Part shown: in pieces, positions 1 to 44,637 of the stretch
Numbering within the stretch: the first letter of the stretch is position 1
Layout: the number at the start of each line of letters is the position of its first letter
Source of the DNA: Bacteroidia bacterium
GTDB taxonomy: Bacteria; Bacteroidota; Bacteroidia; Flavobacteriales_D; Crocinitomicaceae
Direction of reading: 5' to 3'
Assembly (NCBI GenBank): GCA_030427935.1
Contig: JAUICI010000012.1
Span: 1-44,637, forward strand
DNA: 44,637 bases
Made by a program: the position numbers and the translations under genes
Notes under the pieces: model-generated
Databases searched by the model: none
The model's input: only the letters and a program-made list of their open reading frames with translations
What the model was told of the DNA's origin: nothing

Positions 1-291
1 CGCCCCCAATTTCAATCCGAAAATTCGATCTTGTGTGGTGCCTTTCGCGGAAAGAAATAAAATGGGCACATTGCTGTATTGTCTGATTTCTCTGCAGACA
101 TCATAACCACTCTTCTTTGGCAACATGACATCGAGCAAAACCAAATCGGGTTGAAAGGAATCAAACTTTTTTAGTGCTTCTTCACCATCAGTGGCAGACT
201 CCAATGCGTATCCTTCCAGATCCAGATTCAACTGTAAAGTATCTAGAATATTCTCTTCGTCTTCGACTATAAGTATTTTACTCTTTTTCAA
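1..291 (-). CDS. Response regulator receiver domain (partial, C-terminus off the left edge)
   Basis: Only the first 97 residues are present. They read as a CheY-like receiver domain: acidic pair E10/D11, phospho-acceptor D54 in a LLDVMLP context, conserved Ser81 and Lys83 in FLSAKG. Such proteins are phosphorylated by a histidine kinase and usually act on transcription; the receiver resembles the OmpR/PhoB class, but the output domain lies outside the window, so the class is inferred. The start is a TTG at 289-291: an in-frame stop lies at 316-318 and there is no ATG between it and the receiver. The gene begins 24 bases after the glycosyltransferase stop on the same strand and is probably co-transcribed with it. 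The partner kinase is not in view. Confidence 0.85.
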   Translation of the reverse strand, partial: MKKSKILIVEDEENILDTLQLNLDLEGYALESATDGEEALKKFDSFQPDLVLLDVMLPKKSGYDVCREIRQYSNVPILFLSAKGTTQDRIFGLKLGA

Positions 292-315
292 GATATTGAC
301 TTTGTGTTTGCAAAA

Positions 316-1203
316 TTAAGAAGATTTCAGACTGAGCAAATAATTGAGTTTGTACAAATCAAAATTTCGAATATTGACTTCTTTTGAATCCAAATCTTCT
401 AAAATAGAACGCTCTTTTTTCTGATAATATTTTTGGAAAAGTTGTTTGATTGGGAAAAACTTGAAATAAGTATAGTATTTCAATATTTTGACCTCACCGG
501 AACCCAATTTCTTTTGATGATGCAAATCCAATAAGTTTTTCAATCCTTCTTTTGTTTTCTCAAGAAAATCCTCTTTCGTCTCCAAGCCAATATGAACTGC
601 CGGGTTATCAATATGAATAATGGGAATTCCCTGTTTTTTTAATTCGATTCCCAACAGCGTATCCTCATGTCCATAACCTTTTAAACTTTCATCCAAACCG
701 ATATCTAGAAAGACTTTCTTGTCGATCAAAAAATTATTGGTCATAAAGGATTTATAGGGATTCTGAATTCGGACATCTGCGGAAATGATTTCGCGTTCAA
801 CCCCATACTTCCATCTCAAATAAACTTCCTGAGATGGTTCTTTTGAATCATAAGTGCGTCCACCATAGACAATGGATCCTTCTTGAAAATTCTGAATATA
901 AGCTTTGATAAAATCCTTCTTGTCGATTCGAGAATCACAATCCAAAAAAAGTAAAGCTTCAAACTTCGATGATTGAGCAAGTAAATTCCGAATTTTCGAT
1001 CGACCTTGATTCTCTTGAAACTCCTTGTAAATGATCTTTTCCGAAACCAATGAGGCATTTTGAAACTTTTCTTTACTTCCATCCTCAAACAAAAGAATTT
1101 CAAAATCTTTTAAATCATGTGCAGCTTCACATTGAGCTTTCAACTCGCGAACTAGCTCTTCAACATTAAAATTAAAAATGGGAATCAGGATGCTAATCTT
1201 CAT
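316..1203 (-). CDS. Family 2 glycosyltransferase
   Basis: 295 residues with a GT-A fold signature: N-terminal ISILIPIFN strand, FEDGS near residue 40, the metal-binding DCD at 88-90, and a GHEDTLLG acceptor-side motif near residue 177 typical of GT2 enzymes. It should transfer a sugar from a nucleotide donor at the cytoplasmic face of the membrane. There are no membrane helices, and donor and acceptor are unknown. The ATG at 1201-1203 overlaps the 3' end of ftsE by 11 bases, so the two genes are probably translationally coupled. The response regulator follows. The family call is firm; any specific role (cell wall, O-antigen or protein glycosylation) would be guesswork. Confidence 0.85.
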   Translation of the reverse strand: MKISILIPIFNFNVEELVRELKAQCEAAHDLKDFEILLFEDGSKEKFQNASLVSEKIIYKEFQENQGRSKIRNLLAQSSKFEALLFLDCDSRIDKKDFIKAYIQNFQEGSIVYGGRTYDSKEPSQEVYLRWKYGVEREIISADVRIQNPYKSFMTNNFLIDKKVFLDIGLDESLKGYGHEDTLLGIELKKQGIPIIHIDNPAVHIGLETKEDFLEKTKEGLKNLLDLHHQKKLGSGEVKILKYYTYFKFFPIKQLFQKYYQKKERSILEDLDSKEVNIRNFDLYKLNYLLSLKSS

Positions 1204-1912
1204 CCTTTATAATGGGTTGAAATGGGTTAAATGTGTTGATGGTCTCCAATTCTAAGATTTCAGAATCTTTTACTTGAACTACTCGAGAAGGGAATTTTTC
1301 CATCAAACTTAAATCATGGGTGGCCATCAAAATAGCAGTTCCTTGCTTCGAAATCCCCATTAAGACTTTCATGATTTCTCTGGATGTTTCAGGATCTAAG
1401 TTACCTGTTGGCTCATCAGCCAAAATCAAATCTGGAGAATTAATTAAAGCCCTTGCAATTACCACTCTTTGCTGTTCTCCACCTGACAATTCAAAAGGCA
1501 TTTTATAACCCTTATTTTCCAATCCAACGAGGTTCAAAACCTCATCTGCCTTTTTTTGCATCTCGGCTTTGTTCTTCCAACCTGTGGATTTCATCACGAA
1601 AAACAAGTTCTTATATACATTACGATCCGTCAATAATTGAAAGTCCTGAAATACAATTCCAATCTTCCTTCTTAATTGCGGGATATCTTTTCTCTTCAGC
1701 TTAGTGATATCGTAACCAACAACGGAGCCCTCACCTTCCTTCAAAGGTAATTCACCATATAAAGTTTTGAGCAAAGAAGACTTTCCAGTTCCCGTTTTAC
1801 CAATGAGATAGACAAACTCACCTTTCTCCACATGCATTTCTACTTCTTTAAGAATCAATGCATCCTTTTGATAAATTTTTGCCTTGGAAATTTTAAATAC
1901 CGACTCTGCCAT
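1193..1912 (-). CDS. ftsE: Cell division ABC transporter ATP-binding protein FtsE
   Basis: 239 residues forming a complete ABC ATPase: Walker A GKTGTGKS at 38-45, Q-loop Q89, signature LSGGEQQR at 142-149, Walker B LILADEP at 162-168 with catalytic E167, and H-loop H199. Length and sequence (for example PTGNLDPETS after Walker B) match FtsE, which with the membrane protein FtsX controls peptidoglycan hydrolases at the septum. No ftsX lies next to it; in this phylum ftsX is often elsewhere, so the partner is presumed unlinked. It is the first gene of the minus-strand set and diverges from the TPR gene across 139 bases (1913-2051), which must hold both promoters. I saw no clear TAnnTTTG box there. 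LolD-type ABC proteins are the main alternative. Confidence 0.85.
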   Translation of the reverse strand: MAESVFKISKAKIYQKDALILKEVEMHVEKGEFVYLIGKTGTGKSSLLKTLYGELPLKEGEGSVVGYDITKLKRKDIPQLRRKIGIVFQDFQLLTDRNVYKNLFFVMKSTGWKNKAEMQKKADEVLNLVGLENKGYKMPFELSGGEQQRVVIARALINSPDLILADEPTGNLDPETSREIMKVLMGISKQGTAILMATHDLSLMEKFPSRVVQVKDSEILELETINTFNPFQPIIKDED

Positions 1913-2051
1913 AATTCACAATATCTAACGTAAAGATGCAAAAATTATGCGAATTGAAGTCTTGTATTTCTACACAATAATCTTAACACAACCGCGTTTA
2001 AAACTTTTAACATCCCTAGTGTTTTTACCCTAGTTTCATTTCTAATTTTAC

Positions 2052-5000
2052 ATGATTATGACGATGGTAAAAAGACTTATTACATCTTGTTTTTTGCTGT
2101 TTACTGTAGCAACATTCGCCCAACCATCCAATTGGGCTGAAGGCAAATACAGTAAGTATTACATTGCTGAAGATCTTTTCGAAAAAGAGAAATTTGCGGC
2201 AAGTCAAAACGAATATGGTGAATTCATCAAAGAAATCGCGGATCCAAATGATCCTTTTGTGATTAAAGCACGGTATTATCAGACCATCTGTGCTTTAAAT
2301 CTATTCAATAATAACTGCGTTAAACTGGTTGAACGTTTCTTTCAGGATTATCCGGAAAACATTTATCGGGAAGATCTTTACTTCCGAGTTGGAAACTATT
2401 TCTTTCAAAAGAAAAAATACAAAGAAGCCCTACTTTGGTTTAATAAGCTGAACAAATTTCAAGTCAATTCCATCGACCAAAATGAATACCATTTCAAGAT
2501 GGGTTATGCCTATTTCAATCTAGGTGAATACAAAGAAGCTCGAAATCATTTTTACGAAGTCAAAGACAAGGAGTCGAATTATGCAGCTCCTGCACAATAT
2601 TATTTCTCTCACATTGCCTATTACAATAAAGATTATCAGCAAGCTCTTGAAGGATTTAAAAAACTAAAGGAAGATCCAGGGTTTGCCAAAGTGGTTCCTT
2701 ATTACATTACACAAATCCTTTATTTACAAGGGAAATATGAAGAATTGGTAGATTATGCTCCCGGCCTATTGGACACAGGAAAAGTGAAAAGATCAGCCGA
2801 AATCTCCCACTTGATCGGGGATGCATACTACCGTATTGAGAAATATGACGAAGCTGTTCATTATCTGGAAGAATACCACAATAATGCCGCTACAACAAGA
2901 GAGGATGATTACCAATTAGGTTATGCCTACTTTAAAAGCGGTGATTATAAAAATGCCATTAAAATGTTCAACCAAATCACTGGTGAAGATGATCTTTTGG
3001 CTCAAACAGCTTTTTATCAAGCAGGGGAAGCCTATTTAAAACTAGAAGATAACAATGGAGCTAGAGCAGCATTCGAATCAGCTAGTTTTCTAAATTTTGA
3101 TCAGAATATTAAAGAAGATGCCCTCTATAATTATGCAATTCTTTCTTACAAATTGGACTACAATCCATACGACGAAGCCATTGAAGCACTCAATCTCTAT
3201 CTAGAGAGATATCCGAATTCTAAAAGAAAAAAAGATGTGTATCAATACTTGGTTAATGTATACACTACAACTAAAAACTATAAGGCAGCACTTGAAAATC
3301 TAGAAAAATTTGAATCCGAATTGGATGTCAAACTACAAACAGCATATCAAATCGTGGCTTACAATCGCGGTATTCAATTGTATCAGGATGGAAAATACCT
3401 CCCAGCAATCAAGACTTTAGATAAAGTAAAAAAATATCCGCTTGATTTAAGTCTGAATGCGCAATCAAAATATTGGTCAGCTGAAGCCTTCTATCGCATG
3501 AAGGAATATGAAAATGCCATTATCGCTTTCAAGGAATTTATTGCGGAACCTGGAGCTAGAAGCTTGCCAACTTATAATATCGCGAATTACAATATCGGTT
3601 ATTGCTATTTCGATATGAAAAACTACGAGAGCGCCGTAAACTACTTCACGATATTTACTAATGATTCAAAAGAGCCGGACATTCTTAAAAAATCAGATGC
3701 TTATGTAAAAATAGGTGATTGCTATTATGTGAATCGAAAAGATGATTTGGCAATTTTGGCCTACAAAAAAGCACTTGGTCATGGTGGTTTCAATACGTTC
3801 AATGATTACGCTTTATATCAGATCGCTATTTGTCAAGGTTTGGAAGGTCAGCACAGAGAAAGCATTAAAACTTTATTAGAACTGGTAAACAATAACAAGC
3901 CTTCGCAATACAGTGTTCGAGCCTTAGATGAAATTGGAAAAACATACATCAAAATCTCTGAGTTCGATAATGCGATTAAGTATTTCGACATGGTATTGAA
4001 AGACCATCCAAGTGACCCTATTGCTCAAGACGCGGTTTTCCACAAAGCAATTGCATACAACCTTCAAAAGAAATACGAGCAAGCTGAAGGTTTATTACTT
4101 CAGATTTTAGTTGAACAAAAAGAAAATAAAGCGCGAGGACAAGAGTGTGTGAAAATCTTAATTGATATTTATACGCAAACGGGTCGACCAGAAAAAGTGG
4201 AACCTCTTCTCGCTAAATATCCTTATGTCAACTTTGATGAAGCCGCTAAAGACGATCTGCATTATAGAGCAGCATATGATCAGTATTTAAAAGAAGATTA
4301 TGATGCAGCATCAACTGCTTTCGAAAAATACTTGAGCATGTTTGCAGCTCCGATTGATGAAATCAATGCTTTGTATTATGCAGGTGATTGTCATTATCGA
4401 AAGAAAAACTATGACAAAGCCTTACCGCATTATGAAAAGCTTTTAGAAAAGCAGGATTTTACTACGATAACGGAAGTTGCGGCTTATCGAGCAAGTTGGA
4501 TTTTGTATGAAGCAAAAGAATATGAACGCGCAATTAAGGCCTATTCAAGACTTGAAAAAGTAGCCCAGCAACCTGAAAATTTATCTGCAGCTCTTATCGG
4601 TCAAATGCGATGTTCTTTTATTACTGGCGATTATCAAATGGCCCACAATTATGGTGAGAAAGTTCTTTCTGAAAAGCCTCAAGGAGATGTGAAGTTAGAG
4701 GCCAATTATTCGGCTGGTGTTGGTGGATATAAAATTGGTTTAACCGACGAAGTACTGGAATATTTAGAATACACTTATGATCATTCTGAAGGAAAATGGG
4801 GTGCTGAAGCGATGTATTACCACGCAGAAATTCTGTACAAAAAGAATGAATACGATGCTTCTCAGAAGATGATCAAGAAGTTAGTGAAACAAAAACCTTC
4901 CTACAGATACTGGATGGCCAAAGGATTTATTCTTCTTGCAAGAAACCTAGTAGCTCAAGATGATTTATTCCAAGCTGAAGCTACTTTAAATTCAGTATTA

Positions 5001-5168
5001 AATAATTACGATAATGAAGAAGATGGTGTGCGTTCTGAAGCACAAGAATTACTCAATGAGATTCTTCAACTAAAAAACAAATCGAAACAAATTGAGCCTC
5101 AAAAGGCACCAATAATCGAAGTAGAAACGGATGAAAATAACGAGGAAGGAGGGCAAAATGATGAATAA
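2052..5168 (+). CDS. Large exported tetratricopeptide-repeat protein
   Basis: 1038 residues. A signal peptide (positively charged start, hydrophobic LITSCFLLFTVATFA, cleavage near FAQ-P) is followed by TPR-type helical pairs along nearly the whole length, seen as recurring A-x-x-Y-F and Y-x-x-A-I/L patterns (GYAYFNLGEYKEA, GDAYYRIEKYDEA, GDCYYVNRKDDLA). The tail is acidic and disordered (EVETDENNEEGG). There is no lipobox Cys, so it is probably soluble in the periplasm; that also argues against SprE/PorW, a TPR lipoprotein. ATG codons at 2052, 2058 and 2064 are all possible starts; 2064 gives the tidiest signal peptide. The gene overlaps the outer-membrane barrel downstream and the two probably act together as scaffold and barrel. 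The exact function is unknown. Confidence 0.85.
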   Translation: MIMTMVKRLITSCFLLFTVATFAQPSNWAEGKYSKYYIAEDLFEKEKFAASQNEYGEFIKEIADPNDPFVIKARYYQTICALNLFNNNCVKLVERFFQDYPENIYREDLYFRVGNYFFQKKKYKEALLWFNKLNKFQVNSIDQNEYHFKMGYAYFNLGEYKEARNHFYEVKDKESNYAAPAQYYFSHIAYYNKDYQQALEGFKKLKEDPGFAKVVPYYITQILYLQGKYEELVDYAPGLLDTGKVKRSAEISHLIGDAYYRIEKYDEAVHYLEEYHNNAATTREDDYQLGYAYFKSGDYKNAIKMFNQITGEDDLLAQTAFYQAGEAYLKLEDNNGARAAFESASFLNFDQNIKEDALYNYAILSYKLDYNPYDEAIEALNLYLERYPNSKRKKDVYQYLVNVYTTTKNYKAALENLEKFESELDVKLQTAYQIVAYNRGIQLYQDGKYLPAIKTLDKVKKYPLDLSLNAQSKYWSAEAFYRMKEYENAIIAFKEFIAEPGARSLPTYNIANYNIGYCYFDMKNYESAVNYFTIFTNDSKEPDILKKSDAYVKIGDCYYVNRKDDLAILAYKKALGHGGFNTFNDYALYQIAICQGLEGQHRESIKTLLELVNNNKPSQYSVRALDEIGKTYIKISEFDNAIKYFDMVLKDHPSDPIAQDAVFHKAIAYNLQKKYEQAEGLLLQILVEQKENKARGQECVKILIDIYTQTGRPEKVEPLLAKYPYVNFDEAAKDDLHYRAAYDQYLKEDYDAASTAFEKYLSMFAAPIDEINALYYAGDCHYRKKNYDKALPHYEKLLEKQDFTTITEVAAYRASWILYEAKEYERAIKAYSRLEKVAQQPENLSAALIGQMRCSFITGDYQMAHNYGEKVLSEKPQGDVKLEANYSAGVGGYKIGLTDEVLEYLEYTYDHSEGKWGAEAMYYHAEILYKKNEYDASQKMIKKLVKQKPSYRYWMAKGFILLARNLVAQDDLFQAEATLNSVLNNYDNEEDGVRSEAQELLNEILQLKNKSKQIEPQKAPIIEVETDENNEEGGQNDE

Positions 5169-6864
5169 ACTGCTTTTAATTGCTCTTGTGTGTGTTTCCT
5201 TTACAGCTTATGGTCAAAAAGACACAACTTGGATAGTAGATTATGAAATGCTCCGAACAGTAAATGCGACTCAAAGATTGAATGAGATGTCGAAAACAAG
5301 AGACACCATAATTCCAATTCCAAAAATCGATTATCCTTTGATCTCGGTTCGAAGAGAAACTTCTTTTGAATTGCAAAATATTGAGCCTGCAAAAATCAAA
5401 TTGTTTCAAAAGAACCCTCAGTTATACAAGCATTATCTGAAAATGGGAATTGGATCCTATATAACTCCCTTGGTTCAATATAATTTCAATTCAGGCAGAA
5501 GTCGCAAAACAAATTGGGGTGTGAATGTAGATCATTTATCCTCCTGGTTAAATATGAAAGGTTGGGCTCCGAGTCAGTTCGACAAAACCGGAGCGCGTTT
5601 GTATGGGACTTTACATGAAAGAAAATACCAATTAACCGGGTCCTTGGACTTCTACAATCACGGTTTCCATTATTACGGAATTCCTGATGAAAATATTTCT
5701 AAAGATTCCATTAATGGTCGATTCAATAATATTGATGTGAATGCGGAATGGAGAACGGCCAATCAAGATAGTGCGAAACACAATTTTAAAGTGGGAATTC
5801 AGTACTTCAATTTCTTCACATTTAAAAGGAAAGGTGACACGCTTGCGAAAAGAAATGTTAGAGAAAATTTCGCTGGGTTGTATACCGGATACTGGTATAA
5901 ATTAAAAACGGAAACGTTCGGAGTTGATTTGGATGCACGGTACGACAACTACAAATTTGGGGATGCTGACACCCTCATGCAACCGGACAGCATCATGGGA
6001 AGAAACAACCATAATGCCATCATCAACTTCAAGCCTTATGTCATTTCAAGAGGTAAAAAATACTATGTAAAAGTAGGAGTGGATATAAGTTTTGACATCC
6101 GAAACAAATTGAAATTCGACATCTTCCCTAATGTGGAGTTTGCTTATTCCATGATCAACAATACATTCACGCCCTACATTGGTGTGAACGGAAAGCTAAA
6201 ACAAAACAATTTCAGAACATTAGCTCAAGAAAATCAATGGGTTCTTGGGTCGCATGAACAATTAAATGAAGCTACAGTTTTCGATGCCTATTTAGGATTT
6301 AGAGGACATATCACAAAGGAATTGACCTTTAATTTGATGGGATCCTTTGCGAGATATAGAAATATGAATTTATTCGTAAACGATACCACTTGGACTTTAG
6401 GTAATCAATTTGATGTGATTTATGACACGGCCTATGTTGCCAGAGTAAACGCCAGTTTAAGCTATCAAATGAACGAAAGATTGCGAGTTGACTTAGTGGG
6501 AGATTATTTCTACTACATGATGAATAACGAAGCATTTGCATGGAATAGACCGGATTACAGAATTATGTTAAGTGGAAAATACAATTTAGCTCATAAACTG
6601 ATTGTAGGATTGGATTTAACTCTTGAAGGAGGAAGAAAAGCGAAATTATTAACCACTGACCCAAATGCACTAGAAAAGAACGGTCAGAACTACAGAAAAC
6701 TAGGTTTCCTTGCTGATTTAAATCTGAATGTAGAGTACAGATGGAATAAACGAATCTCCACTTTCATTCGATTAGACAATCTAGCTTTCCAGAAGTATCA
6801 ACTATGGGATCAATACAGAGTTCAAGGATTCCAAGGCATGTTGGGGGCAACTTTTAGTTTTTAA
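5158..6864 (+). CDS. Outer-membrane beta-barrel, TonB-dependent-receptor-like, without plug
   Basis: From the ATG at 5158 the protein is 568 residues, with a clean signal peptide (LLLIALVCVSFTAYGQ). An earlier ATG at 5131 would add nine residues (MKITRKEGK) ahead of the signal; I reject it because a purine-rich GGAGG stretch sits just before 5158. The rest is alternating amphipathic strands and turns typical of a barrel, ending in FSF with a terminal Phe as outer-membrane proteins do. The final strands resemble the C-terminal barrel of TonB-dependent receptors, but I see neither an N-terminal plug nor a TonB box. It overlaps the TPR gene by 11 bases, so production of the pair is coupled. Substrate unknown. 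Confidence 0.8.
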   Translation: MMNKLLLIALVCVSFTAYGQKDTTWIVDYEMLRTVNATQRLNEMSKTRDTIIPIPKIDYPLISVRRETSFELQNIEPAKIKLFQKNPQLYKHYLKMGIGSYITPLVQYNFNSGRSRKTNWGVNVDHLSSWLNMKGWAPSQFDKTGARLYGTLHERKYQLTGSLDFYNHGFHYYGIPDENISKDSINGRFNNIDVNAEWRTANQDSAKHNFKVGIQYFNFFTFKRKGDTLAKRNVRENFAGLYTGYWYKLKTETFGVDLDARYDNYKFGDADTLMQPDSIMGRNNHNAIINFKPYVISRGKKYYVKVGVDISFDIRNKLKFDIFPNVEFAYSMINNTFTPYIGVNGKLKQNNFRTLAQENQWVLGSHEQLNEATVFDAYLGFRGHITKELTFNLMGSFARYRNMNLFVNDTTWTLGNQFDVIYDTAYVARVNASLSYQMNERLRVDLVGDYFYYMMNNEAFAWNRPDYRIMLSGKYNLAHKLIVGLDLTLEGGRKAKLLTTDPNALEKNGQNYRKLGFLADLNLNVEYRWNKRISTFIRLDNLAFQKYQLWDQYRVQGFQGMLGATFSF

Positions 6865-6881
6865 AAAATTAAAATGTCAGA

Positions 6882-8585
6882 TTAATTCTGAATTATAAAT
6901 CTTTCAGAATGGATTAACTGATTTCCGTCTATTATTTTCATTAGGTACAATCCAGAATTCAAATCTAATTGTAATCGTGAATTACCTGAATTCAAATATG
7001 CGCGATAGACTAGCTTTCCCTGGTTATTATAAATTTCAACAGTTGATCCATCATTTGATACATTTATATTCATAATTCCATTGGATGGATTGGGATAAAC
7101 AATGGGCCTATCGACTAGTTTTTCATTTTCCGAAAGCCCAACAATTGAAGGATTCATTCGCAATAAAAATGATGAGCTAAGAGATTCATTGAATTGAGCC
7201 GAATGAAAATAGAGATCAAAGTTCACATCGTTTCTAAAGTCTCCAAATAAAGCCAAATCCGACCCTATAAGCTCCTTAATAGACAAATTACCATTTATGG
7301 TATTCAAACATTTAAACGTCGCTACTGAAGAATAATTCAAGTTTTGATCAAGCTCGAGCATATACATGTATCTGCTCGAATCACATCCATCTAATTGAAC
7401 ACCTTGTCCAAAATCAAAATCTCTGATACCCCAGGCAGAACCAACAATCATTACTTTAGAATTAGATAAAGATTCAACACTAAGTGGAAATACAGGTGAA
7501 AAACCCTCAAATGTGAAATGATTAAAATAACCGCTTTGAGGCGTCATACCTAAGATGAAACGGCTAGTTGACAGACTTGCTGAATCTGTCGAATTCAGGT
7601 AGTCAAAACTAGCTACTCCTTTAAAAATACCATGTGAAATTAAATCTCCGGTACTTGGCGAAAAATCTAAACCCCAGAATTCTATAATAGAATCAGAGGG
7701 AATTTGATAAATCCAATTAAAAGATCCTGTAGAATCAAGTTCCGCAATAAACCCATCACGGGATTGACCGACTGAAGTAATAATTGCGGCAGAATTACCT
7801 GAACCGGGATCAAAATCAACAGTTCCTTGAATTGATCCTGATATAAATACCTCCTCTTGATCCGAAAGCGCCATCATTGCAAGAAATTGATCACCATTGC
7901 CAGAATACTGCTTCAACCAAACCTTTTCTAAATCAAGATTCAGCTTTACCAAAATAGCGTCTTTCGATCCATCTGTTGATAAATTGTCAACCGAATTACT
8001 GAAACTCAGGGTACTAACAAAATCTAAGCCTCCTGTACAGTAGATAAATCCAGAACTGGAACATTTTATATCGTACAACCAGACATCATTAACTCCTGCA
8101 AATAATAAATGACTGACATAGTCTCCATTAGAATCTAACTTAAAAACAAGACCACTTAAGCGGCCATTTGTCCCATTAACCATAACTACTCCGTTATCAG
8201 GGTCTAAATCTATCGAAGAACCAAAAGATGCGGAAACATAAATATTCTCATTAGAATCCAGTAAAATTCGATGCCCTAAAACATATGAATCTGCAATAAA
8301 CTCTTTTGTCCAAATAGGACTCCCATTCGGATCTATTTTTTGAACAAATAACACCATTCCATCCGTTGACAAATCAGTAGAATTTGACGGATCATAATCC
8401 GCCTGACCTTGTACTCTTCCCAGAGCATATTGATTACCCAATGAATCGGAACAAACATCGGAAATAACATTTGATCCACCATTACCATGCTGAGGATAGG
8501 TATTCGCCCACTTGAATGTAAAGTCTTGACTAAAGGATGAAAAACTTTGAATTAAAACAAATATGAGAACTAAAAGGTATTTCAT
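6882..8585 (-). CDS. T9SS type A exported protein with SBBP-like propeller repeats
   Basis: 567 residues from the ATG at 8583-8585, which places the signal peptide (YLLVLIFVLIQSFSSFS) at the N-terminus; the longer frame starting at 8630 would bury it. The body carries repeats of the kind DLSTDGMVLFVQKIDPNG and D-[FYL]-D-P-[GSD] (ADYDPS, IDLDPD, VDFDPG), typical of SBBP/beta-propeller secreted proteins. The last 75 residues are a T9SS type A sorting domain (VYPNPSNG, then GLYLMKI, ending ERFIIQN). It is therefore sent across the outer membrane by the type IX system and anchored or released. It ends 17 bases from the stop of the convergent barrel gene. Ligand or enzymatic role unknown. Confidence 0.85.
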   Translation of the reverse strand: MKYLLVLIFVLIQSFSSFSQDFTFKWANTYPQHGNGGSNVISDVCSDSLGNQYALGRVQGQADYDPSNSTDLSTDGMVLFVQKIDPNGSPIWTKEFIADSYVLGHRILLDSNENIYVSASFGSSIDLDPDNGVVMVNGTNGRLSGLVFKLDSNGDYVSHLLFAGVNDVWLYDIKCSSSGFIYCTGGLDFVSTLSFSNSVDNLSTDGSKDAILVKLNLDLEKVWLKQYSGNGDQFLAMMALSDQEEVFISGSIQGTVDFDPGSGNSAAIITSVGQSRDGFIAELDSTGSFNWIYQIPSDSIIEFWGLDFSPSTGDLISHGIFKGVASFDYLNSTDSASLSTSRFILGMTPQSGYFNHFTFEGFSPVFPLSVESLSNSKVMIVGSAWGIRDFDFGQGVQLDGCDSSRYMYMLELDQNLNYSSVATFKCLNTINGNLSIKELIGSDLALFGDFRNDVNFDLYFHSAQFNESLSSSFLLRMNPSIVGLSENEKLVDRPIVYPNPSNGIMNINVSNDGSTVEIYNNQGKLVYRAYLNSGNSRLQLDLNSGLYLMKIIDGNQLIHSERFIIQN

Positions 8586-8698
8586 AGGGCTAATTTTTTT
8601 GAAAAGATATGAAATTCTCCATGAACTCATAAATCCAAAAATCTCATCGGTATAAAAATTTGATTGTTGGGTTCAAACTATTAATCTTGACGGATACA

Positions 8699-9097
8699 TT
8701 AATCATTCAAATGCATCTCCATAAGAAACTCTAACCTCTTTCTAGTTATAGTTACTAAACAATTGTAGTAATCATTTCTCCATAGGTTATTCTCTTTCAC
8801 AAAAAAACAATTGCACTGATCGTCTCTATAATTCTCCCACGCCTTCTGACCTTCGTGATTTTTATCAAAAAAAACAGAGTCAAGTTTTTTGTAGATCATT
8901 GAATCTAATATCAAAAACTCTCTTTGCATACAAGCAATAAAGTGAGGAGTCGTTCCGATATCCAAATCCGTAGAATCACATTTCAATTGCAAAGCTCTAG
9001 GGTCTTTCTTATAAAGCTTCAAAATCCGTTTCCCTAATTCAGATTGAGAATAACCAACCAAAAAAACAAAAAGTGAAAAAAAGAATATAATTTTCAT
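8699..9097 (-). CDS. LprI/DUF1311-like small exported protein
   Basis: 132 residues with a signal peptide (IIFFFSLFVFLVGYSQ). The mature part has the LprI N-terminal (DUF1311) pattern: an early Cys (KCDST), a conserved Thr and MQ with Cys (CMQREF), a run like LDSVFFDKNHEGQKAWENYRD, then C-x-C, YYNC and TITRKRLEFL. Family members are periplasmic and some inhibit lysozyme; the role here is inferred from family only. No lipobox Cys is seen. It lies 37 bases after the substrate-binding-fold gene on the same strand, though the two are not obviously related in function. The short length is normal for a single-domain LprI protein. Confidence 0.65.
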   Translation of the reverse strand: MKIIFFFSLFVFLVGYSQSELGKRILKLYKKDPRALQLKCDSTDLDIGTTPHFIACMQREFLILDSMIYKKLDSVFFDKNHEGQKAWENYRDDQCNCFFVKENNLWRNDYYNCLVTITRKRLEFLMEMHLND

Positions 9098-9134
9098 AAA
9101 ATGAAAATGCAGAAAAACAAAAAAGTAACCAATT

Positions 9135-10013
9135 TTACATTTTGAATTCTGAATCCTGAATTAACTCGGCTTCCATATCCTCCTTGCTCATCTCGGGTAT
9201 CATATCCAATTGCTTCAAAAACTGAATTGGTTTCTCCAGTTCCGACATCGAAATTCGTTCATTTTTGGCATTCCATCTCAGGTTATGGTGCCATAGAATA
9301 ACATCTTCCTGAAGTAAACCAAATTCCTTGGAAACATTGGAAATTAAATCATCATCAGAATAGAGCTTTTGTGCTTTCTCTTTGATTCTTTTGATCATTT
9401 CATCGATCTCCATTTTATACTTTGCATACACCTCGTTTTTTACCACGATTACAAAACAGGGCCATGGAGTTGGACATTCATCAATCATTTTCAATTCTCC
9501 CGAATCCACTCTTGGTTTGGTCGTAAACTTCTCCCATAGAAAATAATGCGTCTCCCCTTTTTGCAGAGAATCCACTGCTCCTTGAAGGTCGTTCACAACA
9601 ACAAAATCATCTTCTGTCAACTTCCAACCTAATTTGTCTGCATAAACATAAGACATCAAATGTGATCCAGAATTAAATCTTGAGATGGCAATCTTTTTAT
9701 TCTCCAAGTCAAAAGGTTCTTGAAAATCATTCTGCGACCCGGTGTGCACACCCCAAATTAAGGGTGAATCCACATAAACTTGCAGAATCGAAGAATCATT
9801 TCCATTCAGAATATCACGAGTGACACCCTCGGTAAGGATGATCGCTAAATCAAGGTCTCCAGATCTTAAATCCTGACACATAGCACCGGTTCCAGAAGGA
9901 TAATCTTTCCAGATGACTTCATCAAACAGGTCTTTAAAATCTTCGTTGCGAGTGGTGAGTTTCCAAGGGTAGTTGTAGTGCTCTGGCACTCCACCTACAG
10001 TGATCTTTTTCAT
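9135..10013 (-). CDS. Periplasmic-binding-protein fold (THI5/Ca3427-like) lacking a signal peptide
   Basis: 292 residues with the layout of a type 2 substrate-binding protein: ITVGGVPEHYNYPW at the start, SGTGAMCQDLRSGDLDLAIILTEG near 40-63 (a segment that usually touches ligand), KKIAISRFNSGSHLMSYVYA in the second lobe, and a helical C-terminus. The protein begins directly with the first strand, so there is no export signal; it should be cytoplasmic. It resembles the THI5/NMT1-like group and the Ca3427-like subgroup, as far as I can tell from memory. There is no permease or ATPase gene beside it, so it is unlikely to be part of a linked ABC importer. Ligand unknown; thiamin-precursor-like or sulfonate-like compounds are only suggested by the superfamily. 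Confidence 0.65.
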   Translation of the reverse strand: MKKITVGGVPEHYNYPWKLTTRNEDFKDLFDEVIWKDYPSGTGAMCQDLRSGDLDLAIILTEGVTRDILNGNDSSILQVYVDSPLIWGVHTGSQNDFQEPFDLENKKIAISRFNSGSHLMSYVYADKLGWKLTEDDFVVVNDLQGAVDSLQKGETHYFLWEKFTTKPRVDSGELKMIDECPTPWPCFVIVVKNEVYAKYKMEIDEMIKRIKEKAQKLYSDDDLISNVSKEFGLLQEDVILWHHNLRWNAKNERISMSELEKPIQFLKQLDMIPEMSKEDMEAELIQDSEFKM

Positions 10014-10126
10014 TTAGAGGTATTTAAATTTCGTACAAAGATATCGAGAATTAAGACGTCGAACACAACAATGAATAATAATTGACAAATTATTGAAAAA
10101 GTGAGAAAACAGCAGGTCAGTTATTG

Positions 10127-10262
10127 TTACACAAAGTTGCACTAAGCCGCTCCTTTCGTCGCTGAAACACAAAGATTCACAAAGGAATTCTGCATCTCTA
10201 TCCTGTCTTTTCAATTCCACCTCCGCGAAACTTCGCGCCTTCTTTGCGAGACTTTGCGGAAC
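10127..10262. repeat. Probable dispersed intergenic repeat of CTTTGCG/CTTTGTG units
   Basis: Between the substrate-binding-fold gene and tyrS (259 bases without a gene) the base composition changes to short related blocks: ACACAAAG at 10129-10136, AACACAAAGATTCACAAAGG at 10166-10185, and CGCGAAACTTCGCG at 10224-10237 followed by CTTTGCGAGACTTTGCGG at 10242-10259. The units vary around the same heptamer, and the last block includes a short palindrome. Elements of this look recur between genes in many Bacteroidota genomes, from memory. An open frame across it (10014-10220, minus) is low-complexity and not a gene. Its function is unknown. Confidence 0.5.
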
Positions 10263-10272
10263 TATCCTACTA

Positions 10273-11556
10273 CTAGTTAAAAATTACTAAGAAGTAGTTC
10301 TTCTTCCCTTTCTGAAGCAGAATCAATTTTTCATTTAATAAATCGATATCAGAAATAGAATAATCTTCTGGGACTTTTGTTTTGTTAACGGAAATCGCAT
10401 TGGCTTTCAATTCTCTTCTAGCCTCGCCTTTTGACTTTAAAAAGCCCGTAGATTCAGATAGGAAATCAATGACTGAAATACCAGAGCCAATTGTAGACTT
10501 TGAAATTGTCACTTGAGGAACATCTTTAAAAATTCCAATCAAATCCTCTGCCGAAAGCTTTTCTAAATCTTCCTTCCCAGCTTTTTTATCAAATAAAACC
10601 TTGGATGCCGCTTGAGCCAATTCTAAGTCTTTTTCTGAATGCACATAAGTCGTAATCTCTTCAGCCAATCTGATCTGTAATTTTCTTAAATGCGGTTCGG
10701 CTTCATGCTCTTTCTCCAGGTTCTCAATTTCCTCTTTTGAAAGCAAAGTGAAGGTTCTCATGTATTTTCCTGCATCCTGATCAGAAGCATTCAACCAAAA
10801 TTGATAAAACTCATAAGGTGAGGTCTTTTCTCTATCCAACCAAACCGTTCCTGATTCGGTTTTTCCAAACTTACCGCCATCCGCTTTGGTCATCAAAGGA
10901 CATGTAAAAGCGTAGGCATCCGACCCACCTTTTCTTCGAATTAATTCGGTTCCAGTTGTGATATTTCCCCACTGATCGGAACCTCCAACTTGTAGTTTAC
11001 AGTTTTCAGTCTGATTCAAATGGTAGAAATCATTTCCTTGAAGTAATTGATAAGAGAACTCCGTAAAGGAGATTCCCGTTTCGATTCTATTCTTTACCGA
11101 ATCCTTTGCCATCATGTAATTCACCGTCAGATGCTTACCTACATCTCGGATAAATTCAATGAAAGAATAGTCCTTCATCCAATCGTAATTATTCAACAAT
11201 AGTGCTGAATTCTCACCACAATTAAAATCCAAGAACTTCTCTAATTGCTTTTTCTGACAAGCAATATTGTGATTCAAAGTATCATTATCCAACAAATTTC
11301 TCTCGTCTGATTTTCCTGAAGGATCTCCTACCATTCCAGTAGCTCCTCCAACTAAAGCAATCGGTCGATGACCGCCTCTTTGTAAATGAACCAACATCAT
11401 GATCGGAATCAAATTTCCTACATGTAAAGAATCCGCAGTTGGGTCAAAACCCGCATAACCTGTCGTCATTTCTTTTGCAAGTTGTTCTTCCGTTCCAGGC
11501 ATCACATCCTGAACCATTCCTCTCCATCTTAGTTCTTCTACAACGTTTGTTGGCAT
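10273..11556 (-). CDS. tyrS: Tyrosine--tRNA ligase
   Basis: 427 residues, normal for bacterial TyrRS. The enzyme activates tyrosine with ATP and charges tRNA-Tyr in the cytoplasm. Class I motifs are present: HVGN (HIGH equivalent) at 45-48 and KFGKT (KMSKS equivalent) at 229-233, with the [15 protein letters not shown] and [11 protein letters not shown] blocks around the tyrosine pocket. The C-terminal ~70 residues form an S4 RNA-binding domain ([22 protein letters not shown]). The ATG at 11554-11556 follows a good Bacteroidota -7 box 22 bases upstream. It stands alone on the minus strand and diverges from the epimerase gene. Confidence 0.97.
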
Positions 11557-11577
11557 TTTTATTCAGTTTTAAAGCAG

Positions 11578-11585
11578 CAAAGATA
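11578..11585 (-). promoter_or_regulatory. Candidate -7 box of the tyrS promoter
   Basis: The minus strand reads TATCTTTG, a perfect match to the Bacteroidota -7 consensus TAnnTTTG. Transcription would start about 10-15 bases before the tyrS ATG. I see no convincing TTG -33 element at the expected 19-20 base spacing, so support is from the -7 box and position only. Confidence 0.45.
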
Positions 11586-11690
11586 TGGATTGATTTTAGA
11601 TTGAAGAATCTAGAATGTAGATTTTATGCCTCATCAAAAAAATCGTAACTCTGAAATCTAAAATCGTAAATATTAAAGTACTTTTACATC

Positions 11691-12722
11691 GTGAATTTTG
11701 ATTCAAATAGTCGTTTTTTTATAACTGGTGGAACAGGTTTAGTCGGATCGCATTTCCTTTTTTCCTTATCCGAAAAATACAAGATCAAAGCTTTAACTAG
11801 AAATCCGAAACGTTGTGCTCAAGTTAAAAGTCTATTTGAATATTACGATCCCGAAAACTTCGAATCCAGATGGGCCAATATCGAATGGGTACAAGGTGAT
11901 CTAAATGATATTCCACAACTGGAAGAGGAAGTTAAAGGTTCAGATTATGTCATCCATGCCGCGGCCTTTGTTTCTTTCCAGAGAAGAGATTTCAACGAAT
12001 TATTGAGAATTAACTTTGAGGGCACTCGAAACCTGATTAACGTTTGTTTGGTGTCCAACATCAAAAAGTTTTTGCATATTTCATCCGTCTCAGTCTTTGG
12101 TAAACCAGAGAATGGAAACATGATCACAGAAAACAATAAATGGAAAAATTCACCCGAAAATAGCGGTTATGCCAACTCGAAATATCTTGCTGAACGAGAA
12201 GTTTGGAGAGGGTTTGAAGAAGGTTTAGATGGCGTTATTGTGAATCCTTCCATCATTTTTGGACCAGGAAATCCAATGGAATCTTCCAATAAATTATTTT
12301 CCAATGTTCTTAAAGGATCAAAATATTACCCTCCCGGCGGAAATGCTTTTGTAGATGTGAGAGATGTTGTTGATGCTTCAATCCAATTACTGGAAAAAGA
12401 CATCCATAAGGAACAATTCATTTTGAATGCCTTAAATACGAGTTACAAAAACATATTTGAACAGATTGCAAAAAGAGGTGGCATCCATTCTCCATCTAAG
12501 ACTATTACTCGCGGTATGACGAGAATGATTTATTTTACAGAAACCATGCTTAAGTTATTTGGACGCAAACAAAAATTAACGAAAGAGAATATTCGTAGCA
12601 TGTTCAAAACCTCCTTGTTTGATGGGAGTAAGGTTGAATCTTCCATTGGTTTTAAATATCGCGACATGGATGAGACTATTGAGAATTCAATTCAATATTT
12701 CAGAAAGAAAAAATTACTCTGA
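11691..12722 (+). CDS. NAD-dependent epimerase/dehydratase family protein (extended SDR)
   Basis: 343 residues starting at a GTG. The N-terminal Rossmann motif TGGTGLVGSH (about 12-21) binds NAD(P); D-at-end-of-strand GDL and HAAAFVSF follow; the catalytic set is Ser in ISSVSVFG and the YANSK (YxxxK) around residue 158; a VNPSIIFGPG substrate-side segment comes next. This is the layout of extended short-chain dehydrogenases acting on nucleotide sugars or related substrates; dihydroflavonol reductase-like members look similar, so the substrate cannot be told. The 3' end overlaps the convergent DUF4296 gene by nine bases. It is transcribed alone. Confidence 0.8.
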   Translation: MNFDSNSRFFITGGTGLVGSHFLFSLSEKYKIKALTRNPKRCAQVKSLFEYYDPENFESRWANIEWVQGDLNDIPQLEEEVKGSDYVIHAAAFVSFQRRDFNELLRINFEGTRNLINVCLVSNIKKFLHISSVSVFGKPENGNMITENNKWKNSPENSGYANSKYLAEREVWRGFEEGLDGVIVNPSIIFGPGNPMESSNKLFSNVLKGSKYYPPGGNAFVDVRDVVDASIQLLEKDIHKEQFILNALNTSYKNIFEQIAKRGGIHSPSKTITRGMTRMIYFTETMLKLFGRKQKLTKENIRSMFKTSLFDGSKVESSIGFKYRDMDETIENSIQYFRKKKLL

Positions 12723-13076
12723 TTTTTGCACTTTCACTGCATTCTCAGTTACCTGAAGATCATTTATTTTGACCAAGACTTGCTCGTAAATTTGAAACAT
12801 CACATCGGGTTGCATGGAATAATAATCAAAGCTTTCTTCATATTCTTCAATAGATCGATCATTGGCCTTTAGAAGTGAATCAACTGAATCGTGAAGAAGT
12901 TCTTTGTAAATATCAGGACGTACATATTTATTCTGACAATAAGCCTCCATTAACTGAATGTCTACAAGTAAATTGATAAATTCTTCTTTGGGAATTATAT
13001 TTTCAGGCACTTTATCCTCATTTCCACAAGAGAAAAAGAGCATGAATAAAGAAAGAAATGCAATATGCTTCATCAT
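12714..13076 (-). CDS. DUF4296 domain lipoprotein
   Basis: 120 residues. An N-terminal signal with lipobox LFFSC marks a lipoprotein. The body matches DUF4296 as I know it: PKEEFINLLVDIQLMEAY, a helical stretch and the SFDYYSMQPDVMFQIYEQVL segment near the end. These proteins are small, envelope-anchored and uncharacterised. The gene starts at 13076 inside the last codon of the dihydroorotase gene (ATGA overlap, 13073-13076); a second ATG follows immediately at 13073. The pairing with pyrC recurs in Flavobacteriales from memory, but does not tell the function. Confidence 0.8.
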   Translation of the reverse strand: MMKHIAFLSLFMLFFSCGNEDKVPENIIPKEEFINLLVDIQLMEAYCQNKYVRPDIYKELLHDSVDSLLKANDRSIEEYEESFDYYSMQPDVMFQIYEQVLVKINDLQVTENAVKVQKSE

Positions 13077-14407
13077 CTATCAAATGTCAATCGCTGACCA
13101 GGTCCAGCCTCTATGATGCGATCATTTTCATAAACAACGTTTCCATTGACTAGTGTCGTATTTACTTTGTATTGAAACTTTGTTCCTTCAAAAGGAGACC
13201 AGCCACATTTATATAAAATATTTTCCTTCGACACTTCCCAACTTGACTTCTCTACAAGAACGATATCGGCAAAATAGCCTTCACGAATAAAACCACGCTT
13301 TTCAATTTCAAATAAAATTGCTGGGGCATGACAAGCCTTTTCAACAATTCTTTCGATCGAAATCCTTCCCTGCTCATGAGCTTCAAACAGCGCTGGGAGA
13401 GCATGTTGAACCAATGGGCCACCCGAAGGAGCTTTAAAGTATTTATTCGCCTTTTCTTCTATTGTATGCGGAGCGTGGTCAGTCGCTAAAACATCAATCC
13501 GGTTCTCCAACAAACCTTTCCAAATACCCTCTCTATCTTCTTTTGATTTAACTGCCGGATTCCATTTTATCCTAGCTCCGTAAGTATCATAATCGGCATC
13601 CGTAAACCAAAGGTGATGGGTACAAGCTTCAGCCGTGATTTTCTTTTCTTCAAGTGGAATATCATTTCTAAATATTCCAACTTCTTTGGCTGTTGATATA
13701 TGTAAGATATGCAGTCTAGTATCAAATTTGGAAGCTAATTCAGCAGCCATGGAAGATGACTTATAACAAGCTTCTTCGCTTCGGATGACTGGATGGTATT
13801 TCCATGGCACATCCTCTCCAAATTGATTTCTATATTTTTCTGTATTCGCTCTAATCGTTGCCTCATCCTCACAATGTGTGGCTACAATAGTTGGTGCTTC
13901 TTTGAATATACCTTCTAAAGTTGGTTTAGCATCCACCAACATATTCCCAGTTGAGGACCCCATGAACACCTTTATTCCACAGATTCTTTTTGGATCCGTT
14001 TTTAAAACCTCATCCAAATTATCATTTGAGGCTCCCATGAAAAAGGAATAATTTGCTAAAGAAGTTTCCGCAGCAATATCATATTTATCCTGAAGTAATT
14101 CTTGTGTCAATGCATTCGGAACCGTATTTGGCATCTCCATGAAAGAAGTAATTCCACCTGCTACCGCTGCTCTTGATTCTGTCTGAATATTTGCTTTATG
14201 TGTCAACCCGGGCTCTCGAAAATGAACTTGATCATCTATAAAACCAGGAAGTACATATTTTCCTTTTGCATCGATAACCTTACTCGCTTCCGTTACGGGG
14301 ATATTCTTTGCCACTTTTTCAATCTTACCATCGGAGATTAGGAGATCTAGTTCTTCAATTTTACCTTCGTTTACAACTAAACCTGATTGAATTAATGTCT
14401 TACTCAT
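13073..14407 (-). CDS. pyrC: Dihydroorotase
   Basis: 444 residues from the ATG at 14405-14407, which overlaps the upstream stop in an ATGA; an upstream in-frame codon at 14431 would only add MENAKNEI and is less likely. The enzyme closes carbamoyl-aspartate to dihydroorotate in pyrimidine synthesis. Amidohydrolase features: DDQVHFREPG at 58-67, GIKVFMGSSTGNM with the candidate carboxylated Lys, THCEDE, HILHIST and the DHAPHT metal Asp site near 310. The first His of the usual HxH is Gln (Q60), with H62 kept. Close relatives such as allantoinase and hydantoinase share the fold, but the GGITSFMEMPNT and ATDHAPHT blocks and genome context favour dihydroorotase. Confidence 0.88.
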   Translation of the reverse strand: MSKTLIQSGLVVNEGKIEELDLLISDGKIEKVAKNIPVTEASKVIDAKGKYVLPGFIDDQVHFREPGLTHKANIQTESRAAVAGGITSFMEMPNTVPNALTQELLQDKYDIAAETSLANYSFFMGASNDNLDEVLKTDPKRICGIKVFMGSSTGNMLVDAKPTLEGIFKEAPTIVATHCEDEATIRANTEKYRNQFGEDVPWKYHPVIRSEEACYKSSSMAAELASKFDTRLHILHISTAKEVGIFRNDIPLEEKKITAEACTHHLWFTDADYDTYGARIKWNPAVKSKEDREGIWKGLLENRIDVLATDHAPHTIEEKANKYFKAPSGGPLVQHALPALFEAHEQGRISIERIVEKACHAPAILFEIEKRGFIREGYFADIVLVEKSSWEVSKENILYKCGWSPFEGTKFQYKVNTTLVNGNVVYENDRIIEAGPGQRLTFDR

Positions 14408-15117
14408 AATTTCATTTTTCGCATTTTCCAAACACCTGTAAGTGCTTCTCTGAATATGGCAATACTCATTTTAGATTCTCCAAATTGCCTGTCTTTAAAT
14501 ATAATGGGCACTTCAATTAGATTATGCCCCTTCTTAACGGCCATGTACTTCATGCACACCTGAAAAGCATACCCTTTGAAAGTAACTTTATCAAAATCTA
14601 AGTCTTCCAAAACTTTTTTCGTGTAGCAAATGAAACCAGCTGTTGTGTCCTTTACTTTGATTCCTAAAATGAATCGAACATATACTGAGGCATAATAAGA
14701 CAACAACTTTCTATTCCAAGGCCAATTTTCTACGCCTCCGCCTTTACAATAACGTGAACCAACACTTAAATCTCCACCTTCATTTGCACAAGCATTGTAT
14801 AAACGAATTAAATCCTCTGGATTATGAGAAAAATCTGCATCCATCTCGAAGATGTATCCATATTCCCTGGCCAATGCCCATTTGAATCCATGGATATAAG
14901 CCGTTCCTAAACCTAATTTCCCACTTCTTTCTTCTATGTGAAGTGCACCGGCAAACTCTTTTTGGAGATTTTTTACAATATCAGCTGTACCATCAGGGGA
15001 ACCATCATCCACGATTAAAACATGAAAGTCCTTTTCAAAAGAAAATACTTTTCGAATCATGTTCTCGATATTCTCTTTCTCGTTATATGTTGGTATGATT
15101 ACGAGGCTGTCAGACAT
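14404..15117 (-). CDS. Polyprenol monophosphomannose synthase (DPM1-like glycosyltransferase)
   Basis: 237 residues, GT2 fold: VIIPTYNEKENIE at the start, VDDGSPDGT (about 36-44), DADFSHNPED as the metal-binding motif, GSRYCKGGG, and the FKDRQFGESKMS block near the C-terminus that is characteristic of dolichol/polyprenol phosphate mannosyltransferases. It would transfer mannose (or another hexose) from a nucleotide sugar to a lipid phosphate at the inner membrane face. There is no C-terminal membrane domain, as in the short bacterial DPM1 form. It heads a tight set with pyrC and the DUF4296 gene, separated from recX by 105 bases in which I see no clear promoter or terminator. Confidence 0.87.
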   Translation of the reverse strand: MSDSLVIIPTYNEKENIENMIRKVFSFEKDFHVLIVDDGSPDGTADIVKNLQKEFAGALHIEERSGKLGLGTAYIHGFKWALAREYGYIFEMDADFSHNPEDLIRLYNACANEGGDLSVGSRYCKGGGVENWPWNRKLLSYYASVYVRFILGIKVKDTTAGFICYTKKVLEDLDFDKVTFKGYAFQVCMKYMAVKKGHNLIEVPIIFKDRQFGESKMSIAIFREALTGVWKMRKMKL

Positions 15118-15222
15118 ACTGATTGTTAACGTCGCTAATATACATTAAAAAGGGTTCAATTTTAAGGGCATTTGGGAAAAATTAACGATTCCTCAATTGT
15201 CTCAAACTGAAAAATAAATGCT

Positions 15223-15696
15223 TTATATTGGAAATAGTTCATTTAACATCTCATTGATTAAATGACTCTCATATCCTTTATTCATGAGATAAGCATAGAC
15301 TTTTTTTCTTTTTTCCCATTTATTACCAGAAACTTCACGGTGTTTTCTTTCTATCAAACCTTTTAAGATTTCCAGATACTCATCTTGATCCAGTGCTTCA
15401 AATCCTTTCTTGATGGAATAAGAACTTACTTTCTTTTGTTTAAGATGCAATTCGATCTTTTTACGACCCCATTTTTTAATCCTCACCTTCCCTGAAACAA
15501 AGGCTTCAGCAAATCTTTGTTCATTTAAAAAATTGTTCTGAATAAGATCCGCAATTAAAATATCTCTTTGCTCTCGATCAAAACCCCAATCAAATAATTT
15601 TGAATCTACCTCGGAATGACATCTTTCCTGATAAGCACAGAAATACTCAATCTTGGCTTTTGCTTCCAAAAAAGAGTATTTCTGCTGTTTTTTCAC
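15223..15696 (-). CDS. recX: Regulatory protein RecX
   Basis: 157 residues with the RecX layout of three-helix repeats: YCAYQERCHSEVDSKL, LNEQRFAEAFVSGKVRIKKWGRKKIELHLKQK (the most conserved stretch, here split for length) and the C-terminal repeat with YLMNKGYESHLI. RecX binds RecA filaments and limits their activity. The start is a GTG at 15694-15696, six bases after the RNase E/G stop, so it is co-transcribed with that gene rather than with recA, which is not in the window. Confidence 0.88.
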   Translation of the reverse strand: MKKQQKYSFLEAKAKIEYFCAYQERCHSEVDSKLFDWGFDREQRDILIADLIQNNFLNEQRFAEAFVSGKVRIKKWGRKKIELHLKQKKVSSYSIKKGFEALDQDEYLEILKGLIERKHREVSGNKWEKRKKVYAYLMNKGYESHLINEMLNELFPI

Positions 15697-15702
15697 TAAA
15701 TA

Positions 15703-17253
15703 TTATAATGTAATTTCTTCGTTGTTCTTATTAACGAATTTGTATTGTAATAAATGAAAAGAAGAGTTAGGTCGTATCGAAACCCATTTCTTCATGGAAC
15801 GATACCATTTCCATCTTTGAGAAAATAATCCCTTTGTGAAATAGGCTTCTAAATAAGGGTGAACGATTAAAGAAACATGTTGCTCTTTTCGATCATTGAT
15901 AAGGTATTTCAAATTATTCTCAATTTGTTCGGCCAACAATATGGATGCCTGAACTTCTCCAGTACCATTACAAGTCGGACAAGATTCGGCAGTTCTAATC
16001 TCCGTTTCTGGGCGAACTCTTTGACGTGTAATCTCTACAATACCAAATTTTGATGGAGGGAGAATATTGTGTTTTGCACGATCTCCCTTCATGAATTCTT
16101 TGAATTTCTCGTGAAGGATTTTGTTATTCTCCCTCTTATGCATATCAATGAAGTCAACCGTAACAATTCCTCCCATATCTCTTAATCGGAGAATTCTTGC
16201 GATTTCTTCAGCGGCTTCAATATTCACTGTAATTGCATTATCCTCTTGGTTGTCTTCGGCTCCTTTTCTGTACCCGGAGTTAACGTCAATCACGTGCATA
16301 GCTTCTGTATGCTCAATGATAAGATAACCACCTCCGGATAAAGGTACTTTTTTACCAAATAAGGACTTGATTTGCTTATTGATACCAAAACGCTCAAAAA
16401 TATTCACCTTACCACTGTAATGCTTCAGAATCTTTTCTTTTCCCGGAGCAATAGAGGCAATGTATTTATGGAGTTCATCTTTAAGAACGGTGTCATTCAC
16501 ATGAATATTCGTAAACGACTCATTCAACATGTCTCTCAATAGAGATGAGGATCTATTCAATTCACCAAGAACTCGTTTTGGAGGTTTTGCAAACTTTAAT
16601 TTGTTATGCATTTTCTCCCATTTCTTGATCAAATCTTTTAGATCCGAATCAATTTCTGAAACCTTTTTATTTTCTGCTACAGTTCGGATGATCACACCAA
16701 AATTCCTTGGCAAAATCCCCTTCACGATATCTCTCAAACGATCTCTCTCTTCGTGATTTTTGATCTTTTGAGAAATAGATACTTTATTTGAAAAAGGAAC
16801 TAATACAAGGAATCTCCCAGCAATAGTTACCTCTGAACTCAATCTCGGTCCTTTAGACGAGATAGGTTCCTTTGCTACCTGAACCAAAATCGGCTGCGAC
16901 GCGGATAATACATCCTCGATCTTTCCATTCTTATCGATATCGGGTTGTAATTTGAAATAACCCAAACTTGGCGACTTCTGTTTTTTCGCCAATGTTCTTT
17001 TCGTGAAATCGTTAAGTGAACTAAATTGAGGACCTAAATCCAAATAATGTAGAAAGGCGTCTTTCTCATATCCCACATCTACAAAAGCCGCATTTAGGCT
17101 CGGTACAATTTTTCTGACTCTTCCAAGATATAAATCTCCTACAGCGTAATCGATTTGCCCATTTTCTTCGTGCAATTCAACCAACTTACCCTCTTTCAAA
17201 AGGGCTATCGTAACACCTGTAGGCTTGGAATCTACAACTAATTCTACACTCAC
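15703..17253 (-). CDS. rng: Ribonuclease E/G family protein
   Basis: 516 residues from a GTG at 17251-17253 (MSVELVVDS); the frame runs upstream to 17286, but the extra residues are not family-like. Cytoplasmic endoribonuclease for mRNA turnover and rRNA maturation. Visible: an N-terminal S1-type domain (GDLYLGRVRKIVPSLNAAFVDVG), the catalytic metal Asp residues in HVIDVNSG and VDFIDMHKRE, and the Zn-link CPTCNGTG near residue 430. The length and lack of a long C-terminal scaffold fit RNase G rather than full RNase E. A 94-base leader with a hairpin separates it from the small ribosomal-type ORF upstream; recX follows. Confidence 0.92.
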   Translation of the reverse strand: MSVELVVDSKPTGVTIALLKEGKLVELHEENGQIDYAVGDLYLGRVRKIVPSLNAAFVDVGYEKDAFLHYLDLGPQFSSLNDFTKRTLAKKQKSPSLGYFKLQPDIDKNGKIEDVLSASQPILVQVAKEPISSKGPRLSSEVTIAGRFLVLVPFSNKVSISQKIKNHEERDRLRDIVKGILPRNFGVIIRTVAENKKVSEIDSDLKDLIKKWEKMHNKLKFAKPPKRVLGELNRSSSLLRDMLNESFTNIHVNDTVLKDELHKYIASIAPGKEKILKHYSGKVNIFERFGINKQIKSLFGKKVPLSGGGYLIIEHTEAMHVIDVNSGYRKGAEDNQEDNAITVNIEAAEEIARILRLRDMGGIVTVDFIDMHKRENNKILHEKFKEFMKGDRAKHNILPPSKFGIVEITRQRVRPETEIRTAESCPTCNGTGEVQASILLAEQIENNLKYLINDRKEQHVSLIVHPYLEAYFTKGLFSQRWKWYRSMKKWVSIRPNSSFHLLQYKFVNKNNEEITL

Positions 17254-17278
17254 TAACCTAAGATTTGAAACGACAATA

Positions 17279-17313
17279 AAAAACAATAGCTTGGCAATTC
17301 AAATCACCAAGCT
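17279..17313 (-). terminator. Possible weak terminator or attenuator hairpin before the RNase E/G gene
   Basis: AGCTTGG at 17288-17294 pairs with CCAAGCT at 17307-17313 across a 12-base loop. Read on the minus strand the hairpin is followed by a T-rich stretch (ATTGTTTTTTATTG). It lies after the bS22-like ORF and 35 bases before the RNase E/G GTG, so it could reduce read-through, protect the upstream 3' end, or be a cleavage site for the downstream enzyme. The stem is only seven pairs, hence modest confidence. Confidence 0.4.
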
Positions 17314-17347
17314 CTACACACAAAAAAGTATGTTCAACAAAAAGAAA

Positions 17348-17440
17348 TTATTTCTTCTTCTTGTGTCTGTTTTTTCTTAGCCTTTTCTTTCTCTTGTGAG
17401 TAGCCATCTTGTGTCTCTTTCTCTTTTTACCACTTGGCAT
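17348..17440 (-). CDS. Small basic protein, bS22/AURKAIP1-COX24 (mS38) family
   Basis: A 30-residue ORF (ATG at 17438-17440, TAA at 17348-17350), too short for standard length cut-offs. It starts MPSGKKRKRHKMATHKRKKR and is almost only Lys, Arg and His; there are no acidic residues. From memory this closely matches the short Bacteroidota proteins annotated as AURKAIP1/COX24-domain proteins, related to bacterial bS22 and mitochondrial mS38, which sit on the small ribosomal subunit. It begins two bases after the stop of the TPR gene and precedes RNase E/G, so it is part of the HU operon. Ribosome binding is inferred from family resemblance. Confidence 0.8.
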   Translation of the reverse strand: MPSGKKRKRHKMATHKRKKRLRKNRHKKKK

Positions 17441-17442
17441 AA

Positions 17443-17952
17443 CTAATCTTTTTTTATGTTAATAAATTTATCTTTAATGTATTCGTTTCTTTCTTTAATC
17501 ATTGCAACAGTTGCACTATCACTTTTAAATTCCACGATCATTTTATCGTGAACTAACAATGCTCTATTAAACTGTCCAGTATTTACGAAGCATTCTTCTA
17601 ACTCCACGTAAATACTAAATCGTTCTTTCGAATTCGTTTCAATACTTAAAAGATCTTCATACCTGCCGATCGCTTTTTCATACTGCTGGGATTGTCTGGA
17701 AAAATTTGCCAAAGTTCTTATCGCAAACTTATTATCCGGATCATCCTTCAATACATCTTTCAGCATTTTAATCCCTATCATCGGTGCACCGCCACCCTGA
17801 ACATAAGAAATTCCTAATTGAACTCTTGCATCCATCTCAGTAAGCACAGGCTTTTCCGAGTATTTCTTGGAGCTCACCAAAAATAGGAGGGCAAAAATAA
17901 GAAAAGCCCCTGAAACAACCAAATATTGAGGTTTAATCTTAGGGGCTTTCAT
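17443..17952 (-). CDS. Membrane-anchored TPR protein
   Basis: 169 residues from the ATG at 17950-17952; a GTG at 17968-17970 would add six residues and cannot be excluded, since AAGGAG precedes it. One N-terminal transmembrane helix (YLVVSGAFLIFALLFLVS) is followed by about three TPR-like helical pairs (AIRTLANFSRQSQQYEKAIGRYEDLL, then VELEECFVNTGQFNRALLVHDKMI). N-terminus inside and TPR part in the periplasm is the likely topology. It sits between HU and the bS22-like gene with almost no spacing. This arrangement recurs in Flavobacteriales as far as I recall; function unknown. Confidence 0.75.
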   Translation of the reverse strand: MKAPKIKPQYLVVSGAFLIFALLFLVSSKKYSEKPVLTEMDARVQLGISYVQGGGAPMIGIKMLKDVLKDDPDNKFAIRTLANFSRQSQQYEKAIGRYEDLLSIETNSKERFSIYVELEECFVNTGQFNRALLVHDKMIVEFKSDSATVAMIKERNEYIKDKFINIKKD

Positions 17953-17973
17953 GTCTTTAGAAGTTTTCACTCC

Positions 17974-18264
17974 TTATTTTACAGTAACGTTATCCTTTAC
18001 TGACTCAACAAAAGTTTTTGCTGGTTTAAACGCAGGAATGTTGTGTGCAGGGATAATGATAGTTGTATTCTTAGAAATATTTCTACCTGTTTTTTCTGCT
18101 CTTTCTTTCACTACAAAAGATCCAAACCCTCTCAAATATACATTCTCTCCTTTTGTCAATGAATTTTTTACTGAATCCATAAATGCTTCTACAGTTGTTT
18201 GTACTGCTACTTTTTCTAATCCAGTTTCATCTGCGATTTCTGCAACGATATCTGCTTTCGTCAT
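17974..18264 (-). CDS. HU family DNA-binding protein
   Basis: 96 residues, the normal HU/IHF length. MTKADIVAEIADETGL begins the helical dimer domain; GENVYLRGFGSFVVKERAEKTGRN is the conserved beta turn leading into the DNA-binding arm (NISKNTTIIIPAHNIPAFKPAK). It bends and compacts DNA as a dimer. It is the first gene of the minus-strand operon continuing to recX, with a consensus -7 box 46 bases upstream. HU-beta and IHF subunits cannot be separated with confidence by eye; the P-A-x-x-x-P-x-F-K-P-x-K ending is shared. Confidence 0.95.
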   Translation of the reverse strand: MTKADIVAEIADETGLEKVAVQTTVEAFMDSVKNSLTKGENVYLRGFGSFVVKERAEKTGRNISKNTTIIIPAHNIPAFKPAKTFVESVKDNVTVK

Positions 18265-18309
18265 AACTAAAATGTTTAATAATCAATTAATTACAAATAA
18301 TTTTCGATG

Positions 18310-18317
18310 CAAATGTA
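18310..18317 (-). promoter_or_regulatory. Candidate -7 box of the HU operon promoter
   Basis: The minus strand reads TACATTTG, matching TAnnTTTG exactly and followed by C. The HU ATG is 46 bases downstream, leaving a leader of about 35-40 bases. The upstream TTTTCG is a poor -33 match at somewhat long spacing. The same octamer stands before gcvH. Confidence 0.45.
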
Positions 18318-18483
18318 GTGCATTTGTCCACTTACTGATTCGAAAATTAGACCGATGAATAAAATTTTCAGTTAAATGGCTGATTTTGCAGGTTAAAATT
18401 TCAATTAGTTTCCACAAATTCAATGTTTTATTCTACAAATTCAAGAAGGCGTATTCCTAATACAACAAATTAAAAGAAGTGTT

Positions 18484-18491
18484 TAACTTTG
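18484..18491 (+). promoter_or_regulatory. Candidate -7 box directly before ssb
   Basis: TAACTTTG matches TAnnTTTG. Only five bases lie between the box and the ATG at 18497, so transcription from it would start at or next to the start codon and give a leaderless message. It also argues that the GTG at 18479 is not the start. No good -33 TTG is visible. Confidence 0.4.
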
Positions 18492-18496
18492 TCATA

Positions 18497-18934
18497 ATGA
18501 AGGAAATCACGATCAATAAAGTAACACTCAAAGGCTTTGTTAAGTCTGAACCAAAAATCAGATATTTTTCAGATTCAAATGTCAAAGCCTACTTTCCATT
18601 GGTAACTTTTGATATTTATCGAAATCAAAATGAAGAGAAAAGGATTCCTGAGTTCCATAATATTGTTGCCTGGAAAGAAATCGCACAAGCGGTGGAGGAA
18701 AGCATTAAAGAAGGGCAACTAATCGAATTAACAGGACGCCTAAAAGTAAATCGATATGAAAAAGATGGCGAGGAAAAACTAGCGGTTCATATTGTATTGG
18801 CCGAATTCAAAATTCTAAACCAGGCCAACAAAAAGAATGAGAAAAGCTACCCACCAACTACCGAACAAAACAAATTGAGCCCAATGGATGACGATCTTTT
18901 TGAGTCTAATGATCAGGACGTATTACCATTTTAA
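18497..18934 (+). CDS. ssb: Single-stranded DNA-binding protein
   Basis: 145 residues from ATG 18497. The N-terminal ~105 residues form an OB fold (MKEITINKVTLKGFVKSEP, FHNIVAWKEIAQ, IELTGRLKVNRYEKDGEE), followed by a short disordered linker and the acidic tip ending DVLPF, which is the protein-docking tail that recruits RecO, PriA and other partners. The 40-residue linker is shorter than in E. coli SSB. The gene precedes gldE with 40 bases between; ssb-gldE-gldD order is common in Flavobacteriales from memory. The start at 18497 is preferred over the upstream GTG because the OB strand begins at once. Confidence 0.93.
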   Translation: MKEITINKVTLKGFVKSEPKIRYFSDSNVKAYFPLVTFDIYRNQNEEKRIPEFHNIVAWKEIAQAVEESIKEGQLIELTGRLKVNRYEKDGEEKLAVHIVLAEFKILNQANKKNEKSYPPTTEQNKLSPMDDDLFESNDQDVLPF

Positions 18935-18974
18935 TTTTTATCTTTGAATTAGAAATCAAATTATTGAGATTAAC

Positions 18975-20273
18975 TTGGATCCCGAAATTGTCCCCTTTAT
19001 ATTTTCCATCCTGATACTTTTAATTCTATTATTGTTTTCAGCATTAATATCAGGTTCTGAAGTCGCCTTTTTCTCTATTGGTCCTAAAGAACTCGAAGAT
19101 CTGAAGCAAGATGCGAAGTCCAAAAAGTTTGAATTGATTTCCTATTTATTAGACCGACCAAAAGAATTATTAGCTATTATCCTTATCACGAACAATTTCA
19201 TCAATGTTGGTATTGTCATTGTTTCCAATTTCGTGACATCCATTATTTTTAGTCAGTCTTTTCAATTGAACTCACCTGTAGCCTACTTTTTATTACAAGT
19301 AGTCCTAATTACATTCATCATTTTGTTGTGCGGGGAAGTTCTGCCTAAAGTTTATGCGACTAAAAACGCACTTCAGTTAGCAAAAATCATGGCCAAACCC
19401 CTAAAAATAATCTCCAAAACATTTCCATTTTCAGTTTTAAAAACAGGATTAATTAAAGGGACTGATTTTTTGGCGAAATCTTCACGAAAAAGAAGTATCA
19501 ATGTGTCTGCCGAAGAATTGGAGCATGCACTTGAAATCACAACACATAAAATTGAAGATGAAGAAGAACGAAAACTTCTAAAAGGAATTGTGAATTTTGG
19601 AAATACAGAATGTAAACAAATCATGAAAGCTCGAATCGATGTTGTCGGTATCGAGAAGAATGAAGATTTTGAATCTGTTCTTAATACGATAAAAAGTAGT
19701 GGCTTTTCAAGAATTCCAGTGTATGAAGACTCTCTGGATCAAATAAAAGGCATCTTATATTCTAAGGATTTTTTGAACTATGTTGGCGAATCCAAAGAAT
19801 TCGATTGGTTTCAGCATATCCGTCAAGCCATGTTTACTCCAGAAAATAAGAAAATCGATGATCTCTTAAAAGACTTTCAAACGGAAAAAACGCATATCGC
19901 GATTGTGGTGGATGAATACGGAGGTGTTTCTGGTCTTATTACAATGGAGGATATTTTGGAAGAAATCGTAGGGGAAATAACAGATGAATTCGAAGAAGAT
20001 GATGAAATGATTAACAAAATCAATGATCATACTTATATATTCGAAGGAAAAGTTCCTCTAGTCGATTTTTATAAGATTTTTAAAGTGGATCCTAAAGAAT
20101 TTGAACAAGCCAAAGGTGAATCCGAAACACTTGCCGGATTTCTTATCGAAAACTCCGGAAAAATTCTTGTGAAAAATGAAAGATTCACATTCAGTGATTT
20201 CACTTTCACAGTTGAAGCTGCTGATAAAAAAAGATTGATACGAATTAAAGTACAACACAATGCTAAATCTTAA
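18975..20273 (+). CDS. gldE: Gliding motility-associated protein GldE (CNNM/CBS membrane protein)
   Basis: 432 residues starting with TTG. The N-terminus has a CNNM/DUF21 domain with several membrane helices (FIFSILILLILLLFSALISGSEVAFFS; ELLAIILITNNFINVGIVIVSNF; a third around FIILLCGEVLPKV). A pair of CBS domains follows (MKARIDVVGIEKN to VDEYGGVSGLITMEDILEEIVGEI), then a CorC/HlyC C-terminal domain. GldE relatives affect gliding and T9SS function, possibly by stabilising GldD. It overlaps gldD by 14 bases. Generic hemolysin-like CorC proteins look similar; the adjacent gldD gene decides the name. Confidence 0.9.
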   Translation: MDPEIVPFIFSILILLILLLFSALISGSEVAFFSIGPKELEDLKQDAKSKKFELISYLLDRPKELLAIILITNNFINVGIVIVSNFVTSIIFSQSFQLNSPVAYFLLQVVLITFIILLCGEVLPKVYATKNALQLAKIMAKPLKIISKTFPFSVLKTGLIKGTDFLAKSSRKRSINVSAEELEHALEITTHKIEDEEERKLLKGIVNFGNTECKQIMKARIDVVGIEKNEDFESVLNTIKSSGFSRIPVYEDSLDQIKGILYSKDFLNYVGESKEFDWFQHIRQAMFTPENKKIDDLLKDFQTEKTHIAIVVDEYGGVSGLITMEDILEEIVGEITDEFEEDDEMINKINDHTYIFEGKVPLVDFYKIFKVDPKEFEQAKGESETLAGFLIENSGKILVKNERFTFSDFTFTVEAADKKRLIRIKVQHNAKS

Positions 20274-20847
20274 ATACATTCTGATTCCGATCATTTTTCT
20301 CTTTTTTATTTCATGCGAAGAAGAAGAAAAAGTCCTCCCAAGGCCAATTGGTCAGATGCGCGTTGAATTTGCAAAACACGAATACAAGTCAGCAGATTTA
20401 AGTGATTGCCCCTATACTTTTGAAATTCCGCTACAATCGAAATTAACAGCCGGCCTGAATCAAGAAGCTTTTTGTCATAAGAATATAGTATTTACAGATT
20501 TTAATGCAGTCCTTTATTTGTCTTACTACGAATTGGACTCGGTTGATGTGAATAGCTTAATCAAAGAATCCCGAGAAAAAGTATATGAACACGTTGTCAA
20601 AGCAAGTTCAATAGATGAAGAGCTTTTGATTGACACCATAAAAAATGTTTACGGAATCTTCTATGATATTAAAGGGAATGCTGCAACTCCTTTTCAGTTT
20701 TTTCTGACTGATAGCTCCGATAATTTCATTCGAGCTTCCTTAATGTTCAATAGTCAGGCTAATTATGATTCTTTAAAACCCATGATTCAGTATTTGAAAG
20801 TAGATCTTGACAAAATGATCGAAACAACTGAATGGACGAAAAAATAG
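20260..20847 (+). CDS. gldD: Gliding motility lipoprotein GldD
   Basis: 195 residues. The signal ends in lipobox FFISC, so the mature protein is a lipoprotein starting CEEEEK. The PRPIGQMRVEF start and the DLSDCPYTFEIP segment (about 47-58) are the recognisable GldD blocks. GldD is required for gliding and T9SS secretion in Flavobacterium; it is thought to act in the periplasm or inner membrane, but the biochemical role is not established. Overlap with gldE implies translational coupling. Length is typical. Confidence 0.9.
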   Translation: MLNLKYILIPIIFLFFISCEEEEKVLPRPIGQMRVEFAKHEYKSADLSDCPYTFEIPLQSKLTAGLNQEAFCHKNIVFTDFNAVLYLSYYELDSVDVNSLIKESREKVYEHVVKASSIDEELLIDTIKNVYGIFYDIKGNAATPFQFFLTDSSDNFIRASLMFNSQANYDSLKPMIQYLKVDLDKMIETTEWTKK

Positions 20848-20899
20848 AATTTCAATTTCTTCGAGTATTTCCGTAATTTAGAGGCAAATTACTTCTGTT

Positions 20900-23236
20900 A
20901 TGAAAAATGCAATTCTGTTGCTTACCTTTTTATGTTCGTTTGTTGCCTTCTCTCAAAATTACTCTAGAGTAAAAATATTTGTGGATGAAACCGAACTTGA
21001 AGACTTAAATCAACTTGCAATAGATCTGGATCATTGTCATTACAACAAAGCAGGATTCATTCAAGCGGAATTAAATCCAAGAGATATTCAAAAACTTGAT
21101 CAAAATGGGTTTAATTACCAAGTTGTAATCCAAGATGTAGAATCTTTTTACGCGAATCGATTGTCTCAACCGCAATTGAAAACAGGCGCCTTTCCTTGCG
21201 AGTCGAATGCTTCAGTAAATTATGAAACACCGAACAACTTCAGTTTAGGAAATATGGGAGGCTATCTTACTTACAGCGAATTTCTGGCTAACCTAGATAG
21301 CATGGCGAGTAAATACCCCAATCTAATTACAGTAAAGGCTCCTATTTCAACGTTTCAAACTCATGAAGGTAGACCAATTTATTATGTTCAAATCTCGGAC
21401 AACCCTGGAGTAGACGAAAGTGAACCACAAGTTCTGTATACTGCGATTCACCATGCAAGAGAACCGGCTTCTTTATCTCAAACAATCTTTTACATGTGGT
21501 ATTTATTGGAAAATTATTCAACAAATGATGAAGTCGCACACTTGGTCAATAATACAGACATGTTTTTTGTTCCGGTAATTAATCCAGATGGATATATTTA
21601 TAATGAAACAACACACCCTTCTGGTGGAGGAATGTGGAGAAAAAACAGAAGAGATAATGGAGGTGGGAGTTTTGGTGTAGACCTGAATCGAAACTACAGT
21701 TACCAATGGGGAACAACCGGTACTTCCACTACAGATACAGACGATGAAACTTATTGCGGAACTGCGCCCTTTTCAGAGCCTGAAACCCAAGCTATAAAAT
21801 GGCTATGTGAAAACAATAATTTTATTTTCGCTTCAAATGCGCACACCTATGGAAACCTTTTGCTTTATCCATTTGGCTATGCATCCAATATGCCAACTGC
21901 CGATCACCCATACTATCAAGGTATTAGTGCTCATATGGTAGAACACAATCATTACACCAATCAGCTCAGTGCAGAATTGTATCCTGCTTCTGGAGATTCT
22001 GATGATTGGATGTATGATGGAGATTTAGGTACAAAGCCCAAAATCTTTGCTTTTACTCCAGAAATTGGTTCGGATGCAGATGGTTTTTGGCCTTCTTCTT
22101 CAAAGATAGATCAAATTTGTAGGGAGAATGTTTTTCCTAATTTGAGATTAGCACACTTCCCACATGTATATGGAGTCATTCAAGATATGGAACCCGAATT
22201 ATGGGATCAAAGCACTGGACATATTCGTTTTGAATTGACACGTTTCGGTTTGACTGCTGGAGATTTTACGGTTTCAATTACTCCGATAAATGGTTTTGAT
22301 GCCGTTGGAGGACCTAAAACAATTTCTGGAATGCAACTACTAGATGTTGAGGAAGATTCTATAATCTACACACTGAGTAACACGCTGAACCCGGGGGATG
22401 AAATTATTTATGTCATCAATCTGGATAATGGAAGCTATGTTCATCATGATACAATAACGAAAACATATGGGGGTCTAACCGTTAACTTTAATGACCCTGG
22501 GAATGACCTTGTTAGTTGGGTAACAAATGATTGGAGCACAACTACAGAGGATTTCAAAACCCCGTCTTCTTCTATTACGGATAGTCCAAATCAAAACTAC
22601 TCTTCAAATACAGATGCATCAATTGAATCAGCAAATTCATTTGATTTAACTAATGCGACGTCCGCGTTTGTTTCTTTCTGGGCAAAATGGGAAATCGAAG
22701 CTGATTGGGATTATGCGCAATTTGAGGTTTCAACTGATAATGGTTCAACCTGGATACCAATGTGTGGAAATTATACCAATTTGGGAACCGATAATCAGGA
22801 ATTAGATGAACCTCTATACGATGGCAACCAAAATGACTGGGTCGAAGAATTTATTTCATTGAATGATTTTCTGGGAGAAACCATCAAATTTAGATTCAAT
22901 TTAGTTACAGATCTATTTGTGAACAATGACGGGTTTTATTTTGATGATTTTCAAGTAATGATTGAAAATGGAGTCGCTTCTATCAATGAATGGGAGCACA
23001 GTTTTTCGATTTATCCAAACCCGGTTAACTCAGCTTTAACCATCAACCCGCACTCAGCTGAAAATTACGGTTATCAAATATATGATCTGCAAGGAAAGCA
23101 ATTATTGAATCAAGACATCAATTTAACTGGTCAAACAAAAATCGATTTTTCAAACTTGAGTCAAGGTGTCTATATTCTAAAAATAGTAAACGCAGATAGA
23201 GCGATTGTAAAGACCAAAAAAATCGTGAAGGATTAG
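20900..23236 (+). CDS. T9SS-exported zinc carboxypeptidase (M14)
   Basis: 778 residues: signal peptide 1-19, a prosegment, then an M14 carboxypeptidase domain at about 120-430. Zinc ligands are H185 and E188 in HAREP and H314 in SNAHTYGN; substrate-binding N263/R264 lie in DLNRN; catalytic E388 is in FTPEIGSDADG. All key residues are present, so it should be active. Residues ~500-690 look like a jelly-roll adhesion domain (FDDFQVMIENG at its end), and 712-778 are a T9SS type A sorting domain (IYPNPVNS, GVYILKIV). It is secreted or surface-bound and likely degrades peptides for nutrition. Its stop overlaps the convergent hydrolase gene by four bases. Confidence 0.92.
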   Translation: MKNAILLLTFLCSFVAFSQNYSRVKIFVDETELEDLNQLAIDLDHCHYNKAGFIQAELNPRDIQKLDQNGFNYQVVIQDVESFYANRLSQPQLKTGAFPCESNASVNYETPNNFSLGNMGGYLTYSEFLANLDSMASKYPNLITVKAPISTFQTHEGRPIYYVQISDNPGVDESEPQVLYTAIHHAREPASLSQTIFYMWYLLENYSTNDEVAHLVNNTDMFFVPVINPDGYIYNETTHPSGGGMWRKNRRDNGGGSFGVDLNRNYSYQWGTTGTSTTDTDDETYCGTAPFSEPETQAIKWLCENNNFIFASNAHTYGNLLLYPFGYASNMPTADHPYYQGISAHMVEHNHYTNQLSAELYPASGDSDDWMYDGDLGTKPKIFAFTPEIGSDADGFWPSSSKIDQICRENVFPNLRLAHFPHVYGVIQDMEPELWDQSTGHIRFELTRFGLTAGDFTVSITPINGFDAVGGPKTISGMQLLDVEEDSIIYTLSNTLNPGDEIIYVINLDNGSYVHHDTITKTYGGLTVNFNDPGNDLVSWVTNDWSTTTEDFKTPSSSITDSPNQNYSSNTDASIESANSFDLTNATSAFVSFWAKWEIEADWDYAQFEVSTDNGSTWIPMCGNYTNLGTDNQELDEPLYDGNQNDWVEEFISLNDFLGETIKFRFNLVTDLFVNNDGFYFDDFQVMIENGVASINEWEHSFSIYPNPVNSALTINPHSAENYGYQIYDLQGKQLLNQDINLTGQTKIDFSNLSQGVYILKIVNADRAIVKTKKIVKD

Positions 23237-24003
23237 CCAAAAAGACAAAATTGCATCACAATATTATAGAACTCATCGGGTTGTTCGGCATGAACCCAAT
23301 GACCAGAGTTTTCTATTGTTTCAATTTTTACATCTGAAAACTTTTCCTCTATCATTTCATACATGTCTTCCGTGATATATTCTGATTTTCCACCTCGAAC
23401 AAATAAGGTCGGAATTTCAATCCCTTCGATGTGACTCCCCCATTCACTTATTGGAAGAATTTGGTTAGATAGAACCGGAATATTGATTTTCCAGCCTAAT
23501 TTTCCTTTTTCAACCCAATGAAGATTCTTAAGAAGAAATTGCTTGACCGAAAAATTTTCAATGTATTTAGAAATAATCTCTTCTGCTTGTTTTCTTGATT
23601 TTAATTCCGTGTTATAGGCCTCATTCAAGGCTTTAAGAATTAAATCATGATGCACTTGATATTTAACCGGAGCAATATCCGCAACAATCAATCTGGAAAT
23701 TCCTTCAGGATACTTCATCGCATAGCCCATGGCTGCCTTGCCTCCCATCGAGTGTCCCAATAAAATAAAATCATCTAAATCTTCTTTTTCAACCAAATGA
23801 TGAAGATCTTCAATCATTAATTCGTACGAAAATGCGTCGGATTGAAAAGATCGTCCATGATTTCTTTGATCAACCAAATAGACTTCATAGTGATTTGCAA
23901 TTTTCTTAGCTACCGTTTGCCAATTATCAGAAGATCCAAATAATCCATGAAGAATAATCATCGGTTTTCCTTCACCAAGTTTCCTGAAAAAAAGCTCTTC
24001 CAT
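23233..24003 (-). CDS. Alpha/beta hydrolase (YbfF-like esterase)
   Basis: 256 residues with an alpha/beta hydrolase core: oxyanion-strand ILHGLFGSSDNW near 17-28, DQRNHGRS, nucleophile Ser in GHSMGG near residue 95, Asp in the VRGGKSEY region and His in GHWVHAE near residue 238. DQRNHGRS with GHSMGGK is typical of the YbfF group of short acyl esterases. Cytoplasmic; the natural substrate is unknown. Its ATG shares one base with the pdxJ stop (TGATG), so the two are coupled. Confidence 0.85.
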   Translation of the reverse strand: MEELFFRKLGEGKPMIILHGLFGSSDNWQTVAKKIANHYEVYLVDQRNHGRSFQSDAFSYELMIEDLHHLVEKEDLDDFILLGHSMGGKAAMGYAMKYPEGISRLIVADIAPVKYQVHHDLILKALNEAYNTELKSRKQAEEIISKYIENFSVKQFLLKNLHWVEKGKLGWKINIPVLSNQILPISEWGSHIEGIEIPTLFVRGGKSEYITEDMYEMIEEKFSDVKIETIENSGHWVHAEQPDEFYNIVMQFCLFG

Positions 24004-24716
24004 CAGTTCAATAAGTTTTTATACATGTTTATTGTATTCTCCAATCCAAAATAAAGAGCGTCAGAAATCAATGCATGACCAATTGAAACCTCCAAGAGTC
24101 CTTCTATATTCTCCTTGAAAAATTTCAAATTCTCCAAACTTAAATCATGGCCGGCATTTATACCCAATCCCAGATCTTTACAAATTTTGGCTGACTCAAC
24201 GTAAGGTGCGATGGCTTTATTTGGATCATTAGGGTAATCTTCCGCAAATGGACCCGTATAAAACTCTACTCGATCAACACCCGTTTTTGCAGCTAGCTCC
24301 AATAAATTCTGATCATTTTCGATAAAAATAGAGGTTCGGATTCCCAAATCTGTAATTTTTGAAATCGTCTCTTTTAAAAAATCAAAATGCTCAAGTGTAT
24401 TCCATCCTGCATTGGAAGTCAGCACACCCGGAGGATCTGGGACTAAAGTTGCTTGTTCAGGTCTAACATCTTGGAGTAATTTGAAAAACCTTTCATTCGG
24501 GTATCCCTCAATATTATACTCAGTATTCACAACCTCTTTGAGATCATATACGTCTTGAGTAGTAATATGGCGTTGATCAGGACGAGGGTGAACGGTTATG
24601 CCATCTGCTCCAAATTCCTGACAATCAATTGCGATTTTCACCAAATTCGGAACATCCCCTCCTCGGGCATTCCTGATTGTCGCAATTTTATTGATGTTAA
24701 CGCTTAGTTTTGTCAT
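24003..24716 (-). CDS. pdxJ: Pyridoxine 5'-phosphate synthase
   Basis: 237 residues, normal for PdxJ. It condenses deoxyxylulose 5-phosphate with 3-amino-2-oxopropyl phosphate in vitamin B6 synthesis. Family blocks: LSVNINKIATIRNARGG at the start, GADGITVHPRPDQRHI (about 36-51), VPDPPG with the following TSNAGW, RVEFYTGPFAEDY, NAGHDLSLENL and VSIGHALISDALY. All look intact. It is read from a divergent region shared with the CBS protein. The neighbour order pdxJ, hydrolase, CBS, nadK, PorG-like is conserved in relatives as I recall. Confidence 0.97.
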   Translation of the reverse strand: MTKLSVNINKIATIRNARGGDVPNLVKIAIDCQEFGADGITVHPRPDQRHITTQDVYDLKEVVNTEYNIEGYPNERFFKLLQDVRPEQATLVPDPPGVLTSNAGWNTLEHFDFLKETISKITDLGIRTSIFIENDQNLLELAAKTGVDRVEFYTGPFAEDYPNDPNKAIAPYVESAKICKDLGLGINAGHDLSLENLKFFKENIEGLLEVSIGHALISDALYFGLENTINMYKNLLN

Positions 24717-24730
24717 TATTAAATTTTGTA

Positions 24731-24738
24731 CAAAGTTA
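24731..24738 (-). promoter_or_regulatory. Candidate -7 box of the pdxJ promoter
   Basis: The minus strand reads TAACTTTG, a match to TAnnTTTG, 14 bases before the pdxJ ATG. The opposite strand holds TACTTTG at 24760-24766, one base short of consensus, ten bases before the CBS gene ATG. The 59-base gap therefore probably contains two divergent promoters with very short leaders. Confidence 0.4.
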
Positions 24739-24775
24739 TATAGTTTGAATATCTTTTGCTACTTTGCCTTGTAAT

Positions 24776-25441
24776 ATGAACGCTGCAGAAACTATATCAT
24801 ATGAAATCCCTCCATTACGGGACTCTGAATCAGGAGGAAAGGCCTTGAAATGGATGGAAGAATTTAGGGTCTACCATCTACCTGTCTTGGATAAAAACAA
24901 CCATTTTATCGGTTTAGTTAGCGAAGACAATATCGTAGACATGGATGACCATACTTTGCCGCTTTCTCATATTGCAAGTTCATTTACGACTCCGTTCATC
25001 TATGAAGATGCACACATGTTTGAAATGATGAAACTAATTGGAGATCTTAAAATCACTGTTGTTCCAGTACTATCGAAAGAAAACGAATATCTCGGTTCGA
25101 CACATGTTCTTCATTTAATGAAAATCATTTCAAAAATGAGTTCGGTTGTGGAAACAGGCTCCATTATTGTTTTAGAAATGAGTCGACATGACTATTCTCT
25201 TGCAGAAATTTCGCAGCTTGTAGAGTCGAATGACGCCAAAATTCTGAGCTCCTATATTACTTCAGAACCTGATTCAACCTTATTAAATGTGACAATTAAG
25301 GTGAATAAAATTAATGTCGACGCAATTCTTCAAACTTTCGTGAGGTACAGTTATCATATTGTAGCCTCATATCATCAAAGTAAATTACAAGATGACATGA
25401 AACGAAGATTTGAAGAATTAATGAAGTACATTAAAATGTAA
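24776..25441 (+). CDS. CBS-domain protein with C-terminal ACT-like domain
   Basis: 221 residues from ATG 24776; a TTG at 24764 lies inside the probable promoter and is rejected. Two CBS motifs span about 1-120 (SGGKALKWMEEFRVYHLPVLDKN and a second with ITVVPVLSKENEYLG), and the remainder (GSIIVLEMSRHDYSLAEISQLVE onward) looks like an ACT-type regulatory fold. CBS pairs bind adenosyl ligands such as AMP, ATP or S-adenosyl compounds. It ends two bases before nadK, so it may sense adenine nucleotides in step with NADP supply; that is inference from context. No catalytic domain is present. Confidence 0.8.
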   Translation: MNAAETISYEIPPLRDSESGGKALKWMEEFRVYHLPVLDKNNHFIGLVSEDNIVDMDDHTLPLSHIASSFTTPFIYEDAHMFEMMKLIGDLKITVVPVLSKENEYLGSTHVLHLMKIISKMSSVVETGSIIVLEMSRHDYSLAEISQLVESNDAKILSSYITSEPDSTLLNVTIKVNKINVDAILQTFVRYSYHIVASYHQSKLQDDMKRRFEELMKYIKM

Positions 25442-25443
25442 CT

Positions 25444-26322
25444 ATGAAAATTGCAATCTACGGTATCAATTTTGACCCGTCTTTTGACGAGTACATAAAG
25501 GACCTTCTTCAACAAATTGATTCCTATGGTTGGGAATTATGCATTTTTAAAAAGTTTGAGGAATTTTTAAAAAGTCGATTTGATCTTGGAATTGAAAACA
25601 CAAACTTCACAAAAGAAACTTTCAAAGAACAAAAAGCAAGTTTTTTAATCAGTATTGGAGGAGATGGTACTTTCTTAGATTCGGCAAAAATAGTTGCAGA
25701 TTCAGGAGTCCCTATTTTAGGAATCAATACTGGGAGGTTAGGTTTTCTTGCAAGTACTCATAAAGAGGACATACAAGATTCTATTAAATATTTAAAAGAA
25801 GGCAAATTTAGAATCGTAAAACGATCTTTATTGTGCTTAGAAGAACCAAGCGGTTTATTTGGGGACACCAATTTCGCTTTAAACGAATTGACCGTGCACA
25901 AGAAGGACTCCGCCTCAATGATTACTATACATACATATATCAACGACCTCTATTTGAATTCATATTGGGCAGACGGATTAATCATCTCAACCCCAACCGG
26001 TTCCACAGCTTATTCGTTATCATGTGGAGGACCTATTTTGGTCCCTGGAGCTGAAGATCATATAATCACCCCTATCGCTCCTCACAATTTGAATGTACGA
26101 CCTGTTGTTGTACCTGACGACAGAACGATACGATTAAAAGTGGAAGGAAGAGAAGGGAATTATTTGGTTTCTCTAGATTCAAAATCAGTTGCAATTGAAC
26201 CGACATTTGAGTTGGTTATCAAGAAAGCTGATTTTTATATTAATTGTGTATTTGTAGATGAAGATAATTTTCTAAATACGATGAGAAACAAAATGCTGTG
26301 GGGATTGGATAAAAGAAATTAG
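25444..26322 (+). CDS. nadK: NAD kinase
   Basis: 292 residues. It phosphorylates NAD to NADP in the cytoplasm. The GGDG signature is at 72-75 (SIGGDGTFL), followed by GINTGRLGFLA, the NE motif in ALNELTVHK, and STPTGSTAYSLSCGGP, the glycine-rich NAD-binding loop. Length is standard. The ATG lies two bases after the CBS gene stop. A promoter for the next gene (TAAATTTG) begins five bases after the nadK stop codon. Confidence 0.97.
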   Translation: MKIAIYGINFDPSFDEYIKDLLQQIDSYGWELCIFKKFEEFLKSRFDLGIENTNFTKETFKEQKASFLISIGGDGTFLDSAKIVADSGVPILGINTGRLGFLASTHKEDIQDSIKYLKEGKFRIVKRSLLCLEEPSGLFGDTNFALNELTVHKKDSASMITIHTYINDLYLNSYWADGLIISTPTGSTAYSLSCGGPILVPGAEDHIITPIAPHNLNVRPVVVPDDRTIRLKVEGREGNYLVSLDSKSVAIEPTFELVIKKADFYINCVFVDEDNFLNTMRNKMLWGLDKRN

Positions 26323-26334
26323 TAACTAAATTTG
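26305..26334 (+). promoter_or_regulatory. Candidate promoter for the PorG-family pair
   Basis: TTG at 26305-26307 and TAAATTTG at 26327-26334 are spaced 19 bases apart, the expected -33/-7 geometry in Bacteroidota. A start near 26340 would leave a leader of about 30-35 bases before the TTG start. The -33 element lies within the 3' end of nadK. Confidence 0.5.
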
Positions 26335-26369
26335 CAGAAATTCGTTGAATTACATAGTTTTAAGGTAGA

Positions 26370-27317
26370 TTGATTTTGAAGAGGATAACTTACATATTAC
26401 TGCTCGTTTTTATTTCAAACAGCACGATATTCGGCCAATCTTATCAAAGTAAGTTTTGGAAAAGATATAGACACGAGTTTAGATTCGGTATTGGTCCAGC
26501 AACCTTTATGGGGGATTTAGGAGGGCAAATAGGTCCGGGAAAACACTTCATTGAGGATTTTGATATTCAATCAACACGTTTCATGTTTCAATTGGGATAT
26601 AAGTATATCATCCATCCTTATTTTTCAGTTCGCGGTGAGATTACAATGGGAATGCTTTCGGGAGATGACACCCACTCAGGTAATGACATCCGTCGAAATC
26701 GAAATTTAAATTTTAGAACTTTTCTGTTTGAAATTGCAGCAATGGGGGAGTTTTATCCATTGAAAGAAAGGGTTTCTCACCTTTACAGGGTCAGTGGAGT
26801 TAAAGGAAAAAAGAAAAATGTCATCGTTAATCCCTATATTTTTGGAGGAATTGCACTAATTGGATTTAACCCAAAAGGTGAATTAAATGGACAGTGGTAT
26901 GCTTTGCAACCATTTGGCACAGAAGGTCAAGACCTCGATGGAAGACCAAAAAAATATTCCAGAATTAATGTTGCCTTTCCACTAGGAATTGGTGTTAAGT
27001 TCGCTATTGACAATAATTGGGGAGTAGGAATAGAGCTTTCTGGTAGATATACCCTAAGCGACTATATAGATGATGTTTCGACCTCTTATTATCACAACAG
27101 TGCAATTCAACAAGCGTATGGTAATGAAGCGGCGCAGTTAGCAGACAAAGCAATAGATCCAAGTTTAGGCTGGACTGGTGTTATCGATTATGGTGACGGC
27201 CGAAGTAATTACCTTCAAAGAGGTGATCCAAATTACACAGATGGTTATCTTTTTGCAATAATTAACGTACATTATCGTTTATCTACTTTTAAGAAGAGGT
27301 ATATACCTAAATTCTAA
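26370..27317 (+). CDS. PorG-family (DUF6089) outer-membrane beta-barrel, first copy
   Basis: 315 residues as drawn from TTG 26370; the TTG at 26376 (MKRITYILLLVF) gives a more usual signal peptide and may be the true start. Cleavage is near FGQS. The mature part is a small barrel: FRFGIGPATFMGDLGG, FQLGYKYIIHPYFSVRGEI, RRNRNLNFRTFLFEIA, LQPFGTEGQ, SRINVAFPLGIGVKF and the SDYIDDVSTSYY turn. This matches DUF6089, the family of the T9SS protein PorG that binds the PorK/PorN ring; the identification is from memory. It sits after nadK as in relatives. A second copy follows two bases later. Confidence 0.72.
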   Translation: MILKRITYILLLVFISNSTIFGQSYQSKFWKRYRHEFRFGIGPATFMGDLGGQIGPGKHFIEDFDIQSTRFMFQLGYKYIIHPYFSVRGEITMGMLSGDDTHSGNDIRRNRNLNFRTFLFEIAAMGEFYPLKERVSHLYRVSGVKGKKKNVIVNPYIFGGIALIGFNPKGELNGQWYALQPFGTEGQDLDGRPKKYSRINVAFPLGIGVKFAIDNNWGVGIELSGRYTLSDYIDDVSTSYYHNSAIQQAYGNEAAQLADKAIDPSLGWTGVIDYGDGRSNYLQRGDPNYTDGYLFAIINVHYRLSTFKKRYIPKF

Positions 27318-27319
27318 AA

Positions 27320-28156
27320 GTGCGTTTATTATTAATATTCATAGCGTCTTTGCTAATCAGCAAAGGATATTCTCAAAAACATACTTTTGCTTCCAAGTCT
27401 GAGCTAGGAGTAATCGGTGGAGTGATGTATTATGTGGGCGATTTAAATCCCTATCATCATTTTCGTGATTTTGAAATGGGTATTGGTTTTATTTATAAAT
27501 ATAATATCACCGCGCATTTTGCATTTAGAGCAACAGGTTTATTCGGAAAAGTAACTGGGGACGACTCAAAGTCAAGAGGAAGTGATTATCGACTCAATCG
27601 TAATTTACATTTCCGGAGTAAAATGTATGAATTTGGTGCTGGATTTGAAATCAATTTTTTTAAATACCGTTTACAAGATTTTAAACACCCGATTTCTCCT
27701 TATCTAATATTTCAAGTCGCTTATTTTCATATGAAGCCTGAGGCCAGAAGAGGAGGAAATTGGACCGAATTACAGCCACTAGGAACTGAAGGACAAGGTT
27801 CTTCTCAAGGCGGTAAACGATATAGTTTACATCAGCTTGCATTTCCAGTTGGAATCGGCCTAAAATTCAATATTGCAAAAGGTGTTTCACTAGGTTTTGA
27901 ATATACTTTTCGATTCACTTTTACTGACTATTTAGATGATGTATCAACTACTTATGTGGATCCTGATATACTAACATCAGAAAACGGTCCAGATGCTGGA
28001 TTTTTTTCAGATCGATCCTTATCAAAATCGGGACCTGGAGGTTCGAATGTTGGCGCTCAAAGAGGAGACCCGGCGACCAAAGATTGGTACGGCTTTCTCG
28101 GGGCTACATTTACTGTAAGATTGGGCAAGAAACCAATCTGCTTTCATAGTTTTTAA
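27320..28156 (+). CDS. PorG-family (DUF6089) outer-membrane beta-barrel, second copy
   Basis: 278 residues starting at GTG 27320, two bases after the first copy. Signal peptide LLLIFIASLLISKGYSQ. It aligns along its length with the preceding gene: GVMYYVGDLNPY, FRATGLFGKVTGDDS, YRLNRNLHFRSKMYEFGA, LQPLGTEGQ, YSLHQLAFPVGIGLKF, FTDYLDDVSTTYV and GAQRGDP. It is therefore a tandem duplicate that has drifted in loops and in a Gly/Ser-rich part (residues ~225-250). Either copy could serve the type IX secretion system; which one is the functional PorG cannot be decided here. The stop overlaps the convergent DUF420 gene by four bases. Confidence 0.72.
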   Translation: MRLLLIFIASLLISKGYSQKHTFASKSELGVIGGVMYYVGDLNPYHHFRDFEMGIGFIYKYNITAHFAFRATGLFGKVTGDDSKSRGSDYRLNRNLHFRSKMYEFGAGFEINFFKYRLQDFKHPISPYLIFQVAYFHMKPEARRGGNWTELQPLGTEGQGSSQGGKRYSLHQLAFPVGIGLKFNIAKGVSLGFEYTFRFTFTDYLDDVSTTYVDPDILTSENGPDAGFFSDRSLSKSGPGGSNVGAQRGDPATKDWYGFLGATFTVRLGKKPICFHSF

Positions 28157-28722
28157 TGATAAAAAGGCAAAATCATTAAATACACAATCACACCACTTAC
28201 TGCTACATAGAGCCAGATAGGGAATGCATATTTGACGATCTTCTTGTGCTCTTCCACTCGATCAAGAATCCCTTTTAAATAAGCGAATAAGACCAGGGGA
28301 ATAACAGACACACTCAGAATGATATGAGAAATCAAGATGATGATATAAATCAACCTAGAGCTTTGAAAGTCCTCTGATTCTGTTGAATTTAACTCTCCAT
28401 TCCCATCGACATCACCATATAAGGTTGCTTCGGATGTCATATGATACATGACATAACAAGCTAAGAAAGCCAAGGATAAGGCCATGGCAAACTTGATGAG
28501 CTTTTTGTGAGTTTCAATCTTTCCATTCTTAACTTTCAATACGGCTAAAACAAGTACAATTGCAGTCAAACCATTTATTGGGGCATAAATATGCGGCAAG
28601 AAGGAAAAATCCACTCCTTCTAGTTTAACCGTAAACAAAACCGCCACAACAACTGGTATTACAATAGATAAGGCTATTATAACAGGTTTAAACTTTTTCT
28701 CTAAATCATTATTCTTCTGCAT
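28153..28722 (-). CDS. DUF420 membrane protein with an EF-hand-like loop
   Basis: 189 residues with five membrane helices (about 13-31, 45-63, 78-97, 123-145, 165-185) and the DUF420 pattern HIYAPINGLTAIVL, conserved His residues including H72 and H94, and ISHIILSVSVIPLVL. Such proteins cluster with cytochrome oxidase genes and are thought to help assemble the oxidase. Between helices 3 and 4 lies a perfect EF-hand calcium loop, residues 104-115 (DVDGNGELNSTE), facing outside by topology guess. The ATG overlaps the SCO stop region by 14 bases. It is the last gene of the oxidase operon. Confidence 0.8.
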   Translation of the reverse strand: MQKNNDLEKKFKPVIIALSIVIPVVVAVLFTVKLEGVDFSFLPHIYAPINGLTAIVLVLAVLKVKNGKIETHKKLIKFAMALSLAFLACYVMYHMTSEATLYGDVDGNGELNSTESEDFQSSRLIYIIILISHIILSVSVIPLVLFAYLKGILDRVEEHKKIVKYAFPIWLYVAVSGVIVYLMILPFYH

Positions 28723-29389
28723 ACTCTTTCTTCAATTTTTCAAAGTCAAGTGCCAGTTGATCTACTTCATTTGCTAATGTACCATCGTACATTCCTCTAA
28801 TTCGCCTTTCTTTATCTACCAAAACGAAATAAGGTGAATGTAAAAATCCACCGGGTTCCTGATCATCTACTAGCGCACTAGACAAATAACCGGTCTTGGC
28901 GATTTCATACAAATATTCCATCTCTCCTCGAAGAAAATGCCAATTATATGGATTTGCTTCATAGTGCTCTGAAAATGCCTTTAATCGCTCTATATCGTCG
29001 TGTTCAGGATCAATTGTATGTGAAAGAAAAACAACCAAAGACGAATCTTGTTCTAAAAGCCCTTGTAATCGTTTCATCTGTTTCGTCATGACTGGACATA
29101 TTGAAGGACAAGTTGAGAAAAAGAAGTTTGCAATGATAATCTTTCCCTCCAAGTCTTCCGATTTGATCGACTCCCCATTTTGATTGGTAAAAATAAAATC
29201 TGGTATTGTATGGTAAACAGTATCACCATTTTCAAGGTCACGATGACCTAATATTGGGAGCTTTTCATTAATTAGATCTTGGTTGTGTTCCTTAGGATTG
29301 GACTCTTCATTCTCCTTTTTTGTTTTTGAGGTACAGGACACCAAGAAGCCCAAAAATAAAATCAAATAAACCCACTTACCGCTCTTCAT
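28709..29389 (-). CDS. SCO1/SenC family copper chaperone lipoprotein
   Basis: 226 residues from ATG 29387-29389; a TTG four codons earlier is possible. Lipobox GFLVSC gives lipidation at C19. The thioredoxin-like domain carries the copper site C94-x3-C98 (STCPSICP) and H184 in LHSPYFVLVD, the three classical Sco ligands. It delivers or reduces copper at the CuA centre of cytochrome oxidase, on the outer face of the inner membrane. It overlaps both neighbours: the upstream thioredoxin-fold gene and DUF420. Length and context fit well. Confidence 0.92.
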   Translation of the reverse strand: MKSGKWVYLILFLGFLVSCTSKTKKENEESNPKEHNQDLINEKLPILGHRDLENGDTVYHTIPDFIFTNQNGESIKSEDLEGKIIIANFFFSTCPSICPVMTKQMKRLQGLLEQDSSLVVFLSHTIDPEHDDIERLKAFSEHYEANPYNWHFLRGEMEYLYEIAKTGYLSSALVDDQEPGGFLHSPYFVLVDKERRIRGMYDGTLANEVDQLALDFEKLKKEYAEE

Positions 29390-30035
29390 TGTATTTTTCA
29401 ATATCTTTTTCCTTAATGATCATCCGAAACCTTTCACTTAGCTCTCTTGTATAGGCTTCACTATTCAGCGGTCGAATTGCTTTAATTTCGGTTGAATTCG
29501 TGACTACCATACCCATACGCACGAACTCAAGATTCCCTTCTTCATCTTTGATTTCGGTAAATTTCTTCCCTTCCTTCTCGAATCCATAGACTTGCTCTGG
29601 GTCCCCAACTAAAAGCTCCCAAAATTTAGAGTCATAATTTTCAAAAGTTTCGATAAGAAGTGAGTCAGGTCTGACAGGATTACCCTCGTAGTCAGTTACG
29701 ATAGAATAGATTTTAACCCCTTTATATTTCTTTGGTGCCTTTACAAATTCATCATAAAAAAATTGCTCCATGAAATAGGGATAAATAGCGCATTCCTTAT
29801 TCGTATTATCAAAGCAAGAATTCTGAATGGTTGTAAAAATCAGAATGTCGTATTCATTGGTTTCCGCAGATACAATGTTTGAATCAACATCATAAAACCG
29901 ATAGTTTTCAGTTTTAGCTAGAACATCCAGGTAATTAAAATTCTGTTTACCCCTGGAAAGTAAGAACAATAAAATACCCGGCCCAAAAAGCATCAACGCG
30001 AATAGGAGAAACTTTTTGCGACCGGGCGATTTCAT
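29376..30035 (-). CDS. Membrane-anchored thioredoxin-fold-like protein of the oxidase operon
   Basis: 219 residues. One N-terminal membrane helix (FLLFALMLFGPGILLFLL) and then a globular domain that looks like a diverged thioredoxin/SCO fold: EYDILIFTTIQNSC, C82, YKGVKIYSIVTDYEG and GDPEQVYGF. The only cysteines are C74 and C82, spaced by seven residues, and there is no CxxxC copper motif. A protein of this kind stands between subunit IV and SCO in related genomes from memory. A role in oxidase assembly is inferred from position. I do not recognise a named family with certainty. Confidence 0.7.
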   Translation of the reverse strand: MKSPGRKKFLLFALMLFGPGILLFLLSRGKQNFNYLDVLAKTENYRFYDVDSNIVSAETNEYDILIFTTIQNSCFDNTNKECAIYPYFMEQFFYDEFVKAPKKYKGVKIYSIVTDYEGNPVRPDSLLIETFENYDSKFWELLVGDPEQVYGFEKEGKKFTEIKDEEGNLEFVRMGMVVTNSTEIKAIRPLNSEAYTRELSERFRMIIKEKDIEKYNEER

Positions 30036-30059
30036 TAATATCTTATTCTGTCTATCCCT

Positions 30060-30434
30060 TTAAGAAGCCCAAATGCCATTAACGGCAGCACCTTCAACAA
30101 AAGCAATAAACATCAAATAAATCATAAAAATAATGTAAGGTACCAAGATTACATACTTCATGGATTTTCTTTCATCTCCAAGGTGCATAAACGTAAGTAC
30201 GATATATCCGGCTTTCACAAGTGTCAGAACGATATAGAAAATCTTGATGGACATCCAAGCTCCAGAATCAGCTCCTAGGGCATTTCTTGGCCAAACTACA
30301 CCAACACCAACTTCTACAATCGTAATGATCGATAATAAAGCTGTTACAAACCAGATTTTCTTTCTGATTTTTTTTCCTTCTTCGTCGCTATGGTGAGCGT
30401 CTAAAGAATATTCAATTACATCATCTCTTTCCAT
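30060..30434 (-). CDS. Cytochrome c oxidase subunit IV-like protein
   Basis: 124 residues. After a charged N-terminus (DAHHSDEEGKKIRKK) there are three membrane helices: IWFVTALLSIITIVEVGVGVVW, IKIFYIVLTLVKAGYIVLTFMHLGDE and YVILVPYIIFMIYLMFIAFVEG. The KAGYIVLTFMHLGDE segment is typical of prokaryotic cytochrome C oxidase subunit IV (CtaF/CyoD-like), an accessory subunit of the heme-copper oxidase. Gaps of 24 bases separate it from both neighbours in the same operon. Confidence 0.88.
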   Translation of the reverse strand: MERDDVIEYSLDAHHSDEEGKKIRKKIWFVTALLSIITIVEVGVGVVWPRNALGADSGAWMSIKIFYIVLTLVKAGYIVLTFMHLGDERKSMKYVILVPYIIFMIYLMFIAFVEGAAVNGIWAS

Positions 30435-30458
30435 ACTAATAATTTTTTCGAAATACGA

Positions 30459-31352
30459 TTATACAAGATAAAAGAAGGTAAATACAAATACCCAAACTAA
30501 ATCTACAAAGTGCCAGTACAAACCAGTCTTTTCAACCATTTCATAGTGACCTCTTTTGTGCATAGTTCCTTTAAGAACCATCATCAATACTAAGATATTG
30601 ATTACAACTCCTGAAAATACGTGGAATCCGTGGAAACCAGTAATAAAGAAGAAGAATTGCCCATAATGAGAAGGACCATATTCGTTCTCATACAAATTCG
30701 CTCCTCTTACGATTCTGTAAGATTCATTTTCTTCAATAGAATTATATAAAGCTTTGGCATGATCTCCATGCAAAACAGCGTACTTCTCTTCGTGCTCTCC
30801 CGACTTCTGCTCTTCAGCTTTGTAAAGTGAACCATCTTGTGTCACTTCAAACCCCTCGAAAGCATGTGTATCGTGATTGTAATGTGCTTTAACAACTGAT
30901 CCATCTTGTAAGGTAATTCTACCATATTCTGAACCGTGTATAAAATGACTCCACTCCCAAACCTGAGAACCCAAGAAGATAAACCCTCCAACGATTGTCC
31001 ATGCTAGCCATTTAATTACACCTCTTTTATCCATACGATGTCCTGCTTCAACGGCTAATACCATCGTTACCGAAGACACAATAAGAATAAAGGTCATGAA
31101 TGCAACATAAAGCAGTGGTAAATGTGTTTCACCAGCTAACGGAAAGTGGTGAAAAACCTCTTCACCTGCAGGCCATTCACCTGTATACGTGTATCGAGTA
31201 TAACCATAAGCGACTAATAAACCTCCGAATGTCAAAGCATCTGACACAAGGAAAAACCACATCATTAGTTTTCCATAACTCGTACTAAATGGAGACATAG
31301 AACCTCCCCAAAGTGTTGGCGCATCAATCTGTTTTGTAGCGTGTCCTCCCAT
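30459..31352 (-). CDS. Cytochrome c oxidase subunit III, second gene
   Basis: 297 residues, heme-copper oxidase subunit III. N-terminal half: PFSTSYGKLMMWFFLVSDAL and three more helices up to WEWSHFIHG near 139. A polar insert, residues ~141-227 with Asp, Glu and His, stands before the well-conserved second half: GQFFFFITGFHGFHVFSG and GLYWHFVDLVWVFVFTFFYLV. The last block is diagnostic. The insert should face the periplasm and is, as I recall, typical for Bacteroidota. Subunits I and II are not in the window. A 10-base tandem repeat lies directly upstream. Confidence 0.93.
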   Translation of the reverse strand: MGGHATKQIDAPTLWGGSMSPFSTSYGKLMMWFFLVSDALTFGGLLVAYGYTRYTYTGEWPAGEEVFHHFPLAGETHLPLLYVAFMTFILIVSSVTMVLAVEAGHRMDKRGVIKWLAWTIVGGFIFLGSQVWEWSHFIHGSEYGRITLQDGSVVKAHYNHDTHAFEGFEVTQDGSLYKAEEQKSGEHEEKYAVLHGDHAKALYNSIEENESYRIVRGANLYENEYGPSHYGQFFFFITGFHGFHVFSGVVINILVLMMVLKGTMHKRGHYEMVEKTGLYWHFVDLVWVFVFTFFYLV

Positions 31353-31355
31353 AAG

Positions 31356-31385
31356 AATCTAGTTTAATCTAGTTTAATCTAGTGT
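31356..31385. repeat. Three tandem copies of a 10-base unit between the subunit III genes
   Basis: AATCTAGTTT occurs at 31356-31365 and 31366-31375 and again with one change region (AATCTAGTGT) at 31376-31385. The array fills the 26-base spacer between the two subunit III genes and runs into the stop codon of the upstream one. It may just be slippage, or may set the spacing of the downstream start. Confidence 0.8.
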
Positions 31386-32434
31386 ATAAAGTTCAAAAAT
31401 AAAATCAAATAAAGCCAAAGTGCGTCCATGAAATGCCAATAGATCGCACCATTTTTTAATCCTACAATATTATTAGAATTAATTGAATTTTTCAATGATT
31501 TTCGAAATAAAACTATCAAATAAATAAGTCCTCCAAGTAAATGAAGTACATGTAAAGCGGAAAGCAAGTACAAAAAGGTGGATGCTAAATTTCTGGTATC
31601 CACCAACTTATTCATTAAGCCAACAGTTAATTTCTTCCCATCTGATTGTAATTCTCGGTCGATATAATCCAATTTAATTCCTCTAAAATTCAGATAAAAA
31701 TCTTCACCATATCTCCCCTTTATGAAAAAGTCTCCAAAGCCCCTTGATAAATTCATGGTAAAGGACTGCATTCTGAACTCTTGATCATTTCCTATTTCAT
31801 CTTCACCAATATAGAATTTACCCTCCGAAACGGTAACGGGTTTATTTTCATAGAACATCAAGAATTTTTTACCATAATCCGACGGAATCTCTCCTCCTCC
31901 ATTCTTCAAAACTTGACTAATCTCTCCTGAAAGCTTTCGCATTTGTTCGATTTCATCAGCACTTACTTTCTCCCCATTGATCGTGTAATCATATCCATCA
32001 AACTCAATCTTTTCATTGTTTAATGTGTAGTAATAGTAATCATCATACTTTCCATCCACGACTATGATATTACTCACAAAGAAATTTCCACCTTCCGTTA
32101 ACTTCCTATAGCCTTGAAATTGAAGAAGTGTAAAAATAAGTCCTAATAATAAGGTTAATCCCAAATGGACTTTTAGCATCTTATGATTATCGCTCTTTGC
32201 AGCTTTTAGCGCCAAAAAAACGGTGCCACTGGACACAATCAATACCCCCGTTGAAATCCAAAATTCAACCGGCCATTTGAAGCTAACCCAAAAGGTATCT
32301 CCTAGTAGAACAATATAGGCACTAGATAAGCCAGCAAAAAACATTACAATACCAAAAATTCCGAAATAAATCAGATTCTTCTTGGCCTTCGCTATTGAAT
32401 TTTCGTAACCTTTCTCTTCTTGTTCCTCCGACAT
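31379..32434 (-). CDS. Cytochrome c oxidase subunit III-like, first gene, with large insert
   Basis: 351 residues. Helices at about 21-45, 57-77, 89-106 are followed by a large soluble segment, residues ~112-279 (FVSNIIVVDGKYDDYYYY onward), then two last helices ending in NGAIYWHFMDALWLYLILFLNFIH, the subunit III signature. The extra ~165 residues should lie in the periplasm. Presence of two subunit III-type genes side by side is usual in Flavobacteriales cox operons from memory. The ATG is three bases after the ctaB stop. Possible roles are structural; this subunit lacks metal centres. Confidence 0.85.
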   Translation of the reverse strand: MSEEQEEKGYENSIAKAKKNLIYFGIFGIVMFFAGLSSAYIVLLGDTFWVSFKWPVEFWISTGVLIVSSGTVFLALKAAKSDNHKMLKVHLGLTLLLGLIFTLLQFQGYRKLTEGGNFFVSNIIVVDGKYDDYYYYTLNNEKIEFDGYDYTINGEKVSADEIEQMRKLSGEISQVLKNGGGEIPSDYGKKFLMFYENKPVTVSEGKFYIGEDEIGNDQEFRMQSFTMNLSRGFGDFFIKGRYGEDFYLNFRGIKLDYIDRELQSDGKKLTVGLMNKLVDTRNLASTFLYLLSALHVLHLLGGLIYLIVLFRKSLKNSINSNNIVGLKNGAIYWHFMDALWLYLILFLNFIH

Positions 32435-32437
32435 AAA

Positions 32438-33325
32438 CTAAATTTTGTCAATAACATAAATGATTTGCATAACAGGCAAAAGAATTACCGATGCAAGCAT
32501 TAATTTTTTAGCTTTCTTATCACTTGGAGCTATGTAAAACTGATAGGCTGTTATATAAAATAACATCCCTAAGAGAGCTCCTGTAATTAAACTGATCATA
32601 CCAGTCCATTCAAACGCCCAAGGGAGTAGAACCACCGGAATCATAATCAAGGAATAGGCTAAAATCAAAAAGGCGGATAAACGATCTTTTCCATTTCGAG
32701 ATGGTAAAAGAGAAAAACCTGCTTTTTGGTAATCGTCATGTAACATCCATGCAAGCGCCCAAAAATGAGGGAATTGCCATACAAATTGTATTAAAAACAA
32801 GATGCCAGCCATGAAATTAAAATGGCCTGTTACCGCTACAACTCCAATCATTGGAGGAATCGCTCCTGGAAAAGCTCCTACAAAAACAGACCATGCTGTA
32901 ACTCTTTTCAATGGCGTATACATAAAAACGTACATAAACATTGAAAAAACACCAAGAATACCCGAAAGGTAATTTATTTTGAAAAGCATTAAAGACCCGG
33001 CAACCGTCATTAAAATAGCGATTGTTAAAGCTTCTGCGACTTTCATTGAACCTCTTGCCAAAGGTCTTTCTTGAGTTCTGGACATTAATTTATCCAAATC
33101 TCTCTCATAAATCTGATTATAGGCATTCGAAGCACCCGTAATCAGCATTCCGCCAACAGATAAAAGAATCAAATCCGTCATGGAAGATCCACCAGCCAGC
33201 AAATAGGCAGTAAAAGCTGATATTACTACGCTAAAAGATAATCTGAATTTGATTAGTAAAGAATAATCTTTGATTTTACTGGCCAAACTGACTTTTTCCT
33301 CCTTATATGCTTTATTAGAAATCAA
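32438..33325 (-). CDS. ctaB: Protoheme IX farnesyltransferase (heme O synthase)
   Basis: 295 residues, polytopic UbiA-family prenyltransferase. The polyprenyl-diphosphate site NAYNQIYERDLDKLMSRTQERPL (about 66-88) holds the NxxxDxxxD metal motif, and GRKDR-like NGKDRLSA plus WQFPHFWALAWMLHDDYQKAG form the second conserved loop. It adds a farnesyl tail to heme B, giving heme O for the terminal oxidase. The only plausible start is a TTG at 33323-33325. It is the first gene of the oxidase operon, with a TACTTTTG box 17 bases upstream. The name cyoE is equally used. Confidence 0.95.
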   Translation of the reverse strand: MISNKAYKEEKVSLASKIKDYSLLIKFRLSFSVVISAFTAYLLAGGSSMTDLILLSVGGMLITGASNAYNQIYERDLDKLMSRTQERPLARGSMKVAEALTIAILMTVAGSLMLFKINYLSGILGVFSMFMYVFMYTPLKRVTAWSVFVGAFPGAIPPMIGVVAVTGHFNFMAGILFLIQFVWQFPHFWALAWMLHDDYQKAGFSLLPSRNGKDRLSAFLILAYSLIMIPVVLLPWAFEWTGMISLITGALLGMLFYITAYQFYIAPSDKKAKKLMLASVILLPVMQIIYVIDKI

Positions 33326-33341
33326 GCTTTTCTTTTGCCCG

Positions 33342-33349
33342 CAAAAGTA
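33342..33349 (-). promoter_or_regulatory. Candidate -7 box of the oxidase operon
   Basis: The minus strand reads TACTTTTG, matching TAnnTTTG, 16 bases before the TTG start of ctaB. A -33 TTG at the right spacing is not evident. The 102-base gap 33326-33427 holds nothing else that I can recognise, and no strong hairpin for ending the upstream RemB/Wzi gene. Confidence 0.4.
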
Positions 33350-33427
33350 CCAAATTTCTACTAATGTTTACTACTCTTTAATCTTTTTAACCTCTTTCTC
33401 CTTTAATTTATAGCCACTTTAAATAAG

Positions 33428-34999
33428 CTAGTAATCCCGGTTCCTATTCCAAAGATTTGATTTAAAGGCAACAAAGAAGTAATTGGAGACCTCTGATTGA
33501 ATCCTATTTTGATTCAATCTAAATTCATATCCGCACTCTAATGTCAGCGCCGATTCGGGGAAAAGCAAGTAATTCAGTGACACTTTTGCCAAAAATAAAT
33601 TATTCTTCAACCCTTGTCCCGTTTTATTTCCATATTCTGAAAAACGATCTTCGTACGACCTAAAAATATCTCCTCCGAAACTTGCCGTATCCAAATCGCT
33701 TCCATATTGGTTATACATGAAGAAGGTATATAAATTCAACCTGCCCCAGCTTTTGTTGACACGCATTAAAATCTCATGGAAATTCGCACCCTTAATGTGA
33801 GCTATAGGCAGGTTTTGATGTCCATGAGCTTGAATAGAGTTCTTATGCGCATATGTAAATGGCCTCACCCAATTAAACTCCAATTGGAAAAACACACCCT
33901 TCCAATCAAAAGGTTCAAAGGCCTTAAAACCTCCTTGCATTCCAAACTTATTTGCCCACCAACCATCATTATTCTTGATTTCTCTCAATAAAAACTCATC
34001 GATCGACCATTGATAATAGAATTGATACTTATCCAAAAAACGATAGCTTAAACTCACACCCAGAATCACATTATCAGGTGATCCGACAGCAAACTCAACA
34101 GGTCGGAAAAAGATAATTGGGTTTAAATAATTAATATCAAATCCACGGTTGATTAAAGTATCTTTTGCTTGCCAAATTACAGACTCAAATATTCCAATAT
34201 TAAATCCTTTGAAAGCATTTACCGACAAATAATGTGAAGTTGAAAATTTATTTCGGGCGTTTGACCCATTGTACTGAGAACCCTGAAAATCTCTCTGCCA
34301 TGCGAAAATATTTATATACTTAATTCTCCAAACTTTGGTTTGAATATTTAAGTAGGGATATGGATTTCCGTCATCACTGATAAACATGGAACGATATCCT
34401 TCTCCAATAAAATGTCGTCCATAACCCAACCTGAAATTAAAATATTTGATCGGCGTATAACTCAAATATCCTCGGATAAAATGTGAGGACCTATGAATTC
34501 CCTGATATTTATCAATCACAGACCCTGAAACTACACCTCTTTTAACCGCTAATGAATCCTCTGCGAAAGTATAAGATGCAAGATCGTATCTATAGTTTAA
34601 CTCAATTGAGAATTTCTTCCCAAAGTTACCCCTAAAACCAAGCCCAGCTCCTAAATCATATACGAATTTCGTTCCATTTATATTATGGTTTTCCACACCT
34701 GCAGATAAGTTAAACAGCGGATAAAACTCAAACTTTATTTTTTTCTTTGAATTCATATTTCCAAGAGCCAACCTGAAATCCTTCTTTATAAAAGAACTGT
34801 CAAAATCAACCTGATTATTCGTGTCTTGCTCAATTTCATGCTGCAAATAAGGTCGAATCCCAGAGTGAAAATCCAAATCATTATTCAAGGCTTGCTTTTG
34901 AAAATAAAGACTAAACATCTTATGTTCAGAAACATTCAATTGTTGAGATGATAAATTCAATCCCACAAAACAGAATAATATGAATAGAATTCTTTTCAC
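33428..34999 (-). CDS. RemB/Wzi-like outer-membrane protein, copy at operon end
   Basis: 523 residues from GTG 34997-34999, directly adjoining the wecA-type stop. Signal peptide ILFILFCFVGLNLSS. The long barrel has repeated aromatic-rich strands; key blocks are FRLGYGRHFIGEGYRSMFISD, NPYPYLNIQTKVWRIKY and AHIKGANFHEILM. This resembles the capsule-assembly Wzi family and the gliding protein RemB of Flavobacterium, from memory. Probable job: binding or organising surface polysaccharide at the outer membrane. It shares these blocks with the gene at 36066-37691, so the two are paralogs. Last gene of the operon. Confidence 0.72.
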   Translation of the reverse strand: MKRILFILFCFVGLNLSSQQLNVSEHKMFSLYFQKQALNNDLDFHSGIRPYLQHEIEQDTNNQVDFDSSFIKKDFRLALGNMNSKKKIKFEFYPLFNLSAGVENHNINGTKFVYDLGAGLGFRGNFGKKFSIELNYRYDLASYTFAEDSLAVKRGVVSGSVIDKYQGIHRSSHFIRGYLSYTPIKYFNFRLGYGRHFIGEGYRSMFISDDGNPYPYLNIQTKVWRIKYINIFAWQRDFQGSQYNGSNARNKFSTSHYLSVNAFKGFNIGIFESVIWQAKDTLINRGFDINYLNPIIFFRPVEFAVGSPDNVILGVSLSYRFLDKYQFYYQWSIDEFLLREIKNNDGWWANKFGMQGGFKAFEPFDWKGVFFQLEFNWVRPFTYAHKNSIQAHGHQNLPIAHIKGANFHEILMRVNKSWGRLNLYTFFMYNQYGSDLDTASFGGDIFRSYEDRFSEYGNKTGQGLKNNLFLAKVSLNYLLFPESALTLECGYEFRLNQNRIQSEVSNYFFVAFKSNLWNRNRDY

Positions 35000-36064
35000 T
35001 TACTTTTTAGGAGATTTCATATAATAAAGGACAAACACAAGTAAAACAGCTGTTCCTAAACTGACTGCAAAGTTCAATGTAGGATCAGAAATTGGAACAA
35101 ATAGAGCTGTTAGAATTGAAACCACTGTAAAACCATACAAAATCAATGTGGTTTTCCTGTGATCAAACCCAAAACTCAACAATCTATGATGAATGTGATT
35201 CTTATCTGCAGCAAATGGAGAAATTCCTTTTCGTGCACGAATCATAAATACCCTTAAAGTATCGATTAAAGGATAAGCAAGTATTGCCATGGCTAAGACT
35301 GCCGTATTCACGTTCTCAAAAATCTCAGGTACCGTATCTGTAGGTGTTTCAATCAATCGAATTGATAAAAAGGTAATGATCGCTCCTACAGTAAGGGACC
35401 CAGAATCGCCCATGAAAATTCTAGCAGGACTAAAATTGAAAATTAAAAAACCAGCTAATGCTCCAGCTAAGCTCAATGCAATAATTGCTAAGTAAGGTGT
35501 TCCTGCTAACTGAAACCAAATTCCAAAAGTCAGGCAAGCGATAAAACCGATACCTCCTGCTAAACCATCAACTCCATCAATCAAGTTGATTGCATTTACA
35601 ATAACGATATAGACAAATAGAGAAATAAAAACACTTGCTTCTTCAGGGAATGTATCTGTAACCCCAAATAAACCATGCATGCTTTCGATTTTGATATCTC
35701 CCATCATGACGATGATGAATCCAACAATGATATGAGAGACCAGCTTATATATAGGAGCCGTACCAATTATATCGTCTTTTACTCCGACAAAAAAGAGCAA
35801 AACCAAAATGGCTATCAAATATTTAAAATCGTTAATCGCTTGAATACTTGAAATTGCTTTCGTAGGAAACCAAATACAAATCGAAAATAAAAATGCACTA
35901 AAAATCATGACCCCTGCAATCGTAGGTACAGATCTGGAATGTAACTTCCTTTCTTCGCTTGGTTCGTCGACCAAATGTTTCAATTTTGCTACTTTAATCA
36001 AGGAGGGTGTTCCTAAAAGAACAACCAAAAATGATGTGAAAAATGCCAATACCAATAATGTCAT
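35000..36064 (-). CDS. WecA/MraY-family UDP-sugar:undecaprenyl-phosphate transferase
   Basis: 354 residues with about ten membrane helices. Diagnostic cytoplasmic loops: LVDEPSEERKLHSRSVPTIAG-like start, VGVKDDIIG, NLIDGVDGLAGG, FMGDSGSLTVG and the DKNHIHHRLL C-terminal HIHH motif of the WecA/TagO type, which MraY lacks. It moves a sugar 1-phosphate, usually GlcNAc, onto undecaprenyl phosphate to begin synthesis of a surface polymer. Its place between two RemB/Wzi-like genes and after GDP-fucose genes supports a surface polysaccharide role. It starts one base after the upstream stop. Confidence 0.9.
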   Translation of the reverse strand: MTLLVLAFFTSFLVVLLGTPSLIKVAKLKHLVDEPSEERKLHSRSVPTIAGVMIFSAFLFSICIWFPTKAISSIQAINDFKYLIAILVLLFFVGVKDDIIGTAPIYKLVSHIIVGFIIVMMGDIKIESMHGLFGVTDTFPEEASVFISLFVYIVIVNAINLIDGVDGLAGGIGFIACLTFGIWFQLAGTPYLAIIALSLAGALAGFLIFNFSPARIFMGDSGSLTVGAIITFLSIRLIETPTDTVPEIFENVNTAVLAMAILAYPLIDTLRVFMIRARKGISPFAADKNHIHHRLLSFGFDHRKTTLILYGFTVVSILTALFVPISDPTLNFAVSLGTAVLLVFVLYYMKSPKK

Positions 36065-36065
36065 A

Positions 36066-37691
36066 TTAAAAGTCTAAATATTGATTAACTAAATTCGTTC
36101 TTAAGCCTATATATAAGTATGTATTTTGCTCATTAAACTGCGGATGCTGAAGGTTTCTATACAAAAGACCTGTAACAAATTGCAAATTGTAACTCTTATT
36201 GAATCTATACCCAACCTTGAAATCAATCATGTATTGATTCGCCTTTTGACCTCCAGATGTTTTATTGAGGTCTGAATTAAAAATATTTGTTCCAAAATTG
36301 TCCGTATTCGTGATATCCAGAGTATAGTTGTAATAATTAAACTTTAGATCAAAAAATACTCTTTTAATCTCATAACCCACCATAAAAATACCTTCATGAA
36401 AACCGGCTCCTTTAGGGTGTGCTAGCGGTAAATTTGAATGTGAATAATTCTCTCTAAAATCCTCAAATGAATAGGAATATGGACTTACATAATTATACTC
36501 GATTTGCGACCATAAATCTTTTACGCCAAACATCTTAAAATACTTCGCACCAGCTTGAATCCCCCACTTTTTAGTTTTGAAATCGTCGATCATGACTTGT
36601 GAATAGAATTCAAAGTTTTTAAGTGGTTGTGTACTCAAATTCAATCCAATTAAGGAATTTCTTCTCGGATCCGACAAACCAAAAATTGCTGTATTGACAA
36701 AAATCACCGGATTTATAAAATTGAAATCAAATGGTTTCGTTCCCAAGGAATCTGCCCGCTCCCAAATTATCCCTTCAAAAAATCCGATTTGGACTTTTGG
36801 GTGAGGCGTAAAACTGATATAGTGAAAAGTCCCCGCTTTTCTTTGATAAGTAGACTCCGTGGTGGTAAACTCATGATAGCGAACCAAGTTTTGGAGAAAG
36901 GTATAATTAACCGAATAATCAATCTTTCCCTTCCAAAAATTCGAAGTAATCTTTAAATAGGGATAAGGAGTTGAGTTGTCGGACAAAAGCAAAGATCGAT
37001 ATCCATTCCCTACAAAATGACTCCCATGTCCAAATTGTACGTTCAATTGTTTTACCGGACTAAAAGAGATATAACCACCAACCATTGCATAATCCAAACC
37101 ATCCGTTTTGAATACTTTGGTGCGTGCAAAACCTGGCACCACTGCATTCTGTCTGGAATAAGCAGTATTCAATGAATTTGGGTACAATTCTCCATGCATT
37201 CTAAAGGCACTATCCTGATAAGAAATAAACTGACCTTGATTTTCGTACAAATAAGTTCCAAATGAAAACTTCTTCGTGATATTTCCCTGAATGAAAAAAC
37301 CACGGGTATTTCGATAGTACAAGTCTAAAGGAGACTCATTGAAATCCGTACCTATTTCAAAGTTAAATACCGGATCAATGGAGCACCAAAATGGACCCTC
37401 ATCAATTTCCAGAAAATGTTCTTGAAAAATTTTCCTTGTGATCCAATAATATTGCTTTGAGCTATCATCGTAAATTCTAAACGGAATGTAAACTCTGGAT
37501 TCTACAACAGGTTTGTAAGACAAATGGCTGTTTCGATTGAGAATTTCTTGATTCAGAGTATCTGAATAGATATCATTTGAATACAGCTCTGCAACTTTAT
37601 TTGAGTAATAATAACTAAGAGGAATATTCAGTTGCTGGGCAAACAGTCCTGAAAGAAAAAAACTAGAAAATGCCAGAAGCCACCACCTCAT
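36066..37691 (-). CDS. RemB/Wzi-like outer-membrane protein, copy after fcl
   Basis: 541 residues from ATG 37689-37691. Signal peptide [17 protein letters not shown] begins there; the longer frame from 37748 lies inside fcl and would bury it. The barrel shares [34 protein letters not shown] and [14 protein letters not shown] with the copy at 33428-34999. It likely binds or exports a cell-surface polymer, as inferred from Wzi and RemB relatives. The gene starts 29 bases before the end of fcl, an unusually long overlap, and ends one base before wecA. Confidence 0.72.
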
Positions 37692-38595
37692 TATAGACCG
37701 ATGTGATACCTTCTTTAAGCTCAATTTTATGTTTCCAACCAAGTGCATGTAATCTGCTTACATCCATTAATTTTCTTGGGGTACCGTCTGGTTTTTCAGT
37801 ATTAAAAACCAATTCCCCTTCAAAACCTACAACTGATTTTACAAGCAAAGCAAGATCAGCAATGGATATATCCTCTCCTGTTCCTACGTTTAAAAATTGC
37901 TTTTCGTTATAGTTTTCCATTAAAAAATAACATGCTTGAGCCAAATCGTCCACATGTAAAAATTCTCTCATTGGTTTACCTGTACCCCAAATTTCAACTT
38001 GAGCCTCTTGATTCACTTTTGCCGTATGGAATTTTCGGATCAAAGCGGGTAAGACATGTGAATTGTTTAGATCGTAATTGTCATTTGGTCCGTAAAGGTT
38101 TGTAGGCATAGCAGAAATAAAATTGCAGCCATATTGATCTCTATAAGCTTCACAAAGTTTAATTCCTGATATTTTAGCAATTGCATAAGGTTCATTTGTA
38201 TGCTCCAAATACCCTTCCAATAAATAATCTTCTTTTAAAGGTTGAGGAGCCAACTTTGGGTAAATACAAGATGAACCCAAAAATAAAAGCTTGGAAACCT
38301 TATTCTTGTACGCTGCATGAATAATATTCGCTTCAATCATTAGGTTGTCATACAAGAACTCAGCCCTGTAGACATTATTCGCATGTATACCTCCAACTTT
38401 AGCCGCTGCAAGAAAAACGTATTTAGGTTTCTCCTTTTCAAACATGGACTCAACCGCTTTCTGGTCTCTCAGGTCGAGTTCTTTTGACGAAAAAGTAATA
38501 AAGTTTGAAAAGCCTTTGTCTTCTAGGTTTCTTTTGATTGCAGATCCTACCATTCCGTTGTGACCTGCAATATATATTTTATCTCCTGTATCCAA
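37663..38595 (-). CDS. fcl: GDP-L-fucose synthase
   Basis: 310 residues. Rossmann motif [11 protein letters not shown] (9-19), [13 protein letters not shown], the catalytic Ser in GSSCIYP and YAIAK (YxxxK), [12 protein letters not shown] and [16 protein letters not shown] are all present, which is the GDP-4-keto-6-deoxymannose epimerase/reductase set. It makes GDP-L-fucose from the product of Gmd with NADPH. The gene starts immediately after the gmd stop with no spacer. The next barrel gene begins inside its 3' end. The symbol wcaG is also used. Confidence 0.95.
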
Positions 38596-39687
38596 TTATT
38601 CGTTGTAATTAAAGGTTTTATGACCTCCATCAAGGAGATACTTATCTCTTTTGAATAATTCAATGTCTGATTCAACCATTTCTTTGATCAAATTTTCCAA
38701 GGAACATTTTGGCTCCCAACCGAAATCATTTTTTGCCTTCGATGCATCTCCAATGAGCAAGTCTACCTCCGTTGGTCTATAGTATTTAGGATCAATTTCT
38801 ACTAAAACCTTTCCAGTTTCTGCGCAGATTCCTTTCTCATTCTCTTCTTTCCCTTCCCACTTAATCTTCACGTCTATTTCTGCAAACGCTTTCTCGATGA
38901 AGTAACGGACGGTTTCAGTTCTGTTTGTTGCCAAAACATAGTCATCGGCTTGATCCAATTGCATCATCATCCACATACCTTCTACATAGTCTTTTGCATG
39001 ACCCCAATCTCTTTTGGCATCGATATTTCCCATATAGATTTTTTCTTGTAACCCTAGATGAATCTTTGCTACAGCTCTAGTTATCTTACGAGTAACGAAA
39101 GTTTCCCCTCTTAAAGGTGATTCGTGGTTAAATAGAATACCATTACAGGCATAAATCCCATATGCCTCTCTATAATTCTTTGTTATCCAATATGCGTAAA
39201 GCTTAGCAACAGCATAGGGCGACCTCGGGTAAAATGGAGTTTCCTCATTTTGAGGTACCGCTTGAACATATCCGTAAAGTTCAGATGTTGAAGCTTGATA
39301 GAATCTTGTTTTCTTTTCTCTCTTTAATATTCGAATTGCTTCTAAAATCCTCAAAGCCCCAATTGCATCAGCATTTGCAGTGTACTCAGGAGTTTCAAAT
39401 GACACTTTCACGTGTGACTGAGCGGCAAGGTTATAGATCTCATCTGGATTAATCTCTTGAATCAATCGAATCAAATTAGTGGAGTCAGTCAAATCTCCGT
39501 AATGGAGGAAGAAATTCACATCATTTTCATGCTGATCTTGATATAAATGATCAATACGATCTGTATTGAATAATGATGATCTTCTTTTTAGTCCATGAAC
39601 AATATATCCTTTTGCTAATAAAAGTTCTGCTAAGTACGCGCCGTCTTGTCCTGTAATACCTGTAATGAAAGCAATTTTCTTACTCAT
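38596..39687 (-). CDS. gmd: GDP-mannose 4,6-dehydratase
   Basis: 363 residues. [17 protein letters not shown] (8-24) is the NADP-binding start; catalytic Thr/Glu/Tyr lie in STSELYG and [31 protein letters not shown] and [21 protein letters not shown] are the Gmd hallmarks. It converts GDP-mannose to GDP-4-keto-6-deoxymannose, the first step to GDP-fucose. It overlaps cysQ by eight bases and is followed at once by fcl. Confidence 0.97.
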
Positions 39688-40480
39688 GTAGTTTCTTATT
39701 ATATGCTAAAAAGGGCGGGTTTAATAAATTCTCTTTATTGAATCTGATTTCTTTACCTGTCCCCAATTCATCGATCGAACCATTTAAGTATTTCAAAATG
39801 GCAAAACCTGGCGCTATATCCCACTCCATGGTCTTTCCATATCTCAAATAGTAATCCGCTCTATTCAAGGCCAAATCTATAAATTTTAGTGCACTTCCTT
39901 TCTTTTTAACCTCATAATTTTTAACTGCAAACAAATCCCGGGCGCTTTCAATTAAGCGATTTTCGTTTGCTCTTCGACTACAGATCAATCTTAGCGAGTC
40001 TGAAGGACTATTTTGATTGGTTGCATCTACTATTAGAGGTTCCTTTGATTTAATTGTTCCTTCTGGGGAAAAAGAAATTCTTGTGATTTCTGAATTATAA
40101 TCTCCACCTACCAATAGTTCATTGCTACTTGGATCAACGATCAAACCCATAACAGGCACATTGTTTTCAATGAGTGCAATATTGATACAGAACTCTCCTG
40201 TTCTTCCAACAAATTCCTTTGTACCATCTAATGGATCTATAAGAAAATAGGAATCAAAATTTTTCCTTTCTTCATATGGTGGAAGCTCTTTTTCTTCTGA
40301 GATTATGGGCAATTGCGATGCTGCCAAGATGCTTTCAATAATTCTAGTACTCTCGAGATCCGCATCTGTCACTGGAGAATGATCTTCTTTTTGATAAACC
40401 CCGAAATCCCTAGTGTAAACATCCATTACAGCTAGTGAGGCTTCAATACCTGCTTTTATCGATAAATCTAGTAATCCCAA
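39680..40480 (-). CDS. cysQ: 3'(2'),5'-bisphosphate nucleotidase CysQ
   Basis: 266 residues from TTG 40478-40480. Inositol-monophosphatase superfamily: metal ligands in ISEEKELPP (Glu), [16 protein letters not shown] (Asp-x-x-Asp-Gly-Thr, about 83-98) and [12 protein letters not shown] (Asp) near 225. The KEF after DGT is typical for CysQ rather than for inositol phosphatases. It removes phosphate from PAP, the by-product of sulfotransfer from PAPS. Position in a polysaccharide operon hints at a sulfated polymer, but no sulfotransferase is in view. Starts one base after deoC. Confidence 0.9.
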
Positions 40481-40481
40481 T

Positions 40482-41207
40482 TTAAAATAATGGTTTTAGT
40501 AAACTACTTGCTCCAATTCTAAAATACTTTGGACTCAAATATTCATTCCCAAGAATGTCTTTTACGATGGAATAATATTCCTGAGCATTTTCCAAAGTTC
40601 TAATCCCACCCGAAGCTTTCAGGCCAATTTTCCGATCAGAGTTGTTTTGTATGGTATTTAATTCTTTGCAAATTATTTCAAACTTAGTCGGGTCTGCACC
40701 TTCTGAAATTTTTCCGGTCGAGGTTTTAATGAAATCGACTCCTGAGGCACAGCATACTTTTACGCAGTCTTTTAATAAGTCAATATCAGTGATGTTTCCA
40801 GTTTCTAGAATGACTTTTAGTGTCGTTTCACCTGCTTTATTCTTCATGGTTCTTAACTCCTCTTCCAAGAGGGTTAATTTGTTTTGATGAAGTAAATGTT
40901 TTGAGATCACGATATCTAATTCATCAATTCCAATGCTTTTAGTGTATTCGATTTCTGCCAATTTAATTTCTAACGGAATTTGAGCATGAGGAAACCCTCC
41001 AATGACAACTACTGACTTGATGTTTGAATCACTCAATTTTTTAGCTAAAAATTCACTGTAAACAGAGTAGGTACATACTCCAGCAACTGGTCCAATTTTA
41101 TTTTCAAGAATCAACGCGGATTGAATAAAATCTGAGATACTACTTTGGGTTTCGTACTCGTTTAAACTGGTATAATCTATGAACGGAATAAAATCTTCTA
41201 AAATCAT
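40482..41207 (-). CDS. deoC: Deoxyribose-phosphate aldolase
   Basis: 241 residues. Schiff-base Lys lies in DFIKTSTGK near 157 and the second active-site Lys in GLKASGGIRT near 202; DELDIVISK and KVILETG form the other barrel strands. The enzyme splits deoxyribose 5-phosphate into glyceraldehyde 3-phosphate and acetaldehyde. Length is usual. The ATG at 41205-41207 stands three bases after the T-run of the tonB terminator. It heads the seven-gene set, although its metabolic role has no clear link with polysaccharide. Confidence 0.94.
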   Translation of the reverse strand: MILEDFIPFIDYTSLNEYETQSSISDFIQSALILENKIGPVAGVCTYSVYSEFLAKKLSDSNIKSVVVIGGFPHAQIPLEIKLAEIEYTKSIGIDELDIVISKHLLHQNKLTLLEEELRTMKNKAGETTLKVILETGNITDIDLLKDCVKVCCASGVDFIKTSTGKISEGADPTKFEIICKELNTIQNNSDRKIGLKASGGIRTLENAQEYYSIVKDILGNEYLSPKYFRIGASSLLKPLF

Positions 41208-41210
41208 GGC

Positions 41211-41242
41211 AAAAAAAATCCCGGTGTTGAAACCGGGATTTT
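41211..41242 (-). terminator. Strong intrinsic terminator between tonB and deoC
   Basis: An 11-base stem (41215-41225 with 41232-41242, core AATCCCGGT/ACCGGGATT) with loop GTTGAA, followed on the minus strand by eight T. It ends the tonB message 17 bases after its stop, and lies right against the deoC start codon. Confidence 0.88.
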
Positions 41243-41258
41243 GTTATAATTAAAGCTA

Positions 41259-41942
41259 TTAGCTCAATTTACATCTTACAGGCAGAGTGAATCGTGCTCT
41301 TACAGCTCGACCTCTTTGTTTACCTGGTTTCCATTTTGGCATACTCTTAACAACTCGTTTAGCTTCCTCATCTAATTCATTGGTCACACCACGAACAACA
41401 GTTACTTGAGTAATTTTACCATCTTTCTCCACAACAAACTGCACATAAACAGTTCCTTGGTCTCCCATCTCTTTTGCAATTGCTGGATACTCAAAATTCT
41501 TTTGAATATATTTCATCATCTCAGCAAATCCACCTGGGAATTCTGGTTGTTCCTCAACAATTGTAAAGATCTCTTCAACCTTTGGCTCTTCTTTGATTTC
41601 TGGAATATCCTCAATCAATTCACCTGGGTCCTCATTTACAATCGGAGCAACTTCTTCGATTTCATCATCATTCTCCTTAATCTCGATTTCGTCAGAAGGA
41701 GCTGGCGGTGGCGGCGGTGGAGGTGGTGGAGGTGGTGGCGGAGGTTGGTTCTCCGGCAAATCCATAATCTCTTCCTCATCCGTCCGGTTGAGTTTCTGCT
41801 CATCCTTTTTCTTTTCGATGAGCTTCATGTTCCTGTACTCGGTAAGAGAAAGACTCAATGCTCCCACAAAGATCACAGCGACCATTGCGAACACCCACTT
41901 TCTGTTATCCAAGTTTTCTTCAGGACTTTTCTTTAGTTCCAT
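41259..41942 (-). CDS. tonB: Energy transducer TonB
   Basis: 227 residues. A short cytoplasmic start and one membrane helix (WVFAMVAVIFVGALSLSL, about 21-38) anchor it in the inner membrane; then come 14 successive prolines, an acidic Glu/Pro spacer across the periplasm, and the TonB C-terminal domain (FPGGFAEMMKYIQKNFEYP, GTVYVQFVVEKDGKI, VKSMPKWKPGKQRG). The domain docks to TonB boxes of outer-membrane receptors and passes on proton-motive energy from ExbBD. No exbB/exbD is adjacent. A TAAATTTG box precedes it and a strong terminator follows. Confidence 0.93.
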   Translation of the reverse strand: MELKKSPEENLDNRKWVFAMVAVIFVGALSLSLTEYRNMKLIEKKKDEQKLNRTDEEEIMDLPENQPPPPPPPPPPPPPPAPSDEIEIKENDDEIEEVAPIVNEDPGELIEDIPEIKEEPKVEEIFTIVEEQPEFPGGFAEMMKYIQKNFEYPAIAKEMGDQGTVYVQFVVEKDGKITQVTVVRGVTNELDEEAKRVVKSMPKWKPGKQRGRAVRARFTLPVRCKLS

Positions 41943-41965
41943 AAACTTTAATTTTACGCGATTAA

Positions 41966-41973
41966 CAAATTTA
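41966..41973 (-). promoter_or_regulatory. Candidate -7 box of tonB
   Basis: The minus strand reads TAAATTTG (TAnnTTTG), 23 bases before the tonB ATG. TTTG occurs further upstream, but the 26-base spacing is longer than usual, so only the -7 element is proposed. This gap (41943-42006) separates tonB from vanZ on the same strand. Confidence 0.42.
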
Positions 41974-42006
41974 TAAAATTCTTAAGACAATAACTATACC
42001 AAACAA

Positions 42007-42381
42007 TCAAATTCTACGATAGATCACGAAATAAAATGATGTAAATCCAATCAAAATTCCGATTCCATTTGCAGCGACATCGAACATGTCGAAATGCCGA
42101 TTAGGAATGTAAAAATGTTGAATAATTTCTAAAGCTATACTTGAGATCAAAATTGAAATTGATACAATAATATCAATATTAACTTTCTTTAGTTTAGTAA
42201 TCCCACTTCTTCTCAAGCCATAAAACCACAAAAAAGAAAGCCCAGCATACATAAATGCGTGGGCAAACTTATCCATATCTTTAAACTTGTCCTGAAATTG
42301 AGGAAATTCATTTCCAGGAACGATGCTTAATAGTATAACAAATACCGACCACAATAATGCCGGTATGAGATTTCTAATCAT
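42007..42381 (-). CDS. VanZ family membrane protein
   Basis: 124 residues with four membrane helices: LIPALLWSVFVILLSIVPG, FAHAFMYAGLSFLWFYGL, IIVSISILISSIALEIIQHF and AANGIGILIGFTSFYFVIY. The DKFAHAFMYAGL and EIIQHFYIPNRHFDMFDVAANGIG blocks are the VanZ-like signature. VanZ itself gives low teicoplanin resistance, but the short stand-alone proteins in Bacteroidota have no known role, so no resistance is implied. It begins directly after the gcvH stop with no spacer, and pairs of gcvH with vanZ are common in the group from memory. Confidence 0.87.
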   Translation of the reverse strand: MIRNLIPALLWSVFVILLSIVPGNEFPQFQDKFKDMDKFAHAFMYAGLSFLWFYGLRRSGITKLKKVNIDIIVSISILISSIALEIIQHFYIPNRHFDMFDVAANGIGILIGFTSFYFVIYRRI

Positions 42382-42759
42382 CTATCCAATAAGGTCTTTG
42401 TATTGATCAGCAGATAAAAGATCCTCCAACTCGCTAGAATCAGCTACCTCAATCTTGATCATCCATCCTTCATTATAAGGATCTGAATTTACTAACTCAG
42501 GATTGCTCTCAATAGCTTCATTAAACTCGATTACTTTTCCAGATACTGGCATCATTAGGTCAGAAACTGTTTTCACCGCCTCAACACTACCAAACACCTC
42601 TTCTTTTTCTAGATCTTCATCTATAGTCTCTACCTCTACGAAAACGATATCACCTAATTCGCTTTGTGCAAAATCAGTAATTCCGATTGTCGCTATATTT
42701 CCTTCAACTTTGATCCACTCGTGATCGTTTGTATACTTTAAATCTGCTGGAATGTTCAT
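42382..42759 (-). CDS. gcvH: Glycine cleavage system H protein
   Basis: 125 residues, standard for H protein. The lipoyl lysine is in GSVEAVKTVSDL near residue 63; MNIPADLKYTNDHEWIKVEG at the start and NEGWMIKIEV near the end complete the family pattern. The lipoylated protein shuttles the aminomethyl group between the P, T and L proteins when glycine is oxidised. Other gcv genes are not adjacent. A TACATTTG box lies 27 bases upstream; vanZ follows in the same transcript. Confidence 0.97.
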   Translation of the reverse strand: MNIPADLKYTNDHEWIKVEGNIATIGITDFAQSELGDIVFVEVETIDEDLEKEEVFGSVEAVKTVSDLMMPVSGKVIEFNEAIESNPELVNSDPYNEGWMIKIEVADSSELEDLLSADQYKDLIG

Positions 42760-42786
42760 GGTAAAAAAAATTATTTATTATCGAGG

Positions 42787-42794
42787 CAAATGTA
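42787..42794 (-). promoter_or_regulatory. Candidate -7 box of gcvH
   Basis: The minus strand reads TACATTTG followed by C, identical to the box before HU. It is placed after the terminator of the upstream gene and 27 bases before the gcvH ATG, leaving a leader of about 15-20 bases. There is no clear -33 element. Confidence 0.48.
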
Positions 42795-42810
42795 AACTAT
42801 TTTTAGAATA

Positions 42811-42840
42811 AAAAAAACCCGATCGAATCGACCGGGTTTT
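42811..42840 (-). terminator. Intrinsic terminator after the T9SS type B protein gene
   Basis: AAAACCCG at 42814-42821 pairs with CGGGTTTT at 42833-42840 around an 11-base loop; on the minus strand eight T follow. It lies just after the stop at 42847 and isolates gcvH from the large surface-protein gene. Confidence 0.8.
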
Positions 42841-42846
42841 AAATCT

Positions 42847-44637
42847 TTATCTAAGTACTGAGACGTGACCGAAGTAGGTCTTTCGATCATCTACATCTTC
42901 AATCTTCAATTTAATTTTCCAAACATAAACACCGTCCTGGACAAGGTTACCTTGGAAAGTTCCATCCCATCCAACTTCTTTATTGTGTGATTCAAAGATA
43001 AGCTCTCCCCATCTGTCAAAAATCAACATTTCGAAGTCATAAACATCAATTCCAGTGATGATGGCCTTGAATGTTTGATTGAAAGGATCTCCATCTGGCG
43101 TAAATGCATTTGGAACATAAAGCAAGAAGTCTTCTTTAATCTTAACTTCTGCACAGAAATTATCCACACAAGTCACCGTTGGATGATTGGCAAAAGCGGT
43201 CAAGCAAGTATAATAAGATCTTGCCGAATCCCCTGGGAAGACAAAAGTTGGGTTTTCATCTGTAGAAGAACCATATCCTCCAAAGTTCCATGCATAGGTA
43301 TCAGCTCCAACAGAAAGGTTTGTAAAGTTAACCGTTGGATTCATGATTGTAGCATCTGTAGGAGCCCAAGTAAAGTTTGCCTCAGGCAGATCATATACTT
43401 CTATTAAATCTGTAAACACAGAATCAAGCACACACCCATCTACCGTTTCAAACGAGAGACTCACACTGTAAATCCCTGCCTCTGTATAGGTATGAGTTAC
43501 GTTACCACAACTAGTAGAAGTATTTCCATCACCAAAGTCCCAGAAACAATTCGACGCTGCAAATGCTGCCATTGTATTTTCCAAGTTTACAGTATGTTCA
43601 ACACAACCATCAGTAGCGCCGATAACATCAAACGAAGGGTAGTCATACCAATATACATTAACTGTAATTGATGTATCCGTACCACAATTATCCTTAGCGT
43701 TAAGTGTCAATGGTGTAACAGACTGTGTTGGTGTAAAAGTTACCGTATTTACAGTATCTGTGAAATTATCCACACTCCAAGTAAAGTAATACGGTTGATC
43801 TCCAAATTGAGCTGTTGCACTATAGGTAATGTCCTCACCTGGACAGATTGTATCATCAACAATCGGATCTACAAGCATCGGAGGAATAACAAATACATTC
43901 TTTGTATCAGAAGCGGTACATCCATTCGCGTCAGTAACTGTTACATCATAACTCTCATCCTGAGTCTGATTGATTGTTATTGTTGGTTGTGTACCAGTTC
44001 CTGATCCACCCCATTGGTACGAATAAGCTTGAGTACCTCCAGTAATACCTGGAGATAAAATGATGGGAATATTCGTACAGATAGTGATATCTAATCCTAA
44101 ACTAACTATTAAACTATCTGGCTGGTAAATCGTCACATTTGTATACGCTTCACAACCTTGCGCATCAGTTACTGTAATATTATATAATCCTACTGGCAAC
44201 ATGTCTGGATCAGTCCCAGTTGCAGGGTCACCATCAAAGAATCCTGTCGCATTCGTGATTTGGTTCGCGCCATTATCAATTGTAAATGATACTCCAAGAG
44301 GGGCGTCAATTGTAATCACACCATCTCCAAAACCGAAACAACTTACAGAATCAGCAACAGCTGAATTGATCACTAATAATGGTGGTTCATTTACTGTGAC
44401 TGCAAGATCTTGGATTTGACAACCATTATCATCTGTAACGATTACACCATAGTTACCTGCACAAAGAGCAGTCGCTAACACATCATTTGCACCTGCAACA
44501 TTTCCTGACCAGTTATAGGAATATGGTGCCGTACCACCAGTAACTGGTGCGTTAATTGTTCCATCACAAACCCCAAAACAAGAAGCATCAACAACAGTTA
44601 TTGTCGGATCCCAATCTAGTGGTAATGGTTCAAAAAT
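42847..44637 (-). CDS. Large T9SS type B surface protein with SprB and PKD repeats (partial, N-terminus off the right edge)
   Basis: The open frame runs through the right edge, giving 596 visible C-terminal residues. Order: a SprB-type repeat (CFGVCDGTINAPVTGGTAPY with NYGVIVTDDNGC), a second (CFGFGDGVITIDAPLG, GLYNITVTDAQGC), Ig-like stretches, a PKD domain (CFWDFGDGNTSTSCGNVTHTY), another PKD-like unit (YAWNFGGYGSSTDENP), and finally the gliding-motility-associated C-terminal (CHU_C) domain: YVPNAFTPDGDPFNQTF, FDRWGELIFES, GWDGTFQG, DGVYVWKIK. The tail is a type B sorting signal for the type IX system. Likely a very large adhesin-like surface protein. A terminator follows the stop. Confidence 0.9.
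   Translation of the reverse strand: MFEPLPLDWDPTITVVDASCFGVCDGTINAPVTGGTAPYSYNWSGNVAGANDVLATALCAGNYGVIVTDDNGCQIQDLAVTVNEPPLLVINSAVADSVSCFGFGDGVITIDAPLGVSFTIDNGANQITNATGFFDGDPATGTDPDMLPVGLYNITVTDAQGCEAYTNVTIYQPDSLIVSLGLDITICTNIPIILSPGITGGTQAYSYQWGGSGTGTQPTITINQTQDESYDVTVTDANGCTASDTKNVFVIPPMLVDPIVDDTICPGEDITYSATAQFGDQPYYFTWSVDNFTDTVNTVTFTPTQSVTPLTLNAKDNCGTDTSITVNVYWYDYPSFDVIGATDGCVEHTVNLENTMAAFAASNCFWDFGDGNTSTSCGNVTHTYTEAGIYSVSLSFETVDGCVLDSVFTDLIEVYDLPEANFTWAPTDATIMNPTVNFTNLSVGADTYAWNFGGYGSSTDENPTFVFPGDSARSYYTCLTAFANHPTVTCVDNFCAEVKIKEDFLLYVPNAFTPDGDPFNQTFKAIITGIDVYDFEMLIFDRWGELIFESHNKEVGWDGTFQGNLVQDGVYVWKIKLKIEDVDDRKTYFGHVSVLR

Follow-up and report, generated by a model that had tools for sequence, protein, structure and literature searches.

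The window analysed here (the whole 44,637-nucleotide stretch of a contig from a Bacteroidia bacterium of the family Crocinitomicaceae) carries five genes in a row on its minus strand, the third of which is a 30-codon gene for the small ribosomal protein bS22 (17348..17440, ATG to TAA), identified by Protein Data Bank (PDB) matches, conservation and codon comparison. The first gene of the unit encodes an HU family DNA-binding protein of 96 amino acids (17974..18264; PF00216, E 3.1e-29), and between it and bS22 lies a 175-residue open reading frame for a TPR-like protein (17443..17970; matched by TPR models, all below their cut-offs). Beyond bS22 follow rng, of the RNase E/G family (15703..17253), and recX (15223..15696). 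The open reading frame of rng spans 15703-17286; its likely GTG start at 17253 was judged by eye, GTG standing at the equal place in relatives. The gaps along the strand are 3 bases (HU to TPR), 2 bases (TPR to bS22), 94 bases (bS22 to rng) and 6 bases (rng to recX). On the plus strand beyond HU lie a divergent gene and a second one, which we take from their translations to be single-strand-binding-like and GldE-like, respectively. No tRNA was found in the window.

The minus-strand translation of 17348-17440 is MPSGKKRKRHKMATHKRKKRLRKNRHKKKK, in which 18 of the 30 residues are Lys or Arg, three are His and none is Asp or Glu. A preliminary description of this locus, which gave no strand for the frame, had proposed a real 30-residue gene free of acidic residues and two bases past the TPR gene, and these points are borne out (17443 is the last base of TPR and 17440 the first of the ATG); its term 'all-basic' was right about the acidic residues but loose otherwise, basic residues making up only 21 of the 30. 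The frame is matched at E <= 0.01 in all 59 of the nearest genomes (its own included), with one copy in its own genome. In a codon comparison of 57 of these 59 genomes (leaving out L103, in which the first codon coincides with a contig end, and L111, which has a run of N), pS was 0.82, a saturated value, and pN 0.045, for a ratio of 0.055; third positions vary in 28/28 codons, first positions in 9/28 and second positions in 3/28. Synonymous and non-synonymous change, whose equality had been named beforehand as grounds for giving up the gene, are thus far from equal, and the gene is conserved and under purifying selection. Its size and charge (30 residues, 18 of them Lys/Arg) are those of a bS22, for which we took about 28-35 residues, more than half of them Lys/Arg, as the mark.

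A search of PDB sequences at E <= 10 returned three matches, every one a ribosome chain: 9i5v_10 (E 1.2e-10, residues 1-30 aligned; named AURKAIP1/COX24 domain-containing protein), 7jil_5 (E 3.8e-10, residues 1-30 without gaps; named S22 or L38) and 8fmw_V (E 1.1e-5, 28 residues aligned; named bS22). A profile built from 15 members of the phylum (A1) found the same three chains, with 7jil_5 at 7.4e-15 and 8fmw_V at 1.2e-11. The 7JIL structure is the ribosome of Flavobacterium johnsoniae (PMC9976891), and because the match to its chain runs gap-free over all 30 residues, the whole length of a bS22 modelled in a ribosome map, we regard the family as settled. The resemblance to the bS22/mS38 (AURKAIP1/COX24) family suggested in the preliminary description was therefore right, even though the PF08213 search proposed along with it fails formally: the COX24_C model scores 12.1 bits (E 0.19; residues 3-30 on profile positions 3-30) against a curated cut-off of 23 bits, and a search of NCBIfam with the translation gave no family at E <= 10. 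The same Pfam model matches 5 of the 15 phylum members at E <= 1 (best 0.018), and no PHROGs family matched at E <= 1. As judged by direct comparison with ribosome chains, and not by the Pfam model, the predicted protein is bS22. That the frame is a chance open stretch in A/G-rich DNA beside a gene end might be suspected from its shortness, its few residue types, its score below the Pfam cut-off and the empty NCBIfam search; set against the pN/pS ratio, the frame's presence in 59/59 near genomes and its gap-free match with proteins modelled in ribosome maps, this idea keeps a vanishingly small probability.

The gene neighborhood is conserved to differing degrees on the two sides of bS22. In 56 of the 59 near genomes the same strand carries HU upstream of bS22, which supports the earlier proposal that bS22 shares an operon with this nucleoid protein; of the three others, two have 0 and 44 upstream bases and the third (L106) has 1500 bases without HU. 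Downstream, rng follows bS22 in all 59, and 11 of the 20 relatives that were read to 4 kb showed recX past rng. Named loci were taken as the best 80 of at least 273: HU precedes bS22 in 76 of the 77 that extend at least 1500 bases upstream, and of the 77 long enough downstream, 74 have rng past bS22. At the 77th of the loci judged for HU (L148:2294-2503) the HU frame runs into bS22, its match ending 3 bases inside, which is either an overlap or a sequence error. Of 57 farther loci (27 among the best matches of the phylum search and 30 from genomes chosen for weak matches), 45 have HU no more than 1500 bases upstream and 15 have rng downstream; in ten of the twelve without HU, a reading of 8-9 kb with the window's HU as query found no HU at E <= 1e-3. 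Of the 59 near genomes, 17 yielded the TPR gene; within the window's family it was detected only in the window and a genome of the same genus. The window retains the three-gene form HU-TPR-bS22. Wherever else it was detected, the TPR-like protein is 22-39% identical to that of the window. The TPR gene changes much faster than its neighbors, identity within the genus being 67% for TPR, 97% for HU and 100% for bS22.

The 94-base gap between bS22 and rng holds a terminator-like hairpin with a U-rich tail (17278..17313, minus strand), with an 11-bp stem and a 4-base loop at 17288-17313; from 17313 to 17278 the region reads AGCTTGGTGATTTGAATTGCCAAGCT and then ATTGTTTTTT. The gap folds better than most of its shuffled versions (z -2.63; 4 of 200 shuffles are equally good), and over the whole window region the number of terminator-like sites is 1 against 1.5 expected by chance. 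Across relatives, a hairpin with a U-rich tail lies within 150 bases past the bS22 stop in 83 of 114 loci, compared with 19.6 in shuffles and 21 on the opposite strand, counts in which near relatives are not independent (114 of 116 loci were readable, the exceptions being L085 and L111). Among the near genomes the figure is 41 of 58. The remaining 31 of the 114 loci have no hairpin by the rule of the survey, which is imperfect in that some matches fall within a tRNA or the following gene and some hairpins that are plain to see but poor in G-C pairs escape it. As a control, the last 150 bases before bS22 contain hairpins in 36 of 112 loci, as against 6.9 expected in shuffles.

The bS22 hairpin is seen as sequence, and we infer that it terminates transcription in the cell. 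The HU-TPR-bS22 transcript would most likely begin before HU and stop at this hairpin, and we conclude from the surveyed sequences that bS22 would usually be the last gene of its transcript; its link with RNase E/G and RecX would therefore be weak, though the position of rng is kept in 59/59 near genomes, and rng is probably a separate transcript. The preliminary description had instead placed all five genes in one operon. Its HU and TPR part stands; RNase E/G and RecX are doubtful members, given the hairpin in between and the frequency of such hairpins past bS22 in relatives (83/114 loci). A single operon of HU, TPR, bS22, rng and recX, coupling the make-up of the ribosome with RNA decay, would fit the common strand of all five genes and the constancy of rng past bS22 (59/59 near genomes and, among the best 80 of at least 273, 74/77 named loci), recX lies past rng in 11/20, and the hairpin could be leaky. 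We nevertheless consider it distinctly improbable, because a hairpin with a U-rich tail lies inside the gap before rng, hairpins recur at that place far beyond the shuffled and opposite-strand counts, and 42 of the 57 farther loci showed no rng past bS22, though 45 of the 57 had HU upstream. The best explanation of the locus as a whole, which we hold with near certainty, is thus a bS22 gene encoding a structural protein of the 30S subunit, most likely the last in an HU-TPR-bS22 transcript.

A candidate promoter for this transcript is the box TACATTTG (18310..18317, minus strand), 45 bases before the HU start, which is of the TAnnTTTG type described as the -7 motif of the phylum's main sigma factor (PMC7366714). 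Because the HU and TPR genes themselves contain four more such boxes on the minus strand, the box alone is weak promoter evidence; a promoter presumably lies before HU. The 250 bases before bS22 in the window contain no TAnnTTTG, and a scan for sigma-70 promoters gave 4 sites where 11.3 were expected. Relatives that lack the TPR gene have a TATCTTTG box ahead of bS22: among TPR-less genomes of the window's family, a TAnnTTTG box lies 60-120 bases before bS22 in 32 of the 33 that are readable, and in TPR-keeping near genomes in only 2 of 17. The box lies in the HU-bS22 spacer, at this distance, in L002, L003, L004, L007, L009, L011 and other loci of the same family. The same box and gap are found in named loci among the best 80 of at least 273 (L155, L166, L177, L186 and L200, including Fluviicola, Crocinitomix and two Crocinitomicaceae); a further Crocinitomicaceae locus (L164) has a 54-base gap and no box, and a Flavobacteriaceae locus (L159) has the box.

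For 20 of these 33 genomes, picked because the box runs directly into a hairpin with a U tract, the spacers were aligned. In this alignment 95.6% of stem cells pair, in a stem model that was taken from one of the aligned sequences and so favors the stem; 14 cells are changed on both sides, compared with 4.3 in shuffles, and slid versions of the stem score far lower. Two further measures gave no excess over shuffles (310/500 for pairs changed on both sides and 64/500 for pair types). Of the other 13 genomes, two look similar and were left out (L015 and L111), seven have, by eye, a hairpin farther down, and four (L091, L096, L098 and L110) have no clear spacer hairpin by eye. Where the hairpin is shifted (L027, L030, L102, L105, L108, L109 and L112), the box is kept and the hairpin, ACTTCCTG...CAGGAAGT with a T run, stands about 30 bases farther down, where it would be inside the bS22 leader. 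A known RNA family was considered for the spacer hairpins and rejected, there being no Rfam match above cut-off: the window gave no match at all, and 20 relative loci searched at E <= 5 gave five weak matches, all below the family cut-offs. The simplest reading of the spacers is that loss of the TPR gene was accompanied by a putative HU terminator and a candidate private promoter for bS22; the element may possibly act as an attenuator.

Over the phylum as a whole, bS22 was found in 376 of 395 sampled genomes. When the 19 misses were searched again with a profile at E <= 1, a single fragment was recovered (G442, residues 1-14), leaving 18 without the gene. Among the 19 misses are all seven genomes sampled from one family (f47) and four of the eight from one genus (g127), each with a completeness of 98-99%; the remaining eight come from fragmented assemblies (230-520 contigs, 80-94% complete), in which the gene may fall into a gap. 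The family f47 includes Salinibacter ruber: in one of its genomes (G203) the second contig opens with 12 kb that match a plasmid of S. ruber DSM 13855 at 100% identity. In none of the seven sampled genomes of the family (G203 and six others; loci L238 and L246) was bS22 detected. A zinc-ribbon gene follows HU in G203, and no strongly basic small frame was found there in 3.3 kb around HU or in 5 kb past it; in a genome of another family (G129), bS22 lies directly past a gene that by eye is similar to this zinc-ribbon gene. For two other genomes of f47 (G365 and G444), the HU query had no match at E <= 1e-5. Within g127, HU, bS22, a hairpin and a convergent gene were found in one genome (G137), while three others (G283, G330 and G404) lack bS22 but carry HU and that convergent gene. 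Between the locus with bS22 (L236) and those without it (L234, L235 and L237), the site between HU and the convergent gene is otherwise kept. From sequence, this looks like a clean loss of bS22; a form of bS22 too diverged for the profile is a possible alternative in the lineages that appear to lack it.

Salinibacter is an extreme halophile, and salt as the reason for the loss is a guess on our part. A joint reading of these results, which we offer tentatively and judge unlikely as a whole, is that the pairing of the HU and bS22 genes is ancient in the phylum and couples two abundant basic proteins to growth, that bS22 is dispensable under high salt, and that the pair has been split in most of the window's family, where bS22 received a TAnnTTTG promoter of its own inside the HU terminator. 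On this account the bS22 gene would have gone from the Salinibacter family and from part of a second genus, where the rest of the site is kept, since a polycation holding rRNA helices through its charge would be useless in a high-salt cell. In a crude check on very small samples (the 7 or 8 longest open reading frames, unvetted, from a single 12-kb stretch per genome), the values for Asp+Glu/Lys+Arg were 0.141/0.118 for Salinibacter, 0.101/0.090 for G404 and 0.120/0.092 for the window, with no acidic excess over the window, and the odds of the joint reading are lowered accordingly.

It is confirmed that the bS22 gene of the window is known and ordinary in kind, its protein being already known in the phylum. 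Because it is already a known ribosomal protein of the phylum, the practical use of the result is in annotation, for a gene present in 376/395 sampled genomes and caught here neither by the Pfam cut-off nor by NCBIfam. What the comparison adds is that bS22 usually travels with HU, and that a few lineages, including S. ruber, appear to live without bS22 and so offer a natural test of its function. Among the papers listed in searches largely outside the subscription literature, we recognized none on the HU-bS22 gene pair or on bS22 in Salinibacter.

The role of bS22 on the ribosome can be drawn from relatives. In Borrelia, bS22 is described as occupying a pocket built from 16S helices h2, h27, h44 and h45, where its counterparts in mycobacteria and Bacteroidetes also lie, and as touching 23S H68 (PMC10618245); a bridge to H67 and a contact at the neck are described as well (PMC10085706). 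By analogy with these solved structures, we infer that the Lys/Arg-rich 30-residue peptide of the present organism binds this 16S pocket near the neck, where it would form a bent helix, and that in the 70S ribosome it would touch 23S H67/H68 as an extra inter-subunit contact. The peptide might also be antimicrobial outside the ribosome, as reported for externally added bS22 of Cutibacterium acnes, which inhibited growth in disk tests and cell-free translation (PMC10085706), and the peptide here is equally basic. We think this very unlikely, since the tests described in PMC10085706 relied on added peptide and rRNA binding already accounts for the conservation.

Among the closest known systems is the bS22 of F. 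johnsoniae (PDB 7JIL chain 5; identical in sequence in 9OZ9, 9OZN, 9OZZ and 9P0E), which aligns over 30 residues without gaps, differs by M12V, L21A and K23A, and belongs to the same pocket family (PMC10618245). The AURKAIP1/COX24 domain-containing protein of PDB 9I5V and 9I5X is likewise alike over 30 residues, differing by S3N and R22K. In Borreliella burgdorferi, a member of another phylum, bS22 (PDB 8FMW chain V) aligns over residues 1-28, with 8 substitutions there; Borrelia bS22 is described as most like that of F. johnsoniae and as analogous to mitochondrial mS38 and eukaryotic eL41 (PMC10618245). The bS22 of mycobacteria and C. acnes, mitochondrial mS38 (AURKAIP1, COX24) and eukaryotic eL41 are distant in sequence, none being among the PDB matches at E <= 10, and C. 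acnes and F. johnsoniae bS22 are given as 37% alike (PMC10085706), but all of them are described as lying in the same rRNA pocket (PMC10618245, PMC10085706).
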